From Lysinibacillus sp. FSL M8-0337 (lineage in GTDB: Bacteria; Bacillota; Bacilli; Bacillales_A; Planococcaceae), in assembly GCF_038593855.1 (NCBI RefSeq), contig NZ_CP151996.1, positions 1,612,001 through 1,676,000 on the forward strand: a stretch of DNA of 64,000 nt, given 5' to 3'. Under the pieces are notes generated by a model. The model had not been told where the DNA came from and did no database searches. It saw nothing but the letters and a program-made list of their open reading frames with translations. Position 1 is the first letter of the stretch; the number at the start of each line of letters is the position of its first letter. Shown here in pieces: positions 1-64,000 of the stretch. Made by a program: the position numbers and the translations under genes.

Positions 1-635
1 TTTGTATTGCGTAAAAATTTTTTGAACTTCAATGGTTCATCATTATCTTTAGGAGCTTTAACAAAGAAAAAAATAAGTACAATCGAAATCAAACTAAGCG
101 CTGAAATGGAAAAGAAGGGTAGGAACCATAAAAAAGCAGCAAATACTGAACCTAAAATGGGACTTAACACTTTTCCAAACGTGTTAGACGTTTCAATTAT
201 CCCTAATGTAGAGCTTATTTTTTCGTCATCATCCTGATATAGGTCACCTACAAGAGGCAATACGATTGGCATGGCACCAGCCGCTCCTATTCCCTGAATA
301 ATTCTGCCTGCAATAATCATAGCGTACGGATCATTCATTTTCCAAGACGCAAATCCAGCAATGAGACCTCCTATTAAAGCTAAAATTAAGCTCGGTAATA
401 TTACAATTTTTCTGCCGAAGCGGTCCGATAAATAGCCAGCTACTGGAATAAGAAAAATCGCTGCGACTGAATAGCTGGTTATGATCATGCTCGACTGAAA
501 TGATGTTATCCCGACCTTATCTTCCAGTATCGGGAGCACGGGAATAAGCATTGAATTTCCGAGTGTCATGATGAGTGGAATTGAAGTCAAACTTACAATA
601 CACCTGACACTTACAGTATCCTTCTCTTTGTCCAT
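1..635 (-). CDS. MFS drug/metabolite exporter, N-terminal part (cut by window edge)
   Basis: Minus-strand reading frame that starts with ATG at 635 behind a GAGGTGT ribosome site and runs off the left edge, so about 211 residues of a normally ~400-residue protein are visible. The translation shows alternating hydrophobic helices and the major facilitator motif A (GYLSDRFGRK, about residues 67-76) between helices 2 and 3, followed by a GRIIQGIGAA segment in helix 4 (motif-C-like region of DHA1 antiporters). This fits a proton-coupled inner-membrane exporter of the drug:H+ antiporter-1 type. It lies 71 bases downstream of the LysE-family gene on the same strand, so the two may form an export operon. 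The substrate cannot be read from the sequence. Confidence 0.85.
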   Translation of the reverse strand, partial: MDKEKDTVSVRCIVSLTSIPLIMTLGNSMLIPVLPILEDKVGITSFQSSMIITSYSVAAIFLIPVAGYLSDRFGRKIVILPSLILALIGGLIAGFASWKMNDPYAMIIAGRIIQGIGAAGAMPIVLPLVGDLYQDDDEKISSTLGIIETSNTFGKVLSPILGSVFAAFLWFLPFFSISALSLISIVLIFFFVKAPKDNDEPLKFKKFLRNT

Positions 636-706
636 TACCACACCTCGATTAATATTCTTAAAGTTAAAGTTTCCTTTCGTGTTTATTTTATGCGCTGTTG
701 TAAAGT

Positions 707-1336
707 TTATTGGAATAACACTTGGTAAGCTTGCTTGCCAAAGTGAATCCCAAAACCAATCATTAATAAGGCTGAGATGAAAGAGACCGTTTTCAGAAGT
801 TTTGTGGATAATAGTTTACGAGCGACACTGGATAAAAAGGCATAAATAAAATCTATAAAGATAATACCAATTAAAATAGCGGTACTTACTAATATAATTT
901 CATACCCTGTAGAGATATCAGCTGTTTTTGCAAGAATGGAGCCGTATATTCCCAGCCAAAAAAGGATTGTTAGTGGATTTAAAAAAGACATGAAAAAACC
1001 AGCCATGAGCGACTGTCTGAGTCTTGTTCTTTTAGCAGTTTTTGAATCCATCTCTATTTTATGTAACGACAGTAAACTTTCTATACCAGTGTACAAAAGA
1101 ACAAAACAGCCGAAAGACCAAAGTATTGCTTTCAGCCAGATGGAATTGATAAATTGTCCAATTCCAAAATATACGATAAACATATAGATAATGTCGGTTG
1201 CTATGGCACCTAGACTAAAAAACCATGCATGAAAAAAGCCATTTTTTAAACCTGTATTTAATAGGAAAGTTTTAACAGGTCCAATGGTTGCGGCCATTGA
1301 TATGCCTAAAAAGATATAGGTAAATATAGAATTCAT
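707..1336 (-). CDS. LysE/RhtB-family amino acid exporter
   Basis: A 209-residue integral membrane protein with about six hydrophobic segments. The N-terminal stretch (SMAATIGPVKTFLLNTGLKNG, roughly residues 13-33, with Gly-Pro in the first helix) and the SFLNPLTILFWLG segment near residues 117-129 are typical of the LysE/RhtB/YggA exporters, which pump amino acids or related small molecules out of the cell. Length matches the family (about 200-210). It is followed on the same strand by the MFS exporter at 1-635. Substrate unknown; the MocR regulator across the intergenic region might control it, but that is inference. Confidence 0.85.
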   Translation of the reverse strand: MNSIFTYIFLGISMAATIGPVKTFLLNTGLKNGFFHAWFFSLGAIATDIIYMFIVYFGIGQFINSIWLKAILWSFGCFVLLYTGIESLLSLHKIEMDSKTAKRTRLRQSLMAGFFMSFLNPLTILFWLGIYGSILAKTADISTGYEIILVSTAILIGIIFIDFIYAFLSSVARKLLSTKLLKTVSFISALLMIGFGIHFGKQAYQVLFQ

Positions 1337-2155
1337 AAAAAATAGCCTCCAATTATCAGATGTATTTGCATTTTATTCGAAGGCAATGACTTTTAGGACA
1401 ATTTAAAAGAGCAATTCTAATAGGATTTTTGGATTTTTATTCTCTGTTTTGGTGGTGTTTAGTAACATAATTATTAAACGAAAAATAGAGAATATGTCCT
1501 TAATGCCCACGTTAACTGGATTATAAGGGATGAGGAAATGTTCAATCTTTTAAGACTATCCCATTTGCGAGAAGATGTTTTGGCTCACTTTATGGGATGT
1601 AAGTTTGTTTAAGTAAAGTATAAAAAATAAATTGTTCAGCATTTAAATGGAGCAATTTGGTTTACCCTATAATGGAAACTGTACACGATAAAGTAGATAC
1701 TATAATGATGGAAGGTCTGCCACAGAACTGAAAACCCATTTTTCTTAGGAGCTGTAGTTTAGGTTGAGTCAGCAAGTTAGTTGAAGCAATTATTTGGGCA
1801 GTTCTAAAAAGCTTCTAGCACAAGAAAAAAACGCCGTACAATGGATTGTAAGTCTCACATCGTTTGCGTTTAAATAGGAGAAGACAAATTATTGATGGAC
1901 GAATCAAGCAAATGATAGATGATTCTTCGATAGTGATATGGAGAAAAAGGAGTAGAAAATATAGCAGCACAGATTATCCTAATCGTCTTCCCATGTTGTG
2001 AGTATACTCCCAAAATAAAGGGTTTCCTCGTTTTTAGGTTCTTTGAAAGAAAAGAATAGTTCCACACCCTACCACCAGACGATAAAAATCCATGTTGAGT
2101 GGACCTTTTGGAATCGGTGCAGAAATGTAAAAATGTAAATAAGGAGATGAAATCA
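1337..2155. other. Gene-free stretch with decayed coding-like fragments
   Basis: About 820 bases between the divergent LysE and MocR genes. I see only short frames broken by stops, for example a stretch around 1770-1810 that could encode about 15 residues before a stop. None is recognisable as a transposase or other family. The regulatory region of both neighbours must lie within it. Confidence 0.4.
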
Positions 2156-3604
2156 GTGTTTAAGGATTTTAAGATAACGGAAGGCAGGCCTTTGTATATT
2201 CAGCTTAAGGAATATTTAATAAGAATGATGACGAACGGGCATTTACTTGAACATCAAAAGCTTCCATCTACTCGTGAACTGAGCTCCTTATTAGCTATTA
2301 GTCGAAATACCGTTCTCACGGCTTATGCAGATTTAGAGCAAGAAGGCATGATTTATGCAGTAAAAGGAAAAGGGCATTTTGTAAGTCATGTAGAGACCTT
2401 TCAATCTCCAACTATTGAGTTAAATTGGACTGAAAAAATCAATGAGCAAACCTTTTTATCGGAAAAATTAGATCTCATAAAACATGGAGTGCGTTGGAAT
2501 AAGGAAATGATTTCATTTACTAGTATCGCGCCCGATGAAAAGCTATTTGATGTAGAAAATTTTAAAAAGGCATTTTTAAATCGTATGTCCATTGAAGGAG
2601 ACATTGTTCTTAACTATGGCTATGCAAAGGGCTATAAACCGCTTATCGATTACCTCCTTAACTACATGGAGCTTAAGGGAGTAGACATTCGAAACAAAGA
2701 TATTTTAATTACCAATGGCTTCACAGAAGGACTGGATATTCTTCTATCCACTTTAAATAAAAAGTACGGCCGTGTTATTTGTGAAAATCCAACCCATCAT
2801 GCTGCCCTCAAGCTCTTTCGATTACATGGTTATGATATTGATGGCATTGAAATGGAGGATGACGGTGTCAATATTAGAGAGTTGGAAAAATGCTTATCAA
2901 AACAGGAATATGATTTTGCCTACTTCATCCCGTCGTATCATAATCCAACTGGAATCGTAACATCCTCTGAAAAAAGAAAGAAAATCATGGACCTGTTTTC
3001 GGCCTATCAGCTTCCTATTATAGAAGATGGATTTAATGAAGAATTACGTTACTCAGGATCACATCAGGCTCCATTGGCTGCCTTTGCTGGAAACGGCAAT
3101 AATGTTATTTATATCGGTAGCTTCTCTAAGATTCTTTTTCCTGGCTTGCGAGTTGGATGGATTTTAGCAGACAAAGAGTTGATTTATTATTTGGAGAGTA
3201 TGAAAAGAGCCCGAACGGTGCATACGTCAACTTTAGATCAAGCCGTGCTATATCAATATTTAAATGATGGCTACTTTGAGAAGTATATAAAAAAAGCAAA
3301 AGCAGTCTATAAGAAAAAATATGAACTAGCTGTCCAGTATTGTAAGCAATATATTCCATGTAAACGAATCACCAGTGACGGTGGGCTCCACCTTTTTATA
3401 GAACTAGATCACAACATTGACTCACAAAAACTTTTAGAAAAGTGTTACCAAAAGGGAGTTGTTTTTTCGACCGGGAATGTATTTTACACAGACAGTAGTG
3501 GACAACATACGTTACGGTTAGGATTTTCTAGGTTAAATGAGAAAGAAATTATTCAGGGCATTAAAATCATAGGGGACACTGTAAAACATAATTATGGAGG
3601 TTAA
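2156..3604 (+). CDS. MocR-type GntR/aminotransferase regulator, DdlR-like
   Basis: Transcription factor made of an N-terminal GntR winged helix (PLYIQLKEYL, then LPSTRELSSLLAISRNTVLTAY, within the first ~70 residues) fused to a fold-type I aminotransferase domain. The PLP lysine is in IGSFSKILFPGLRVGW. I chose GTG 2156 because AAGGAGATG sits 8 bases upstream; the same frame is open back to 2099 but without a ribosome site. Length is about 482 residues, normal for MocR proteins. It overlaps the ribosome site of the D-Ala-D-Ala ligase gene that follows. In Brevibacillus a MocR protein called DdlR activates ddl, so the same role is inferred here, with PLP and probably D-alanine or its dipeptide as ligands. 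Confidence 0.85.
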   Translation: MFKDFKITEGRPLYIQLKEYLIRMMTNGHLLEHQKLPSTRELSSLLAISRNTVLTAYADLEQEGMIYAVKGKGHFVSHVETFQSPTIELNWTEKINEQTFLSEKLDLIKHGVRWNKEMISFTSIAPDEKLFDVENFKKAFLNRMSIEGDIVLNYGYAKGYKPLIDYLLNYMELKGVDIRNKDILITNGFTEGLDILLSTLNKKYGRVICENPTHHAALKLFRLHGYDIDGIEMEDDGVNIRELEKCLSKQEYDFAYFIPSYHNPTGIVTSSEKRKKIMDLFSAYQLPIIEDGFNEELRYSGSHQAPLAAFAGNGNNVIYIGSFSKILFPGLRVGWILADKELIYYLESMKRARTVHTSTLDQAVLYQYLNDGYFEKYIKKAKAVYKKKYELAVQYCKQYIPCKRITSDGGLHLFIELDHNIDSQKLLEKCYQKGVVFSTGNVFYTDSSGQHTLRLGFSRLNEKEIIQGIKIIGDTVKHNYGG

Positions 3605-3608
3605 AAAA

Positions 3609-4520
3609 ATGAAAGTTGGCGTCATTATGGGAGGAGTTTCCTCCGAGAAGCAAGTTTCGGTTATGACAGGTGAAGAAATGATAGCTAATTTAGATAAAAA
3701 TAAGTATACAATTGTACCAATCCATGTAGAGAAAAAAGAAGATTTAGTAGAACATGCAAGGAATCTTGACGTTGCGTTACTGGCGCTACATGGCAAGTAC
3801 GGTGAGGATGGCACCGTACAAGGTACACTTGAAACTATGGGAGTTCCCTATACAGGAAGCAGTGTCCTGTCCAGTAGCTTATGTATGGATAAGAATATCT
3901 CGAAAAAAATCATGAAGTATGAAGGTGTGCAAACACCAGATTGGATTCATCTTATGAACATGGAAGAACTGAATATGGATGAATTAGATAAAATGGGGTA
4001 CCCAGTAGTGGTGAAACCCAATTCAGGTGGCTCGAGTGTAGGAGTGAAAATTGTTTACGACAAAGAAACAGTAACATCTACAATTGCGGAAGTATCCAAA
4101 TGGGATTCCGAAGTAATCATCGAAAAGCTTGTAACGGGTGAGGAAATCACTTGTTCCATATTGGATGGCAAGGTTTTGCCGGTAATTTCCATTCGTCATC
4201 AGAGCGAATTTTTTGACTATACCTCCAAATATAATGATGTAGCTACAATTGAAGAGGTGATTCAGCTCCCGCCCGAAACATATAAGCGTGTTGTTTCTTC
4301 AGCGATTTCTTGCTATAAATCATTGAAATGTAGCGTTTACGCGCGGGTTGATATGATAATGAATAATGGAATTCCATATGTATTGGAGGTTAATACATTA
4401 CCTGGAATGACGAAAAACAGTTTGTTGCCTAAAAGTGCACAATCAGCAGGTATTCCTTATCATCAGCTACTTGACTTGATCATTGATAATTCACTTAAAG
4501 TACGGAGAAATGATGGATAG
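3609..4520 (+). CDS. ddl: D-alanine--D-alanine ligase
   Basis: ATP-grasp enzyme that joins two D-alanines for peptidoglycan precursors in the cytoplasm. Family signatures are all present: HGKYGEDGTVQG near residue 63, GVPYTGSSVLSSSLCMDK, the glycine loop KPNSGGSSVGV, and the C-terminal EVNTLPGMT with SLLPKSA. The omega-loop tyrosine is in FFDYTSKY. A Tyr here is the usual marker for D-Ala-D-Ala rather than D-Ala-D-Lac specificity, although the assignment is approximate. ATG 3609 follows GGAGGT; the frame is also open to ATG 3594, but that lies inside the upstream gene and ahead of the ribosome site. Length 303 residues is typical. It starts 4 bases after the MocR gene, so the pair is an operon. 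A second genomic ddl is possible but not visible. Confidence 0.93.
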   Translation: MKVGVIMGGVSSEKQVSVMTGEEMIANLDKNKYTIVPIHVEKKEDLVEHARNLDVALLALHGKYGEDGTVQGTLETMGVPYTGSSVLSSSLCMDKNISKKIMKYEGVQTPDWIHLMNMEELNMDELDKMGYPVVVKPNSGGSSVGVKIVYDKETVTSTIAEVSKWDSEVIIEKLVTGEEITCSILDGKVLPVISIRHQSEFFDYTSKYNDVATIEEVIQLPPETYKRVVSSAISCYKSLKCSVYARVDMIMNNGIPYVLEVNTLPGMTKNSLLPKSAQSAGIPYHQLLDLIIDNSLKVRRNDG

Positions 4521-4619
4521 AGCAATAATAAACAGCAATTAACCTCGGCAATATTTTACATATTATTGAAATAATATACGAACAAAAAGATAAAGATAAA
4601 AGAATCGTGGTGTCCCATA

Positions 4620-5807
4620 ATGATCGAAACAAAATCTTATTTAGCAAACGCTGTAGAACAATTAAAGCCTTCTGGTATACGCCACTTTTTTGACTTGGCT
4701 ACAAAAATGGAAGGTGTTATTTCTCTTGGCGTAGGAGAACCAGACTTTGTCACTCCTATGCATGTCAGAGAAGCGGCAATTTCATCGTTAGAACAAGGCT
4801 ATACTTCTTATACAGCAAATGCTGGACTACTTGAACTAAGAGAAGAAATCGCTTTATATATGAAAAAATACTTTTCGGTTACCTATGCTCCTCAATCAGA
4901 AATTATTGTGACTGTGGGTGCTAGTCAAGCAATTGATATTGCTTTAAGAGCAATACTAGATCCAGGTGACGAAGTTATTGTTGTTGAGCCCTGCTTTGTC
5001 TCATACGCACCGCTCGTAACAATGGCTGGAGGCGTACCTGTTACTGTGCAAGCATTAAAAGAAAATGAATTTAAAATTCTTCCACATCAATTAGAAGCTG
5101 CTATTACAAAAAAGACCAAAGCGATTATGATTTGTTCTCCTAATAATCCTACAGGTTCTTTGCTTAATAAAACAGAATTAGAGAAGATTGCTGAACTTTG
5201 TGAACAACATGATTTGCTTGTACTTTCCGATGAAATTTACGCAGAACTTGTTTATGATGAAGACTATACGAGCATTGCCTCTATAAAAGGAATGCACAAG
5301 CGAACGATCTTATTTAACGGTTTTTCAAAGGCATTTGCGATGACAGGATGGCGCTTAGGGTTTGTTTGTGCTCCTGAAGAAATATCCCAGGGCATGTTGA
5401 AAATTCATCAATACACCATTATGTGTGCTCCAACGATGGCACAATATGCAGCGCTAGAAGGACTTAAACATGGTAGATCCAATGTAGAGGAAATGAGAAA
5501 CATTTATCGCCAACGTCGTAATTTTATCGTTAAATCTTTTAATGATATGGGGTTAAGCTGTCATTATCCGGGCGGAGCATTCTATGCATTTCCATCCATT
5601 GCGTCAACAGGACTAAGTTCTCAAGCATTCGCAGAGCAGTTGTTATTAACTGAAAAAGTTGCTGTTGTTCCAGGAGATGTTTTCGGTGAAAGCGGTGAAG
5701 GAAATATTCGTTGCTCCTACGCTGCCTCTATGGAACAACTACAAGAAGCAATGAAACGTATTCAGCGATTTGTTGATAATCTTGAAAATCACAATCCCCA
5801 GATTTAA
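4620..5807 (+). CDS. PLP-dependent aminotransferase, PatA-like (class I/II)
   Basis: A 395-residue fold-type I aminotransferase. Visible are the substrate-binding GVGEPDF near residue 38, SPNNPTG near residue 178, the SDEIYAEL aspartate/tyrosine segment, and the PLP lysine in NGFSKAFAMTGWRLGF. It most resembles the PatA/YkrV group (aminotransferase A, N-acetyl-L,L-diaminopimelate or aromatic substrates). The ribosome site before ATG 4620 is weak (GTGGTG). It stands 99 bases after ddl on the same strand. A D-amino-acid or cell-wall precursor role would suit that context but is not shown by the sequence. Confidence 0.8.
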   Translation: MIETKSYLANAVEQLKPSGIRHFFDLATKMEGVISLGVGEPDFVTPMHVREAAISSLEQGYTSYTANAGLLELREEIALYMKKYFSVTYAPQSEIIVTVGASQAIDIALRAILDPGDEVIVVEPCFVSYAPLVTMAGGVPVTVQALKENEFKILPHQLEAAITKKTKAIMICSPNNPTGSLLNKTELEKIAELCEQHDLLVLSDEIYAELVYDEDYTSIASIKGMHKRTILFNGFSKAFAMTGWRLGFVCAPEEISQGMLKIHQYTIMCAPTMAQYAALEGLKHGRSNVEEMRNIYRQRRNFIVKSFNDMGLSCHYPGGAFYAFPSIASTGLSSQAFAEQLLLTEKVAVVPGDVFGESGEGNIRCSYAASMEQLQEAMKRIQRFVDNLENHNPQI

Positions 5808-5814
5808 TCTTAAT

Positions 5815-6018
5815 AAAATAAATGATGCTACACACTTCCATTGACCGCTCCTCTAACGCTTTCATTACAAGTCCGTAAAATTCAAACATCATTGCAGAGC
5901 TATTACCTAATCGTTCAGCAATGATGTTTACGTTTTGCCCATTATTTATTAGAATCATTGCAAAAGTGTGATGACATCCATTAATGGATGTAAATCTCTT
6001 TGACGGTGTTGTTGACAA
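5815..6018 (-). pseudogene. Tyrosine recombinase (phage integrase) C-terminal remnant
   Basis: On the minus strand this stretch translates to a piece with HHTFAMILINNGQNVNIIAERLGN followed by a Tyr in EFYGLVMKALEERS. That is the end of an integrase catalytic domain: the usual R-H-T-F-A box (Arg replaced by His here), the ERLGH-like helix, and the nucleophilic tyrosine. Everything upstream of this box is missing and the frame is closed by stops. It is therefore a decayed leftover of a prophage or integrative element, lying just after the aminotransferase gene. It overlaps no functional gene. Confidence 0.6.
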
Positions 6019-6107
6019 CAGTTATTTTTTTACATTTAGTTCCTCTGTTCCATAGCCTAACGACGTATAGCTGTTGATAACAATATCCAATAGTAAATTG
6101 AGTAACA

Positions 6108-6986
6108 TCATAAATCATCAAATCCTAAATTCACGGGCTCTAACGGCAATTCACCATTAGCACCTACTATATTAGTAGATGGTACTGAATCGTCTACTTC
6201 TTCAAAGGTGATGCCATCAATCCATACTTCACCTGAACCAACAAGTAAAACTCCAAAATGAATAGCGGCGCTTTCTTCGGGCACATCTAACACAATGGCG
6301 TAATAATTCCAGTTTGTCATGCCATGGATAGAACGATTGTCCATATTATCAAACTGCAATAAATCACCATTTCTTGTATCAATTCGACACCAAGCCCCAC
6401 ATTTCATTGCATCTTTTGTTTTGATGAAGCATGACATTTTCATGCGCTTACCAATCCAATTTTTAGCGGAAAATACCTGCATCATCGTACCAAATTGTCC
6501 TTCCTTTGCAGGACGTGTAGAGCCAAGATAACCAGCTTTTGAGCCTGTGTGGAATACTTCATGGTCTGCTTTCATTGTATAAGCAGATGGGTCTGTCCCT
6601 GTTAATAACCAACCTTTTATCTCGTTTGTTGTTGTCATTTCCTGTTCCTCCTTTGGGTATAAAGAACGCATCATATGGCGATATTTACCGGGTGGCATGC
6701 TGTATAGCTCTTTAAATGCGCGTGAAAACGCTTCTTGTGATTGAAATTGACATTCGAATGAAATATCAAGGATTGTGTAATCAGTATGGAGTAATAGAAA
6801 AGCAGATACGGCAAGACGTCTTTTTCGAATATACTCGCCAATTGTTAAACCAGTTTCTTTTTTAAATTGACGCGTCAAATAGAATTTCGAGTAGCCAATT
6901 TTTTCTGCGTAATGCTCCAACTGCCACGTTGTTAATAAGTTCTCCTCTAATGTATCCACGATTTTCTGAACGATTTCACTATACAT
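6108..6986 (-). CDS. AraC-family regulator with C-terminal carbohydrate-binding-like domain
   Basis: A 292-residue protein. Residues ~1-110 hold the two helix-turn-helix motifs of AraC/XylS regulators (YSKFYLTRQFKKETGLTIGEY and ILDISFECQFQSQEAFSRAFKE). Unusually, the DNA-binding domain is N-terminal. Residues ~130-280 form a beta-rich domain with Trp, Asp and Gly patterns (CGAWCRIDTRNGD, WNYYAIVLDVPEESAAIHFGVLLVG) like the galactose-binding-type domain found attached to some erythromycin esterases and S41-type proteases. ATG 6986 follows GAGGTGAG. It is divergent from the Bce-type operon starting at 7205 with about 218 bases between them, so it may regulate that operon or itself. The ligand is unknown. 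Confidence 0.8.
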   Translation of the reverse strand: MYSEIVQKIVDTLEENLLTTWQLEHYAEKIGYSKFYLTRQFKKETGLTIGEYIRKRRLAVSAFLLLHTDYTILDISFECQFQSQEAFSRAFKELYSMPPGKYRHMMRSLYPKEEQEMTTTNEIKGWLLTGTDPSAYTMKADHEVFHTGSKAGYLGSTRPAKEGQFGTMMQVFSAKNWIGKRMKMSCFIKTKDAMKCGAWCRIDTRNGDLLQFDNMDNRSIHGMTNWNYYAIVLDVPEESAAIHFGVLLVGSGEVWIDGITFEEVDDSVPSTNIVGANGELPLEPVNLGFDDL

Positions 6987-7126
6987 AACTGCTCACCTCA
7001 AGATTAATTATATAGGGGAAATAAGAAATGTTTTTGATAATTATTGCACTGTTGTAAGTATAAGGTTTAACAAGGGAGATTGAAATACGGCTAGGTATTG
7101 TAAATTAACCCACCTCTATTCCAAAC

Positions 7127-7143
7127 CTTACGTCAACTGTAAG
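7127..7143. promoter_or_regulatory. Candidate BceR-type operator
   Basis: An imperfect inverted repeat with half-sites CTTACG and CTGTAAG sits about 60 bases before the ABC transporter gene. It resembles the TNACA-N4-TGTAA pattern known for BceR-like response regulators, with one mismatch and one extra spacer base. The matching response regulator is encoded downstream at 10042. Confidence 0.35.
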
Positions 7144-7204
7144 AGTAATTTTCCGATTTTTTGTAGTAAGGTATTGCTAGGAATAAAAATGGGAGGCTAG
7201 ACAG

Positions 7205-7987
7205 ATGAATGCTTCGAATAAATTACTGGAAGTGAAGGAAGTACGTAAAGTTTTTGGAGAGGGACAAAATGAAACAATGGCATTAAAAGGTGTAACATTC
7301 AATGTGTTACCAGGGGAGTTTCTTGGCATTATGGGTGCGAGTGGTTCAGGCAAGACGACGCTATTAAATGTAATTGCTACAATGTTGAAGCCGACATCAG
7401 GTCAAATATTGCTAGACGGGCAAAATATTTCGTCGTTCAAAGGATCACAACTCGCGGCATATAGAGGCGATCAAATTGGGTATTTATTTCAGCAATTTGA
7501 ACTGATTGATAATTTAACGGCGAAGGAAAATATCATGCTGCCGTTAGCGATACATGGGGTTAATTTAAAGGAGCAGGAACAAGCGTTGCTGCAATTAGCG
7601 AAACGATTTGATATTGAAGAACTGTTGAATAAATTTCCATCACAATTGTCTGGCGGGCAAAAACAACGGGTTGCAGCGGCGAGAGCGCTTATTTCAAATC
7701 CTAGCATTGTGTTAGCGGATGAGCCGACTGGTGCGTTAGATACGAAAAACGCCAAGATTTTAATGGAGAAGCTGTCTGAACATAACCAAAAACTGGAATC
7801 TACTATTTTAATGGTGACCCATGATGCGAATGCAGCTAGCTATTGTTCAAGAATTTTGTTTATTCAGGACGGTGTCATTTTCCATGAACTGCGTAGAAAT
7901 ATACCGGGCGAATCACAGGAGGCATTTTATGAGCGAATCGTTATGGTGATGGCGCAACTTGCTGGAGGTAGTAGTAATGTTCTTTGA
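7205..7987 (+). CDS. ABC transporter ATPase, BceA type
   Basis: A 260-residue nucleotide-binding subunit of a peptide-antibiotic detoxification transporter. Walker A is GASGSGKTT near residue 44, the signature is LSGGQKQRVAAARAL, Walker B is IVLADEPTG, and the H-loop is MVTHD. ATG 7205 follows GGGAGG. The stop overlaps the start of the permease gene by 11 bases. Order ATPase, permease, response regulator, kinase is that of a Bce module, in which the transporter and the intramembrane-sensing kinase form one complex that senses cell-wall peptide antibiotics such as bacitracin. The exact peptide is not predictable. Confidence 0.92.
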   Translation: MNASNKLLEVKEVRKVFGEGQNETMALKGVTFNVLPGEFLGIMGASGSGKTTLLNVIATMLKPTSGQILLDGQNISSFKGSQLAAYRGDQIGYLFQQFELIDNLTAKENIMLPLAIHGVNLKEQEQALLQLAKRFDIEELLNKFPSQLSGGQKQRVAAARALISNPSIVLADEPTGALDTKNAKILMEKLSEHNQKLESTILMVTHDANAASYCSRILFIQDGVIFHELRRNIPGESQEAFYERIVMVMAQLAGGSSNVL

Positions 7988-10031
7988 CTTTGTGAAACAA
8001 AATAGTCACAAAACACGGAAGGAAAACGGTGTGTATTTTGCATCGCTCATCATATCAATTGTGGCGTTTTATGTAATCTTGTCGTTAGGTGAGCAAGATG
8101 TGATGCTATATTTGAAGACGATTGAAAGTGATGCGGTAGAGCGATTGTTGTTATTAATTCCAGTGCTTTATGCAGTTTCATTAGTGTTCGTGTTCTTCCT
8201 CGTGTATTTTGCGAATCACTACCAGCTACAGCAACGCAGTCATGAGTTGGGCTTGTATTTAATGATGGGAATGAAGCAAAGTAAGCTGTTTCTCATGATT
8301 ATGGGCGAAACAATTTGGAATGGTATTGTGGCCCTGTGTATTGGCCTGCCAATTTCATTGTTTTTAACCGAGCTTATTAATTTAACGACATCACGTTTAG
8401 TTGGCATGGGGATTATAGGCCATACATTCCGTATTTCATGGACAGGCATTAGCTTGACGATTTGTGGCTTCTTCCTTGTGCAACTGCTAGCCATGCTTAT
8501 TTTAAGCTTTACGATGAGTCGCAAAGAGCCGATAGAATTACTTCATGAGGAAAAGGAAAAATCGCAAAGTACAATGACACCTAAATGGGGCGCCGTGAGC
8601 TTACTGTCTGGAGCGGCTTTATTACTCGGAACAATTTTGTTAAGCATCGCTTACAGCATGGCGATTTTATATTTACGAAATTTTGATTATCGCGTATTTG
8701 CGCTGATTTTGTTTGTTGGTGTGTGTGGGACATTTATTTTATTCCGTGGCTTAGGGAGTGTGATTGGTGTTTATGTGAAGCGAAAAGGCCGTTCTTCAAC
8801 AGGTTTGTCAATGTTTACGGCGAGACAGCTACAGGAAAATGTATTGTATCAATGGCGTTCACTAGCAATATCAACATTACTAATTTTAATGGCGATGGTT
8901 TGCTTCGCGTTTGGTACATCGACAGCGTTAACGAATAGCGCTGTAGCTAATCGAACGGTTGATTATACGTTTAATGGTAATAATGAAGATGACATTAAGC
9001 CTTTGATTAAATCCGATGAGCTAGCACCTTATGTTGATAGTTATTATAGGATGGCGTTACATAATTTCTACCCACCTGATGAGACTGTATTAAATTATCA
9101 TTTTGCATGGACCGGCTTAATAGAAACAGTATCGAGTCAAGACGATTCAGAGCCAAAAGAGATTTTATTAAACAACTTATCGATGCAGGATACGCCATAT
9201 TTTATTGCATTATCGAGCTATAATGCGATGCTTGAGGCAGCTGAAAAGAAGCCGATTCAGTTAGCTAGTAATGAGGTGGCTATGTATACAAGTGACGATA
9301 CAGGTGCTAGTTATGATATATTAAAAGATATATTAAAAAAGAGTCCGACTGTTGAAATAGCTGAAAATGAATACACATTATTGCCGAAGCTTTATTCGAA
9401 TCAGATTGTGGCGGATAGAGCCATTACGTTAATGTATTCATTAATTGTGCCGGATGCATTATTCGAGCAATATTTTGACGCTGATGATACTTGGCTTTGG
9501 AATATGACGTTAAAAGACGAGTTCATTGAAGAAAAAGGGCTTATGCAGGCGATGCTTGAAGTCGATCAAGTGCTTAATTCAACAGGCTTGCAATATGAGA
9601 GCTATCTTGCGAGCATGGGCAGACAGCTATTTTATACGGTAGCAGGGAGTTATACAACGTTTTATTTAGGTGTGATGTTTTTAATTATCGCCAATACGGT
9701 GCTAGGCTTAAACTTTTTAATGCAGCAAAGAAGCACGCGTAATCGCTATCAAACGTTAGCGATGCTCGGTGCAAATGTGGAAACAATTTGTACATCAGCA
9801 CGTAAGCAAATTTGGCTATACTTCTTCTTAGCTATTTCGGTTGCATTTGTTAGTGGAATTTTTGGCATTTGGTCTTTATTAACGGCTATGCCGGCAACTG
9901 TTTTCAGTCTTAAAAATGGTATTGTTATTGGTTTAGTGGTGCTATTATTTATTGTAATGGAAGTTGGCTATATTCGGATGATTCAACGAAAAAGTGATGT
10001 AGAAATTCGAAAGTTAAAAGAAATTGACTAG
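7977..10031 (+). CDS. ABC transporter permease, BceB type (FtsX domains)
   Basis: A 684-residue membrane protein with about ten hydrophobic helices and a large external domain between helices 7 and 8 (roughly residues 320-530), the hallmark of BceB permeases. FtsX-like regions flank it, with the HELGLYLMMGMKQSKLF segment near residue 90. I chose ATG 7977 because GGAGG stands just upstream; the frame is open to TTG 7959. It ends 10 bases before the response regulator start. It is expected to bind the target peptide or its lipid II-cycle complex on the cell surface and to signal to the kinase encoded at 10716. Confidence 0.9.
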   Translation: MFFDFVKQNSHKTRKENGVYFASLIISIVAFYVILSLGEQDVMLYLKTIESDAVERLLLLIPVLYAVSLVFVFFLVYFANHYQLQQRSHELGLYLMMGMKQSKLFLMIMGETIWNGIVALCIGLPISLFLTELINLTTSRLVGMGIIGHTFRISWTGISLTICGFFLVQLLAMLILSFTMSRKEPIELLHEEKEKSQSTMTPKWGAVSLLSGAALLLGTILLSIAYSMAILYLRNFDYRVFALILFVGVCGTFILFRGLGSVIGVYVKRKGRSSTGLSMFTARQLQENVLYQWRSLAISTLLILMAMVCFAFGTSTALTNSAVANRTVDYTFNGNNEDDIKPLIKSDELAPYVDSYYRMALHNFYPPDETVLNYHFAWTGLIETVSSQDDSEPKEILLNNLSMQDTPYFIALSSYNAMLEAAEKKPIQLASNEVAMYTSDDTGASYDILKDILKKSPTVEIAENEYTLLPKLYSNQIVADRAITLMYSLIVPDALFEQYFDADDTWLWNMTLKDEFIEEKGLMQAMLEVDQVLNSTGLQYESYLASMGRQLFYTVAGSYTTFYLGVMFLIIANTVLGLNFLMQQRSTRNRYQTLAMLGANVETICTSARKQIWLYFFLAISVAFVSGIFGIWSLLTAMPATVFSLKNGIVIGLVVLLFIVMEVGYIRMIQRKSDVEIRKLKEID

Positions 10032-10041
10032 AGGTGAGGGC

Positions 10042-10719
10042 ATGGTGAATATTGTCATTGTAGAGGATGACATTTTCCTACGCGAAGAATTACAAAATAT
10101 TTTACAAAAGGAGGGGTACTCTGTAGTGAGTATCTCTTCTTTTGATACACCTGTTGAAGAAATAATCGCTGCTAAGCCCGGATTAGTCTTGTTAGATTTA
10201 AATTTACCTAACTTATCGGGTTTTCAAATTTGTCGTACTTTAAAAATGAAAGGAATTGGTCCTATTCTAATTTTAACTGCTCGTAATCAGATGCGAGATG
10301 AGTTGCATGCATTAGAGTTAGGAGCCGATGACTTTTTAACAAAGCCCTGTCATCCGAAAAGACTTATTGCAAGAGTACAAAAGCTACAACAGCTATATGC
10401 CAAAATGCCGATGTTTTTAAATTGGGGAAATTTTCAACTAGATTTGAAGAGAAATGAATTATATATTGCTCACAATTCACTTTCATTATCTGAAAATGAA
10501 GGCGCCATTATGAAGCTTTTAATACAACATGCACCGGCAGTTGTGGAAAAGGAGCAGCTTTTCCATGAATTGTGGGGAAGTAGTGAATTTGTGGACGAAA
10601 ATATATTACAAGTAAACATGACTAGACTTCGTAAAACATTAGATAAAGTAGGGATGTCACATCATATTAAAACGGTCAGAGGCAGTGGCTATCAATTAAT
10701 AGGGAGTGAATCCCCATGA
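10042..10719 (+). CDS. OmpR-family response regulator, BceR type
   Basis: A 225-residue regulator with a receiver domain (acidic pair EDD at 8-10, phosphoacceptor Asp near 52 in LLDLNLP, Lys in TKPCHP) and a C-terminal winged helix (HELWGSSEFVDENILQVNMTRLRKTL). ATG 10042 follows GAGGTGAG; GTG 10045 is an alternative. Its stop overlaps the kinase ATG in an ATGA arrangement, so the two are translationally coupled. Inferred target: the operon's own promoter, where a matching inverted repeat lies at 7127-7143. Confidence 0.9.
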   Translation: MVNIVIVEDDIFLREELQNILQKEGYSVVSISSFDTPVEEIIAAKPGLVLLDLNLPNLSGFQICRTLKMKGIGPILILTARNQMRDELHALELGADDFLTKPCHPKRLIARVQKLQQLYAKMPMFLNWGNFQLDLKRNELYIAHNSLSLSENEGAIMKLLIQHAPAVVEKEQLFHELWGSSEFVDENILQVNMTRLRKTLDKVGMSHHIKTVRGSGYQLIGSESP

Positions 10720-11738
10720 GGCCATTAGATTTCATTGATATTTTACAGCAATCGCGTCAGTGGATGTTACTTCTATGTGTAAATAGCGGTTTTTTTATTT
10801 TTTTAGCGTGGGTCGCGTATCCAGAGACATTTAAACTATTAGTTTTGACGATGCTCATGTTTACTTTTGTAACCATTTTGATCGGTGTGCTTTTTACATG
10901 GAAAAAACAACGAAAGCTAAGAGACACGTTCTATCAATTTTTAAGAGAGCCCTCCGCTGAGCATGAGGCTAAGTTGCTACAAGTTTTAGGGGACGCACAT
11001 ACGGAACCACTGCATGATTTGGCAAATCAATTACGTCATCTATATGATGAATTGCAAGAGGCAAAGTACCAGTCATTAGAATATGAAACCTTTATCGAAA
11101 GCTGGGTGCATGAAATTAAAACACCACTTTCGTTACTTCAGTTTGTAATACAAAATAGGAAAGGCGAAATGTCCCCGTTGGTTTATCAACGGCTAAATTA
11201 TGCAAACATCACGATTCATAATCACGTAGAAAGCATATTATTTTATGCAAAGCTACAAGCTGTACATGTTGACTATAGCTTGAAAAAGGTCTCTATTGAG
11301 GAATGCTTTGAAGATGTATTAATAGAGCTACAATCGTTATTGGAAGAGCAGCATGTAAGTGTCTATACGGAGATAAAGGATGTACCCATTGTATCTGATG
11401 AAAGAGCGCTACATTTTATTTTGATACAGCTACTTGTAAATGCAATTAAATATCGAAACGTAGATAGTGAGAGTTTGATTTGGCTAGAAACAGGCATTGA
11501 ACATGCTAAAGACAGCTATTACGTTAAAGTAGCTGATAATGGAGTAGGCGTCTTGCAATCAGATTTGCCATTTATATTTGATAAAGGATTTACAGGAGAT
11601 ACGAGCAAGCAAAAGCAATCTACAGGGATGGGATTGTTTTTAGTGAAAAAATTATGTGACGATTTGCAAGTTGAAATTGAGGTTGAGTCAAAATATAAGC
11701 GTGGTTTTACCATTCAATTGCTGTTTCCAAAGGTTTAA
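10716..11738 (+). CDS. Intramembrane-sensing histidine kinase, BceS type
   Basis: A 340-residue kinase with two closely spaced N-terminal membrane helices (about residues 17-60) and almost no external loop, as in BceS kinases that take their signal from the partner permease. The H-box is ESWVHEIKTPLSLLQF. The ATPase domain shows the N-box QLLVNAIKYR, G1 VADNGVG, and G2 STGMGLFLVKKL. The start overlaps the response regulator stop (ATGA). It is the last gene of the Bce-type operon beginning at 7205. Confidence 0.9.
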   Translation: MRPLDFIDILQQSRQWMLLLCVNSGFFIFLAWVAYPETFKLLVLTMLMFTFVTILIGVLFTWKKQRKLRDTFYQFLREPSAEHEAKLLQVLGDAHTEPLHDLANQLRHLYDELQEAKYQSLEYETFIESWVHEIKTPLSLLQFVIQNRKGEMSPLVYQRLNYANITIHNHVESILFYAKLQAVHVDYSLKKVSIEECFEDVLIELQSLLEEQHVSVYTEIKDVPIVSDERALHFILIQLLVNAIKYRNVDSESLIWLETGIEHAKDSYYVKVADNGVGVLQSDLPFIFDKGFTGDTSKQKQSTGMGLFLVKKLCDDLQVEIEVESKYKRGFTIQLLFPKV

Positions 11739-11856
11739 ATTGTGCCTCTGAAAAGGTAATAATAACATATCTTAAAAAAATATTATTCAACACTATGGCC
11801 GAATTGCGGAACAAGAACAATTTTGTATAGCAACCTCTGTTCCAAGCTTTGTTGTA

Positions 11857-12105
11857 TTATGAACAACACGAAACAGCTTTATTGATATCTTTTTCACTTA
11901 CATACACGGAACCTTCAGTATCTATTATATATTCTATATCATTTTCTTTTAATTGTTCTAATAACGATTTTCGTAACGCGTCTGATAAATTTTCTTTTTT
12001 AGCAAAAGAAACGTATGTCCCCTTAGAACGATTCTCATTACTACATCCACTCAATATACTCAAACATAAGACGATAGATAGCAAACACTTGCATTTCAAT
12101 TTCAC
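11857..12105 (-). CDS. Small lipoprotein of unknown function
   Basis: An 82-residue protein starting with GTG 12105 behind AGGGGG. A short charged start, a hydrophobic segment and the lipobox LSGC near residues 18-21 predict a lipid-anchored cell-surface protein. The rest has a predicted alpha-beta pattern (SLLEQLKENDIEYIIDTEGSVYV) and ends in a Cys-Cys-Ser. Small lipoproteins of this shape are common in Bacillaceae; I do not recognise a named family. It stands alone, facing away from the ABC-2 operon downstream. Confidence 0.7.
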   Translation of the reverse strand: MKLKCKCLLSIVLCLSILSGCSNENRSKGTYVSFAKKENLSDALRKSLLEQLKENDIEYIIDTEGSVYVSEKDINKAVSCCS

Positions 12106-12602
12106 GAATTTACCCCCTAAAGTGGAAAATCAGTATATACCTTTAAGTAATAAAAGTAGAAGGTGAACCTTACTAATAAAGTTCATTTCACAAAAAACCT
12201 AGGATAGTCACTGTGATCTGACTTTTTTTATGATTTTAGAGAACAAGCTTCTAGGCTAAACAGTAAGCTTACTTCAACAGCACCCCTATATAAAGAGCTA
12301 TCTCGTGATCTCTACCTAACTAAATACTTAAAATTAGTAGTTGTAATTTTTATTTTACCTCAACCTCGAAAACAAAAGTCTTTTTTTCATTTTAACACCC
12401 CTTTTTATATAGATTCCATTTAGAATGTTCCAAATTGTAATTTACAAAAATACTAATGTATGTATATATAAAGTAAAAAGAAGAATATAGGGAGTTGAGA
12501 AATAGCGTTGTTGCCTGTGAGCTGACTGACGAATAAGACAGTAATCCAATCCTATTAGTCATTTTGCGAAGCTGTTTAAGGAGAAAAAGGGAGGTATTAT
12601 CA
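12106..12602. other. Intergenic region holding the ABC-2 operon promoter
   Basis: About 500 AT-rich bases between two divergent units. A small hairpin (AGTCA/TGACT arms) followed by a T run lies near 12206-12232. A promoter candidate is listed separately. I see no coding sequence. Confidence 0.4.
12441..12470 (+). promoter_or_regulatory. Candidate sigma-A promoter of ABC-2 operon
   Basis: TTTACA (12441-12446) is followed after 17 bases by an ATATAT/TATATA -10 region. It is the best match upstream of the ABC gene at 12603, though it leaves a leader of about 130 bases. Confidence 0.35.
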
Positions 12603-13487
12603 ATGAACGTAATAGAAATTAAAAATCTAACGAAGACTTACGGCAAAGCAAGGGGCATATCTGATGTTAGTTTTAACGTTGAACAGGGTGAAATTTTTGG
12701 GTTTATTGGGCCTAATGGTGCTGGGAAGTCGACAACAATTCGCACATTATTATCACTCATTTACCCAACGAGCGGCAGTGCCACGATTTTTGGGAAGGAC
12801 TGCATTCAATTTGCTCCCGAAATAAAAAAGGAAATCGGTTATTTACCATCTGAAATCTTTTACTATGACAATATGAAAGTAAAGGACCTATTAAAATACT
12901 CAGCTAGCTTTTATAAAAAAGATTGCAGCAAGAGAATTAAAGAGTTAGCAAAAATGATGGACTTGGATCTGAATAAAAAAATTGATGACTTATCTTTGGG
13001 AAATAAGAAGAAGGTCGGGATTGTTCAAGGGCTGCTCCATGAGCCAAAACTCATTATTTTGGATGAACCGACAAGCGGGCTAGACCCATTAATGCAACAA
13101 AAATTCTTTGAACTATTAGAGGAAGAGAATAAAAAAGGTGCTACGATCTTATTTTCGTCGCACATCCTTAGTGAGGTCCAAAGATTATGTAATCGTGTTG
13201 CCATCATTAAAGAAGGTAAAATCGTAACCGTAGAAAAGATTAGTACGTTACAAGAGAATAACTATAAAAAATTTAAAATTGAGACGAATTCACCCCTAGA
13301 CAAAGATTACTTCCAAATCGAGGGGGTCAATAAATTAAATGTTCACAATAACGTAACTAGTTTTTTATTCAAAGGTAATATTAATACGGTGATGAAAAAA
13401 ATCGCTGAAATTGAAATTGCAAATTTGTGGATTGAAGAACCAGACCTTGAGGAGATCTTTATACATTATTACGAGAAGGAGGTCTAA
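12603..13487 (+). CDS. ABC-2 type transporter ATPase
   Basis: A 294-residue ATPase: Walker A GPNGAGKST near residue 39, the signature LSLGNKKKVGIVQGLL, Walker B LIILDEPTSGLD, and the H-loop FSSHILSEV. The LSLGNKKK form and the C-terminal ~75-residue extension are typical of ATPases paired with ABC-2 permeases that export drugs, lantibiotics or lipids. ATG 12603 was chosen because GGGAGG lies 8 bases upstream. Two permease genes follow directly (5 and 45 bases apart), so it is the first gene of a three-gene operon. Confidence 0.92.
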   Translation: MNVIEIKNLTKTYGKARGISDVSFNVEQGEIFGFIGPNGAGKSTTIRTLLSLIYPTSGSATIFGKDCIQFAPEIKKEIGYLPSEIFYYDNMKVKDLLKYSASFYKKDCSKRIKELAKMMDLDLNKKIDDLSLGNKKKVGIVQGLLHEPKLIILDEPTSGLDPLMQQKFFELLEEENKKGATILFSSHILSEVQRLCNRVAIIKEGKIVTVEKISTLQENNYKKFKIETNSPLDKDYFQIEGVNKLNVHNNVTSFLFKGNINTVMKKIAEIEIANLWIEEPDLEEIFIHYYEKEV

Positions 13488-13492
13488 AAACT

Positions 13493-14290
13493 ATGAATAT
13501 CTTTATGCATGAATTGAAGGTTTATCGAAAGTCTACCATCATATGGTCGCTATCGTTAATAGCCATCATTATTATTTTTATGTCAATGTATTCTTCATTT
13601 GCTGAAGATGCAAAGGGCTTTATGAAAATAGTAGAAAACTATCCAGAGGCAATCAGAAATGCAATCGGGTTTAATCAAGAAAATTTCTTTACTATTTTAG
13701 GATTCTATAGCTTCCCATTATCGTTTATTACTCTGTGCGCAGCAATCCAGGCGATGAATCTCGGCACTTCTATTGTCAGTAAGGAAGTCCGTGATAAAAC
13801 AGCGGACTTTTTACTAACAAAGCCTGTTACCCGTACAAAAATCTTGACAGCTAAATTATTCGCAGCGCTAGTTTCGATTGTCATCACGAATATCTTTTAT
13901 TTCGCTGCAGCTAGCTTTGTGGCATTACAAGTCAAGACAGATGATTTTAGCTTAAAAATTTTCTTTCTGCTTTCACTTACAATATTCTTTATTCAGCTGA
14001 TATTTCTATCCTTAGGAATAATCATTTCCGTTATTGTCCAAAAGATTAAATCCATGCTGACCGTCTCGCTAGCTACCGTCTTTGCTTTCTACTTTGTCGG
14101 AATGTTCAGTGATACGACTGGTGATGAAGTGAAACGTTATTTTTCGCCGTTTAAATACTTCGACACCGCCTATATCATGAAACACTCCAGCTATGAAACA
14201 ACATTTTTAATTGCTGGTGCAGTTATTATTATTCTTGCAATTGCAGCTAGTTATGTTGTCTATAGTAAGAAGGATATCCATGCGGTTTAA
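13493..14290 (+). CDS. ABC-2 type permease (first copy)
   Basis: A 265-residue membrane protein with six hydrophobic helices and the motif SKEVRDKTADFLLTKPVTRTKILTAKL around residues 95-122, which is characteristic of ABC-2 permease subunits. It follows the ATPase gene with GGAGG in the 5-base gap region. It is paralogous to the next gene: the SKEVRDKTADFLLTKPV and AKEERDKTSEFLFVKPV segments align at the same position, and both proteins have 265 residues. The two probably form a heterodimeric pore. Confidence 0.9.
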   Translation: MNIFMHELKVYRKSTIIWSLSLIAIIIIFMSMYSSFAEDAKGFMKIVENYPEAIRNAIGFNQENFFTILGFYSFPLSFITLCAAIQAMNLGTSIVSKEVRDKTADFLLTKPVTRTKILTAKLFAALVSIVITNIFYFAAASFVALQVKTDDFSLKIFFLLSLTIFFIQLIFLSLGIIISVIVQKIKSMLTVSLATVFAFYFVGMFSDTTGDEVKRYFSPFKYFDTAYIMKHSSYETTFLIAGAVIIILAIAASYVVYSKKDIHAV

Positions 14291-14335
14291 GAATGTTAGC
14301 TTTGCTTGTAGGAAGCGAAATGGAGGGGTTCGGTA

Positions 14336-15133
14336 ATGAATATATTTTTAAAAGAATTGAAGTCTCATCGAAAATCACTCATATTTTGGAGCATCGGTGT
14401 TTTCCTTATGGTGGCATCAGGAATGACTAAATATGAAGCGTATTCGTCATCGGGCCAATCGATAAATAAATTGATGGCAGATATGCCAAAATCGTTACGG
14501 GCTGTATTTGGTTTCAATGATTTGGATTTAACGAAAGCTAGCGGCTACTATGGTATGCTTTTTCTCTATTTAGTATTAATGGCAACCATTCATGCAGTCA
14601 TGCTCGGAGCGACCATTATTGCCAAAGAAGAGCGGGATAAAACATCTGAGTTTTTATTCGTTAAACCAGTATCTAGAAGTAAAGTAATTACAGCAAAGCT
14701 ATTAGCTGCTTTTATAAATATTGTAATATTCAATCTCGCAACATTCGTTTCGTCCATTATTCTTTTAGGGAAATACAGCGATGGTGAAGCGGTTAATGGT
14801 GAAATTGCAATCTTAATGGTAGCAATGTTCATTTTGCAGGTTTTGTTTATGGTTATTGGCAGTGCAATTGCTGCTGTAAAGAAGAAACCAAAAACGGCTG
14901 TATCAGTAGCTACTGGAATCCTCTTACTTATGTATATGTTATCAATCATTATTGATTTAAATGAGAATATAAACGGCATAAAATATTTTACACCATTTAA
15001 ATATTTTGAAGCGAAAAATGTAATGTATGGCGGTGGTTTAGACGTAAGCTTTGTCGTAATTTCCCTAATATTGATTCTATCATTTTTGGTCGTAACCTAT
15101 GTTTATTATAAAAAAAGAGATTTGAATGTTTAG
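14336..15133 (+). CDS. ABC-2 type permease (second copy)
   Basis: A second 265-residue permease, similar throughout to the preceding gene (EERDKTSEFLFVKPVSRSKVITAKLLAA near residues 97-124; FTPFKYFEAKNVM near residue 220). ATG 14336 follows GGAGGGG. It is the last gene of the operon and is followed by a strong terminator. The tandem pair most likely arose by duplication and now encodes two halves of one exporter. Confidence 0.9.
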   Translation: MNIFLKELKSHRKSLIFWSIGVFLMVASGMTKYEAYSSSGQSINKLMADMPKSLRAVFGFNDLDLTKASGYYGMLFLYLVLMATIHAVMLGATIIAKEERDKTSEFLFVKPVSRSKVITAKLLAAFINIVIFNLATFVSSIILLGKYSDGEAVNGEIAILMVAMFILQVLFMVIGSAIAAVKKKPKTAVSVATGILLLMYMLSIIIDLNENINGIKYFTPFKYFEAKNVMYGGGLDVSFVVISLILILSFLVVTYVYYKKRDLNV

Positions 15134-15220
15134 TAAAAAGACCGTTGCAAAACTAAACCTATACTATCTATGCCTTAGTTCAATAAGACTTATTTAATTC
15201 ATACGTTAGTTAGAAAAATT

Positions 15221-15260
15221 AACGCCATTTTGATTCAGCCATTTTCAAAATGGCGTTTTT
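15221..15260 (+). terminator. Terminator of ABC-2 operon
   Basis: Perfect 12-base stem (AACGCCATTTTG with CAAAATGGCGTT), loop of about 13 bases, followed by a T run, 88 bases after the last permease stop. Confidence 0.85.
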
Positions 15261-15466
15261 GCATTCGCCCCATAAAGGATGAAGGAATTTAGTAAACCAA
15301 TCTTTATTGTAAAGCTGCAATTAATGGATACTTGTAGGCAATTTAAACTTGAAGCACGCCGTATAAGTGCCATAACCTCATAAATCTCTGTAGAATTTAA
15401 GTTACAAGTTAGTTGAATTAGAAAAGTGGATCTACCACAATCACAACATTTTCATGAATATTATTT

Positions 15467-15721
15467 TTATGGTTCACTAATTCCTACTGCAAGCAACAGA
15501 AAATAAACAAATACTAACACGGCACCATTTAACAAGATTCCTGTAATAATAAACCACAGTTTTTTAGATAAGATAGCAAAGATAATGCCTAGTACAGAAA
15601 GCACTGTAAACACATTTATACCCAAAGTTAAGTTAGCGTTAGGTCCTCTGATGATAAAGAAAAAAATGATGCTTATTGCTACTGTCAAAACTGATAAAAC
15701 GCCTAATATATTTTTGTTCAA
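15467..15721 (-). CDS. Small three-helix membrane protein, unknown
   Basis: An 84-residue hydrophobic protein with three predicted membrane segments (roughly residues 4-25, 33-50 and 55-78). It starts with TTG 15721 behind a strong GGGGGG site. No family is recognised. It has no close neighbour on the same strand. Small proteins like this are common in Bacillus-group genomes. Confidence 0.65.
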   Translation of the reverse strand: MNKNILGVLSVLTVAISIIFFFIIRGPNANLTLGINVFTVLSVLGIIFAILSKKLWFIITGILLNGAVLVFVYFLLLAVGISEP

Positions 15722-16136
15722 AAATGTAACCCCCCTTTAAATCAATAAGCTTATTAACCAAGCTGGCTCGTGTGCGGAGCAACTTAATGCATAGTATTCA
15801 AATTACTTTATGAATTAAACGACTTTATTGTCACGAAACACTTTAAGTGTAACAATAATTACAAATTATACTGAATATTGGTTTAGTTTGCACGTATCGT
15901 TGTGAATCTGCATTTTTCAGACGCTACCCCAGTATCAACTTGAAGTACAAACCACTATAATACCAGTTTGATAAGAGTACTAGATGCGAGGGAAGGAGAA
16001 TTGAGGTGACCCAAGAAGGTCTCACATCTCTATTTTAAGTGGTAAGCATTGTGACAAGAAGGGTTCGCTAGAAGTTGAGAAGTAAGAGCAAGGAGATAGT
16101 AGTGAGTAAGCTTACCAGACAAGCTATCATTCTAAA
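15722..16136. other. Gene-free stretch
   Basis: About 415 bases between two minus-strand genes. I see no open frame with a ribosome site and no clear hairpin. A promoter for the gene ending at 15467 should lie at its left end. Confidence 0.4.
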
Positions 16137-17036
16137 CTAGCGAAAATTTTCTTGTAGCAACTTACAGCACTCAAGTTCAAATATTTCTTTTTTTACTTTG
16201 TACCATTTTTTTATACTATTTTTCTTGTTTTTATATTCGCCACCACTTAATACATATACAAATTCTCCATGCTCAAATAGGATAACTTGCCAGCCTTGAT
16301 CAATGTCACTAAAAGGCTTATCGATTGAAATATTTGCTCTGCTCAAAAAATAAAGAAATGAAGAAAAGCCCCAAAAATTGTTCAGTATTTCATTTCTACC
16401 GGCACTATAAAAATACAAAAAATCGAAGTTTTTCTTCCCCACTAAAATCTCAAAATCTTCTACAATTGGGAAAGATGCCAAATTCAGCTTATGTAAATTA
16501 TGACTATATATTTTTTTTAACCGTTTCCCATTATTAATATGTGCTTCTTGATTGACGTTTCTAATATTCAATTCCCCACTCGTTGTTCCAATGACGATAT
16601 TTTTTTGCCAGTATCGCTTCAATAGTTTTAGCCATTGTTTCAAATATGCTTTTCTCGGTGTTTTATACCATGTATGTATGTCTTTATTATGGCCCTGCAA
16701 AATATAAACGAAGTCATTTTCTTCGAATATCCTTACTTGCCAGCTTTTTTCTCGATCAATATACGGCGCTGTGCGAGTTCCTAATGGGATATCCTCTTCA
16801 TCCCATTCTTCCAATACATAATATCGAGGAAAAGTCGTTAGTTGTTCCTTTCTTTTCGCACTATAAAATGAAATCAGGTTAGCATCTGTTACTAGTACTT
16901 CAAAATCTTTCACAATTGGAAACGACGTTAAATCTAACTGTTGCACATCACTTGCGTGTAATGTTTTATTAGCATTTACATGCGATTTATTCTTTTTTAA
17001 TTTAAATTTACCACTTTTTGTTCCAACAACTTTCAC
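16137..17036 (-). CDS. Unknown protein built of two duplicated ~140-residue units
   Basis: A 299-residue cytoplasmic-looking protein (no signal or membrane segment). GTG 17036 was chosen because AAAGGTGG lies 6 bases upstream; the frame is open to 17054. The two halves repeat the same order: LDLTSFPIVKDFEVLV...FYSAKRKEQL...SWQVRIFEENDFVYILQG...WYK in the first, and LNLASFPIVEDFEILV...FYSAGRNEIL...GWQVILFEHGEFVYVLSG...WYKV in the second. The family is not one I can name. Single or tandem small domains of this sort are often immunity proteins or phage-related. Two more small unknown genes follow upstream on the same strand. Function is open. Confidence 0.75.
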   Translation of the reverse strand: MKVVGTKSGKFKLKKNKSHVNANKTLHASDVQQLDLTSFPIVKDFEVLVTDANLISFYSAKRKEQLTTFPRYYVLEEWDEEDIPLGTRTAPYIDREKSWQVRIFEENDFVYILQGHNKDIHTWYKTPRKAYLKQWLKLLKRYWQKNIVIGTTSGELNIRNVNQEAHINNGKRLKKIYSHNLHKLNLASFPIVEDFEILVGKKNFDFLYFYSAGRNEILNNFWGFSSFLYFLSRANISIDKPFSDIDQGWQVILFEHGEFVYVLSGGEYKNKKNSIKKWYKVKKEIFELECCKLLQENFR

Positions 17037-17198
17037 TAGATATCCACCTTTCACACGTGACTATAAATATTCTTCCTTTTATATAAAAGTTACGCTACCA
17101 TTAAGATCATTCGAAAAACAGGTATATTGATTATCCATATTTTACATTGGGAACATATTCAAATTATTTCCATCATTGTGTTCCACAATTGCACTTTT

Positions 17199-17393
17199 TT
17201 ATTTAATCAATGTTGCGACATCGTTTTCTATTTCAAAAACTAAAAAATCATTATCTTCCTCTACAACTTCTTTTTCATATCTAAACTCTTTATCAATCAG
17301 CATTTCAAAATAATTTGTTTCAACATTAAGTTCAAAAACTGGACAGTGGTCAAATCTGACATCGCCAACAAATATTGCTCTAATTTTTTTCAT
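17199..17393 (-). CDS. Small acidic protein, unknown
   Basis: A 64-residue protein with ATG 17393 behind GAGGGAGAG. It has an alternating beta-like pattern and an acidic C-terminal half (KEVVEEDNDFLVFEIENDVATLI). No signal peptide. No family recognised. It sits between the duplicated-unit protein and the DUF6980 gene on the same strand, 162 bases from the former, and may belong to the same group of accessory genes. Confidence 0.6.
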   Translation of the reverse strand: MKKIRAIFVGDVRFDHCPVFELNVETNYFEMLIDKEFRYEKEVVEEDNDFLVFEIENDVATLIK

Positions 17394-17476
17394 TTATAAC
17401 TCTCCCTCAATACAATTTCAGTATCTGATTCTACTATTCATGTATTCAATAAACACATGCAGCAAGGAACAACGAA

Positions 17477-17674
17477 CTATAATTTAGAACCACACCATGG
17501 ACAGAATTCAATTTCTATACTTGAAGAACCACCATCATGAATGATTAAACCGTATGTATTATCTTTATCCGAAAAAATGATTATTTTGTCAGGACATGCA
17601 AACGGATTGATATGCATGTCACATTTGAAATTTGCATGGTAATCCATATACTCACAACAATGTTGTTTCTCCAT
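17477..17674 (-). CDS. DUF6980-type cysteine-rich small protein
   Basis: A 65-residue protein starting at ATG 17674 behind AGAGGTTG. It begins with HCCEYMDYH, continues with a Cys/His pair near residues 18-21 and CPDK, has the block YGLIIHDGGSSSIEIEFCPWCG, and ends in a CPWCGSKL knuckle. The Cys pairs suggest zinc binding. This layout matches the small family annotated as DUF6980, whose role is unknown. Its first 23 bases overlap the end of a short upstream frame (17652-17837), which would couple their translation. Confidence 0.7.
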   Translation of the reverse strand: MEKQHCCEYMDYHANFKCDMHINPFACPDKIIIFSDKDNTYGLIIHDGGSSSIEIEFCPWCGSKL

Positions 17675-17837
17675 ATTCAACCTCTTTTCCAAAAGTAAAC
17701 GGACCCGATTTCGGCACACTTGGCGCCTTTATTGGATAGGTTCGTTCCAACACTTCACAGTTCCAATCATTGTCTATTTTAATCGAAACGTTGCATAAGT
17801 GCGACGTCATCCATGAAAAGTATGTGACAGGTACCAC
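17652..17837 (-). pseudogene. Possible C-terminal fragment of a lost gene
   Basis: A 61-codon frame (GTG 17837, no good ribosome site, in-frame stop just upstream) whose end overlaps the start of the DUF6980 gene. The residues (SGPFTFGKEVEYGETT near the end) do not match a family I know. The overlap is the kind of junction seen between a real gene and the one after it, so this may be the tail of a gene whose front has been deleted. It could also be chance. Confidence 0.25.
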
Positions 17838-18008
17838 AGCTTATTTTAATGCAAAAACTTTATAGTCTGTACGGATTCATTGAGATACATGGTATGATTT
17901 CTCTTGAAATCAATTTCAGAGGTGTTGAAGTATGGATTATGGTCAATTTAAACAGAAAATCAGTATAGTAAAAATACAAAATATGCTAAAAAAGGTTGGT
18001 GAAAATAA

Positions 18009-18695
18009 ATGAAACATATTTTATTAGTTGAAGATGATTTGGAAATTGCGAAAAACCTCGCTCTTCTACTCCGCTCTGAAGGGTTTACCATCACCCATGC
18101 TGCGACGCAAAAAGAAGCCATACTCATGCTTGCTGCGCAGAAATATGACTTGGCATTGCTTGATATTTCCCTTCCTGATGGCAACGGCTTTGCAGTTTGC
18201 ACGGATATCAAGCAAACTCAGAACATTCCAGTAATCTTTCTGACAGCTTCTGGCGATGAAGGTAGTGTTGTAACGGGGCTGAATATAGGGGCTGATGACT
18301 ATGTTACTAAACCTTTTCGCCCACGCGAATTGATTGCTCGAATTGGAACAGCTTTACGAAAAAACGGACATTCTCCAATTGTCTTTGAAATGGGGGATGT
18401 TCATGTTGACCCATCGAGTGGGGTTGTCAAAAAAAACGGGCAAGAAGTTTTTCTTTCTGCTCTGGAATACCGATTATTATTAGTGTTTATAAATAACTCT
18501 AAAAGTATTATCACGCGCGACAGGCTATTGGACGAATTATGGGATGCATCGGGCGAGTTTGTAACGAACAATACCCTAACCGTCTATATAAAACGCCTAA
18601 GAGAAAAAATTGAGACAAATCCTGGCAACCCGCGATATATTTTAACTGTTCGTGGTACAGGATACCGACTAGGAGCTAGCTATGTTGCGGAATAG
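18009..18695 (+). CDS. OmpR-family response regulator
   Basis: A 228-residue regulator: receiver domain (EDD at 8-10, Asp 52 in LLDISLPDG, Lys in TKPFRPREL) and winged helix (LDELWDASGEFVTNNTLTVYIKRLREKI). ATG 18009 follows AAGGTTGG. Its stop overlaps the kinase start by 14 bases. It opens a second two-component/ABC operon (18009-23011) of the kind that responds to cell-envelope peptides; its probable target is that operon's own transporter genes. Confidence 0.9.
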   Translation: MKHILLVEDDLEIAKNLALLLRSEGFTITHAATQKEAILMLAAQKYDLALLDISLPDGNGFAVCTDIKQTQNIPVIFLTASGDEGSVVTGLNIGADDYVTKPFRPRELIARIGTALRKNGHSPIVFEMGDVHVDPSSGVVKKNGQEVFLSALEYRLLLVFINNSKSIITRDRLLDELWDASGEFVTNNTLTVYIKRLREKIETNPGNPRYILTVRGTGYRLGASYVAE

Positions 18696-19671
18696 GGAGA
18701 TTCGGCAATTTACACTTTTATTTACCGGCATCACAATCATTACCGCCATTTTAGGTTTTACTATTCAGCCCGTAGCTGGCCTATTAATACTTTCTACTTG
18801 TGTTGCGTTTGGTACCTTATTTTTCTTATTTACAAAAGCGCATTATAAAAGGATTACACAAATTTCAGAGCAAATTAATTTAGTGCTGCATAATACCGAT
18901 CATTTGTTTATTAGTAATGCAGAAGAAGGCGAACTGTCTATTTTGCAAAATGAAATCACTAAAATGACGCTTCGCATACGAGAACAAAATGAAGCACTGA
19001 AAAAAGAGAAGATATATCTAGCTGATTCACTAGCCGATATTGCACACCAACTACGTACACCGCTAACTTCAGCGAATTTGATTGTATCTTTACTGAAAAA
19101 CAACCCAGCTGAACATGAGCGTAAAACGTTGCTATGGGATATACAAAAATTATTTGTACAAATGGATTGGCTATTAACCTCTCTGTTGAAATTATCACGT
19201 TTAGATGCAGATATTGTAAATTTCAAAATGGAACCATTAGATGTCGCAACCTTAATAAAGGATTCGTTTCATCCATTTCTTATGTCGATGGATTTACATA
19301 ATATTACGCCTCAAGTTAATATAGCGGACAGACTAGTTATTCATGGAGATTTCGGTTGGCTTTCAGAGGCCATTCAAAATATTTTAAAAAATTGCATTGA
19401 AAGTACAGGCGATAACGGGACGATTCAAATTGCTTGTGAGGAAAATATGCTGTTTACAGAAATTACCTTGCATGATAGTGGACCAGGTTTTAAAAAAGAA
19501 GATGTACCCTACTTATTTGAACGATTTTACCGTGGGAAAAATACGAGCACAACAGGATATGGCATTGGCCTCGCGCTTTGCAAAACCATTATTACCCGCC
19601 AAGGAGGGACGATTAGTGCCAAAAATCATCCGCAAGGAGGGGCAATTTTTTCTATTCGTTTCCCAAAGTGA
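18682..19671 (+). CDS. Histidine kinase with two short-looped membrane helices
   Basis: A 329-residue sensor kinase. Two N-terminal membrane helices (about residues 8-50) are separated by only a few residues, so it probably senses within the membrane. The H-box is ADIAHQLRTPLTSANL. Catalytic motifs: N-box AIQNILKNCIES, G1 HDSGPGF, F-box YLFERFYRG, and G2 GYGIGLALCKTI. Start ATG 18682 is preceded by AGGAG inside the regulator gene. The ABC genes follow after 80 bases, which fits a transporter-linked sensing system. Confidence 0.9.
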   Translation: MLRNREIRQFTLLFTGITIITAILGFTIQPVAGLLILSTCVAFGTLFFLFTKAHYKRITQISEQINLVLHNTDHLFISNAEEGELSILQNEITKMTLRIREQNEALKKEKIYLADSLADIAHQLRTPLTSANLIVSLLKNNPAEHERKTLLWDIQKLFVQMDWLLTSLLKLSRLDADIVNFKMEPLDVATLIKDSFHPFLMSMDLHNITPQVNIADRLVIHGDFGWLSEAIQNILKNCIESTGDNGTIQIACEENMLFTEITLHDSGPGFKKEDVPYLFERFYRGKNTSTTGYGIGLALCKTIITRQGGTISAKNHPQGGAIFSIRFPK

Positions 19672-19751
19672 CGAATCTCTCACTTTAAAGTCACGAAGAT
19701 GTAAGTTAAAAATTCTATTATAAGGGTACAGCACAAAAGGAGGCTCACATA

Positions 19752-20438
19752 ATGGAGTTTTTAAAAATTGAAAACTTATGTAAAACATATGGGCAAGGTG
19801 AAAATCAAGTAACAGCATTGGACAATGTTTCACTTACGATAGAAAAAGGGGAATTTACTGCCATTATCGGTTCATCTGGTTCAGGTAAATCGACATTACT
19901 ACATGCAATTGCTGGCGTAGATGTACCGACAAGCGGAAAAATTTACTTGAACGGACAAGATGTGTATGCTCAAAATCATGAAAAACTTGCAATTTTCCGA
20001 CGTCGAGAAGTTGGTCTGATTTATCAATTTCATAACCTTATTCCTACGTTGAATGTCGTAGAAAATATCACATTACCGATTTTGATGGATCGACGCAATG
20101 TGAATGAAGAACGATTAATGGACTTATTAGACCTACTTGGCCTCAAAGAGCGAAAAAACCATTTACCAAATCAACTATCAGGTGGTCAGCAGCAACGTGT
20201 TGCGATTGGACGTGCACTGATGAACGCACCTGCCGTGATGTTAGCTGACGAACCTACGGGTAGTTTAGATAGCAAAAATGGGCATGAAATTATGCGTTTG
20301 TTAAAATCCAGCCACGAAAAATATCAGCAAACGCTGATTGTAGTTACGCATGATGAAAATATCGCTCTACAAGCGGATCGGATTATTTCCATGTCTGATG
20401 GCAAAGTCATTCGAGATGAGAAACGGGTGGCAAGATAA
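19752..20438 (+). CDS. ABC transporter ATPase, MacB/LolD-like
   Basis: A 228-residue ATPase with Walker A GSSGSGKST near residue 39, signature LSGGQQQRVAIGRAL, Walker B VMLADEPTGSLD and H-loop VVTHD. AAAGGAGG precedes ATG 19752. Its TAA overlaps the permease ATG by one base. It is the partner of the 857-residue FtsX-type permease; systems of this type typically remove antimicrobial peptides or signal their presence. Confidence 0.92.
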   Translation: MEFLKIENLCKTYGQGENQVTALDNVSLTIEKGEFTAIIGSSGSGKSTLLHAIAGVDVPTSGKIYLNGQDVYAQNHEKLAIFRRREVGLIYQFHNLIPTLNVVENITLPILMDRRNVNEERLMDLLDLLGLKERKNHLPNQLSGGQQQRVAIGRALMNAPAVMLADEPTGSLDSKNGHEIMRLLKSSHEKYQQTLIVVTHDENIALQADRIISMSDGKVIRDEKRVAR

Positions 20439-23011
20439 TGAATATTTTCAATAAAGTCGCCTTGCAAAGCTTACTAAAAAACCGCACGCGAACGATTGTG
20501 ACCATTATTGGCGTTATTTTATCTGCCGCAATGATTACAGGCGTTACGACTTTTGCGACCACCCTGCAAAACTACATGATTAATGGCTCAATTATAAAAT
20601 ATGGTGATTGGCACGTTGGATTTTCTGATGTTGACGCTACATTTATCGAACAACAAAATGAAGATAATCGAATAGCCAACACCATTACCTTTGAAAACAT
20701 TGGTTATGCCAAACTGGAGGAAGGTAAAAACGTCAACAAGCCGTATTTATTTATTGCTGGCTTCGACCAAGACACTTATGCCCATTTACCAATAACACTT
20801 ACTTCTGGTCGATACCCTAAAAATGACACAGAAATTCTCATTCCTTCGCACCTTAAGGAAAATGGGGGCGTGACGATTTCTGTTGGTAATACCCTTGCAC
20901 TGAATGTTGGAAGACGTATAAGCAATGATAAACAGCTCTCACAATATGACCCTTATCTTTCAACTAATCCAGAAAGCTTTGTAGCTGAGCGTCAGAAAAA
21001 CTACACAGTCGTTGGGACATTTAAACGACCTGGATTCGAAGAGGTAAAGGCACCTGGTTATACGTTAATTACAACAACTGATGCTATGAAAAAAGCGAGT
21101 AGCTTTAGTACCTTTATTAAAATGAAAAGTCCTCGTAAAGCACATGATTATGCAGATGAATTCGCAACTGACCATCAATTTGTTACAAATGACAACGTGT
21201 TACGATTTATGGGTCTGTCAAATGATAAAACATTTAATCGTCTACTCTACTCGATTGGTGGCATTTTAGTTGCCTTAATTATGCTCGGTTCAGTTTTCCT
21301 TATATACAATGCGTTTTCCATTTCGTTAAACGAACGTATGCGACAATATGGGATTTTGATGTCAGTAGGTGCAACGGCAAAACAGTTACGAAATTCCGTA
21401 TTATTTGAAGGGCTTTGTATTGGCGCTGTTGGTATACCAATCGGTGTGTTAGTTGGCATCCCAAGTATCAAGGGTGTCCTATCTCTTGTGTCGGAAAATT
21501 TTGGAAATATCGCCTATGATAATGTACCTTTAACTTTGACAGTTTCGATGCCTATAATCATTGCCGCAGTAGTCATTAGTTTGGTGACCATTTTAATTTC
21601 AGCTTATATCCCAGCACGCAAAGCTGCCAACACTCCTGTTATGGCTTGTATTCGTCAAACAAATGAAATTAAAGTGGAATCAAAAGCAATTAATACGTCT
21701 AAATGGATGGAGCGGATTTACGGCTTAGAGCGTACACTTGCGCTTAAAAACTTTAAGCGAAACAGAAGACGCTATCGCAGTATCGTCCTATCACTTACAT
21801 TAAGTGTTGTTATGTTTGTATCGTCTAGCGCATTCAAAACAACGCTTCAACAGGCTGCAGAGTCATCTGTTGTCAATACGGATTACGATATTATGTTTTT
21901 TAGTGAGAACATGAAAGAAAACGATTCATTTCAGCTATTTGACAAACTACAAAACGTAGATGGCGTTTATAAAGGCTCTTATCAATCTATGATGGAATAT
22001 AAAAGTGAAATTAACTTAAATGATTTCTCAGCAGACTACCGTCAAGCAGCAGGTTATGTCGAGCATGATAAGACGATTGATGTACCGCTAGACATGCAGT
22101 TTTTAGAGGATAGTGTTTACCTAGATTTTATTAAAAGCCAAGGTTTAGATATAGCGGAATATACAGGGGAGAATGCAAAAGTCATTGCCGTTGCTAAAAT
22201 GAAAAATAAAACGGCTACTGCCTCGGAAAAAGATAACATACTAGATATGTTTACAAAACAGTCGATGAATTTAGTTATTACACCAAACGCAAATACTGGC
22301 ACAATCTTAAACGAAGGACGAAATGTAGCGATTACATTTGTCGATACGTATCCTGTCGATCCATTACCAAAGCTACCGTCTGAAGTAAGACCGTACACGT
22401 TTATGATTGTTGCACCATATCAATTAATGGATACATGGGCACTAGCTGATGTTCCGATGGATTGGGGCTTAACGTTCCTATCAAAGGATGCGTCGCAGTC
22501 AGTTGATGAAATGAAAAAAATAATCGAATTGGAAGAAACCTCATACGAATATTCGATATACAATGCCAATGAAATATTTGACCAAAACCGCAATATCATC
22601 TTTATCATTGATTTGTTCACCATTGTTTTCGTCATAATGATGTCACTTATTGCAATCGCCAATGTGTTCAACACAATTTCTACGAATATTCGATTACGTC
22701 GACGAGAACTTGCGATGCTTCGCTCAGTTGGTATGTCCAATCGTGATTTCAATAAGATGATGCGCTTTGAATGTGTACTTTATGGGTTCCAAACATTACT
22801 AATTGGTCTCCCTATTTCAGGTATCTTGGCTTGGCTTATCTATAAAGGGATGTTTATCGGTGGAGCGGAAGTCGCATTCACATTCCCTTGGAGCAGTATG
22901 GGCATTAGCGTACTGGGGGTATTCCTTGTTATATTTATTACAACAATGTACGCACTTCGCATGATCAAAAAGGAAAATATCGTCGATGCACTTCGTGATG
23001 ATATGAATTAA
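20438..23011 (+). CDS. ABC transporter permease with two FtsX domains
   Basis: An 857-residue membrane protein. One helix near the N-terminus (residues ~18-40), a large external region, three helices (about 270-385, with LNERMRQYGILMSVGATAKQLRNSVLFEG), then a second copy of the same plan: one helix near 440, external region, and three helices at the end (RLRRRELAMLRSVGMSNRDFNKMMRFE). The two YGILMSVGAT / LAMLRSVGMS stretches are the FtsX/MacB core motifs. It is the final gene of the operon and is followed by a terminator. Confidence 0.9.
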   Translation: MNIFNKVALQSLLKNRTRTIVTIIGVILSAAMITGVTTFATTLQNYMINGSIIKYGDWHVGFSDVDATFIEQQNEDNRIANTITFENIGYAKLEEGKNVNKPYLFIAGFDQDTYAHLPITLTSGRYPKNDTEILIPSHLKENGGVTISVGNTLALNVGRRISNDKQLSQYDPYLSTNPESFVAERQKNYTVVGTFKRPGFEEVKAPGYTLITTTDAMKKASSFSTFIKMKSPRKAHDYADEFATDHQFVTNDNVLRFMGLSNDKTFNRLLYSIGGILVALIMLGSVFLIYNAFSISLNERMRQYGILMSVGATAKQLRNSVLFEGLCIGAVGIPIGVLVGIPSIKGVLSLVSENFGNIAYDNVPLTLTVSMPIIIAAVVISLVTILISAYIPARKAANTPVMACIRQTNEIKVESKAINTSKWMERIYGLERTLALKNFKRNRRRYRSIVLSLTLSVVMFVSSSAFKTTLQQAAESSVVNTDYDIMFFSENMKENDSFQLFDKLQNVDGVYKGSYQSMMEYKSEINLNDFSADYRQAAGYVEHDKTIDVPLDMQFLEDSVYLDFIKSQGLDIAEYTGENAKVIAVAKMKNKTATASEKDNILDMFTKQSMNLVITPNANTGTILNEGRNVAITFVDTYPVDPLPKLPSEVRPYTFMIVAPYQLMDTWALADVPMDWGLTFLSKDASQSVDEMKKIIELEETSYEYSIYNANEIFDQNRNIIFIIDLFTIVFVIMMSLIAIANVFNTISTNIRLRRRELAMLRSVGMSNRDFNKMMRFECVLYGFQTLLIGLPISGILAWLIYKGMFIGGAEVAFTFPWSSMGISVLGVFLVIFITTMYALRMIKKENIVDALRDDMN

Positions 23012-23044
23012 TTTTAAAATGTAGCGAATAGCTATAGACCTAAA

Positions 23045-23079
23045 CGGCAGTTTTGAATCATTTCAGAACTGCCGATTTT
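23045..23079 (+). terminator. Terminator of second TCS-ABC operon
   Basis: Thirteen-base stem (CGGCAGTTTTGAA with TTCAGAACTGCCG, one G-U pair) followed by ATTTTA, 33 bases after the permease stop. Confidence 0.75.
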
Positions 23080-23192
23080 ACTTTGGGCATCCAACTCTGT
23101 AACAATTATATGATGTCATACTAGTGGAGAGATTAAGTATGTTATATCGCCTATATGGTAAAAAATTATGGCTATTCGTTCAAAGACTCTAC

Positions 23193-24368
23193 CTAAATAG
23201 TCTCACACCCGTTAAAGGTAGCAAATTTTTTGAGACAGCTGTTTAAAGCTGTACGCAATTGAGTTGTTTGCTTCACACTGTTCTCGTACCAGATGTTTTT
23301 AACAATGAGTGTGCTAGTTTTTCGCTCTGCGATAATCTCGGCTCGTCCAATGAAGTGTTCTCCATATACGAGGGGGAGCACATAGTAGCCGAATTTTCGT
23401 TTGCTTGCAGGTGTGTAAATCTCCCACGTATAATCAAAGTTAAACAATGCAGTAATCAGTTTTCTATCCCAAAGGAAATTATCGAGCGGCGCAATCAGCT
23501 CGCAACGCCATTTTGGTTCCGGATTTTGCAAAACCGCTTCAATAAGCGGTAAATCCTCCGCAAGGCAATACAGCATATCCTTCATTTCCTCCACGGCAAC
23601 GGCAACAATGTGATTTTCTTGTAATAGCTGGCTAAAAACCTCTTTGCGTTGTGCTGCTTTCAACCCCCAAATATTCAACCATGCATCTGACGAACGATTC
23701 CATAAGAGACCGACCGAGCCGATTCGACGTAGTACCCGCCACTTATAATGCGCAAGTTCATCAACTAGGGGCTCTGATGCAGTCAGCAGAGTTGGCTGTA
23801 TGTACTTCTTAGCTAAATCGTAATATTTACGGCTTCCCTTTTTATGATGGATAATCAACTCACCCGTTGAATACATCTGTTCCAGTACTGAGCGAGATGA
23901 ATTGTTTCCGCTACTCCAGTGAATGGCTGATTGCCAAGAGAAATCTCCATCCAATTTTAAATCATCTGAACTTAGTGCACCGTGATTTTGGATATGAGCC
24001 CGTACTAGCGTTGTCAACGCTTCCATTTCGGGATAGCGTTTAGCATGTTGTCGGGCGGCTTCCCTATAGCGTTCAAAATACGGCCAGTCCTCAATAGGGA
24101 TAATAGCGAGGTTCTTGTCGGGATAATCGACAAGGCTTCTTTCTTCATACAGCAAATCGGCGAGCATTTCTTTAGTAAATTCTTTGATTCGAGACTGTAA
24201 CACCAATTCGGCATTTTTTCCGCAAACATCGATAGGGTCGTACTGAATACAGCCAACCTGTCGAGTAAAGTCCAATACACCCCGTTTCCCGCTAAATTTA
24301 TAGTCGTCCAAAAGTCCATGTTTCAACAACAGAAATTGTCGTGCCTGGCGGTTTGTTAAGTGAATCAT
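23193..24368 (-). CDS. YcaQ/AlkX-like winged-helix protein (HTH_42 family)
   Basis: A 391-residue protein of the family that includes E. coli YcaQ (AlkX), a DNA glycosylase that unhooks interstrand crosslinks. Visible features: LTNRQARQFLLLKHGL at the start, GCIQYDPIDVCGKNAELVLQSR near residues 39-60 (YcaQ has a QxD catalytic motif at the matching place; here it reads QYD), a conserved APLDNFLWDRKL, and the C-terminal KRKFGYYVLPLVYGEHFIGRAE. Length agrees with the family (about 390-410). ATG 24368 follows AGAGGTAGG. Whether it is an active glycosylase is inferred from the retained Gln and Asp. Confidence 0.8.
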   Translation of the reverse strand: MIHLTNRQARQFLLLKHGLLDDYKFSGKRGVLDFTRQVGCIQYDPIDVCGKNAELVLQSRIKEFTKEMLADLLYEERSLVDYPDKNLAIIPIEDWPYFERYREAARQHAKRYPEMEALTTLVRAHIQNHGALSSDDLKLDGDFSWQSAIHWSSGNNSSRSVLEQMYSTGELIIHHKKGSRKYYDLAKKYIQPTLLTASEPLVDELAHYKWRVLRRIGSVGLLWNRSSDAWLNIWGLKAAQRKEVFSQLLQENHIVAVAVEEMKDMLYCLAEDLPLIEAVLQNPEPKWRCELIAPLDNFLWDRKLITALFNFDYTWEIYTPASKRKFGYYVLPLVYGEHFIGRAEIIAERKTSTLIVKNIWYENSVKQTTQLRTALNSCLKKFATFNGCETI

Positions 24369-24804
24369 CTATGCACCTACCTCTAGTTTTAGTGTAATTC
24401 AGGGGAGTGGAGAACAAAAAACGAAACCGTGAAGGGAATTTTTTTATGGATAGTAAGTGTAGCATGCTCCTATAAAATATCTTATTCTAATTTGGCATAC
24501 TGGCAATGTTCCTTCCCGCCACTGCAAATGTCATTAAAACATCATCCCCGATACATCCAAATTTCTCCTCTTAGCACCATTTCTGTTTTATTATACAGAA
24601 TACAGTGAAAATAAACAAACGTATGTTCCGTTTTAGGGATGGGTGAGAAAAGACCAAATAATGTACTATCCTATATGCAAAATTTATTTTTACAATGAAT
24701 TATTTTCAAGAAATTATTGATTTTTTAATAGAAAAAAATTATGTTTTTACATAAAAAAGGAATATTTATAAGTATTCATAATATTATTAGAGATGGAGGT
24801 TATT
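24369..24804. other. AT-rich intergenic region
   Basis: About 435 bases between divergent genes. Very AT-rich near 24680-24790, where the promoter of the lipoprotein gene probably lies. I see no coding sequence or clear structured RNA. Confidence 0.4.
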
Positions 24805-25185
24805 ATGAAAAGATGGATAGTAATTCTGATTTGTTTATTCATAAGTGGTTGTGCCGGTTTAGGAGATTATAGTATTGACTTATCTGGGAATTATTCACTT
24901 TTGCGAACTTCAAGTCATAATATTACGATTGCACCTAAAAGTAAGAATGGTGAAGGAATGTGGGATGAGAATGTTATTCCTGCAAAAGTTGTAGAAGTTG
25001 GTTGGAATAAAGATTACATAATTGCAAAACAGCAGGCTTACCCTAATGAAGAGTATTTTTACTGGATTTTAAATGTTAAAGATGAATATGTAGAAGGACC
25101 TTTTATTCTTAATGACTTTCAAAAAAAAATAAAAGAGTATGGTATTACTAACTTAGAATTGAAATTGGTAGAAGATATACAATAA
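24805..25185 (+). CDS. DUF3997-type lipoprotein
   Basis: A 126-residue lipoprotein. ATG 24805 follows ATGGAGGT; the signal peptide ends in the lipobox ISGC, with Cys at residue 16. The mature part has LGDYSIDLSGNYSLLRTSSHNITIAPK, VIPAKVVEVGWNKDYIIAKQ and EEYFYWILNVKD, the pattern of the DUF3997 family of Bacillus-group surface lipoproteins. No function is known. It stands alone. Confidence 0.75.
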   Translation: MKRWIVILICLFISGCAGLGDYSIDLSGNYSLLRTSSHNITIAPKSKNGEGMWDENVIPAKVVEVGWNKDYIIAKQQAYPNEEYFYWILNVKDEYVEGPFILNDFQKKIKEYGITNLELKLVEDIQ

Positions 25186-25584
25186 GTAGATATAAAATAC
25201 ACGTATATTATTTTGTAGTAATATAGTAGAAAGGTGGTTTTTATATTGCAAAAGATATGTAAATATACTGTGTTATTTTTTAATTGTTCCGTATACAATT
25301 ACTAATTTATTTTATCAAAATTATCGCCCTTAAGTTAAAGAATTACTAACGGTTAGATCGTCCATAAAATTACATAAGTACTATGTGATAATGACAACTT
25401 ATTTTCAAAAAAGCACTCCACAAAAGTAAGTATCTAAACTTTTGGGAGTGTTTTTTCCTTAAGCTGTGCAAAAAAACATTTTTCAATTGGATATACACCA
25501 ATAAAAATCTAAGAAAAGAAACACACTATCCTAACGAGTCGAATAAGATGTTGCTGTAAGTATGTTGGAGGTAGGTGTTTAAAC
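25186..25584. other. Intergenic region with a broken small frame
   Basis: Contains the terminator at 25411. A ribosome site (AAAGGTGG, near 25231) is followed by a TTG start and about 19 codons at 25245 that end in a stop. The reading shifts naturally into the next frame within a run of six Ts, giving a further hydrophobic stretch, so this may be a decayed small membrane-protein gene. Confidence 0.35.
25411..25457 (+). terminator. Intrinsic terminator
   Basis: Long stem (CACTCC-CAAAAGT with ACTTTTG-GGAGTG, one bulged base) followed by a run of six Ts. It lies 226 bases after the DUF3997 gene and before the VanW gene. Confidence 0.8.
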
Positions 25585-26562
25585 TTGAAAAAATGGATGG
25601 TTGTATTTTGTTTAGGCAGTGTAATGGCTTTAGCAGGTTGTCAGGATAAAATAAAGCATGAACAAATTGAAAAAGACGACGTGCAACAACCCGTTATGTA
25701 CACGCAGGACAAGGAGCAGGAAGTAGGTCCTGTAGTGGTTGAAATTGTTAATCCACAATCTAAAGAAATCATCCACATCGTATCGCCCATAGAATTAGGC
25801 TTTGAAACAGACCCAGTCTTGTATAAAAAGAACATTGAACAATTAGCACAACAATTAGCGAGAGGCACAGAAACAAAAGTTGGTTTTGATAAGCGAATGA
25901 TGCTTGATAAAGTCGATGACAATGGTCGTATTATAAAAGGTAGTCCATTGGTTATTTTAAAAGAAAGTGAATTAGTAGAAAAAATTATGGCAGCATCAGT
26001 AACGGGTGGTACAGTAGAAATGCCATTGTATATTACTGAAAGTGGCTATTATTTTGAAGACATACCGTATTTAGAGGATGTAGTAGTGGCTTCTTATACA
26101 ACATATTTCACTGCTTCGGATATCGGAAGAAATAAAAATATTGAACTTTCAGCAAAAGCCATTCACAATGTGATAGTTGGTAGCGGAGATACTTTTTCGT
26201 TTAATACTGTTGTAGGCCCTAGAGATGAAGCGAATGGCTATCAGCCCGCACCTGAAATTATTAATAAAAAACTTGTTATGGGCATTGGTGGGGGGATTTG
26301 CCAAACATCTTCAACATTGTTTAATGCAGTCGATCAACTCCCGATTAAATTTGTGGAGCGACATCATCATTCTTTAGATGTAGGATACGTTCCAAAGGGC
26401 AGAGATGCAACGGTGTCCTATGGTGGTTTAGATTTTAGATTTCAAAACACGAGTGATGTACCATTTTTAATAAAGGCAACCTATGGACAAGATTTTCTGA
26501 CAGTGGAAATAAGGACAGCAAAAAAATATCAAGAAATTTTAACAAAGCTTCCCTCACAATAA
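25585..26562 (+). CDS. VanW-family lipoprotein
   Basis: A 325-residue lipoprotein with TTG start at 25585 (GGAGGTAGGTG upstream, spacing rather long) and lipobox ALAGC, Cys at about residue 19. The VanW domain occupies residues ~170-315: TTYFTASDIGRNKNIELSAKAIHNVIVGSGDTFSFN, then GPRDEANGYQPAPEI, MGIGGGICQTSSTLFNAV and FVERHHHSLDVGYVPKGRDATVSYG. VanW proteins occur in some vancomycin-resistance clusters and widely in Firmicutes; their biochemical role is unclear, probably at the cell wall. It is monocistronic here and has no van genes nearby, so it should not be read as a glycopeptide resistance gene. Confidence 0.85.
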   Translation: MKKWMVVFCLGSVMALAGCQDKIKHEQIEKDDVQQPVMYTQDKEQEVGPVVVEIVNPQSKEIIHIVSPIELGFETDPVLYKKNIEQLAQQLARGTETKVGFDKRMMLDKVDDNGRIIKGSPLVILKESELVEKIMAASVTGGTVEMPLYITESGYYFEDIPYLEDVVVASYTTYFTASDIGRNKNIELSAKAIHNVIVGSGDTFSFNTVVGPRDEANGYQPAPEIINKKLVMGIGGGICQTSSTLFNAVDQLPIKFVERHHHSLDVGYVPKGRDATVSYGGLDFRFQNTSDVPFLIKATYGQDFLTVEIRTAKKYQEILTKLPSQ

Positions 26563-26565
26563 GGA

Positions 26566-26612
26566 AGAAGTTGATGTAAGACTAAACAAAAATCAACTTC
26601 TCTTGTATTTTA
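26566..26612 (+). terminator. Possible terminator after VanW gene
   Basis: Ten-base perfect arms (AGAAGTTGAT with ATCAACTTCT) separated by 16 bases and followed by a T-rich stretch, just after the VanW stop. The loop is large, so this is a moderate call. Confidence 0.5.
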
Positions 26613-26664
26613 AGGCACTTATAAAGAGTGTCTTTTTTAGTGCCTAAGCAATGGTGAAAGTAGT

Positions 26665-27291
26665 TTATAAATCTTCCATAATAGTTAGTATTTCGGCAGG
26701 AGTAAATACTTTATATTCGGGTTCTGCTGATTGAACAATCTCAATAGCATCATACCCCCAACCAACCCATATAATTGGAATACCTACTTTTTTGCATGCG
26801 ACAATATCACGTTGCTCATCCCCAATATATAAAACATCTGATGTTTTTAAATTGGCTTGTTTTAAATATTTTTTTATCACTTTATCTTTACCAAAAATTC
26901 GGCTCGAACATAGTACTTCGGAGACATGGTCGATACCATTAGTTTGTAAAAACGCCAAAATATTATCTTTTGAGTTGGAGGAAATAATGGCGATTGTATA
27001 TCCTTTCTTATCGAGTTCTTTTATGACATCTTTCATACCGTGAAATAGATGAACATCTTGTAATGATTGCTGATATAAGCGATAAAATTGCGGGAGTATA
27101 GTAGGTAGCTTGTGTAACGGGAAGTTAAATAATTTACTTCGTTCAGCAATCGATAATTTTTTTAGTGCATCAATATCTTCTAACTGTACTTCTTTGAATT
27201 CATGTTTTTTAGCAATCGTATTCCATACAGATGCAAACACTGCCGTGGAATCCGCAAGTGTGCCATCAAAATCAAATATAATATGTTTCAT
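26665..27291 (-). CDS. HAD-superfamily hydrolase, phosphoglycolate phosphatase-like
   Basis: A 208-residue cytoplasmic phosphatase. Motif I is FDFDGTLADS at residues 5-14, motif II is IAIISSNSKDN near residue 98, motif III contains the Lys in FGKDKVIKKYL, and motif IV is YIGDEQRDIVACKKVG. The helical cap sits after motif I, as in subfamily IA enzymes such as Gph/PpaX. ATG 27291 follows AAGGAGAA. Substrate unknown. It ends convergent with the VanW gene. Confidence 0.88.
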   Translation of the reverse strand: MKHIIFDFDGTLADSTAVFASVWNTIAKKHEFKEVQLEDIDALKKLSIAERSKLFNFPLHKLPTILPQFYRLYQQSLQDVHLFHGMKDVIKELDKKGYTIAIISSNSKDNILAFLQTNGIDHVSEVLCSSRIFGKDKVIKKYLKQANLKTSDVLYIGDEQRDIVACKKVGIPIIWVGWGYDAIEIVQSAEPEYKVFTPAEILTIMEDL

Positions 27292-27468
27292 TGTATTTTT
27301 CTCCTTAAAGGGTATTTGGCTTTACCATTAATAATACTTAAATCAATATAGTCATTCGTTCATGATGACATGAATGCGGAAAAAAAGAAATGAATTAGTA
27401 TACACTATCTGATTTTACATTATGAGAGGAAAGAATTATTTACCATTGCTTCTTCAGTATGAGGTAAA

Positions 27469-27849
27469 TTACTGCACTTGGTCTAATACTTTTGTGATAT
27501 ATTGTTTGATTTGTTTCTTGCTATAACCCATTACATAAGCTTCCATTATCATGTTTTTTATAGAAAGTTCGAGATGATGTAATTGGGTTTCGTCTAACCG
27601 TCGATTTGAACGAGCGATAACAGTTGCTTTCAAGCGATTTTCCATCTTGATAATCGCTTTTTTCTCAAGTTCACGATAGCTTTTTGAAACGGTATGTATA
27701 TTGATTCCTATATCTTGCGCCATATTTCTAATGGAAGGAAGCATTTCATTGTCTTGAATATGTCCTTTTGCAATCTGTTCAATTAGTTGATTGCCGACCT
27801 GCATATATAATAGCAATGGGCTATTGGTATCTATTTGAATAGGTAGCAT
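27469..27849 (-). CDS. GntR-family repressor, YtrA type
   Basis: A 126-residue regulator with an N-terminal GntR winged helix (YMQVGNQLIEQIAKGHI then LPSIRNMAQDIGINIHTVSKSYRELEKKAII) and only a short C-terminal helical tail, the size and layout of YtrA-subfamily regulators, which typically repress neighbouring ABC transporter operons. ATG 27849 follows AGGGGG. It is divergent from the YxlEFG-like operon at 28138, and two strong palindromes flank that operon's promoter. It is therefore the likely repressor, though which palindrome it binds is inference. Confidence 0.85.
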   Translation of the reverse strand: MLPIQIDTNSPLLLYMQVGNQLIEQIAKGHIQDNEMLPSIRNMAQDIGINIHTVSKSYRELEKKAIIKMENRLKATVIARSNRRLDETQLHHLELSIKNMIMEAYVMGYSKKQIKQYITKVLDQVQ

Positions 27850-27992
27850 AGTATTCCCCCTAAAATAAACAAATTTGGAATAGGCATAGTAGCAGTTTCT
27901 TTTTGCGTTTGACTAGTTTGAATTCTTATCGGGTGCATTTTCACGCGATTTTCTCCTTTTAACAATTTTGGCAGTAAAATTAATGTAAAATT

Positions 27993-28030
27993 TATTATCT
28001 ATAACGATAATATTATCATTATAGATAATA
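27993..28030. promoter_or_regulatory. 38-base near-perfect palindrome, probable operator
   Basis: Arms centred on 28011/28012 pair across 38 bases with a single mismatched position; half-sites read TATTATCTATAA and its complement, with an inner GATAATATTATC core. It directly abuts the -35 box of the promoter at 28031 and lies between the GntR gene and the ABC operon. This is the best candidate operator for the GntR repressor. Confidence 0.6.
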
Positions 28031-28058
28031 TTGACTGTAGCATAGCATTTAATAAAAT
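28031..28058 (+). promoter_or_regulatory. Sigma-A promoter of YxlEFG-like operon
   Basis: TTGACT (28031-28036), 16-base spacer, TAAAAT (28053-28058). It sits between two palindromes, which would let a repressor block it from either side. Confidence 0.6.
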
Positions 28059-28091
28059 AACAAGTGCAATTCCAAAAAATGTGTGTTAATG

Positions 28092-28113
28092 TTATCATTA
28101 TTAGTAATGATAA
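28092..28113. promoter_or_regulatory. Second palindrome, probable operator
   Basis: Perfect 9-base arms TTATCATTA and TAATGATAA around a TTAG spacer. It lies downstream of the promoter, just before the ribosome site of the first ABC-operon gene. It shares the TTATC/GATAA half-site with the palindrome at 27993-28030. Confidence 0.6.
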
Positions 28114-28137
28114 TGAATGTTGAGAGGAGCGTTTTTA

Positions 28138-28389
28138 TTGAAACTTCACTATGGGTTAGATGAATTGAATGACATTGATTGGTTGGCTGTATTACAGGTT
28201 ATATGGCCGTTTATGATGGTTGGCTTCATCCTTATCCTTGTTGCATTAATTGATTTGTATCGTCATCGAAAAGCAAGAACAAATGTTATGTTATGGACAA
28301 TCCTTATTTTATTTTTTAATACTATTGGTCCAATTTTATATTTCACTATTGGGCGAAAAGGAGCGAAACATCATGAAGTTAGAAATTAA
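28138..28389 (+). CDS. PLDc_N-domain small membrane protein, YxlE-like
   Basis: An 83-residue protein with two membrane helices (about residues 17-42 and 52-72) and the PLDc_N pattern ALIDLYRHRKAR...ILFFNTIGPILYFTIGRK. TTG 28138 is preferred because GAGAGG lies 10 bases upstream; ATG 28117 in the same frame precedes that site. Its end overlaps the start of the ATPase gene by 17 bases. It corresponds to YxlE of B. subtilis, where yxlEFG is part of the sigY operon; no sigma factor gene is present here. Confidence 0.8.
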   Translation: MKLHYGLDELNDIDWLAVLQVIWPFMMVGFILILVALIDLYRHRKARTNVMLWTILILFFNTIGPILYFTIGRKGAKHHEVRN

Positions 28390-29278
28390 AGAGGTGACTA
28401 AAACATTTAAAGCAAAGACAGCAGTCAATAATTTCTCGATGGTGGTTGAAACTGGACAATGTGTAGGGCTAATTGGACCTAATGGTGCTGGAAAGTCTAC
28501 GTTAATCAAAATTATTGCAGATATTTTAAATGCGGAAAAAGGAGAAGTCCTTCTAGATGGGAAAAAAATTAAAACCATGAAAAAAGAAATTGGTTACCTT
28601 CCACAATATCCTGATTTCTTTCATTGGATGACAGCTACAGAAACACTCTTTTTTATGGGACAGTTATCTGGCATAACAAAACAAGAGTTGGTGAAGGAAG
28701 TACCAGCTATTTTAACAAAAGTTGGGCTTATAAATGAACAACATGAGAAAGTTCAAACATTTTCTGGGGGAATGAAGCAAAGGCTTGGCATTGCCCAAAC
28801 ACTGTTACATAAGCCATCTTTTATTGTCATGGATGAGCCTGTATCGGCATTAGATCCAATAGGCAGAAGAGAGGTCTTAAATTTAATACAAGAAATTAAA
28901 CATGAAACGACTATTCTATTATCTACTCATATTTTAGGGGATGCAGAAGAAATATGTGAACGCTTTGTCATTATGAAACAAGGTAAGAAAATTGAGGATA
29001 CGACATTAGATAAATTAACTAACAATCACGAAGCGGTTGTGCATCTTGAATTGGCATCACATAATATGCTTTGGGTGCAAATCATTGAAAAGCTCCCATA
29101 TGTTAAGAATGTTGAAGTATTAGGCAAGAAGGCGAAGATTACCCTCGATAATATTCAGCAAAATAAAGATAGGTTGATTCGTGATGCAATGGACAACAAC
29201 ATGGATATCGTTAAATTTGAAGTTGGAAGCAGTGAGACGTTAGAAGATATCTTTTTAAAAATGGTGGTGAGTGTATGA
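28373..29278 (+). CDS. ABC transporter ATPase, YxlF-like
   Basis: A 301-residue ATPase with Walker A GPNGAGKST near residue 38, signature FSGGMKQRLGIAQTLL, Walker B IVMDEPVSALDP and H-loop LSTHILGDAEEI. ATG 28373 follows AAAAGGAG. It overlaps both neighbours (17 bases with the PLDc_N gene; ATGA with the permease), showing tight translational coupling. Substrate unknown; the GntR/ABC arrangement often responds to cell-wall stress. Confidence 0.9.
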   Translation: MKLEIKEVTKTFKAKTAVNNFSMVVETGQCVGLIGPNGAGKSTLIKIIADILNAEKGEVLLDGKKIKTMKKEIGYLPQYPDFFHWMTATETLFFMGQLSGITKQELVKEVPAILTKVGLINEQHEKVQTFSGGMKQRLGIAQTLLHKPSFIVMDEPVSALDPIGRREVLNLIQEIKHETTILLSTHILGDAEEICERFVIMKQGKKIEDTTLDKLTNNHEAVVHLELASHNMLWVQIIEKLPYVKNVEVLGKKAKITLDNIQQNKDRLIRDAMDNNMDIVKFEVGSSETLEDIFLKMVVSV

Positions 29279-30063
29279 CACCTTTATATATTTTAACGAA
29301 AAAAGAGTATGTACAAATGTTTCGAGAGTTTAAGATCCTTTGGTTACCTCTTGTTTTTATGTTTTTAGGCGCAACACAACCAGTGGTTACATACTATTTA
29401 CCTTCAATTTTAGCAGCGCTCGGCGGAAATCAAGGCATTACGATTGATCCTGCAATCATGCAACAGGATGGAGCACAAGTAATGGCGGCAACTCTAGGCT
29501 CCCAATTTGATCAGTTGGGCATTATGGTAATTGTTATTGCCATAATGGGTATAATTCAATCAGATAAAGCGAATGGGATGCTTGATTTTATATTAACAAG
29601 ACCTGTAAAGGTAGGATCCTATATCGGTGGAAAGCTTTTTTCTAATTTCTCATTTGTAGCGCTTAGTGTGACATTTGGCTATTTTGTATCTTACGTTTAT
29701 GTAAATTTCTTGTTTAGTAATATTCCATTTTTTACGCTGATATTAGCGCTTGGATTTTACTTAGTATGGGTACTTTTTATGATTTCTTTTACTTCGATGA
29801 TCAGTACTATTTTTAATGGGCAGGGCGTTATAGCTTTAATTAGTATCGTTTGCTTGCTATTGTTGAAAATCATTAGTGGTTTACATCCAATAATTGATTT
29901 AGTGAATCCTGCTGGCATGAGTCAACAGGCAATGATGGTATTAATAACAGGTTCAATAGATTCACAACTATATGGAAATATGGTGATAACGTTCATATGG
30001 ATTACTTTAACTGTAACAATTTCGCACTATTGGATTTCAAGGAAGAAATACCATAAAAATTAA
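29275..30063 (+). CDS. ABC-2 type permease, YxlG-like
   Basis: A 262-residue membrane protein with six hydrophobic helices and the ABC-2 segment DKANGMLDFILTRPVKVGSYIGGKLFSN near residues 95-122. It overlaps the ATPase stop by four bases (ATGA) and ends the operon. I see no clear terminator before the riboswitch that begins about 110 bases later. Confidence 0.88.
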   Translation: MTPLYILTKKEYVQMFREFKILWLPLVFMFLGATQPVVTYYLPSILAALGGNQGITIDPAIMQQDGAQVMAATLGSQFDQLGIMVIVIAIMGIIQSDKANGMLDFILTRPVKVGSYIGGKLFSNFSFVALSVTFGYFVSYVYVNFLFSNIPFFTLILALGFYLVWVLFMISFTSMISTIFNGQGVIALISIVCLLLLKIISGLHPIIDLVNPAGMSQQAMMVLITGSIDSQLYGNMVITFIWITLTVTISHYWISRKKYHKN

Positions 30064-30174
30064 TAGAGTATAGCTTTTTTTGGCAAAAATAAGTAATCAG
30101 CATGCGTGCATTAAAAAATTTTAGGTGGATAATCTATTAAAATAATGTTATCGTATGAAGTAACTAAATAATAT

Positions 30175-30294
30175 ATCCTTCAGGGTAGGGTGAAATTCCC
30201 AATCGGCGGTGATGAAGTAATTCAAAGTCCGTGAGCGCAAGCTGATTTGGTGCAAATCCAAAACCGACAGTTACAGTCTGGATGGGAGAAGGAT
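30175..30294 (+). ncRNA. FMN riboswitch (RFN element), first copy
   Basis: The conserved RFN blocks are all present in order: AGGGTAGGGTGAAATTCCC, AATCGGCGGTGATGAAG, AGTCCGTGAGCGCAAGCTGA, GGTGCAAATCCAAAACCGAC and AGTCTGGATGGGAGAAGG. P1 is closed by ATCCTTC/GAAGGAT. It binds FMN and turns off riboflavin synthesis. It is followed by its own terminator at 30362 and then by a second aptamer. Confidence 0.95.
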
Positions 30295-30361
30295 GAAAGT
30301 ATAAGCTTTTTAAATTCGTATGACTTTAAAAGGTCTATTTGGCTACGCTTATATGAAATAT

Positions 30362-30396
30362 AACTTCCCATCGCTTCTGTTGGGAAGTTTTTTATT
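30362..30396 (+). terminator. Terminator of first FMN riboswitch
   Basis: Perfect 9-base stem (AACTTCCCA/TGGGAAGTT) with a 10-base loop and a T run, 67 bases after the first aptamer. It is the expected expression platform. Confidence 0.85.
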
Positions 30397-30420
30397 TAGG
30401 GAAAAAATTGAATAGGTATC

Positions 30421-30542
30421 TGTTCTTCGGGGTAGGGTGAAATTCCCAATCGGCGGTGATGAAGCAATTCAAAGTCCGTGAGCGCAAGCTGATTTGGTGC
30501 AAATCCAAAACCGACAGTGATAGTCTGGATGGGAGAAGAACA
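30421..30542 (+). ncRNA. FMN riboswitch (RFN element), second copy
   Basis: A second complete RFN aptamer, nearly identical to the first in all core blocks; only a few positions differ (for example GAAGCAATTC instead of GAAGTAATTC, and GTGATAGT instead of GTTACAGT). Its P1 differs and has compensated (TGTTCTTC/GAAGAACA). Its own terminator lies at 30618. Both copies precede ribE. Confidence 0.95.
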
Positions 30543-30617
30543 ATAAGATGGTAGCCTGTGGAAAATTTTTGTATCCACTAGGTTTATTTCGTGACGTCTT
30601 ATGTATAAGTACTCCCA

Positions 30618-30646
30618 AACCCCTTTTATGCTAAAGGGGTTTTTTC
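30618..30646 (+). terminator. Terminator of second FMN riboswitch
   Basis: Nine-base stem (AACCCCTTT/AAAGGGGTT) followed by six Ts, 75 bases after the second aptamer and 86 bases before ribE. Confidence 0.85.
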
Positions 30647-30731
30647 TTTGTTTTGGTCATAAAAAATGGAGGGGGGATTAACATAACTATCAAAAGGTTT
30701 ACGACATAGGGTTGAGAAAGTAGGTGGAAAA

Positions 30732-31370
30732 ATGTTTACAGGTATTATTGAGGATATTGGCACAGTAAAAACCTTGCAAAGCGATAGGCAAAGTATGGAA
30801 ATAACAGTGATTTCGCCCAAAATAGTGGCGGATGTGAAGCTCGGGGATAGTATAGCCGTTAATGGGGTTTGTTTGACAGTAACTCATTACAATGACCAAG
30901 AGCTGACAATGGATGTAATGCCTGAAACAGTGAAAGCGACGAATTTACAGCAATTAACTGTTGGTCATGCAGTCAATTTAGAGCGTGCAATGCCAGCCAA
31001 TGGACGATTTGGTGGCCATTTTGTTTCAGGTCATGTAGATGGTGTAGGGAAAATTATACGCAAACGCCCAATGGCAAATGCGGTCTATATTGATATCGAA
31101 CTTTCAGAGGACTTAACTAGCTATTGTATTCCTAAAGGTTCAATCACAATTGATGGAACGAGTTTAACGCTCTTTCATGTTGAAAAAAACAGTGTCACAG
31201 TATCGCTTATTCCACACACATACAAAGAAACCGTACTAGGTGTTAAAAATGTTGGGGCACTGGTCAATATTGAAACCGATTTAGTAGGCAAATACATTAT
31301 TCACCAGTTAAAGGGTGGTCTGCAATCGTCAACCATTACAAAAGATTACTTAGCGAAGCATGGTTTTTAA
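30732..31370 (+). CDS. ribE: Riboflavin synthase
   Basis: Makes riboflavin from two molecules of 6,7-dimethyl-8-ribityllumazine. The 212-residue protein has the two tandem lumazine-binding domains: MFTGIIEDIG at the start with GVCLTV near residue 47 and GGHFVSGHVDGVG near residue 95, then the second-domain repeat with SITIDGTSLT. Length matches trimeric riboflavin synthases (B. subtilis RibE). ATG 30732 follows AGGTGG. It is the first gene behind the tandem riboswitches; ribD, which usually leads this operon in Bacillus, is missing. Confidence 0.95.
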   Translation: MFTGIIEDIGTVKTLQSDRQSMEITVISPKIVADVKLGDSIAVNGVCLTVTHYNDQELTMDVMPETVKATNLQQLTVGHAVNLERAMPANGRFGGHFVSGHVDGVGKIIRKRPMANAVYIDIELSEDLTSYCIPKGSITIDGTSLTLFHVEKNSVTVSLIPHTYKETVLGVKNVGALVNIETDLVGKYIIHQLKGGLQSSTITKDYLAKHGF

Positions 31371-31426
31371 CCTGCTATAGAAAGAAAAAAACATACATTG
31401 AAAGTCAAATCTATTAGGAGGTGGCA

Positions 31427-32059
31427 ATGTTGCTACATTCAATTGAAGAAGCAATTGCCGATTTAAAACAGGGCAATATGATTGTTGTTGTGGATGATGA
31501 AGACCGTGAAAATGAAGGAGATCTACTGGCCCTTGCAGAGTTTATGTCACCAGAAACGATTAATTTCATGGCAACATATGGAAGAGGTCTTATTTGTACA
31601 CCTATTTCACAGCAGCTCGCACAAAAATTAGCGTTACAGCCAATGGTCATAAATAACACCGATAATCACCAAACAGCGTTTACTGTCAGTATTGACTATA
31701 AAGAGACAACAACAGGCATTAGTGCTTTTGAACGTGCTTTGACGATTCAAAAAATGCTAGTGTCACATGCACAAGCATCGGATTTCCGTCGACCTGGACA
31801 TGTTTTTCCGCTAATTGCGAAAGAAAATGGGGTATTAGAGCGCCGAGGACATACGGAGGCTACTATCGATTTAGCAAAACTTTGCAACAGTGTACAAGCT
31901 GGCGTGATATGTGAAATTATGGGCGATAATGGAGAAATGCTGCGCTTTGATGAGTTAGTCAAATATGCACAAAAACATAAATTAAAAATGATTTCGATTG
32001 ACGCATTAGCAACATATCGTCGTCAACATATGCAAATAGAAAATTCACTTACTATGTAA
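31427..32059 (+). CDS. ribB: 3,4-dihydroxy-2-butanone 4-phosphate synthase, single domain
   Basis: Converts ribulose 5-phosphate to the four-carbon unit of riboflavin. Signatures: [14 protein letters not shown] near residue 23, [13 protein letters not shown], the RRPGHVFPL block, [12 protein letters not shown] and [11 protein letters not shown]. The protein is 210 residues, so it lacks the GTP cyclohydrolase II half that makes B. subtilis RibBA about 400 residues. ATG 31427 was chosen since the earlier GTG overlaps the ribosome site GGAGG. It ends 14 bases before ribH, leaving no trace of the second domain in between. Confidence 0.93.
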
Positions 32060-32073
32060 AAGAGGAGAATGAA

Positions 32074-32544
32074 ATGATGGGAAAAACATTTGAAGCACAA
32101 TTAATTGGCAATGATTTAAAAATAGCGGTGGTTGTTGGTCGTTTTAATGAATTTATAACAAGTAAATTATTAAGTGGTGCATTAGATGGGCTAAAGCGTC
32201 ATGGTGTAGACGATGATTTAATAGATGTTGCGTGGGTGCCAGGTGCATTTGAAGTACCGTTTATCGCAAAGCAACTAGCTGAAACGAAAAAATATGATGC
32301 CATTATAGGTTTGGGTACAGTTATTCGTGGCTCTACAACACATTATGATTATGTGTGTAACGAATCAGCTAAAGGCATTGCAAACGTATCGCTTTCGACA
32401 AATGTACCAGTTATTTTTGGGATTGTCACAACGGAAAATATTGAGCAAGCGATTGAACGTGCTGGAACAAAATCTGGCAATAAAGGTTATGACGCAGCGA
32501 TGTCCGCAATTGAAATGGCTAATTTACAAAAAATGATTGGCTAA
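32074..32544 (+). CDS. ribH: 6,7-dimethyl-8-ribityllumazine synthase
   Basis: A 156-residue enzyme catalysing the penultimate step of riboflavin synthesis, expected to form a 60-subunit capsid. Motifs: [26 protein letters not shown] near residue 20, [16 protein letters not shown], and the catalytic [17 protein letters not shown] with its His. Ribosome site AGAGGAG; the start may be ATG 32074 or 32077. It is the last gene of ribE-ribB-ribH. Confidence 0.95.
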
Positions 32545-32678
32545 AAGGATATCTATATTTAGAATTAATGAATTATCTCACTAGTGTAAGATTTATTGCA
32601 TAATTTTTTGGACATTGGGAAATATATGTTTATAAGTATTTTAGTAAAATAATTTGTTTGAATTTGGTTCAGTAGGAG

Positions 32679-34139
32679 ATGAGGAATATTCAATCAATAG
32701 AACAAGAAATCGAATTGAAAATGTTGAAAGAATTATTTCAACGCTCTGCTGACGTAATTTTTCAATCCTTTACCTTTCAACAACATCATGTTTATTTTAT
32801 TACATGTGAGTCGATGGTCGATCCGTTTTTATTGAATAAGGTCATTATCGATCGAGTTCAATCTTTGTTTGAAGACAGCTCTGTAAAATTATTAGAGGAA
32901 AAAATAAAAAACGATTTACACATTCCTAATCTTCAAAAAGTAACAAATTTAGATGATGCTATTACGCGTGTCTATTCAGGGTTTGTTTTGCTTTACTTTG
33001 AAGGGGAAAAAATTTTATTTTCAAGTAAAATTACTAAAAAACCAAATCGAAATCCTGAAGAAACAAAGCAAGAACTAGTGGTAAAAGGGCCGAGAGATGA
33101 TTTTATAGAAGATGTCTTTATTAATGTGGCCTTAATTCGTAAGCGCTTGCCTACAAATTCCCTATGCGTGGAAACGGTGGAAGTCGGAAAGCGCTCTAAA
33201 ACGACAGTAGCTGTTCTGTACATGGGTGATATAACCGACAAAGCAATGGTTACTGAAATAAAAAAACAATTAAATAAAATTAATACAGACGTTGTCTTTA
33301 GTGGCGATATAATGATGGAAAGTGTGGAAAAAACCGCAAAAATTTTGCCGCGACATGATTATACAGGTCGGCCAGATTTTGCAATACAAGCGCTAAGCAG
33401 AGGACGGATTCTTCTTTTTGTCGATGGTGTATCTTACGCAATCATTACGCCACCTAATAATTTTTTACTTTTTAAATCAGGTGAGGATAACGATTATCCA
33501 ACTATAGTCGGTGCATTAGAGCGACTGTTACGAATCGTAGGTATATTAATAAGTATGCTTTTACCCGGTTTTTGGCTAGCCTTATCGACTTATCATCAAG
33601 AGCAGATGCCTATACTACTGTTAGCGACGGTTGTCCAATCACGTACTGGTTTGCCTTTTCCTACGATATTGGAAATATTACTAATGTTATTTATGTTTGA
33701 AATATTTCGCGAAGCAAATCTACGCTTACCGTCTATTTTAAGCGGAACCATGAGTGTTGTAGGGGGACTAATCATCGGAGATGCGGCAATCAAGGCAGGG
33801 ATAACGAGCCCTTCCATGATCGTCGTAATTGCTATCTCAAGTATTGCAGCCTATACTCTTGTCAATCAATCCTTTGTAACTGCAATGAGTATTTTCCGTT
33901 TATTTGTTATCTTAATGGCCGCTTTCTTTGGTTTATTTGGTTTCTTTTTGTCCCTGTTTTTCATTCTTATTTACTTTGCGAATATCCGTGTATTAGGCGT
34001 TCCGTACTTAAATATTGGTGCCAATTTAAACTGGTCCGATACCAAGAAAACTTTAATACGTCTATCGCCAAAAGGATATAGTAAACGACCAAAATTTTTA
34101 CATCCTCAAGATGAGACAAGAACATCGAGCAAAAATTAG
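32679..34139 (+). CDS. GerA-type spore germination protein (A subunit), orphan
   Basis: A 486-residue membrane protein of the germinant-receptor A-subunit family. Residues ~1-285 are the soluble domain, with the conserved VKGPRDDFIEDVFINVALIRKRL near 135 and PRHDYTGRPDFAIQALSRGRILLFVDG near 225. Five or so helices follow, with PGFWLALSTYHQEQMP and the GLPFPTILEILLMLFMFEIFREANLRLP block. The start is uncertain: ATG 32679 touches its AGGAG site directly. GerA operons normally carry B (permease) and C (lipoprotein) subunits; neither is here. It probably acts in the spore inner membrane with subunits encoded elsewhere. Confidence 0.88.
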   Translation: MRNIQSIEQEIELKMLKELFQRSADVIFQSFTFQQHHVYFITCESMVDPFLLNKVIIDRVQSLFEDSSVKLLEEKIKNDLHIPNLQKVTNLDDAITRVYSGFVLLYFEGEKILFSSKITKKPNRNPEETKQELVVKGPRDDFIEDVFINVALIRKRLPTNSLCVETVEVGKRSKTTVAVLYMGDITDKAMVTEIKKQLNKINTDVVFSGDIMMESVEKTAKILPRHDYTGRPDFAIQALSRGRILLFVDGVSYAIITPPNNFLLFKSGEDNDYPTIVGALERLLRIVGILISMLLPGFWLALSTYHQEQMPILLLATVVQSRTGLPFPTILEILLMLFMFEIFREANLRLPSILSGTMSVVGGLIIGDAAIKAGITSPSMIVVIAISSIAAYTLVNQSFVTAMSIFRLFVILMAAFFGLFGFFLSLFFILIYFANIRVLGVPYLNIGANLNWSDTKKTLIRLSPKGYSKRPKFLHPQDETRTSSKN

Positions 34140-34313
34140 AACATTACATCTATCGCTTGTGCTGTGCTTAAAATCGTCTTCACAGATTATGTCGAAGTTA
34201 TTTTTAAGCTTTACTTGTAAAAACCTTTTGATTGGACAAAATACAAAGTGAAGAGTATAGATTAGATTTTCCATTCTATACTTTTCAAGACCAATCACAA
34301 GGGGTGGATAGTT

Positions 34314-34547
34314 ATGCCGAATGTCCAAGTTAGCTGTGCAGTATCAAATTGTGTGTTCCATGCCAAAGGTAATTATTGCGGAGCTGAAAAAATTGCAATT
34401 GACATGGATAAACGTAATACGAACAAACGTGATGCGGAATTTGCTTCTGACTTTGAGTTGCATACAATGTCAGAAGAAGCAGCAGCCATTCAATCATCCG
34501 ATACGTGTTGTAAAACATTCAGATCGAAAGAAAAAAACTTTAGATAA
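34314..34547 (+). CDS. DUF1540 cysteine-rich protein
   Basis: A 77-residue protein with the DUF1540 layout: VSCAVSNCVFHAKGNYCGAEKIAID at the start and SDTCCKTF near the end. The ordered cysteines suggest metal binding. DUF1540 genes are common in spore formers and several are made during sporulation, so its place next to a germination gene is sensible. Start ATG 34314 follows AAGGGGTGG. Confidence 0.8.
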   Translation: MPNVQVSCAVSNCVFHAKGNYCGAEKIAIDMDKRNTNKRDAEFASDFELHTMSEEAAAIQSSDTCCKTFRSKEKNFR

Positions 34548-34643
34548 TGAGTATCGTTTATTTTGGACAATGTAAATAAAGACAATATCTTTATTTCACC
34601 AAAATAATTTATCTTTACCTTTTCTACTGATTTGGTCACGTTA

Positions 34644-34679
34644 AAGGTTGTCTTCCTATTAGGAAGACAACTTTTTTTA
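34644..34679 (+). terminator. Terminator after DUF1540 gene
   Basis: Perfect 11-base stem (GTTGTCTTCCT/AGGAAGACAAC) with a 3-base loop and seven Ts. Confidence 0.9.
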
Positions 34680-34766
34680 TTCCTTTTATAATTCTCTTGA
34701 CCTTCCAGTTACTTGAAGGATTACGATGATACAGAAGTCACAATAGGCAGTATGGGAGGTATTTCA

Positions 34767-35798
34767 ATGAATAAATATCAAGAGTTAATCGTATCCGTAG
34801 TAGCTTTAAGGGGCGATGCCTATGAAATAGGTTTCCAACAAAGTAACGAAGTAACAACATATGCGCATTTAGCGCAAAAGGAACAGCTGCTAGCTTTATC
34901 TACTGCTTGTAATGTACAGCAGGTAAAAGAGCTATTGCTAGATTGTTCGCCCAATCTTTTGCAAGAGATAAAGGGTTTGGCGTTTGGCTTAGAACAGTCA
35001 TGTGAAACCATTATTAAAATGTATAGCGGTTATAATATGACATTTCCAAATATGGGATGTACCTCGTTTGTACACAATGGGAAGTATGTAAGAAATTACG
35101 ATTTCAGTCCAGCTATGTAAGATGCAAGACTCGTTTTTTCTAAACCGTCTGAAGGGTATGCTAGTGTAGGTTTTAGCCAGCAAATTATTGGTAGGTTAGA
35201 TGGAATGAATGAAAAAGGGCTTGTAGTAGGGCTGCATTTTGTCAATAATGAATGGGCAGGCGATGGCTTTTTGGCGACTACTATTGTTAGAATATTACTT
35301 GAACAGTGTGGAAATATTGAAGAAGCTACTGCACTAATAAACAAACTTCCACATCGCTATTGCTACAATTACTCGATGACAGATCAAAGTGGAAAAGCAA
35401 TTGTGGTGGAGGCTACGCCAATGAAGCGGGTGAATTATGTGGAACATCCACTTATTTGCACAAATCATTTTGAATCACAACAATTTGCAGGAAGAAATAA
35501 AGCTTGTATTAAAGGTTCAAAACAACGAAAAAACTATATAAATCGCTATGTAGCAGATCCGCGTACGACAATATCTGTATATCATCATTTCAATAACGGA
35601 GATTCTCCGTTATTTGTTAAACAATATCAAGAATACTTTGGTACGCTCCATACAGTTATATACTCACCAAAGCAATTAGAGATAGTTGTTGGAATAGGTG
35701 AAAATTGTGAGCCACAATCATTTTCACTCCAACAATTTATCGAAGGTAAACGTATTCTTCCGAAAACCATAAAAGGAAACATAATTCAGGCTATCTAA
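34767..35798 (+). pseudogene. C45-family autoproteolytic acyltransferase/hydrolase, one in-frame stop
   Basis: The frame from ATG 34767 (GGGAGG upstream) runs to 35798 in a single phase, broken only by TAA at 35118-35120. Before the stop the protein has NMGCTSFVHNGKYVRNYDFSP, with the Cys at which C45 (6-aminopenicillanate acyltransferase-like) precursors cut themselves. After the stop it continues without a gap as DARLVFSKPSEGYASVGFSQ and GMNEKGLVVGLHFVNNEW, to a normal C-terminus. A tyrosine codon (TAT or TAC) changed to TAA would explain the break. Total length of ~343 residues suits the family. It is either a recently inactivated gene or a base-call error. It has no operon partner. Confidence 0.85.
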
Positions 35799-36118
35799 TT
35801 TGTTAGGCTTGGTTTATAATTTAATAGAATAAATAGGGGAATGGCGTAACATTTGTTGGGCTATTCTCCTTTCGTTTTGTAGCTATTTCGCTTTTCGAAA
35901 GAATAAAAAAATATTCCGTTTTTTGTATAAAAATACTAAATTAAAAAAATAAACTTGGATAAAAGTATTGTTTTCAACATACTTTAAAAAATACACATGA
36001 AAAAACGAAAATTACTATAGTATAATATTATTGTTATTTATATAAATACTAATTTGTTCTAGGAGTAATTACACATCGTTAAATAATGAATACAATAGAT
36101 GAGGAAGTACCAGTTTGT
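35799..36118. other. AT-rich promoter region of sensor kinase
   Basis: About 320 bases. After the terminator it is very AT-rich, with TATAAT-like boxes near 36021; no further coding sequence is seen. Confidence 0.4.
35835..35875 (+). terminator. Terminator after the acyltransferase gene
   Basis: Eleven-base stem (AGGGGAATGGC with GCTATTCTCCT, two G-U pairs), 14-base loop, then TTCGTTTTG. Confidence 0.6.
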
Positions 36119-37426
36119 ATGAAAAATCGTAAAATTAAACTAATATTAGTATTAGCGACTGTCTTATTGTCATTGTTCACAAGTTTAAATGTGCTCACTT
36201 CATATGTGAAAATGAAAAAGACGGTGGAAGAATCCATCGCTAACCAGAGCCTAGAAGCGGCTATTTCCATCGCATCATCAATTGATGTTAAGTTGTATCA
36301 ACAATTTGCAAATAATCCTGTGAAAAATGCAACTTATTGGGAAATAAGAAGATACTTAAATGATGCAAGAGAAAAATTAGGGGCCTTAAATGTCTATACT
36401 TTAGAAATTGATAATCCTAAAGTATCAAAAACGATGATTGCTGGTGTTCCCAATCATCTCACAGTAGGCTTTGATATTGGGCAAGTTTGTACTGTTCCAG
36501 AAAAGCAAATCAAACTAGCTTATCAAGGGTTGACATATGTTACGAATGTCATTAATGACCCTCAACACGGAGACTATCTTTCTGTAGGCGCTCCAATTAA
36601 GAATGACAAAGGTCAAATTATTGGCTATCTAGGGATTGATATAAGCGCAGACAAACTTAATGGTATAAAAGGCAAAGTATTAGAAAATAATTTATTCTTG
36701 TTTATTTATAATGGAATATTTATATTGATCGTTATTGCATCGTTTTTCTTTTTACAGAGATGGTATCAAAAAGAAGTGACAAAAGAAGTAGAGGTAACAG
36801 AAGATACCTACCAAACTGAAATAAAAGCGTTAATTACCTCTGTATCGTCCTTAAGACATGACTTTACCAATCATATTCAAGTGTTGCATGGGCTTTTACA
36901 ATTGGGAGAGCCAGATCAAGCGAAACAGTATTTATCATCATTATCTAAAGAGGTACAGGAAATAAAGTCATTGAAATTAAATATTAACCATCCGGGGCTA
37001 TCGATTTTATTGCAAACTAAAAAGTTAGCTGCTCAAAATCATAATATTGAGATGGATATATCAGTTTCGCAGGATACTTTCGATAAAATAAAAACGACTG
37101 ATATCATTAAATTATTATCAAATTTAATTGATAATGCGATTGATGCGACAATTGAATTGCCTGAAAGTGACCGCAAAATGAAAATTTGTTGTCATGCGGA
37201 TGAAATGAAGTATGTATTTGAAATTGTTAATACAGGACCAACCATTACGGACCCAGATCAAATCTTTAAGCAAGGGTTTACAACGAAAAAAGCTGAACTA
37301 GGAAAAATTAGAGGTCAAGGCTTGTTTATTGTGAAAGAAGTTGTGAAAAAATACAACGGCAACATTTCTATCCAATCAACAGGGGAATTTGAGACAACGG
37401 CGATTGTAATCATTCCTTTAAAGTAA
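36119..37426 (+). CDS. CitA/DcuS-type sensor histidine kinase, orphan
   Basis: A 435-residue membrane kinase: helix at residues ~5-25, an external PAS-like sensor domain (about 30-190, with GDYLSVGAPIKNDKGQIIGYLGIDIS), a second helix near 195-220, a Spo0B-like dimerisation helix with SLRHDFTNHIQVLHGLLQ, and an ATPase domain (NLIDNAIDA, GQGLFIVKEVV). Such kinases usually sense small carboxylates or nutrients. The start is uncertain: ATG 36119 has AGGAAG 12 bases upstream, and an earlier ATG 36086 lies too far from its site. No response regulator gene is adjacent. A terminator follows. Confidence 0.85.
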   Translation: MKNRKIKLILVLATVLLSLFTSLNVLTSYVKMKKTVEESIANQSLEAAISIASSIDVKLYQQFANNPVKNATYWEIRRYLNDAREKLGALNVYTLEIDNPKVSKTMIAGVPNHLTVGFDIGQVCTVPEKQIKLAYQGLTYVTNVINDPQHGDYLSVGAPIKNDKGQIIGYLGIDISADKLNGIKGKVLENNLFLFIYNGIFILIVIASFFFLQRWYQKEVTKEVEVTEDTYQTEIKALITSVSSLRHDFTNHIQVLHGLLQLGEPDQAKQYLSSLSKEVQEIKSLKLNINHPGLSILLQTKKLAAQNHNIEMDISVSQDTFDKIKTTDIIKLLSNLIDNAIDATIELPESDRKMKICCHADEMKYVFEIVNTGPTITDPDQIFKQGFTTKKAELGKIRGQGLFIVKEVVKKYNGNISIQSTGEFETTAIVIIPLK

Positions 37427-37504
37427 ATGGGCAGTTGTTATCTCTTTCACGGCTAATCTTCGCGTGAAGCAAAGCCACTTTTTAACTGGATAGTATAATA
37501 ACTT

Positions 37505-37537
37505 AAGCTTCCTACTTATTAGCGTAGGAGGCTTTTG
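37505..37537 (+). terminator. Terminator of sensor kinase gene
   Basis: Eleven-base stem (AAGCTTCCTAC/GTAGGAGGCTT, one G-U pair) followed by TTTTG, 78 bases after the kinase stop. Confidence 0.75.
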
Positions 37538-37639
37538 TTGATAAGTAAATGCGTTTGTATTTGAATAGCATGTATTAGCTAATATAAGTCATACATTAAC
37601 AGTAAATCTAAGCGGGCAGGTTAGGAGGATAAAAACCAT

Positions 37640-38194
37640 TTGGAAAAACCAATCCTTGATTTACTAAGAGCAGGTGGACTGATTTTATATGTTAGACATG
37701 GAGAAGCAACTGTTGGTGAAGATCAGCCATATGTTAATTTTCAAAACTGTTATACACAAAGAAATTTATCTGATTACGGACGGCAAGAAGCCGTTTACTA
37801 TGGACAGATGCTACGTTATTGGCAAATTCCAATTAGTTCACCTATAATAACAAGTCCGTTTTGTCGAACAATTGAAACGGCACAGCTTGCCTTCCCAACA
37901 ATGTATCTACAAATTGACCCGTTTTGGTTTACAATTACTAAATTAGCAGAAACCTTTTCCACAACTGAACAACAACAAATTTTAAAGGATGCCCAACAAC
38001 ATTTAGAAGTAAAACCACCACTTGGAACTAATCAAGTAATTATTGCGCACAGTTTTCCGAAAGGGACTTCCATAGGTGAAATTTCAAGCATGGGAACCGT
38101 TATTATTAAGCCTAAAGGTGTGGGCAATGGCTATGAAATTGTAAAACAGCTAACATTAGCCGATTTAGCAACCTTAGGGACGTCACAAAAATAA
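37640..38194 (+). CDS. Histidine phosphatase superfamily protein
   Basis: A 184-residue protein of the phosphoglycerate mutase-like branch. The catalytic RHGE is in LILYVRHGEAT near residues 15-25, a conserved Arg follows in SPFCRTIETAQLAF, and the second catalytic His is in VIIAHSFPKG near residue 136. TTG 37640 follows TAGGAGG. The cold-shock gene begins 15 bases later, so they may be cotranscribed. Substrate unknown. Confidence 0.82.
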   Translation: MEKPILDLLRAGGLILYVRHGEATVGEDQPYVNFQNCYTQRNLSDYGRQEAVYYGQMLRYWQIPISSPIITSPFCRTIETAQLAFPTMYLQIDPFWFTITKLAETFSTTEQQQILKDAQQHLEVKPPLGTNQVIIAHSFPKGTSIGEISSMGTVIIKPKGVGNGYEIVKQLTLADLATLGTSQK

Positions 38195-38209
38195 TATTGG
38201 AGGATAGAG

Positions 38210-38455
38210 ATGAAACAAGAAGGAATTGTCAAATGGTATAAAGACGAAAAAGGCTATGGACGTATTATGCTTAATGGTGAGAAAGACAATCATGTTTTTG
38301 TTCATTTTAGTTCGATTTTACCCGATAAGGAGAGATTTTCAACTGCATTTCGCTTTTTGAAACAAGGTCAAAAAGTCTCCTTTGATTTACATGAAATACC
38401 CAATTCTACTGACCAAAAGCAGGTTGCAGAAAATGTCATTGTGCTGTCAGACTAA
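38210..38455 (+). CDS. Cold-shock domain protein
   Basis: An 81-residue nucleic-acid-binding protein with a variant cold-shock fold: IVKWYKDEKGYGRIML (RNP1-like, with Tyr in place of the usual Phe) and HVFVHFSSI (RNP2), then KQGQKVSFDL. It is longer than the classical 66-residue CspB and carries an insert around residues 40-52. ATG 38210 follows TTGGAGG. Expected role: RNA or single-stranded DNA chaperone. Confidence 0.82.
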   Translation: MKQEGIVKWYKDEKGYGRIMLNGEKDNHVFVHFSSILPDKERFSTAFRFLKQGQKVSFDLHEIPNSTDQKQVAENVIVLSD

Positions 38456-38524
38456 TATGCACTCTTATAATTGTTTGTGGCAATCTATTCTAGCGATGAA
38501 AAATTGCGATGCCCATTTATAGAA

Positions 38525-38553
38525 AACGTTAATCCGTGGATTGGCGTTTTTTC
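38525..38553 (+). terminator. Terminator after cold-shock gene
   Basis: Eleven-base stem (AACGTTAATCC/GGATTGGCGTT, two G-U pairs), 2-base spacer in the loop region, then six Ts. Confidence 0.65.
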
Positions 38554-38657
38554 TTGCGCTCTAGAGAGGAAGGTACCTGTAGTATTTTAGATGGCTTACG
38601 ATATATATAAATTGAATGAATATACATTTAAATTTATAATCATTTATATTTTGAATG

Positions 38658-38701
38658 CCAAAAGGGCAGGTCACTTACAATTGAGTGACCTGCCCTTTTG
38701 G
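38658..38701. repeat. Perfect 18-base inverted repeat (strong hairpin)
   Basis: Arms 38658-38675 and 38684-38701 pair perfectly around an 8-base loop (core AAAGGGCAGGTCACT). It is too far from the cold-shock gene, and lies after another terminator, to be an obvious second terminator. It could end a small RNA transcribed from the region between. Confidence 0.6.
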
Positions 38702-39598
38702 TTGGAACTGTTTCTAGCAATAAATATATGAGGGAAATAAATTACTTGATGTATATATTATTTAAAAAATAAAATATTCTAATAATTTTTGTCGTTGTAT
38801 GGTAAACTTGATTGTGTTATATAACAATATAAAGAAAAATATTTGTAAGTCGTTTAGGATTTCCTTAAACAAGAGGAAATGAATAAAACCAAGGTTTATG
38901 TCTTGATAGATTTAATGGAAGCGTATACAGTAACTATTGAGACAGGTGAACATCATTCGATTTGTAAACATAGCTAAATGAGAAAAAAGTCGTTGAGCTT
39001 ATATTATTGAAGATGATTGGAAGTGAATTGTTTCGTTTGTTGAAAGAAGTGTGTCTTTTGGCCTTTTATATTATTGGAGTAAAAATGCTGTAATATCCCG
39101 TCGAAAAAGCGAAAATTAGTTTGAAGGTACCTTGTGAATGTTAGCAAATCATGTAAAATAGAGTCGATTACGAGCTTTTAGACTAAAAGTTCTAGTGCTT
39201 TTAGTATGAGTGAAGTTAAAAAATATCTTTCATTAAAAAATGATGGATAAATTATTTTAGTAGTAGCATACTAAAATTCAATCAGTTGACTTTATACAAC
39301 ATAAACATCTTTCAGGCGATGCATTTATCCGATTTGATATGTAACGGCAGACCAATGCACCATACTCTTGAAAACAGGGGGAAGGTCTTTGTTTTAATGT
39401 GTACAAAGGACATTATGAGCGGACTTCGCACTTTTTACTACTTTTTGATTAGTTTATTACTATAATATTGTAGTAGATATTTTATTCTTTAAATAGTTGT
39501 GATAGACTATTGTAAGTTTATAGTTGATACAGAAAAGGTGTGTGACTAGTTTACACCTACATCATTTCTGCAAATCTTAAAATATAAGGATGGTAAAA

Positions 39599-41086
39599 AT
39601 GAGTAACAGAGTAACTAAATCAGACGTCATCTTAATTGGTGCCGGAATTATGAGTGCGACTTTGGGGACAATGCTCAAAGAATTAGCACCGGACTGGAAT
39701 ATTACTGTGTTTGAAAAACTTTCAAACGCCGGTGAGGAAAGCTCTAATGAATGGAATAATGCAGGAACAGGGCATGCAGCACTATGCGAGCTTAACTACA
39801 CTTCTGAAAAACCAGACGGTACTATTGATATTAGCAAAGCAATTAATGTCAATGAACAGTTCCAGGTTTCGATGCAGTTTTGGTCATATCTTGTAAAGAA
39901 CAAGCTGATCCAAAATCCGCAAGATTTTATTATGCCATTACCACATATGAGTATGGTAAGAGGTGAAAAAAACGTTGAGTATTTAAGAAAACGTTATGAA
40001 ACAATGTCAAATAATCCTCTTTTCAAAGGGATGGAATTCTCTGATAATCCAGAAAAACTGAAAGAATGGATTCCACTTATTATGGAAGACCGCCCAGCAA
40101 ATGAGGCCATTGCTGCAACAAAAATTGACACTGGTACAGACGTTAACTTCGGTGCTTTAACACGTATTTTATTTGACCACCTAAAAGCGAAAGATGTAGA
40201 TATCAACTACAACCATAGTGTCGAAAGCATTAAACGTACGAAAGACGGTTTATGGGAATTAAAAGTTCATGATAAAGATGGCTGTAAAATGGAATACCAT
40301 ACAGCAAAATTCGTCTTCCTTGGCGCTGGCGGAGGAAGTCTTGAATTATTACAAAAATCAGGCATTCCTGAAGGAAAACACATTGGTGGATTCCCAATTA
40401 GTGGATTGTTTATGGTATGTAAAAACCAAGAAGTGGTTGAACAACATCATGCAAAAGTATACGGTAAAGCTGCAGTTGGTGCACCACCAATGTCTGTTCC
40501 ACATTTAGACACTCGCTTTATCGATAACAAAAAATCATTACTATTTGGACCATTTGCTGGTTTCTCACCAAAATTCTTAAAAACAGGTTCAAATATGGAC
40601 TTATTTGCTTCTGTAAAACCGCATAATATTACAACATTATTAGCGGCAGGGGTTAAAGAAATGTCCTTAACAAAATATTTAATCCAACAACTGTTATTAT
40701 CAAAAGATCAACGTATGGAAGAGTTACGTGAGTTTATCCCAACTGCTAAAAGTGAGGACTGGGATATTGTCGTTGCAGGTCAACGTGTACAAGTTATCAA
40801 AGATACTGAAGCTGGCGGTAAAGGAACATTACAATTTGGTACCGAAGTAGTAAGTGCTGCTGACGGATCAATCGCTGCATTATTAGGTGCTTCACCAGGT
40901 GCATCTACTGCCGTTCACGTTATGTTGCAAGTCATTCAAAAATGTTTCCCTCAACAAGCTAAAGAGTGGGAGCCAAAACTAAAAGAAATGATTCCATCTT
41001 ACGGTATCTCTTTATTACAAAATCCAGCGCTGCTTGAAGAAGTTCATACTTCAACAGCAGAGGCTCTAGGTCTAAACAAAAACTAA
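39599..41086 (+). CDS. mqo: Malate:quinone oxidoreductase
   Basis: FAD-dependent, membrane-associated enzyme that oxidises malate to oxaloacetate and passes electrons to quinone, bypassing NAD-malate dehydrogenase. The 495-residue protein has the Rossmann motif [17 protein letters not shown] near residue 10, [31 protein letters not shown], and the C-terminal [30 protein letters not shown] that marks Mqo. ATG 39599 was preferred to 39590 because AAGGATGG lies 5 bases upstream. Single gene with its own terminator. Confidence 0.95.
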
Positions 41087-41095
41087 TCAATTTAT

Positions 41096-41130
41096 GAACC
41101 TTCAATCCATTTTGGATTGAAGGTTCTTTT
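41096..41130 (+). terminator. Terminator of mqo
   Basis: Perfect 14-base stem (GAACCTTCAATCCA/TGGATTGAAGGTTC) with a 3-base loop and T run, 9 bases after the stop. Confidence 0.92.
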
Positions 41131-41363
41131 TACATTGGCTAGGGAATGAGTTGTTATGTTGAGCAAAAGTAGTGAAGCTCTTCCTATTTAATATTGCTGT
41201 TGCTTCCAAATTTCCAATATATTCTTAAAGAAGGAACTAATCTAACAAAAAAGTAGTTAGAATGAAAATTATAAATGAACTGGCTTCTGTTGTAAACAAA
41301 ATAAATATCCAGTATACTTTTTCGTATGGCATAGTAGAAATGAAAAATAAAGGATGAGTATAG

Positions 41364-41585
41364 ATGACGTTTGAAGAAGTATTACCGCGTTTAAAGGCGG
41401 GCGAGAAAGTGATTCGTGAAGGATGGAGCGGTGCTGAATTATATGTCAAGCTTGTAGGTCAAAGCGAGCACGACGGAGAGAATTTGAACCCCTATTTTTT
41501 AATTAATGTGCGTGGCGAGGGTTACACGATGTTTACACCGACAGTATGTGATTTATTAGCAGAAGATTGGAAAATCGTAAACTAA
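41364..41585 (+). CDS. DUF2829 (Thoeris anti-defence Tad2-like) protein
   Basis: A 73-residue protein matching DUF2829: MTFEEVLPRLKAGEKVIREGWSG at the start, a beta strand with Tyr-Val-Lys-Leu-Val, and the closing MFTPTVCDLLAEDWKIV. In phages, DUF2829 proteins are Tad2, which bind the cyclic ADP-ribose signal made by Thoeris immunity. The N-terminal tryptophan and the EDWKIV end are conserved across the family. ATG 41364 follows AAAGGATG, and a terminator follows. There are no phage genes around it, so this is a stand-alone chromosomal copy. Whether it binds a nucleotide signal here is unknown. Confidence 0.8.
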   Translation: MTFEEVLPRLKAGEKVIREGWSGAELYVKLVGQSEHDGENLNPYFLINVRGEGYTMFTPTVCDLLAEDWKIVN

Positions 41586-41610
41586 ATTCAGTGTCGTTTC
41601 AAAGGTTATA

Positions 41611-41647
41611 ATAGTATGCTAAGTAATTCTTAGTATGCTATTTTTTT
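41611..41647 (+). terminator. Terminator after DUF2829 gene
   Basis: Stem AGTATGCTAAG/CTTAGTATGCT (two G-U pairs) with a TAATT loop, then a short T run, 26 bases after the stop. Confidence 0.75.
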
Positions 41648-41788
41648 GATATAAAGGTTAAGCTATTAGGCTGTATAGTTTATAAGAGCTGACGCATTGC
41701 ATGCAGGTTGCGACTTGAAGGACTTTAAAAAATGTCTCTTCTTTCAGTATTTTTAGTAGTAGATTACTTTTTTAAAAGGAGAGATTAT

Positions 41789-42544
41789 ATGAAGTTTGAA
41801 GAATATCATGGTAAAACAGTGTTTATTACGGGTGCTGCGTCAGGTATTGGCCAAGCACAAGCTATTGCTTTTTTAGAAAACGGTGCTCATGTTTTTGGTT
41901 TGGACGTAGAAGAGCGGGGGTTAGAGCAATTACACCAGCTATACCCAGAGCGCTTTGCATATACTCTAGGAAGTGTCTACAAGAAAAGTGATGTAGAGCA
42001 CGCTTTTCAAGCAGTAATGGCAAGCTTTAGCAGCGTAGATATCTTACTGAATACAGCTGGCGTTTTAGATGGTTTTGCCAAAACACTAGATACCGATGAG
42101 GTGCTTTGGGACAAAATTATGAATACAAATGTAAAGGGTACTTTTTTTGTAACGAATACAATTTTACCTCATATGTTACAACGGAAATCGGGCATCATCG
42201 TTAATATGGCATCTATTGCAGGGCTGATTGCAGGAGGTGGGGGTGCGGCTTATACAGCATCCAAGCATGCCATTGTGGGCTATACGAAACAGTTAGATTT
42301 AGATTATTGTCGCGAGGGGATACGTGCGAATGCTATTGCACCAGGAGCTATTCAAACAGCTATGACCAAAGCTGATTTTGAAGGCGATGGTGAAATGGCA
42401 AAATGGGTTGCCAACGAGACACCTGCTGGTCGCTGGGCACAACCAAGCGAAGTGGCGAATTTAACGCTTTTTTTGGCGAGTCATGCCGCGGATTATATAC
42501 ATGGAGCTGTGGTACCAATTGATGGTGGATGGATAGCGAAATAG
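41789..42544 (+). CDS. Short-chain dehydrogenase/reductase, FabG-like
   Basis: A 251-residue NAD(P)-dependent oxidoreductase. Cofactor motif FITGAASGIGQAQA near residues 12-25, NTAGV near residue 90, catalytic Ser in NMASIAG and Tyr-Lys in YTASKHAIVGYTK. The acidic GLDVEERG after strand 2 favours NAD over NADP. ATG 41789 follows AAAAGGAG; the frame is also open upstream to 41732 but without a site. Substrate unknown. It is followed by the queT riboswitch, so it is probably monocistronic. Confidence 0.88.
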   Translation: MKFEEYHGKTVFITGAASGIGQAQAIAFLENGAHVFGLDVEERGLEQLHQLYPERFAYTLGSVYKKSDVEHAFQAVMASFSSVDILLNTAGVLDGFAKTLDTDEVLWDKIMNTNVKGTFFVTNTILPHMLQRKSGIIVNMASIAGLIAGGGGAAYTASKHAIVGYTKQLDLDYCREGIRANAIAPGAIQTAMTKADFEGDGEMAKWVANETPAGRWAQPSEVANLTLFLASHAADYIHGAVVPIDGGWIAK

Positions 42545-42603
42545 TATTGGTCAATGAATCATTCTTCTGCTATAATACGCAAGTAAGCAAAAATAAGCTT
42601 ACA

Positions 42604-42688
42604 CTACGGCACTTCAGTTAGGGCATCATGCTCTCTTCCTTTGGTCGTAGTTATTACTAAAATAGCAGCATGCTATTTTACAAAGGAG
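42604..42688 (+). ncRNA. Probable preQ1-II riboswitch upstream of queT
   Basis: The leader has the parts of a preQ1-II (COG4708) aptamer: a closing stem CTACGG (42604) with TCGTAG (42645), a loop strand holding CAGTTAGG and CTTCCTTT, an extra small stem (GGGCA/TGCTC), then TTATTACTA, a 9-base hairpin (AAAATAGCA/TGCTATTTT, 42659-42679), and CAAAGGAG. The last part is the ribosome site of queT. In this class the CTTCCTTT-like strand pairs with AAAGGAG when preQ1 binds, so it would act on translation. The assignment rests on layout and on the gene it controls. Confidence 0.65.
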
Positions 42689-42696
42689 AATGTAAA

Positions 42697-43206
42697 TTGA
42701 ATACATCTATTGTAAAAGATTCACCGCGTACTTCTGTAAGGGAACTTACAAAAGTAGCACTTGTTGCAGCCTTGTATGTGGCTGTAACTGTATTGTTATC
42801 AGTGATTAGCTTTGGAGCAGTGCAGCTACGTTTGTCGGAGATGTTCAATTATTTGGCGCTGTACAATAAGCGGTATGTAGTTGCAGTAACCCTAGGTGTT
42901 GTACTAGCAAATTTTATGTCACCGACTTGGATTCTTGATGTGCCTATCGGCGGAATTGCAACATTTCTAGTATTAATTCTTTGCCGAATGGTAACTAAAA
43001 ATATGAAGCAGGATAGTTGGAAAATGGTCATCACAGCAGTGATTTTTGCACTATCGATGTTTACTGTTGCAGGCCAGTTAACGATACTGTATGATCTACC
43101 ATTTTGGGCGACATGGTTTACGGTTGGCGTCGGAGAATTATTATCGATGACTGTTGGTGGCGTGACCATTTACTTATTAAATAAAAAAATAGATTTATCC
43201 AAATAG
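42697..43206 (+). CDS. queT: QueT-family queuosine precursor transporter
   Basis: A 169-residue membrane protein (COG4708) with about five helices and the family blocks VALVAALYVAVTVLLSVISFGAVQLRLSEM and VTLGVVLANFMSP. It is the substrate-binding S component of an energy-coupling-factor transporter that imports preQ0/preQ1 for queuosine synthesis. TTG 42697 was chosen because AAAGGAG lies 8 bases upstream and belongs to the riboswitch; an earlier ATG at 42670 lies inside the hairpin. The terminator follows at 43211. Confidence 0.88.
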   Translation: MNTSIVKDSPRTSVRELTKVALVAALYVAVTVLLSVISFGAVQLRLSEMFNYLALYNKRYVVAVTLGVVLANFMSPTWILDVPIGGIATFLVLILCRMVTKNMKQDSWKMVITAVIFALSMFTVAGQLTILYDLPFWATWFTVGVGELLSMTVGGVTIYLLNKKIDLSK

Positions 43207-43210
43207 AAAA

Positions 43211-43240
43211 AACACATTCGCGCAAGCGAGTGTGTTTTTA
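43211..43240 (+). terminator. Terminator of queT
   Basis: Ten-base stem (ACACATTCGC/GCGAGTGTGT, with G-U pairs), GCAA loop and T run, right after the stop. Confidence 0.85.
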
Positions 43241-43323
43241 TTTGTAAAGGGAACAGGCGTGTATCGCAAATAAAAAATTCTCGCTGATTTAACAGCGAGA
43301 ACAACTCAAAGAACTACGAATAT

Positions 43324-43860
43324 TTATTTGTTGAAAATCGGTGTTTTTCTTAAGAGAATACAAACCGGTATTGCCACGATCATTCCTAAAACATTTTGAA
43401 CTAAGTCTCCAGGAATAGAAGTCAATGGTGCAACCCAATTGGCATATAAAATACCTTCCCCAACGTAATAAACGGCTACCATAAATGGAACAGAAATAAT
43501 CATAGCTAGAACATTAAAGGCAATGCTGTTTCCTTTGCGACCGTTCGACCAAGCGATTTTCCCTACGATATAGCCTTGTAAGCCACGAGCGACGATTGTA
43601 ATAGGTGCCCACAATGTCCAACCAGATACAACGTCAAATAAACCCATGCCTATTGCACCTGCAATGGCACCTTTTTTAGGGCCAAAAAGAATAGATGCGA
43701 TAAAGAGCATACCTGTACCAAGATGAACCAATCCACCATTTGCTTTAATAGGTAGTTTAATATTCAATGTGAGTGTTGCTACAAACACAAGTGCAATTAA
43801 CATGGCTGATAGAATGAGGTCAAAAGTGCGTGAATGTGAATAGCTTATTGATTTTTGCAT
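43324..43860 (-). CDS. ECF transporter S component (ECF-ribofla_trS1 type)
   Basis: A 178-residue membrane protein with about six helices. The blocks GGLVHLGTGMLFIASILFGPKKGAIAGAIGMGLFDVVSGW and WAPITIVARGLQGYIVGKIAW are typical of the PF07155 group of vitamin-uptake substrate-binding subunits, which share an energising EcfAA'T module. ATG 43860 follows AAGGAAGG. No riboswitch that I recognise precedes it, so the vitamin cannot be assigned. It faces queT, ending convergent with it. Confidence 0.8.
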   Translation of the reverse strand: MQKSISYSHSRTFDLILSAMLIALVFVATLTLNIKLPIKANGGLVHLGTGMLFIASILFGPKKGAIAGAIGMGLFDVVSGWTLWAPITIVARGLQGYIVGKIAWSNGRKGNSIAFNVLAMIISVPFMVAVYYVGEGILYANWVAPLTSIPGDLVQNVLGMIVAIPVCILLRKTPIFNK

Positions 43861-44260
43861 AGTTGTAAACCTTCCTTATTTGCTTTTTCAATATCAAAGA
43901 ATAGTTGCGCAAAACCTTACTTCGTAAATCAATGCTGCATGCTAGGATAACATTAGCAAAGGCTTGGCCTATTTAAAAGTATCAATTTTGCAAAAAAAAT
44001 AGTGGTCAGTTTTACATCTTGCACTAACTGGTACTTAGAGATATGAAGTAAACGCTGCTTGTTAAAGGAAATTGATAAAAAGAATAGAGTAGAAAAAGGA
44101 AATAATTACTTATCTAATTATAAGAAGATCTGCCTTGGAATTTGCTATTTTGAAATAATTTCATCAAGTAAATAGCTAGGTGAAAATACGATTTCAATAC
44201 ACAACATAATTTCACTTTCTTTAGCCAAACTAATAGAAATGACTAAAGGAGGATGAAGAA
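43861..44260. other. Intergenic region between divergent ECF and splA genes
   Basis: Four hundred bases holding both promoters. I looked for TPP-, folate- or other known riboswitch blocks on the minus strand and saw none. Confidence 0.4.
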
Positions 44261-44488
44261 ATGCAACAGCAATCATATAATGCAGGGGATATTGTTTATA
44301 TCTTTTACCGCAATCCACATATTCAAGATGTCGCAAATATACAGGAAGCGGCAGTTGTTAACAATCCAGAAAATCCAAATGAATTGGCGTTATTTCTTTT
44401 TGAAACTTACTATCCGTTAACGAATGACTTTGTTATTTTTTCAAGTGAGATGGATGCGGAGCAAGCGTATCATCAATATTTTCATTGA
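44261..44488 (+). CDS. splA: SplA regulator of spore photoproduct lyase
   Basis: A 75-residue protein matching SplA: NAGDIVYIFYRNPHIQDVANIQEAAVVNNP at the start and the PLTNDFVIFSSEMDAEQAYHQYF end. In B. subtilis SplA lowers expression of the splAB operon in the forespore, where SigG drives transcription. ATG 44261 follows AAAGGAGGATG. splB begins 12 bases after its stop. Confidence 0.9.
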   Translation: MQQQSYNAGDIVYIFYRNPHIQDVANIQEAAVVNNPENPNELALFLFETYYPLTNDFVIFSSEMDAEQAYHQYFH

Positions 44489-44500
44489 TGGAGGTAGAGG

Positions 44501-45529
44501 ATGCGAAAACCATTTACACCTCAGCTCGTTTATTTTGAACCTGATGCGCTCGACTATCCGCTTGGACAAGAACTAAAAGAGAAGTTTGAACAAATGGGCG
44601 TAGAAATTCGTTATACTACATCTCATAATCAGGTGCGCAATCTTCCTGGAGACAATGATTTGCAAAAGTATCGGATTGCCAAGTCAACGCTCGTCGTGGG
44701 TATTCGAAAAACATTAAAATTTGATACATCTAAACCGTCAGCAGAATATGCTATTCCTTTTGCCACTGGATGTATGGGGCATTGTCATTATTGTTATTTG
44801 CAAACAACGATGGGCAGCAAGCCTTATATTCGCACATATGTCAATGTTGAGGAAATACTTGAAGCTGCAGACAACTATATGGCAGAACGAGCACCTGAAA
44901 TTACGCGCTTTGAAGCATCGTGTACATCAGATATTGTTGGAATTGATCACTTAACACATACGTTAAAAAGAGCGATTGAGCATTTTGGACAAAGTGAGTT
45001 TGGTTTACTGCGATTTGTAACGAAATTCCATTATGTGGACCATTTATTAGATGCCAAACATAATGGCAAGACAAGATTTCGTTTTAGTGTGAATGCGGAC
45101 TATGTGATTAAAAACTTTGAGCCAGGCACATCACCTTTAGATAAGCGCATTGAAGCGGCTGGAAAAGTAGCGAGAGCAGGCTATCCACTAGGCTTTATTG
45201 TCGCGCCCATTTACCTGCACGAAGGTTGGGAGGAAGGCTATTATCATATGTTTGAGCGTCTAGATGCGGAATTGCCCCATGATGTAAGGGACGATATTAC
45301 CTTTGAATTTATTCAACATCGCTTTACAAAGCCTGCGAAAAAAGTAATAGAAAAAAACTATCCGATGACAAAATTAGAATTGGATGAAACTGCGAGAAGA
45401 TACAAGTGGGGGAAATATGGGATTGGTAAATATATTTATCAAAAAGAAGAAGAGGAAGACATAAAAGAACATCTTTATAGTTATATGAAAAAATTTTTCC
45501 CCAATGCGAAACTAGAGTATTTTACGTAA
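44501..45529 (+). CDS. splB: Spore photoproduct lyase (radical SAM)
   Basis: Repairs the UV-induced spore photoproduct (a thymine dimer) during germination by a radical mechanism. The iron-sulfur cluster cysteines are in CMGHCHYC at residues 91, 95 and 98, and the essential hydrogen-donor cysteine is at 141 in EASCTSDIVG, the same numbering as the B. subtilis enzyme. Its 342 residues are standard. ATG 44501 follows ATGGAGG. It forms the operon splA-splB and is a strong marker for an endospore former. Confidence 0.96.
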   Translation: MRKPFTPQLVYFEPDALDYPLGQELKEKFEQMGVEIRYTTSHNQVRNLPGDNDLQKYRIAKSTLVVGIRKTLKFDTSKPSAEYAIPFATGCMGHCHYCYLQTTMGSKPYIRTYVNVEEILEAADNYMAERAPEITRFEASCTSDIVGIDHLTHTLKRAIEHFGQSEFGLLRFVTKFHYVDHLLDAKHNGKTRFRFSVNADYVIKNFEPGTSPLDKRIEAAGKVARAGYPLGFIVAPIYLHEGWEEGYYHMFERLDAELPHDVRDDITFEFIQHRFTKPAKKVIEKNYPMTKLELDETARRYKWGKYGIGKYIYQKEEEEDIKEHLYSYMKKFFPNAKLEYFT

Positions 45530-45867
45530 TAACATATCGTTGAATTCCGTTCTGAGCACTCCCTATCCACAGGCACGGCTTCAACTAATATTTGCGACAA
45601 TGCCGTAAATATGGATTTTCAGTTCCTGCAGGAGTGTTGCGCCTTCCAGTCCAATCAACTCGTAAAGCTTCTAGCATGCCAAATGTTTTTGAGGTAACAA
45701 TAAATCTAACGTAGTGGAAATCCAGAAACAGTTTCATTCTATGAGTTTCTTTACGCTTTCAGACACACCGTTATTTATGGTGTGTTTTCTTGTAGGGCTG
45801 CATCGTATAATCTTTAAGTTGCTGGTAAGGCTAACAATAATCGCGACAAAGAGGGGGAATTACCATC
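45530..45867. other. Intergenic region after splB
   Basis: About 340 bases. The terminator at 45763 is its only clear element. The rest has higher GC than the surrounding intergenic DNA and contains no frame with a ribosome site. Confidence 0.4.
45763..45790 (+). terminator. Terminator, probably of splAB
   Basis: Seven-base stem ACACACC/GGTGTGT with a 9-base loop, followed by TTTTC. Confidence 0.6.
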
Positions 45868-46803
45868 ATGATGTCATTTCAACCAAGCTGTTGGTCGGAG
45901 CACGGAGAGCTTACTGCGGTTATGCTTTGTGCGCCTTCCAAATTTGATGTACCCGATTTAAAAATGGCAGAAAATGTACAATGGAGTGCGGCTGTTTCAC
46001 ATACTCAAGCAATGGAAAATTTTATGGAGTTGACAGATACTTTACAACAGGCAGGCGTGCACGTAATAGATTACGCAACACATCTATTAGCAGATGCTCA
46101 GCACCTTAGCGAACAACTTCTAAATCGTTATTTTGTGCGTGACCTGGCATGTGTATTTGGTAACCGAATGTTACCAGGTGCAGCGGGTAGCTCGATTAGA
46201 CGACCTGAATATGGACATGCACACACATTACTTCAGAAATGGTTTCCGCAACACTTTATGCCCGCTAAGGAAAGTAGCTATGTATTAGAGTTTGGAGATG
46301 TGATGGTGTTAAATCGTGATGCTGTACTTATTAATATAGGTGTAAGAACGACAAGGCAAGGTGTAGAGCAGATAAAAGATAGTATTTTTGAAGCAGGTTT
46401 CTCTGAAATAGGCATTATTGATTTGCCTCGAAGCTCGGATACACTGCATTTGGATATGAATTGTAATATTGCCAACAACGATGTCGTAATAGCGAAAAGT
46501 TTTATGCGTTATTTTCCTATCCAAGTAATTACACCAAGTGCGACTCGTTTTGATATGACCGAACAATTTTTCAATCGTCATGGGTTTGAGTTGTATTGGT
46601 TAGAAACATATAACACCATTCCTGATATCAATTTTTTAAATCTCAATCCCGAAACATTGTTAGTCAGTAAAAAAGCGACGAAACAGCATTTTAAAAAGCA
46701 TCCAAAATTACAAAAGAAAAATATTGTGGAAATTGACGTGACAGAGCTTGAAAAAGGCGGTGGTGGTATTCGCTGTATGACATTACCATTGGTGCGAAAA
46801 TAG
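45868..46803 (+). CDS. Amidinotransferase-fold hydrolase (DDAH/arginine deiminase-like)
   Basis: A 311-residue cytoplasmic enzyme of the guanidino-modifying superfamily that hydrolyses arginine or methylated arginine side chains. Catalytic residues are visible: the His in SSDTLHLDMNCNI near residue 194 and the nucleophilic Cys close to the C-terminus in GGGGIRCMTLP. The FVRDLACVFGN and LEFGDVMVLNRDAVLINIGVRTTRQG blocks are typical. ATG 45868 follows GAGGGGG. The permease starting 17 bases later suggests uptake of the substrate or exchange of the product (citrulline), but no arginine-pathway enzymes accompany it. Confidence 0.85.
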   Translation: MMSFQPSCWSEHGELTAVMLCAPSKFDVPDLKMAENVQWSAAVSHTQAMENFMELTDTLQQAGVHVIDYATHLLADAQHLSEQLLNRYFVRDLACVFGNRMLPGAAGSSIRRPEYGHAHTLLQKWFPQHFMPAKESSYVLEFGDVMVLNRDAVLINIGVRTTRQGVEQIKDSIFEAGFSEIGIIDLPRSSDTLHLDMNCNIANNDVVIAKSFMRYFPIQVITPSATRFDMTEQFFNRHGFELYWLETYNTIPDINFLNLNPETLLVSKKATKQHFKKHPKLQKKNIVEIDVTELEKGGGGIRCMTLPLVRK

Positions 46804-46820
46804 GTATAGAGGTGATTTCT

Positions 46821-48146
46821 ATGGAGTCAAAAACAAGCAAAGGCCAAATGTCTTGGTGGCAGTTGTCCCTGTTAGGTGTAGGGTGTACGTTAGGGACAGG
46901 TTTTTTTCTCGGAACAAGCATGGCCATTGCAAAGAGTGGACCTGCTGTTTTAATTCCATTTATTTTAGCAGCCATTGGTACGTACATTGTCTATGATGCG
47001 CTCGTGCATATGTCTGTTGCCAATCCTGACAAAGGATCATTTCGTACGTATGCAAAACAAGCTTTTGGCAATTGGGCAGGTTTTAGTAATGGTTGGGTCT
47101 ATTTAATTTCTGAACTATTAATTATGGGGAGCCAATTAATGGCATTAGGTATTTTCACGCGTTTTTGGTTTCCTAGCATACCACTATGGATCACCGCAGC
47201 AGGTTTTGGTGCACTTGGCTTGCTCATTATACTGACGGGCATGAAGGGCTTTGAAAAATTTCAAAATGTATTTGGGGCAATGAAAGCCGCTGCTGTTGTA
47301 ATGTTTATTGTAGTTGCCGCTATCCTAATGATAAAGGGGATGAATAGTGAGCCAAAACAAGTAGATGGTATTATAGCAAACTTTCAAGGCTTCTTTTCGG
47401 AAGGAGTAAAGGGCGTTTGGCTTGGTTTACTCTATGCATTTTTTGCTTTTGGTGGCATAGAGGTGATGGGGCTTCTCGTAATCGATTTAAAAGATCCCCA
47501 GCAGGCACCAAAAGCCGGAAAAGTAATGATTATCATCCTTACTACGATTTACGTAATTGCACTAGTCTGTGCCCTTGCATTAGTATATTGGGCATCATTC
47601 ACAATAGACGAAAGCCCGTTTATTACTGCCCTTGCAAATTTTAATATCCCATTTTTTGCGGATATAATAACCGGTATTTTAATTATCGCGGGATTTTCTA
47701 CAATGGTTGCATCCTTGTATGCTGTTGTCACTATTTTAACGGCTTTAGCTGAAGATCATGATGCACCAGCGTTATTAGCGAAAAAAGGAAAAATGAAAGT
47801 ACCGTTACCAGCCTTTCTGTTCCTTACGGGTGGTTTAATTATCACCATTACAATCGGCTTCCTAACTCCAGAAAAGATTTTTGAATACTTAATAACGGCA
47901 GCGGGATTAATGTTAATTTATAATTGGCTTTTTATTTTAGTAACCTATGCAAAACTTATGACATTAACGAAGTGGCAACATGTAAAAAATATGGTTGGGA
48001 TGCTGCTAATTGCGGTAACTGTTTCTGGCACGTTAGGTGAAAAAACAAGCAGACTCGGTTTTTACATAAGCTTACTGTTCCTAGTCATCATTGCACTGGC
48101 AACTTTATTTGTTATGAAAAAACGGAGCCACCATCGCTCCGTTTAA
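46821..48146 (+). CDS. Amino acid permease (APC family)
   Basis: A 441-residue transporter with about twelve helices. The first helix has the APC substrate motif SLLGVGCTLGTGFFLGTSMAI, and the second region has GPAVLIPFILAAIGTYIVYDALVHMSVANPDKGSFRTYA. ATG 46821 was chosen for the AGAGGTG site; GTG 46812 is weaker. It is in an operon with the deiminase-like gene, which suggests an arginine-type or related substrate. Its end overlaps the next, convergent gene by 4 bases. Confidence 0.9.
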   Translation: MESKTSKGQMSWWQLSLLGVGCTLGTGFFLGTSMAIAKSGPAVLIPFILAAIGTYIVYDALVHMSVANPDKGSFRTYAKQAFGNWAGFSNGWVYLISELLIMGSQLMALGIFTRFWFPSIPLWITAAGFGALGLLIILTGMKGFEKFQNVFGAMKAAAVVMFIVVAAILMIKGMNSEPKQVDGIIANFQGFFSEGVKGVWLGLLYAFFAFGGIEVMGLLVIDLKDPQQAPKAGKVMIIILTTIYVIALVCALALVYWASFTIDESPFITALANFNIPFFADIITGILIIAGFSTMVASLYAVVTILTALAEDHDAPALLAKKGKMKVPLPAFLFLTGGLIITITIGFLTPEKIFEYLITAAGLMLIYNWLFILVTYAKLMTLTKWQHVKNMVGMLLIAVTVSGTLGEKTSRLGFYISLLFLVIIALATLFVMKKRSHHRSV

Positions 48147-48913
48147 TTTTTTCGTTGTTGTGGCAAAGTGAATGATAAATTTCCTCTTACAAACGGACAT
48201 TGGGCAGGGCTATGTTCATCATCACTTAAAAAGTATTGCTTCCATTCATAATTATCTTTTTGCCCATACCATTTTAAGTCAGGGTGTTCTGGAATAGCAT
48301 CATATTGTTCGATACGCTTTCGTATTAACTTTTTTAGTTTTTGGCCTAGCATGGTCGTGTCATTTATATCTTCAAAGACCCAGCGTGGCTGAAAGGCCAT
48401 CAGTAAAGTTGAAAACTGGCGGCTTTTACGCAATTGATGGGCAGGTGTTGCGCAAAAGACAAAATAAGGCTCCCCATTAAAACAAAATTCCCATGTATGA
48501 TTAGACGGATTTACGGGGATTTCACTAGGCCATTCTTTTTCGTCAAAGGCAGTTACATGATTTAGCACGCTCCAAAATAAAGCTCTGTAATCTTCTACAT
48601 CATAATTTTCAAGCATATCTTTTGGCGTCTCAAAGAAAATGGCGTGCGAAGTATATTTCCCAGCAGATCGAGCACAGTCACCATACTCCTTTAAGCAATT
48701 TGCCAAATCTTTAGCTGATTGTAACTCTCGGGGATCGCCAACGAAACTATAGCGGAGTTGATTTGAAATAAACCCTGTGCGCGCAGGAATACAAGGGAAT
48801 GCATTTGCATCATCTGCAACCATTGAAGCAAAATCTTGAAATGCCGTCTGTTGCCATAAGGGAAGGGAAGCCAAATGCTGTTCAAGCCAAATTTTATCAA
48901 AAACTGCTCCCAC
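48143..48913 (-). CDS. YqcI/YcgG-family protein
   Basis: A 256-residue cytoplasmic protein of the YqcI/YcgG family (PF08892). Its blocks FPCIPARTGFISNQLRYSFVGDP, TWEFCFNGEPYFVFCATPAHQLRKSRQF and LKWYGQKDNYEWKQYFLSDDE...CPF are characteristic. GTG 48913 was chosen because AAAGGAGG lies 8 bases upstream; the frame also begins at 48922 but inside the ribosome site. Function unknown; distant links to haem-binding oxygenase-like proteins have been suggested for the family. It converges on the permease gene with a 4-base overlap. Confidence 0.82.
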   Translation of the reverse strand: MGAVFDKIWLEQHLASLPLWQQTAFQDFASMVADDANAFPCIPARTGFISNQLRYSFVGDPRELQSAKDLANCLKEYGDCARSAGKYTSHAIFFETPKDMLENYDVEDYRALFWSVLNHVTAFDEKEWPSEIPVNPSNHTWEFCFNGEPYFVFCATPAHQLRKSRQFSTLLMAFQPRWVFEDINDTTMLGQKLKKLIRKRIEQYDAIPEHPDLKWYGQKDNYEWKQYFLSDDEHSPAQCPFVRGNLSFTLPQQRKN

Positions 48914-49153
48914 ATGAGTCACCTCCTTTATACATCTTTAGACTATTAAGGAAAGTGTCATTGGGTGACGAATATTAGGGATTATTTATAACTAGTCTAC
49001 ATAGCGCGCTTATTTTGCCGTTCCAATGGTGTGTAAAAAATTATGTCAAACCGAATTTTTTAAATTATTATTCCTTTTTAACTTTTGTATATTTTCATGA
49101 TTTGATAAGATAAAAGTATTGTATAACATATAAATACACGGGAGGTTTGTACT

Positions 49154-49718
49154 ATGAAATTTCGTTCAAACTGCAAACCAATTGATCGAAAAGTATAAAA
49201 AAGGAGAACTAGCTGATGCAGATTTAATGAGTTTTAAGGATGCTGTAAACTCAAATACTACCGTTGAAGGTGACACTACTACAACAACTTATGAATTTCC
49301 CGATGGCTCTAGAGCCCAAATGCAAATTACTGAATTAAAGCTACTAGGAAGAATAACTCCATTTGCTAGTATTAGCGGTGGTCGTTGTCAAACAACAACA
49401 GTTGGAACAGAGTGTAAGTCAGTAAAGGTTAGTAATAATACACCTTTTTATGGGATGTCCTATTATGTTAACTACTACCTAAATCGTTTTGGATATGATT
49501 CAATTACTTGGGTTGGAAACTTCAATGTTTGGACAGTAACCGGTAGTTATGCCAATCCATCTCTTCGAATACTTAAACCAGTAAATACTACTTGGCACGA
49601 TGAAGCTCGATTATCAGCACAATTTAACATGATTTTTGAAATAGGTTCCTTTAATAGAAGTCTATCTTTCTATGTGGGTAAAAATAGAACTGGCTGGGGA
49701 TGGAATTCGTATTATTAA
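49154..49718 (+). pseudogene. DUF5626-like protein gene with damaged start
   Basis: A strong site (GGGAGG) precedes ATG 49154, but that frame stops after 14 codons. The real coding frame is one base off and runs from about 49158 to 49718 (IEKYKKGELADADLMSFKDAV...). It encodes a 180-residue beta-rich protein with YEFPDGSRAQMQITE, GGRCQTTTVGTECKSVKV and FYGMSYYVNYYLNRFGYDSIT, resembling secreted DUF5626 proteins. Relatives have a signal peptide; here it is missing. A single-base change in the AAA after the ATG would restore the frame but not a signal. Thus a frameshift, possibly with deletion of the signal sequence, has hit the gene. TTG 49182 could still serve as a weak start. The family assignment is tentative. 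Confidence 0.55.
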
Positions 49719-49757
49719 TGAGAGTAGGGATTTGAAAAATAAAGTCTGTTTTAAATG

Positions 49758-49779
49758 AAAGAGTTGGTGTACTCTTTTT
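49758..49779 (+). terminator. Terminator after DUF5626-like gene
   Basis: Seven-base stem AAAGAGT/ACTCTTT with a 6-base loop and T run, 39 bases after the stop. Confidence 0.65.
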
Positions 49780-50031
49780 CGTAAATAAAAGGAAGGCTGT
49801 CCTCCTCTAGTAAAAACGTAGTTTACCGAATTATAAATCATGTGGAAGGGGCTACCTTCCTACATTAAAATAAAGAATTATTTATCGATGTCAGTGTGAT
49901 GAGGTTATGTAGATAAAAAATTTAACATATTGAAGACCAGTAATCGCATCATTAAAATCATTAATGTAGAACAAAGTCAAAATTTTTTATTCTTTGACAT
50001 TACAAAAATTTAAAAGAGGAGAATTTTAATA

Positions 50032-50160
50032 ATGCCAAAAATACTTGTTGGAGATATATTTGCAGTTATCGCTACATTAGTTGCACTTTCGATACCACTA
50101 ACAATTATTGGGTTATTAATTTATATCGCTAAACTAATTAAAAATCTTGAAAAAAAGTGA
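50032..50160 (+). CDS. 42-residue membrane peptide
   Basis: ATG 50032 follows AGAGGAG with good spacing. The 42-codon frame encodes one long hydrophobic helix (about residues 9-34, VIATLVALSIPLTIIGLLIY) with a lysine-rich tail (KLIKNLEKK). The shape fits small regulatory membrane peptides, but type I toxin peptides look similar. Its last bases form one arm of the marR terminator, so the two transcripts collide here. It lies in a quiet 450-base stretch with no other gene. Confidence 0.6.
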   Translation: MPKILVGDIFAVIATLVALSIPLTIIGLLIYIAKLIKNLEKK

Positions 50161-50187
50161 CCTCAAATCAGTTTGCATTTGGGGTCA
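50151..50187 (-). terminator. Terminator of marR gene
   Basis: On the minus strand, a 12-base stem (GTGACCCCAAAT/ATTTGAGGTCAC, one G-U pair) is followed by seven Ts, 9 bases after the marR stop. It overlaps the end of the 42-residue peptide gene on the other strand. Confidence 0.8.
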
Positions 50188-50195
50188 CACGTATA

Positions 50196-50639
50196 TTAAA
50201 GCCTATCTTCTTGTTTAAAAACCTTCTGTTGCAAAATATCCAAAGCGTGTTTGATTTCCTCTAAATCTTCTTCTGGAACATGTTGAATGAGCTGTTGAAA
50301 GCGTTCTTCGATTCGGGCAAACGCTTCATGCATCATTTGTTCACCATCTGCTGATAGACGTACAAAAAATTTACGACGATCCGCTATATCACTTATTTTT
50401 TCAATTAAATTTTTTTCTTGAAGTTTCTTAAGCTCGCGACTTGTATTGGGTAACGACATATGATGACAATCACTAATTTCGGTAATCGTAACAGGTTGGC
50501 TTACTTTTAAATACTCTAAAATTTTGTATTGAACAGGCGTAATAGCATCCGTATTAATGTTTTGTGTTAAGTCACTTGTTACTTGGTGGACGGCTGCGGT
50601 AAACGTAACAAATTGATTGAATAATGCATTCTTGTCCAA
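50196..50639 (-). CDS. MarR-family transcriptional regulator
   Basis: A 147-residue winged-helix regulator. The recognition region is PVTITEISDCHHMSLPNTSRELKKLQEKNLI, followed by the wing DIADRRKFFVRLSADG. TTG 50639 was chosen because AGAGGTGAG stands 6 bases upstream; GTG 50648 overlaps that site. It is divergent from the NAD(P)H oxidoreductase gene, and a perfect palindrome at 50726 lies on that gene's promoter. By analogy with MarR/DUF24-type pairs, it probably represses the reductase and is released by electrophiles or quinones. Confidence 0.88.
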   Translation of the reverse strand: MDKNALFNQFVTFTAAVHQVTSDLTQNINTDAITPVQYKILEYLKVSQPVTITEISDCHHMSLPNTSRELKKLQEKNLIEKISDIADRRKFFVRLSADGEQMMHEAFARIEERFQQLIQHVPEEDLEEIKHALDILQQKVFKQEDRL

Positions 50640-50695
50640 ATATCTCACCTCTTACTGACAAGATATCAAAGAACTTATCTTAAAACAATTATCAT

Positions 50696-50724
50696 TTGAC
50701 AACTAAAAAAATGTCCGCTATTAT
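50696..50724 (+). promoter_or_regulatory. Sigma-A promoter of NAD(P)H oxidoreductase gene
   Basis: TTGACA (50696-50701), 17-base spacer, TATTAT (50719-50724). This is close to the perfect consensus. Confidence 0.8.
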
Positions 50725-50725
50725 T

Positions 50726-50745
50726 TACTTATCAAATGATAAGTA
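50726..50745. promoter_or_regulatory. MarR operator candidate
   Basis: Perfect 8-base inverted repeat TACTTATC/GATAAGTA with a 4-base spacer. It begins one base after the -10 box and ends just before the ribosome site, an ideal place for repression. Confidence 0.7.
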
Positions 50746-50757
50746 ATGGAGGATGTT

Positions 50758-51357
50758 ATGAACACGTTAGTCATTTATACGTATCCAAATCATCAAAGTT
50801 TGAATTATGCTTTTTTACAGCAAGTCCTTAAAGGCTGTAATGAAAATCCGTACATAACCGAATTACAAGTGTTAGATTTATATGAGGAAAAATTTGATCC
50901 AATTTTACATTTTCACGAACATAAACGAAGACGTGATATGTATCGCGAGCCTAACTTAGAGAAATATAGAGAACAACTTAAATGGGCAGATCAGATTGTT
51001 TTTATCTATCCAATTTGGTGGGGAAGACCGCCCGCAATGCTTTTAGGGTATATCGATCAACTATTTGCCTCTAATTTTGCTTATAGAGATAAAAAAGGCT
51101 TGTTTCCAGAAGGACTGTTAAAAGGGAAGTCTGTTGTCTGTGTGTCCACAATGAAAGGTCCGACAAATTATCCGCTCTTTTGGTTGAATAATGCGCATAA
51201 AGTGTTAATGCGAAAAGCATTGTTTAATTTTGTAGGAATTAAAAAGGTGAAGTTTTTTGAATTTGGCAATATGGAAAGTAAAAAGGGAGGGCAACAAAAA
51301 AAGTTAGAAAAAGTCTATCAGTATTTTAGGCAGTGCCAGTCACCCAAACAATTCTGA
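50758..51357 (+). CDS. Flavodoxin-like NAD(P)H oxidoreductase
   Basis: A 199-residue quinone reductase of the NQO/MdaB/KefF group (Flavodoxin_2 fold). Features: TLVIYTYPNHQSLNYAFLQQVL at the start, the FMN/FAD-binding IVFIYPIWWGRPPAMLLGYIDQLF near residue 80, and the GLLKGKSVVCVSTMKGP strand. It reduces quinones by two electrons, which avoids radicals. ATG 50758 follows TGGAGGATG. Its promoter carries the palindrome for the divergent MarR regulator. Confidence 0.88.
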   Translation: MNTLVIYTYPNHQSLNYAFLQQVLKGCNENPYITELQVLDLYEEKFDPILHFHEHKRRRDMYREPNLEKYREQLKWADQIVFIYPIWWGRPPAMLLGYIDQLFASNFAYRDKKGLFPEGLLKGKSVVCVSTMKGPTNYPLFWLNNAHKVLMRKALFNFVGIKKVKFFEFGNMESKKGGQQKKLEKVYQYFRQCQSPKQF

Positions 51358-51386
51358 AAATTTTCTTGATATCTATTTTACCAATT

Positions 51387-51425
51387 GAGGTATTTGACAA
51401 GTTTATGTCAAATACCTCGTTTTTA
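51387..51425 (+). terminator. Terminator of NAD(P)H oxidoreductase gene
   Basis: Perfect 13-base stem (GAGGTATTTGACA/TGTCAAATACCTC) with a 6-base loop and a T run, before the convergent laccase gene. Confidence 0.9.
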
Positions 51426-51454
51426 TTTGGCATTATATGGGCTGGAGTAGGGTA

Positions 51455-53320
51455 CTATGACCGTCTTCTACGCCATCTATTTGCAGTATGGGGTTGTGTT
51501 TGGCTTGTTTTTGACGGATAAATAGGTTGCGGTACAAACTGTGAGACATTTTGTGTATGAGTTGCAACATGAGTCGCTGTTTCCTTCGTAACGGACAATT
51601 GCTTATTAGCCATTATAGATGCTTGCTGTGTTGGCTCAGTCGTTGCTGTAATACTTTGAGCATTATTCAACAATGGGGTAGTGGTGTCAGAATGATTTGA
51701 AATGGTTGTTGCTGTGGTGCTATGGCTTTCTGTAACATGCGCTATTTCAACATGGGGCTCCGATACGGGATGCACATCTTTCATTACGAGAATAGGTCGC
51801 ATCATATCATGATCCTCATGTTCAAGGAAATGGCAATGCCACATGTAATTTCCGATATGGTCTTTCCAGTGCATAATAATTTTTGTGACCTTCCCTGCAT
51901 CAGCTTTGACGGTATCTTTCCAACCTCGTTCGTAGTCACGCGGTTCTTCGGCAGGACCAGTAAATGCTAGCCTTCCTTCATTTTGATAGAGTTCCACGTC
52001 AAATGGTCGTCGTTCAAGAATTTTAAATTGAATTAAATGAAGATGAATAGGATGTATAAACGGCGTAGCATTAATAAAATTCCAAACTTCTATACTATCA
52101 AGCGCAGGCTTTTCGGTAGCAGGGTCATGGTACATACGGTCATTTAATAACAACATAGGTCTTCCGAAGTCATCCGTAGTAGCACTTAACGGTAAGTTGC
52201 GTTCGATGTGTGCATGATGAGGATGTAAATCCATTGACATTGCAAGTCTTACAGGCACTTCACTCGTATCCGCACATCGAAGTGGGCAATTTACGTTAAA
52301 CTTCATAATGACGCTAGTATGCTCATCAAAAAAATCGGTATCACCGTTCATTAAAGTGATTTCTTGACCTTCACATGTTGAAAAGTCAATGATGACATCT
52401 GTTCGCTCAGCTGGCAATAATTCAACCGAGTAAATTTTATTTGGGGCAGTTAAAAAGCCACCATCTGTGCCAAGCTGAATCATTGGCTGCTCGTTGGATA
52501 GGCTTATAACGTAGCCTCTTCGATTTGAACCGTTTAACAAACGAAAACGATATTTGCGAGGTTCCACATTCAAATAAGGCCATACTTTACCATTAACAAC
52601 GATTGTATTCCCAACAAATCCAGGTGTAATGGATGGATTCACCGGCACTGGGAATGGAGGACCTTCAGGATAGAACAGTGAGCCATCTTCATTAAAGGAT
52701 TTATCAGCAATTAATAACGGATATTCATAATCGCCACATGGTAAGTTTGAACGTTCTTCTATAGAGTCTCGAAGCAGGTAAAAACCTGCAAGTCCAGCGT
52801 AAACATTTAGGCGCGTTAAAGCCATTGCGTGATCATGATACCACAAAGTTGTACCTGCTTGATGGTTCGTATATTCATGTATTTCTTTATTAAATTTAGG
52901 ACCTGTATACGTATAGTCCCTTGTATACCAAGCTTCAGGATGTCCATCGCTTTCCCAATCTACATTGGCACCGTGAAGGTGGGTTACTGTTCGTACCTCT
53001 TGGGAGTCATTAGCTGCATGAAGAGTGAAATCGACTGGCAAAAAATGCTTGGTCGGCAATTGATTTTTATATTTGACATAGATTGTTTTATCCTTTGAAG
53101 CCTCAATGGTCGGTCCTGGATAAAGCCCGTTATATCCCCAAATCGTGGATTTTGGAAAGTTTTTATGAAAACTATGCTCCGCTTCCATCATCTGCAACTC
53201 ATAATAATCTTTCTTCGGATGTCTGCTACTGAATTTTGGTTTTGCGGTAATCGGTTTCGGTAAAGCATCTACAAATTTAGGAATTGTTGTTGGGTCAGCA
53301 GGATTGATTTTTTTATTCAA
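51455..53320 (-). CDS. cotA: CotA-like spore-coat multicopper oxidase with C-terminal tail
   Basis: A laccase with three cupredoxin domains. The copper ligands are intact: HLHG (114-117), WYHDHA (160-165), HPIHLH (423-428) and HCHFLEHEDHDMM (495-507), where Met is the usual axial ligand of type 1 copper in CotA. TTG 53320 begins the frame. The core of ~513 residues equals B. subtilis CotA, but another ~107 residues follow. That tail is Thr/Ser/Gln-rich and ends in RWRRRRS. In B. subtilis CotA sits in the outer spore coat and makes a brown pigment; the tail here may anchor it. No signal peptide, as expected for a coat protein. Confidence 0.88.
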   Translation of the reverse strand: MNKKINPADPTTIPKFVDALPKPITAKPKFSSRHPKKDYYELQMMEAEHSFHKNFPKSTIWGYNGLYPGPTIEASKDKTIYVKYKNQLPTKHFLPVDFTLHAANDSQEVRTVTHLHGANVDWESDGHPEAWYTRDYTYTGPKFNKEIHEYTNHQAGTTLWYHDHAMALTRLNVYAGLAGFYLLRDSIEERSNLPCGDYEYPLLIADKSFNEDGSLFYPEGPPFPVPVNPSITPGFVGNTIVVNGKVWPYLNVEPRKYRFRLLNGSNRRGYVISLSNEQPMIQLGTDGGFLTAPNKIYSVELLPAERTDVIIDFSTCEGQEITLMNGDTDFFDEHTSVIMKFNVNCPLRCADTSEVPVRLAMSMDLHPHHAHIERNLPLSATTDDFGRPMLLLNDRMYHDPATEKPALDSIEVWNFINATPFIHPIHLHLIQFKILERRPFDVELYQNEGRLAFTGPAEEPRDYERGWKDTVKADAGKVTKIIMHWKDHIGNYMWHCHFLEHEDHDMMRPILVMKDVHPVSEPHVEIAHVTESHSTTATTISNHSDTTTPLLNNAQSITATTEPTQQASIMANKQLSVTKETATHVATHTQNVSQFVPQPIYPSKTSQTQPHTANRWRRRRS

Positions 53321-53763
53321 AACATCACGTCCCTTACATTTTTACAAACTTAACTTCATCATATGGGTAAAAACAATAAGAAACGAGGACAATAATGGAA
53401 GTATTTGTGCTAATATATAAAAAATATTAAATTTCAAAAATTCATGCAATCTGCTAATGAGTAGCCAATAAGTCATCTATTTACTAGACATAAAACGAAA
53501 GCAGCGTTTTTAGTTGATAGCGTAAGGGTTGCTGATGAACGAGCAATCCTTTGCTTATTATGGCTTACTAGCATAAAGGACGAGCAAGTACTATACGCTC
53601 TTTGACAAAACATTCATCATTCGATATGTTTAGTAATTTATGGGATATGATAGAAATGACGGACGAGTGTATAGGACTTCGCTTATAATTAATGAATAGG
53701 CTAACTGCTACATTAAGGTGTGATGGATAAGGGAAAATCCGAGCATAGAGAAGTGGTGATGAA
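53321..53763. other. Intergenic region between divergent cotA and GGDEF genes
   Basis: About 440 bases. A hairpin GGGTTGCT/AGCAATCC lies near 53527-53552. I see no coding sequence. A sporulation (SigK-type) promoter for cotA would be expected at its left end but I cannot assign it confidently. Confidence 0.4.
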
Positions 53764-55185
53764 TTGGAGTTAACATTAGAACAATTAAACAAAACAATCC
53801 TGGAAATGCGGACGAAAGGGCGTTTGACAGAAGCTTTAACGCTTGCTGAACAGGGACTTTTAGTAGCAGTAGAAAATGATAATCATAGGCATGGACTAGA
53901 TTTATTTTTCCAAAAGATATTAATTCACCATGCTTTAGGTGATACATTAAGCATGGTACGTCATATCCAAGAATATGGGGAGTGCTGCCAAAAGTACGGC
54001 ACGAAAAAGGACTTTATGAATTACAATCTGGTCATGTCCTTAATCTATGATTTGGTTGGTTTCAGAGAAAAAACGGTGGAAATGACAAAAAAGTCTATTG
54101 AATATGCTACACAGCTAAAAGATATTAAAATGCTTGTACGTTGCTATAGCAATCTATGCTATTTAGAAGTTGAAAATGGCTGTTATATGGAGGCTCTTGA
54201 AGCGGCTTTTATTGCAAGAAATTATAATGAGGAGCTTGCGAAGACACTTCCTGAATTAGCGAAATTACAAGAGATTCGCATTCATAATAATATGGCGGAT
54301 GTGTATATTTTAGAGGGCGATTTTGTTACTGCTCAAGCATTGTTGAATCAGACATTGAATTCTGAAATTATTCAAAATCATAAACGAGAAAAGGTAGCCG
54401 CATTGTTTGGCTTTGGTTTTTTATACGAGCATCAACATCGACTTGAAGAAGCGGTAGACTATTACAAGCAAGCGATAGAATTAGCGCAATCCTATGGTGA
54501 TAACCCCGTTACGAAGAAAGTGATGCGCATGCTGTTAAACGTACTTTATCAATTGGATTATCGTAATGAAATCTTTGATGTGCAACGCGCCTATATAGAG
54601 CTATCAGAAAAAATGAGTGCAGATAATCTGCTTCAACAGGTGATGAATCTAGAATTTAATCGACAAAAAGAGTCACTGGAAAAAAGGGCGCTATTTGATC
54701 CGTTAACAGGTGTCCTAAATCGCCATTTTCTTGATATAGAACTGAATGATTGGTTAAATGAGGCACAGGCATGCCAGCAATATGTCGGTGTAATTGTACT
54801 CGATATTGATTATTTTAAAGCATACAATGATCAATATGGCCACTTATTTGGCGATATGGTGTTGCAACTACTTGCTACGGGGTTAAAAGATTTTTTGCAT
54901 AATCAAGAAGCGGTGATTATACGTTATGGTGGAGATGAATTTATTATTTGTCTTCGACATGAGAGTATGTTGTTTTTAAATGATAGTATAAAAGAATTGC
55001 ATGCCTTCATGTTAACTTTAAAATTAGAACATGAATATGATAGCTATCCACTAAAAGTTAGTTTAGGTGCCTGTTTGAATGACCAAAAAAATTATGAATA
55101 TATAAAGCTTTTTAAGCAAGCAGATCGCAACTTGTACAAAGCCAAAAATAACGGGCGCGCCAACTATGTTATTAGTGCGCAATAA
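53764..55185 (+). CDS. TPR-GGDEF diguanylate cyclase
   Basis: A 473-residue cytoplasmic protein. Residues ~1-290 are helical repeats of TPR type (for example ADVYILEGDFVTAQALLNQTL and EEAVDYYKQAIELAQSYG). Residues ~310-470 are a GGDEF domain with DPLTGVLNRHFLD, the metal-binding DIDYFKAYNDQYGHLFGD and an intact RYGGDEF active site, so it should make cyclic di-GMP. The inhibitory RxxD site before the active site is not kept (the bases read HNQE). No membrane helix is present. TTG 53764 follows GTGATG, a weak site. A terminator follows. Confidence 0.85.
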   Translation: MELTLEQLNKTILEMRTKGRLTEALTLAEQGLLVAVENDNHRHGLDLFFQKILIHHALGDTLSMVRHIQEYGECCQKYGTKKDFMNYNLVMSLIYDLVGFREKTVEMTKKSIEYATQLKDIKMLVRCYSNLCYLEVENGCYMEALEAAFIARNYNEELAKTLPELAKLQEIRIHNNMADVYILEGDFVTAQALLNQTLNSEIIQNHKREKVAALFGFGFLYEHQHRLEEAVDYYKQAIELAQSYGDNPVTKKVMRMLLNVLYQLDYRNEIFDVQRAYIELSEKMSADNLLQQVMNLEFNRQKESLEKRALFDPLTGVLNRHFLDIELNDWLNEAQACQQYVGVIVLDIDYFKAYNDQYGHLFGDMVLQLLATGLKDFLHNQEAVIIRYGGDEFIICLRHESMLFLNDSIKELHAFMLTLKLEHEYDSYPLKVSLGACLNDQKNYEYIKLFKQADRNLYKAKNNGRANYVISAQ

Positions 55186-55532
55186 AAAAATTCGCAGATT
55201 TAGTAGCATTGTCAATTTTAGTAAAAATCTATTTTCATCATTCCCACTGTCAATACGAGGCAGTGGGATAAATTTATTTTCAATAATGGTCCTTTTTAAT
55301 ATAGAAAAAAGAGATTTCCCTCAAAAAGAATCTTCCTCTTTGTGAAAAAGAATAGGAACTTTTGACGGGAAAAGGCTGTCTATTTTCATGAAAGAGAAAA
55401 AAATGAAAATAGATGCTCTAATCATTTGAAAACGTTGGTTTATCAACGTACAATAAATGAAATTAGCAAACACGACAACGGGATTTTGGTGTATAATGTT
55501 GTGGTATGAGGAAAGAAAGCAGGTTGGCAAAA
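55186..55532. other. Intergenic region before ypmB block
   Basis: About 350 bases with the terminator, a 10-base inverted repeat (CTATTTTCAT and its complement, 55380-55412) and a TATAAT box at 55492. No ordinary gene is seen. Confidence 0.5.
55242..55275 (+). terminator. Terminator of GGDEF gene
   Basis: Eight-base stem TCCCACTG/CAGTGGGA with an 11-base loop, then AT-rich sequence; 57 bases after the stop. Confidence 0.65.
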
Positions 55533-55634
55533 ATGGTAAGCAAAATGAAAGTGTGCGCAGTGATCGACACGCAAAAATATCAGGCATTCTTAGCAAACAA
55601 AAAGCTAGGTGTGAAACATAAGGTGAATATATGA
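55533..55634 (+). CDS. 33-residue basic peptide coupled to ypmB
   Basis: ATG 55533, with AGGTTGG upstream, opens a 33-codon frame (VSKMKVCAVIDTQKYQAFLA, then lysine-rich KHKVNI). Its TGA overlaps the ypmB ATG as ATGA, the classic sign of translational coupling, which argues that it is translated. In B. subtilis the ypmA gene occupies this place, but the sequence here does not resemble the ypmA product. It may be a leader peptide. The frame is open to ATG 55506, which lies too close to the -10 box to be used. Confidence 0.45.
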   Translation: MVSKMKVCAVIDTQKYQAFLANKKLGVKHKVNI

Positions 55635-56113
55635 AAAACTGGTTGATTTTCATTTCAGTCTTTATGGTTTCCTTATCACTTGTCATTAGTATTTTAGTAC
55701 TCTGGAAAGCCGAGGCTCCGTTTAGTTCAATTGAAGAAAAGGCTGAACAGTTGGCGCTTGATGCCAAAGCCCTAGCAATTGTCACGGAGTCCTACACATA
55801 TAATGGCAAAAATTCGTATGTTACTGTATTCGGGGTAGACGAATACGGTGACAAAAAGGCTGTCTTTGTTCCAACGAATCTAGAAGAGGATTCCATTCAG
55901 GAAGTATTTTTGAAAGATGGTATTACGGAAAAGCAAGCATTATCGGTTTTTAAAAAAGAAGGAAATGTACAAAAGGTTCTTCATATGAAATTAGGCTATG
56001 AGGAGGCTGGAGCTGTTTGGGAAATTACATACCTGAACGATCAAGATAAACTCAACTATGTCTATATTTTGTTTAAGGACGGCGACTGGTGGAAGCGCAT
56101 TAAGAATTTATAA
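55631..56113 (+). CDS. ypmB: YpmB-like membrane-anchored protein (DUF5590)
   Basis: A 160-residue protein with one N-terminal membrane helix (residues ~4-27) and an external PepSY-like domain: EKAEQLALDAKALAIVTESYTYNGKNSYVTVFGVDEYG and YEEAGAVWEITYLNDQDKLNYVYILFKDGDWWKRI. It occupies the position of B. subtilis ypmB, just before aspB. ATG 55631 overlaps the stop of the small upstream frame. Function unknown. Confidence 0.85.
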   Translation: MKNWLIFISVFMVSLSLVISILVLWKAEAPFSSIEEKAEQLALDAKALAIVTESYTYNGKNSYVTVFGVDEYGDKKAVFVPTNLEEDSIQEVFLKDGITEKQALSVFKKEGNVQKVLHMKLGYEEAGAVWEITYLNDQDKLNYVYILFKDGDWWKRIKNL

Positions 56114-56129
56114 GAGGAGTAGATCCCGT

Positions 56130-57323
56130 ATGAAAAAATTATTAGCAAACCGAGTGAAAACTTTAACACCATCTTCAACATTAGCAATTACTGCAAAAGC
56201 AAAAGAATTAAAAGAGCAAGGTATTGATGTAATTGGTCTAGGTGCTGGTGAGCCAGACTTTAACACACCACGCAATATTCTAGATGCGGCTATTAACTCT
56301 ATGGAAAAAGGTTTAACAAAATATACACCTGCCGGCGGTCTTCCAGTTTTAAAGAAAGCCATTATCGACAAACTTCAACGCGACAACAATCTTACATATA
56401 AACCGAACGAGGTTATCGTAGGTGTTGGGGCAAAGCATATTCTTTACACGTTATTCCAAGTTATTTTAAACGAAGGCGATGAAGTAATCATCCCTATTCC
56501 TTATTGGGTATCGTATCCAGAGCAAGTGAAACTAGCGGGTGGCGTGCCTGTATATGTTGAAGGAACACGTGAACAAGGTTATAAAATTACTGCTGATCAA
56601 TTACGCGCAGCTGTTACAGATAAAACGAAAGCAGTCATCATTAACTCGCCAAGCAATCCATCTGGTATGATTTATTCTCGTGATGAGCTAGCAGAACTTG
56701 CGGCTGTTGCAGAAGAAAAAGATATTTTAATCGTGTCAGATGAAATTTATGAGAAGCTTGTATACAATGGTATTGAGCATTATTCAATTGCACAACTTTC
56801 AGATGCATTGAAAGCACGTACAATTGTAGTTAATGGTGTAGCTAAATCTCACTCTATGACAGGCTGGCGTATCGGGTATGCAGCAGGTGATGCAGACATT
56901 ATTAAACCAATGACTGACCTTGCTTCACACTCTACTTCAAACGCGACAACAACTGCACAGTATGCAACAGTGGAAGCATATAATGGATCACAAGACACTG
57001 TAGAAGAAATGCGCCAAGCATTTGAATCTCGTCTTGAAAAAATTTATCCACAAATTAGTGCAATTCCTGGCTTCAATGTATTAAAACCGCAAGGCGCATT
57101 TTACTTATTACCAGATGTAGCAGAAGCGATGGCTCATACTGGTTATGATTCAGTAGATGCATTTGCTGCGGATATTTTAACTGAAGCAAACGTAGCAGTG
57201 ATTCCGGGCTCTGGCTTTGGTGCACCAACTACAATGCGATTATCTTATGCTACATCTTTAGAATTATTAGAAGAGGCAGTCCGTCGTATTGATGCATTCG
57301 TAAAATCAAAATGGCAAGACTAA
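56130..57323 (+). CDS. aspB: Aspartate aminotransferase
   Basis: A 397-residue PLP enzyme that interconverts aspartate and 2-oxoglutarate with oxaloacetate and glutamate. Motifs: [12 protein letters not shown] near residue 34, INSPSNPSG near residue 170, [10 protein letters not shown], and the PLP lysine in [21 protein letters not shown] 56130 follows AGAGGAG. It lies 16 bases after ypmB and 28 bases before asnS. Supplying aspartate next to asparaginyl-tRNA synthetase is the conserved Bacillus arrangement. Confidence 0.95.
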
Positions 57324-57351
57324 TCCTTCTAACCAACTTTGGAGGATTTCT

Positions 57352-58647
57352 ATGAAAAAAATTATGATTCAAGATATGCCACAGCATATCGGTGAAACAG
57401 TCAAGCTAGGTGCTTGGTTAGCTAACAAACGTTCAAGTGGTAAAATTGCTTTCTTACAACTGCGCGATGGTTCAGGTTTTGTGCAAGGTGTTGTTGTGAA
57501 AGAAGAAGTAGGCGAAGAAATTTTTGCGATTGCAAAAGGTATGACGCAAGAAACGTCGATGTATGTGATTGGCGAGGTGAAAGCCGACGAGCGTTCAAGT
57601 TTTGGCTGTGAACTAGCAGTTACAGGCATTGAAGTGTTACATGCAGCGACTGATTTCCCAATTACGCCTAAAGAGCATGGCCCTGAATTTTTAATGGATA
57701 ACCGCCACCTATGGTTACGTTCTCGTAAGCAACATGCGGTGATGAAAATTCGTAATGAAATTATTCGTGCCACTTACGAGTTTTTCAACAATAATGGTTT
57801 TACGAAAATGGATCCACCAATTTTAACGGGTTCAGCGCCTGAAGGGACTTCAGAGCTATTCCATACTAAATATTTTGATGAAGATGCGTATTTATCTCAA
57901 TCTGGTCAGCTTTATATGGAAGCAGCTGCAATGGCGTTAGGGAAAGTTTTCTCTTTCGGTCCGACGTTCCGTGCTGAGAAATCTAAAACACGTCGTCACC
58001 TTATCGAATTTTGGATGATTGAACCGGAAATGGCTTTTGTGGAATTTGAAGAAAATTTAGAAGTACAAGAACAATATGTGGAGCATATTGTACAGTCTGT
58101 TCTGGCAAACTGTACGCTAGAATTAGAGCGACTTGGCCGTGATACCTCTACACTTCAAAATATCAAAGCGCCATTCCCTCGTATTTCATACGACGATGCC
58201 ATTAAACTATTACATGAACAAGGTTTTGATGATATTGAATGGGGAGATGACTTCGGTGCACCACATGAAACTGCTATTGCCAATTCATTTGACAAACCAG
58301 TATTCATTACGTGTTATCCAACAGGCATCAAACCATTCTACATGCAACCACATCCTGATCGTGATGATGTTGTGTTATGTGCTGACCTAATTGCACCTGA
58401 AGGTTACGGTGAAATTATCGGTGGTTCAGAGCGTATTCATGACTACGAATTATTAAAATCTCGTCTTGAAGAACATAACTTATCATTAGATGCTTATGCA
58501 TGGTATTTAGAACTTCGTAAGCAAGGATCCGTACCGCATTCTGGATTCGGTCTAGGGTTAGAACGAACAGTTGCTTGGATTTCTGGGACAGAGCATATTC
58601 GTGAAACGATTCCATTCCCACGTTTATTAAACCGCTTATATCCATAA
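57352..58647 (+). CDS. asnS: Asparaginyl-tRNA synthetase
   Basis: A 431-residue class IIb synthetase that charges tRNA-Asn. The N-terminal OB fold (residues ~15-100) binds the anticodon. The catalytic core shows motif 2 [28 protein letters not shown] and motif 3 [15 protein letters not shown]. Length and the order aspB-asnS-dnaD agree with B. subtilis. ATG 57352 follows GGAGGATTT. No T-box is present directly upstream. Confidence 0.96.
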
Positions 58648-58740
58648 TCGGTTAGTAATAAACAAAAACAATTGCAAAGTCGCGTAGTGAAATTTCTACG
58701 CGGCTTTTCTACTTACTTAGAAAAAAGGAGTCATGTCTAC

Positions 58741-59472
58741 ATGAATACAAAAAATAATCGACTCCGTACATGGACCGAGCAGAGAACGATACACATTCCT
58801 CAGCTCTTTTTTCAGTTTTATAAGGAGTTAAATATTGAGGATGATGAGGCGCTTATCGTCTTGCATTTACTTGCCTTTCATGTTGAAGGAAATGATTTTC
58901 CTACACCAACAGACTTAATGAATCGTCTCACAATGCCTAGTAATGAAATTACATCGCGTTTACAAAGACTAATGCAAAAAGGCTTCCTTGAGATTACTCG
59001 TGACGTTGATAAAACAACTGGCAAGCTGTACGAAAAATATTCGGTGTATCCTCTTTGGGAACGTATCTTGCAGATTATAGAATTGAAAGAGCAACAAAAA
59101 TCAGCAGTTACGCTTCAGCAAGAAGAGGGCGAGATATTCCGTTTATTTGAAGAAGAAATGGGGCGTCTTTTATCTCCTTTAGAGCTAGAAAAAATTGGTT
59201 CTTGGTTGGATGAGGATAGGCACAGTCCTTCACTTATTAAAGAAGCGTTAAAAGAGGCTGTGTTTGCTGGAAAACTAAGCATTCGCTATATCGATCGGAT
59301 TTTGTTGGAGTGGAAAAAGAAAAATATAACCACACCACAGGCTGCACATAAGCAAGGCGAACAGTTCCGTGAAAAGCAAAACTTGAATAGACCGCAATCC
59401 CGCACGTTACAGCAAGAAACGCAGTCGACAAATAAAGTACCATTTTATAACTGGTTAGAAGAAAGAGAATAG
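58741..59472 (+). CDS. dnaD: DNA replication initiation protein DnaD
   Basis: A 243-residue protein that remodels DNA during primosome assembly with DnaB and DnaI. The N-terminal winged-helix domain (to about residue 100) has PTDLMNRLTMPSNEITSRLQRLMQKGFLEI. The C-terminal DnaD domain has FEEEMGRLLSPLELEKIGSWLDEDRHSPSLIKEALKEAVFAGKLSIRYIDRILLEWKKKNI. ATG 58741 follows AAAAGGAG; a nearby ATG at 58733 is out of frame. The next gene, nth, begins 14 bases later. Confidence 0.94.
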   Translation: MNTKNNRLRTWTEQRTIHIPQLFFQFYKELNIEDDEALIVLHLLAFHVEGNDFPTPTDLMNRLTMPSNEITSRLQRLMQKGFLEITRDVDKTTGKLYEKYSVYPLWERILQIIELKEQQKSAVTLQQEEGEIFRLFEEEMGRLLSPLELEKIGSWLDEDRHSPSLIKEALKEAVFAGKLSIRYIDRILLEWKKKNITTPQAAHKQGEQFREKQNLNRPQSRTLQQETQSTNKVPFYNWLEERE

Positions 59473-59486
59473 GGGGATTTTAGGGA

Positions 59487-60149
59487 ATGTTAACAAAAAA
59501 GCAGTGGGAGCATTGTCTAGCTGAAATGGACCGCATGTTTCCTAATGCACATTGTGAACTTGTGCATGACAACCCGTTCGAGCTGACAATCGCCACGTTA
59601 TTATCTGCACAATGTACGGATGTACTTGTTAATAAAGTAACGAAAACGTTGTTTCAAAAATATAAAACACCCGAAGATTATTTAGCGGTGTCCTTAGAGG
59701 AGCTACAACAGGATATTCGTTCTATTGGTCTTTATCGAAATAAAGCAAAAAATATTCAACTTTTATGTGAGCGACTTTTGACTGAGTACGCGGGGCAAAT
59801 TCCTGCAAGTCGTGAGGAACTTGTTACCTTGCCAGGTGTAGGTCGTAAAACAGCGAATGTTGTACTATCCGTAGCCTTTGATATACCAGCGCTTGCAGTC
59901 GATACACATGTAGAGCGCGTATCTAAACGATTAGGCTTATGTCGTTGGAAAGACTCTGTTCTTGAGGTGGAAGAAACGATTATGAAAAAAACACCGATGG
60001 ACAAGTGGTCGAAAACCCATCATCAGCTAATTTTCTTCGGCCGCTATCATTGCAAGGCACAAAATCCAGGATGCTCAACATGTCCGTTATTAGGTGATTG
60101 TCGTGAAGGACAAAAGCGTTTAAAAAAAGGACTGGTAACCAAAGCATGA
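59487..60149 (+). CDS. nth: Endonuclease III
   Basis: A 220-residue bifunctional DNA glycosylase/AP lyase for oxidised pyrimidines. The helix-hairpin-helix with catalytic Lys is LPGVGRKTANVV near residue 113, the catalytic Asp is in AVDTHVERVS, and the C-terminal [4Fe-4S] cluster has the spacing C-x6-C-x2-C-x5-C (CKAQNPGC STC PLLGDC). ATG 59487. It overlaps ypoC by four bases (ATGA). Confidence 0.95.
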   Translation: MLTKKQWEHCLAEMDRMFPNAHCELVHDNPFELTIATLLSAQCTDVLVNKVTKTLFQKYKTPEDYLAVSLEELQQDIRSIGLYRNKAKNIQLLCERLLTEYAGQIPASREELVTLPGVGRKTANVVLSVAFDIPALAVDTHVERVSKRLGLCRWKDSVLEVEETIMKKTPMDKWSKTHHQLIFFGRYHCKAQNPGCSTCPLLGDCREGQKRLKKGLVTKA

Positions 60150-60460
60150 ATATTGATGCAATCACAAAAGAAAAAATTGATGAATGGTTTGCAGAGTGGA
60201 CATTGCTAGAAGCGCAAATACATGCAGCCCATCAGGCACGTAATGGGGAAGCAAAAGGACTTATGGAAGAGGCTATACGATTGTTTGAACGTTTAGTTTA
60301 CGAAGCAGGTGAAGAAGTTATGCCCATAAATGGAGTGGAACGTTTAACTTTTATTAAAACGAAACCAGGTCAATATGCGTGTTATCGTCAAATAGATGAA
60401 TTATTTAAAGAAACGAAAAAACGAACAGCACGTTTGCGCTTACAGGCGACCAAACGCTAA
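60146..60460 (+). CDS. ypoC: YpoC-like protein
   Basis: A 104-residue helical protein with an ATGA overlap with nth. The sequence (IDEWFAEWTLLEAQIHAAHQARNG and the end GQYACYRQIDELFKETKKRTARLRL) and its position after nth match B. subtilis ypoC. Its function is unknown. It is the last gene of the ypmB-to-ypoC operon, followed by a terminator. Confidence 0.85.
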   Translation: MNIDAITKEKIDEWFAEWTLLEAQIHAAHQARNGEAKGLMEEAIRLFERLVYEAGEEVMPINGVERLTFIKTKPGQYACYRQIDELFKETKKRTARLRLQATKR

Positions 60461-60476
60461 AGAATACATGTTAGAT

Positions 60477-60523
60477 AAAAGGTTGTCCGGTAAGTGATTG
60501 AACTTACGGACAACCTTTTTTAT
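60477..60523 (+). terminator. Terminator after ypoC
   Basis: Long stem (AAAAGGTTGTCCG..TAAGT with ACTTA..CGGACAACC, one bulged G) followed by six Ts. Confidence 0.9.
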
Positions 60524-60532
60524 TAATATAAA

Positions 60533-60569
60533 AACAGGAGTAGAAAATATTTCATTTTCTACTCCTGTT
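60533..60569 (-). terminator. Terminator of ponA
   Basis: Perfect 16-base stem (AACAGGAGTAGAAAAT and its complement) with a 5-base loop. On the minus strand it is followed by five Ts, 14 bases after the ponA stop. Confidence 0.88.
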
Positions 60570-60582
60570 ATGTTTAGATTAA

Positions 60583-63261
60583 CTATTGTTCACTATCGTT
60601 ATCTTCGTTTGGCACTACGGGGTCAGTTGGTGTTACAGGAGGTTGGCTACCAGCATTATTGCCATTGTTGTCAGTGCCATTGCCAGTATTTCCATTGTTA
60701 CCGTTATTGCCGTTATTACCACCGTTGTTATTGCCATTATTGCCGTTGTTGCCATTGCCGTTAGGATTGCCATTGTCCTCACCATTGCCTTGATCAGGCG
60801 GTGTAGGTTGTTCAATATCTGGATTATCTGGATCTTCGGTACCTAAATCCTCATCAGGCATGCTCGAAATCTCGAAAGATGTCGTTCCTGGTTCACTGCG
60901 TGTACCATCTACAATCGCTACGACAGAAATCGTGTATTTCCCATCTTCTAATGTGTTGCTAACAGTTAAACCTTTATTGTCAGTAGTACCAAGCACTACC
61001 GTTTCGCCACCTTCACGTGTAGCAGATACTTCAAAAGTAGTAGCCATTGGTTCATCTGTTTCTGGGTCAAGAATGGCATCATGTTCCCAGCCAATATTAA
61101 TAGATTGACCTGCTAAATCTAAACTTGCACTTACATTGTAAGGTGTAGAAAGTTCAGGTGCTTCATACTCATTTGAAACCTCTGTAGGTTCTGTACCACG
61201 AACAAATAGTTCTGTTTGGCGCAATTCACTTGGAGTATAATCACTAGCTAGTTTCAATGGGCTAGAGCCTACTTCAATCGTCGCTTCTACAACCGAGCTT
61301 GGTTTTTTGAAACGTGCAGTTTCAATGTTCGCAGAAAGGTCTTTCATAATATTTTTAAATAAATGTTGTGGTAAACGGCGTTCATCCCATGTTGTGATTG
61401 GATCTGAACGTTTTTCGTAACCACTCCAAATAGCGATTGAGTAATTAGTAGTGTAACCAGCAAACCATGAATCTGGCACACTCGTATCTGGTAAATTATA
61501 TTTATTAAATTCATCATTTGAATAGTTAGTTGTACCTGTTTTACCAGCAATATCTAAGCCTGAAACATTCGCGGCTGTACCTGATGCATCTGGTTTATTG
61601 CTGACTACATCACGTAACATATCTGTGACCATATAAGCCGTGTAATCTTCCATAGCAACTGTAGATTTTGGTGTATAGTCTTTCGTTGATTTGCCGTCGC
61701 GGTAAACAATTTTCGTTATGGCATAAGGATCAGTGTATACACCGTTATTCCCAAATGCCGCATAAGATGCTGCCATTTGAATAGGGGACATTGTAATGTC
61801 ACCACCACCAATTGCATCTGCCTCGTAAGCATTTTCTGCTTTAATTCCTAAGCGTCCGATAAATTCTTTCGCTTTGTCAGCGCCAACTTCTTTAAACGTT
61901 TTAACAGCTGGCACATTTCGAGAAGCATATAACGCTTTACGTGCTGTCATAGCACCTAAATACTTCCCATCCCAGTTTGTAATCGTTTGGTTTGTACCTG
62001 TATATTTCATTGGATCATCGACAAGTGTTTTACCTGTTGACCATTTTAAATATTCAATTGCTGGACCGTAATCAAGTAATGGCTTCATTGTTGACCCAGG
62101 GTGGTTAACCTTTAAGTCATCTGCATAGTTAAATGTACGGTTGCCGTAATTTCGTCCACCGCCAACTGCTTGAATTTGACCCGTTTTTGTATCAACAACA
62201 GCAACGCCCGATTCAATTTTCTCTGTTGGGAAATTGCTATCGTCGTTCATGATGTTTTCGACAATTTGCTGTGCATTCGGATCGAGTGTTGTGTAAACTT
62301 TAATACCTTCAGCCATAGCAGAACCATCGCCATTATTTTCTAGCTCATTAATGACGATATCTAGGAAGGCATCGTATTTAGAACCAGCAAATGATTGGCG
62401 TGTAGCATCGTCTGAAAGACCTGCTTGCACATCAACTTTTTTCGCTTCTTCCATTTCAGCTTTAGTAATTTTTCCATGCTGGTACATTAAGCCCAAAACT
62501 GTATTTCGGCGTTTCTCTGCCAGCTCTGGATTTTTTAATGGATTGTAAGCGTTTGGACGTTGAACTAAGCCAGCTAGTAGCGCTTCTTCATCCAATGATA
62601 AATCTTTTAACTCTTTACCATAGAAATATTGAGCTGCTGTCCCAAAGCCATAAATACGGCCGGACATCAACATTTTATTGAAGTACATTTCAAATATTTC
62701 TTCTTTTGAATATTTGCGTTCAAGTTGGAAAGCAAGCCATGCTTCTTGTGCTTTACGTTTTAATTTTTTCTCATTTTGTAAAAATGAATTTTTGACAACT
62801 TGCTGTGTTAATGTTGAAGCCCCTTGTGCCCCAAAACCATCACGGAAGTTGGCAAGTATTGCACCACCAAGACGATAAAAGTCCATCCCATGATGTTTAA
62901 AAAAGCGAACGTCTTCTGTTGCTAGAATGGCGTTAATCATATCTTCTGGAATATCTTCGTATTTTACGTATTTTCGATTTTCCGCACCGATTGTGGCAAA
63001 AATTTCACCGTTTTTATCATAAAATTCAGAGGAAACGGGGTCCTTCAATAAATCTTCATCAAGTTCTGGAGCTGTACTTGCATAATAGGCAAATACACCT
63101 GCCCCGCCGACTAAGCCAACAAGCCCTATAATAAGTATTGTTAGAACAATACGCTTGAACCAAGCTTTAGGCGAAGATTTCGCTGCTTTCGGCGCTTTCT
63201 TTTTATTTTTTTGAGCGAGAGCTTTTTGATGCTCCCCGCGTGTTTGACGACGTTCACTCAT
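60583..63261 (-). CDS. ponA: Class A penicillin-binding protein 1A
   Basis: An 892-residue bifunctional peptidoglycan synthase. After a basic cytoplasmic tail and a membrane helix (residues ~35-60) comes the GT51 glycosyltransferase with EDVRFFKHHGMDFYRLGGAI and QGASTLTQQVVKNSF. The transpeptidase shows STMK, SRN and KTGT (SxxK, SxN, KTG). The C-terminus has a fibronectin-like domain and about 60 residues rich in Asn and Gly (NGNGNNGNNG-type), which end in an acidic tail. ATG 63261 follows GAGGAG and overlaps the recU stop (ATGA). B. subtilis PonA has the same order, recU-ponA, and an Asn-rich end. Confidence 0.95.
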   Translation of the reverse strand: MSERRQTRGEHQKALAQKNKKKAPKAAKSSPKAWFKRIVLTILIIGLVGLVGGAGVFAYYASTAPELDEDLLKDPVSSEFYDKNGEIFATIGAENRKYVKYEDIPEDMINAILATEDVRFFKHHGMDFYRLGGAILANFRDGFGAQGASTLTQQVVKNSFLQNEKKLKRKAQEAWLAFQLERKYSKEEIFEMYFNKMLMSGRIYGFGTAAQYFYGKELKDLSLDEEALLAGLVQRPNAYNPLKNPELAEKRRNTVLGLMYQHGKITKAEMEEAKKVDVQAGLSDDATRQSFAGSKYDAFLDIVINELENNGDGSAMAEGIKVYTTLDPNAQQIVENIMNDDSNFPTEKIESGVAVVDTKTGQIQAVGGGRNYGNRTFNYADDLKVNHPGSTMKPLLDYGPAIEYLKWSTGKTLVDDPMKYTGTNQTITNWDGKYLGAMTARKALYASRNVPAVKTFKEVGADKAKEFIGRLGIKAENAYEADAIGGGDITMSPIQMAASYAAFGNNGVYTDPYAITKIVYRDGKSTKDYTPKSTVAMEDYTAYMVTDMLRDVVSNKPDASGTAANVSGLDIAGKTGTTNYSNDEFNKYNLPDTSVPDSWFAGYTTNYSIAIWSGYEKRSDPITTWDERRLPQHLFKNIMKDLSANIETARFKKPSSVVEATIEVGSSPLKLASDYTPSELRQTELFVRGTEPTEVSNEYEAPELSTPYNVSASLDLAGQSINIGWEHDAILDPETDEPMATTFEVSATREGGETVVLGTTDNKGLTVSNTLEDGKYTISVVAIVDGTRSEPGTTSFEISSMPDEDLGTEDPDNPDIEQPTPPDQGNGEDNGNPNGNGNNGNNGNNNGGNNGNNGNNGNTGNGTDNNGNNAGSQPPVTPTDPVVPNEDNDSEQ

Positions 63262-63908
63262 TTTTTTATCTCCTCACTTTCAGAGCCATGACTTGTTGCT
63301 TCAATAAACTGTTGGAGAACAGGTAAATAATCGATACGTGGATAATAGCTTGTTGGAATTTCATAAGCTTCCTTTTCTATGGTTGAAAAGGGAATCGATT
63401 TACGTTCACCATTGTTCATTGCATGCCAGGCCTTTTGTAAAACTTCGTATGGCACTAAAAAATACCGTTCAAAAGCTGAAAAACGAACGATAATAAATGC
63501 CACACCATTTTGTTCCTTCACTTGCTGCATATGTTTCATTTGATGTGTGTGTATATTTTTTAGTGGAAAGCTCGTCTTCGAGGCGGTCTCCTTTGCATCA
63601 AAATCAATATAATGCCCATTCCAAACACCATTGTAGTCAGTTGTAGAGGGCGTTCGGAAATAAGCTTCACGAATAACGGCAGCACTTCGTGATGGATACT
63701 CTACTTTGACGATTTGTACGGGAACAGGTTTCTTATGAATAATCGCAAGTTGCCTTTCTAAATAATAGTCGTTTGCTTCATTAATTTCATCTTCAAGCGT
63801 TTTCCCACGATTACTATAGGAGAAGTCCTTCTTTCTCCCCTTTTTTTCTGCTTTTTGAATAGCTTGTGCAGGGATATAGATTTTCCCATTTGGATAACGA
63901 ATTGTCAC
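63258..63908 (-). CDS. recU: Holliday junction resolvase RecU
   Basis: A 216-residue nuclease that cuts four-way junctions during recombination and repair and also affects RecA. The catalytic residues lie in NRGKTLEDEINEAN near residue 33 and in DYNGVWNGHYIDFDAKET near residue 93 (Asp, Glu, Lys). GTG 63908 follows AGAGGGTGAG. A TATAAT box lies just upstream in the intergenic DNA. The stop overlaps ponA by four bases, so the pair is translationally coupled. Confidence 0.95.
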   Translation of the reverse strand: MTIRYPNGKIYIPAQAIQKAEKKGRKKDFSYSNRGKTLEDEINEANDYYLERQLAIIHKKPVPVQIVKVEYPSRSAAVIREAYFRTPSTTDYNGVWNGHYIDFDAKETASKTSFPLKNIHTHQMKHMQQVKEQNGVAFIIVRFSAFERYFLVPYEVLQKAWHAMNNGERKSIPFSTIEKEAYEIPTSYYPRIDYLPVLQQFIEATSHGSESEEIKK

Positions 63909-63948
63909 TTAGCTCACCCTCTATAATACTGCTATTATACACAATAGT

Positions 63949-64000
63949 TTACCATGATTTTTGTAGAACTTCATCACAGTCAGCACATTGCTCTAAAGTT
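63949..64000 (-). CDS. C-terminal end of a minus-strand gene (cut by window edge)
   Basis: The last 16 codons of a frame that enters from the right edge: TLEQCADCDEVLQKSW followed by TAA. The C-x2-C pair and the position before recU suggest a small conserved Bacillales protein, but too little is visible to name it. It could also be chance. Confidence 0.35.
   Translation of the reverse strand, partial: TLEQCADCDEVLQKSW

Follow-up and report, generated by a model that had tools for sequence, protein, structure and literature searches.

Two complete FMN riboswitches stand in tandem before the riboflavin synthesis genes ribE-ribB-ribH of Lysinibacillus sp. FSL M8-0337, within the 64-kb stretch of DNA analyzed here (the window). 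This doublet is real, well conserved, and of a kind that has already been described; the interesting part lies in the spread of such tandems across the family, in the higher copy numbers found there, and in the apparent concerted evolution of the copies. We consider it probable that the doublet acts as two independently folding FMN attenuators in series (a 'pseudo-cooperative' tandem) whose cores are kept alike by conversion. The features of the leader and operon are collected in Table 1.

The two FMN matches (RF00050) were the sole Rfam matches at the gathering threshold that cmscan returned for the window. The sequence-only reading had claimed two complete tandem FMN switches, each with a terminator, ahead of ribE. 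Infernal with the FMN model placed both copies far above the gathering cut-off of 66.2 bits (116.3 and 114.6 bits), so that neither is a sub-threshold match, and both terminators were located. The conserved core and the helices of RF00050 were present in both copies, with one non-standard pair marked per copy in the cmscan alignments, and judging from their sequences both copies probably bind FMN. The gap from copy 1 to copy 2 is 121 nt in the window, and the two aptamers differ at four core positions. Their P1 helices differ by compensated changes (TCCTTC/GAAGGA in copy 1 and TTCTTC/GAAGAA in copy 2), as had been noticed from the sequence alone. A third FMN switch in the same genome, which is labelled G000 in our genome set, is solitary and precedes an ECF transporter S component gene that we read as ribU.

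Table 1. Positions in the window of the features of the tandem FMN leader and of the operon that follows it.
Feature	Position	Strand	Evidence or detail
Conserved AATGTTATCGTA block, probably belonging to the leader promoter	30144..30155	+	Kept 5' of copy 1 in 27/28 doublets of the genus
FMN aptamer, copy 1	30172..30297	+	RF00050, 116.3 bits, E 2e-26, model 1-138 of 138
Putative antiterminator 1, 5' strand GATGGGAG, within aptamer 1	30281..30288	+	Predicted duplex with CTTCCCATC, -13.2 kcal/mol
Hairpin directly 5' of the copy 1 pause-like motif	30305..30334	+	-6.9 kcal/mol
CTATTT, one base off the NusG motif TTNTTT (copy 1)	30335..30340	+	YTATTT in 27/28 copy-1 platforms
Intrinsic terminator 1	30362..30393	+	Hairpin 30362-30389, -12.0 kcal/mol, then T run
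Putative antiterminator 1, 3' strand, and terminator 1, 5' arm, CTTCCCATC	30364..30372	+	CTTCCC in 27/28 genomes
FMN aptamer, copy 2	30419..30544	+	RF00050, 114.6 bits, E 5.6e-26, model 1-138 of 138
Putative antiterminator 2, 5' strand TGGGAG, within aptamer 2	30530..30535	+	Predicted duplex with CTCCCA, -11.3 kcal/mol
Hairpin directly 5' of the copy 2 pause motif	30554..30583	+	-9.4 kcal/mol
TTATTT, fits the NusG pause motif TTNTTT (copy 2)	30584..30589	+	TTNTTT in 27/27 scored copy-2 platforms, of 28
Putative antiterminator 2, 3' strand CTCCCA	30612..30617	+	CTCCC in 28/28 genomes
Intrinsic terminator 2	30617..30646	+	10-bp stem 30617-30642, then T run
ribE, riboflavin synthase	30732..31370	+	Two Lum_binding stretches, 1.5e-48 (Pfam)
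ribB, DHBP synthase without GTP cyclohydrolase II part	31421..32059	+	DHBP_synthase, 4.8e-84; no PF00925 match
ribH, lumazine synthase	32074..32544	+	DMRL_synthase, 6.5e-61 (Pfam)

Among 32 genomes of the genus, 28 carried a doublet, one a triplet (G012), and one a quintuplet (G026), and two had a single FMN switch. These last two are G005, whose genome is 86% complete, and G017, which lacked a GTP cyclohydrolase II match and may therefore not make riboflavin. All 28 doublets showed the same differences between the copies at columns 4, 126, and 128 of the alignment, which belong to P1 or adjoin it. An expression platform follows each aptamer (with terminators 1 and 2, respectively); the platforms of copy 1 and copy 2 are unlike in sequence, but each could be aligned and was conserved, copy by copy, across the 28 genomes.

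The cores of the two copies were closer to each other within a genome than across genomes (core distance 2.71 vs. 3.65; permutation p 1e-5). All 28 genomes were placed on a tree built from about 1.1 kb of ribE-ribB. Copy 1 underwent 43 core changes on this tree and copy 2 underwent 36, of which 13 occurred on the same branch and to the same new base in both copies. Random placement by branch length, which served as the null, gave a mean of 4.6 coincident changes, and none of 20,000 trials reached 13; a subset of 21 of the 28 genomes gave 10 coincident changes (P 0.003). Since the two cores of a genome tend to change jointly, they are likely kept alike by gene conversion inside the aptamer, which is the simplest explanation. 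Parallel selection on each copy would be another source of coincident changes, and a somewhat unlikely one in our judgment: some of the coincident sites (columns 52, 53, 72, and 88) are in loops according to the structure line of the cmscan alignment, where parallel change is easy, and the tree draws on only that short stretch of ribE-ribB, but coincidences by exact base and branch exceed a same-branch-only null over the 20,000 trials. If gene conversion is the cause, the coincident changes suggest how the copies of a tandem may be kept working, with the sensor part being converted and the output part evolving independently.

Most units contained a hairpin between aptamer and terminator, the 3' end of which runs into a T-rich motif. 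PMC12288461 gives TTNTTT as the motif at which NusG causes pausing in B. subtilis; it was tested in the ribD and fmnP FMN switches, where NusG-dependent pauses raise FMN-dependent termination; residues N81 and T82 of NusG are named there for motif recognition. Both residues were present in the NusG of the window's own genome (G000:C1:4423513-4424028). Of the 119 scored units, 107 contained TTNTTT and 94 contained TTATTT, compared with 42.0 and 17.5, respectively, when the bases were shuffled; the shuffles, in these tests as in those of the pause hairpin and of the antiterminator, preserve base composition only. Copy 2 of the window has a hairpin and a TTNTTT motif before its terminator. Copy 1 lacks the strict motif, which was found in 18 of the 28 genus copy-1 platforms. 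As far as the excerpt of PMC12288461 describes them, the B. subtilis ribD and fmnP switches resemble the present ones in combining FMN attenuation with a hairpin and a TTNTTT pause before the terminator decision; they are single switches, whereas here a similar element recurs in each tandem unit, one base off in copy 1. By analogy, polymerase may pause at both window copies.

Differences between the units could also mean that they differ in affinity or kinetics, so that the response would come in two steps spread across a broad range of FMN levels and would not be sharper. Such a response would fit platforms that differ in sequence and are conserved per copy, as it would the unequal pause motifs of the window (CTATTT in copy 1 vs. 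TTATTT in copy 2). However, cores that are kept alike within each genome argue for equal affinity, and we regard a two-step response as unlikely.

RNAalifold, applied to the 28 genomes, paired the aptamer GGATGGGAG with CTTCCC in copy 1 or with CTCCC in copy 2; four rows of the platform-1 alignment (G002, G004, G010, and G019) end before the 3' arm of the terminator. Of CTCCCA in the window, only the last base lies inside the terminator 2 stem, and since CTCCC is outside the stem, the terminator itself is no explanation for its conservation. The complementarity of the antiterminator strands speaks against such pairing: within the genus it did not exceed that of shuffled arms (copy 1, median z -0.55; copy 2, median z -0.82), and arrays of four and five units lent it no support (z -0.41 to 1.62); values below -1.64 were reached by 19 of 119 units. 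Antitermination may operate in both units.

The consensus terminator scan listed terminator 2, and terminator 1 was absent from it. A first terminator rule gave nothing or a weak hairpin for five printed units (G066 copy 1, G081 copies 1 and 2, G072 copy 3, and G087 copy 2), and a looser rule yielded a call for 119 of 120 units, the missing one being G020 copy 2. Equilibrium folding gave terminator 2 a median probability of 0.92 when free vs. 0.95 with the aptamer held bound. Terminator probabilities below 0.5 in the free state were obtained for 15 of 28 copy-1 units and for none of 27 copy-2 units, and clear switching was seen in 10 of 61 units of other arrays. By this test terminator 2 does not depend on its aptamer, which weighs against control by FMN at copy 2. 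Equilibrium folding is not decisive as a test of switching, and FMN control is compatible with its result, since PMC12288461 describes a kinetic mode of action for ribD of B. subtilis; FMN dependence of terminator 2 is thus putative. If only copy 1 switched, copy 2 would have decayed or would act constitutively, as an attenuator whose sole effect is to reduce expression. The prediction of terminator 2 in both states is what such an attenuator would show; yet the core of copy 2 is at least as conserved as that of copy 1 (mean between-genome distance 2.64 vs. 3.56), and the genus as a whole keeps the P1 bases of copy 2 together with its pause motif and CTCCC, so we hold a lone working copy 1 to be quite improbable.

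Both switches appear to belong to one leader. The sequence A[AG]TGTTATNGTA precedes copy 1 in 27 of the 28 doublets of the genus, with TGTTAT in 28 of 28, and occurred between the copies in none of the 28. The consensus scan made no call at the block upstream of copy 1, and in the window it returned no plus-strand promoter-like site between the copies. We infer from its conservation that the AATGTTATCGTA block is part of the leader promoter and that the promoter lies upstream of copy 1 only; copy 2 would then be reached only via read-through of copy 1. The gaps between the copies measured 115-243 nt in the genus doublets, and the longest closed ORF wholly within one, on either strand, was 52 aa. 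The sequence-only reading had pointed to close relatives as places where ribD or another gene might split the copies, and no such gene was found in any of the 28 doublets. The arrays of G026 and G012 are contiguous too, though they stand before ribD-ribE-ribBA-ribH. The longer gaps of G001, G020, G025, G030, and G031 (L056, L072, L077, L081, and L082) hold a common element containing CTCCGGAC, accompanied in L056 by a 22-nt inverted repeat in the same gap; the longer pattern of this element was absent from the window.

The copy-specific P1 bases (28 of 28 doublets) and the platforms common to the genus rule out a recent duplication, and to judge from them the pair is older than the genus radiation. 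A deletion scar of two formerly separate switches is ruled out within the genus, given that no doublet has an intervening gene. Although the window aptamers differ at so few core positions, a recent origin by duplication, or a scar without function, can for practical purposes be set aside as an account of the pair: 28 of 32 genus genomes carry it, with the copy-specific parts in common, and a gene intervenes in none. The earlier proposal of a recent duplication, or gene conversion, under selection thus survives in part; its recent date falls, while conversion is favored by the coincident changes (13 vs. 4.6) and conservation by the 28 of 32 genomes.

In the mechanism we propose, serial attenuation with conversion of the cores, one transcript of the ribE-ribB-ribH leader would pass two complete FMN riboswitches in turn. 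In each unit, polymerase leaving the aptamer would meet the hairpin with its T-rich pause-like motif and then the terminator. Without FMN, GGATGGGAG in the 3' part of the aptamer would pair at the terminator, with CTTCCC in copy 1 and CTCCC in copy 2, and allow read-through; with FMN, the aptamer would retain the GGATGGGAG strand and the terminator would form. The operon would be read only when both checkpoints are passed, so that, compared with a single switch, FMN should repress more deeply and with a steeper response, and less FMN should suffice for half-maximal repression. A simple series model gave deeper repression and a lower half-maximal level as units were added, and a multiplied repression by the two units of the window is predicted in this sense. 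The pair would have formed before the genus radiated, after which the platforms would have diverged and been conserved per copy while conversion homogenized the aptamer cores.

At the level of the family, which we take to be Planococcaceae, 200 genomes were sampled. Tandem FMN switches, defined as matches above the cut-off on the same contig and strand less than 700 nt apart (600 in the scripted count of the genus), were present in 102 of the 200 genomes and in 13 of 19 genera: 86 doublets, 13 triplets, two quadruplets (G048 and G092), and one quintuplet (G026). This tally was made partly by script and partly by eye from listings. The genus grouping also took one sub-threshold match of the second G012 segment, and G012 was counted once, as a triplet; G101 was counted as a triplet as well, although an interrupted further copy adjoins a stretch of N there. 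The tandem count leaves out G056, in which two FMN matches below the cut-off (39.8 and 35.1 bits; G056:C1:259938-260230) lie next to each other and are perhaps a decayed doublet. The six tandem-free genera, represented by one genome each, had a single FMN switch before ribD/ribE and another before a ribU-like gene, the genes there being called by motif and by eye.

Other genera of the family contributed 74 tandem leaders, 20 of which were analyzed in detail, and in these 20, as in G026, G012, and G000, the next gene was ribD or ribE by motif. The largest array, that of G026, comprises five FMN switches at G026:C1:1208220-1209144 (L033 5221-6145), spaced 201-202 nt start to start, and precedes ribD-ribE-ribBA-ribH. 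Its platforms 2, 3, and 4 are identical, with aptamers one to three positions apart, and the last platform is different; this near-identity of the inner units is as expected if they were amplified lately. Neighboring aptamers were 82-84 nt apart in the three arrays of four or five units. The genome of G048, one of the two with four units, is in one contig, and that of G026 is in three. In G012 (G012:C1:557000-572000, L034), the ribD-ribE-ribBA-ribH segment with its FMN switches occurs twice in a stretch that includes 2604 N, and this duplication may be an assembly artefact.

Outside the family, tandem FMN switches were found in none of 100 genomes of a phylum sample and in one of 84 genomes of a class sample (G322); these controls were read by eye, and G224 and G268 are in both samples. 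A pattern scan of named genomes returned 42 stretches, each a pattern match only. They include Lysinibacillus, Kurthia, Planococcus, Psychrobacillus, Solibacillus, and Ureibacillus, and these names are our ground for taking the family to be Planococcaceae. Kurthia zopfii, K. sibirica, and Bacillus ndiopicus had two matches apiece, and L. macroides had four; seven of the 42 were Lachnospiraceae, Clostridia, Bacteroidaceae, Paenibacillus, or Brevibacillus records. Tentatively, and with slightly less than even confidence, we suggest that the FMN riboswitch of the riboflavin operon in this family is a copy-number-variable module (aptamer, pause hairpin with a TTNTTT-like motif, and terminator) amplified to two to five copies, in which conversion equalizes the sensors, the platforms remain copy-specific, and repression becomes as deep and as steep as the unit number dictates. 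Sharper gene control is the assumed benefit of tandem switches of one class, and a family with one to five FMN switches before its riboflavin genes offers a natural dilution series for this idea.

The opinion that tandem FMN switches are rarely described did not withstand comparison with the literature. The excerpted sections of PMC9481103 (2022) count 31 FMN doublets and four FMN triplets among pseudo-cooperative systems, a class that matches the window in having two or three switches of the same class per leader with several expression platforms, and for which a steeper response is predicted. The section consulted names no operon for FMN, no four- or five-unit FMN array was noticed in the excerpts, and the paper uses neither the term quintuplet nor gene conversion. 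PMC12452182 (2025) places double and triple FMN switches before ribE-ribB-ribH in Bacillota (87% doublets and 13% triplets), the same operon and arrangement as in the window; the words Lysinibacillus, Bacillales, duplication, gene conversion, and quadruple are all absent from its main text. With doublets and triplets published, the window doublet is of an already known kind. Searches of open-licence papers showed neither FMN arrays of four or five nor concerted evolution of riboswitch copies, and arrays of that size may stand in supplements. The triple c-di-GMP-I riboswitch of Bacillus thuringiensis, described as more digital in the excerpts of PMC9481103, is likewise a series of identical switches, though for a ligand class unlike the FMN class here.

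Other pathway genes of G000 lie elsewhere in the genome. About 245 kb from the ribE-ribB-ribH operon, ribA and ribD adjoin FAD-binding oxygenase-like and 5'-nucleotidase/HAD-like genes (G000:C1:1392868-1396398; L053 4869-8399). No Rfam match was obtained in the 11-kb stretch around this cluster, so the GTP branch of the riboflavin pathway seems to be outside FMN-switch control in G000. A shorter RibA match like that of G000 was present in 29 of the 32 genus genomes.
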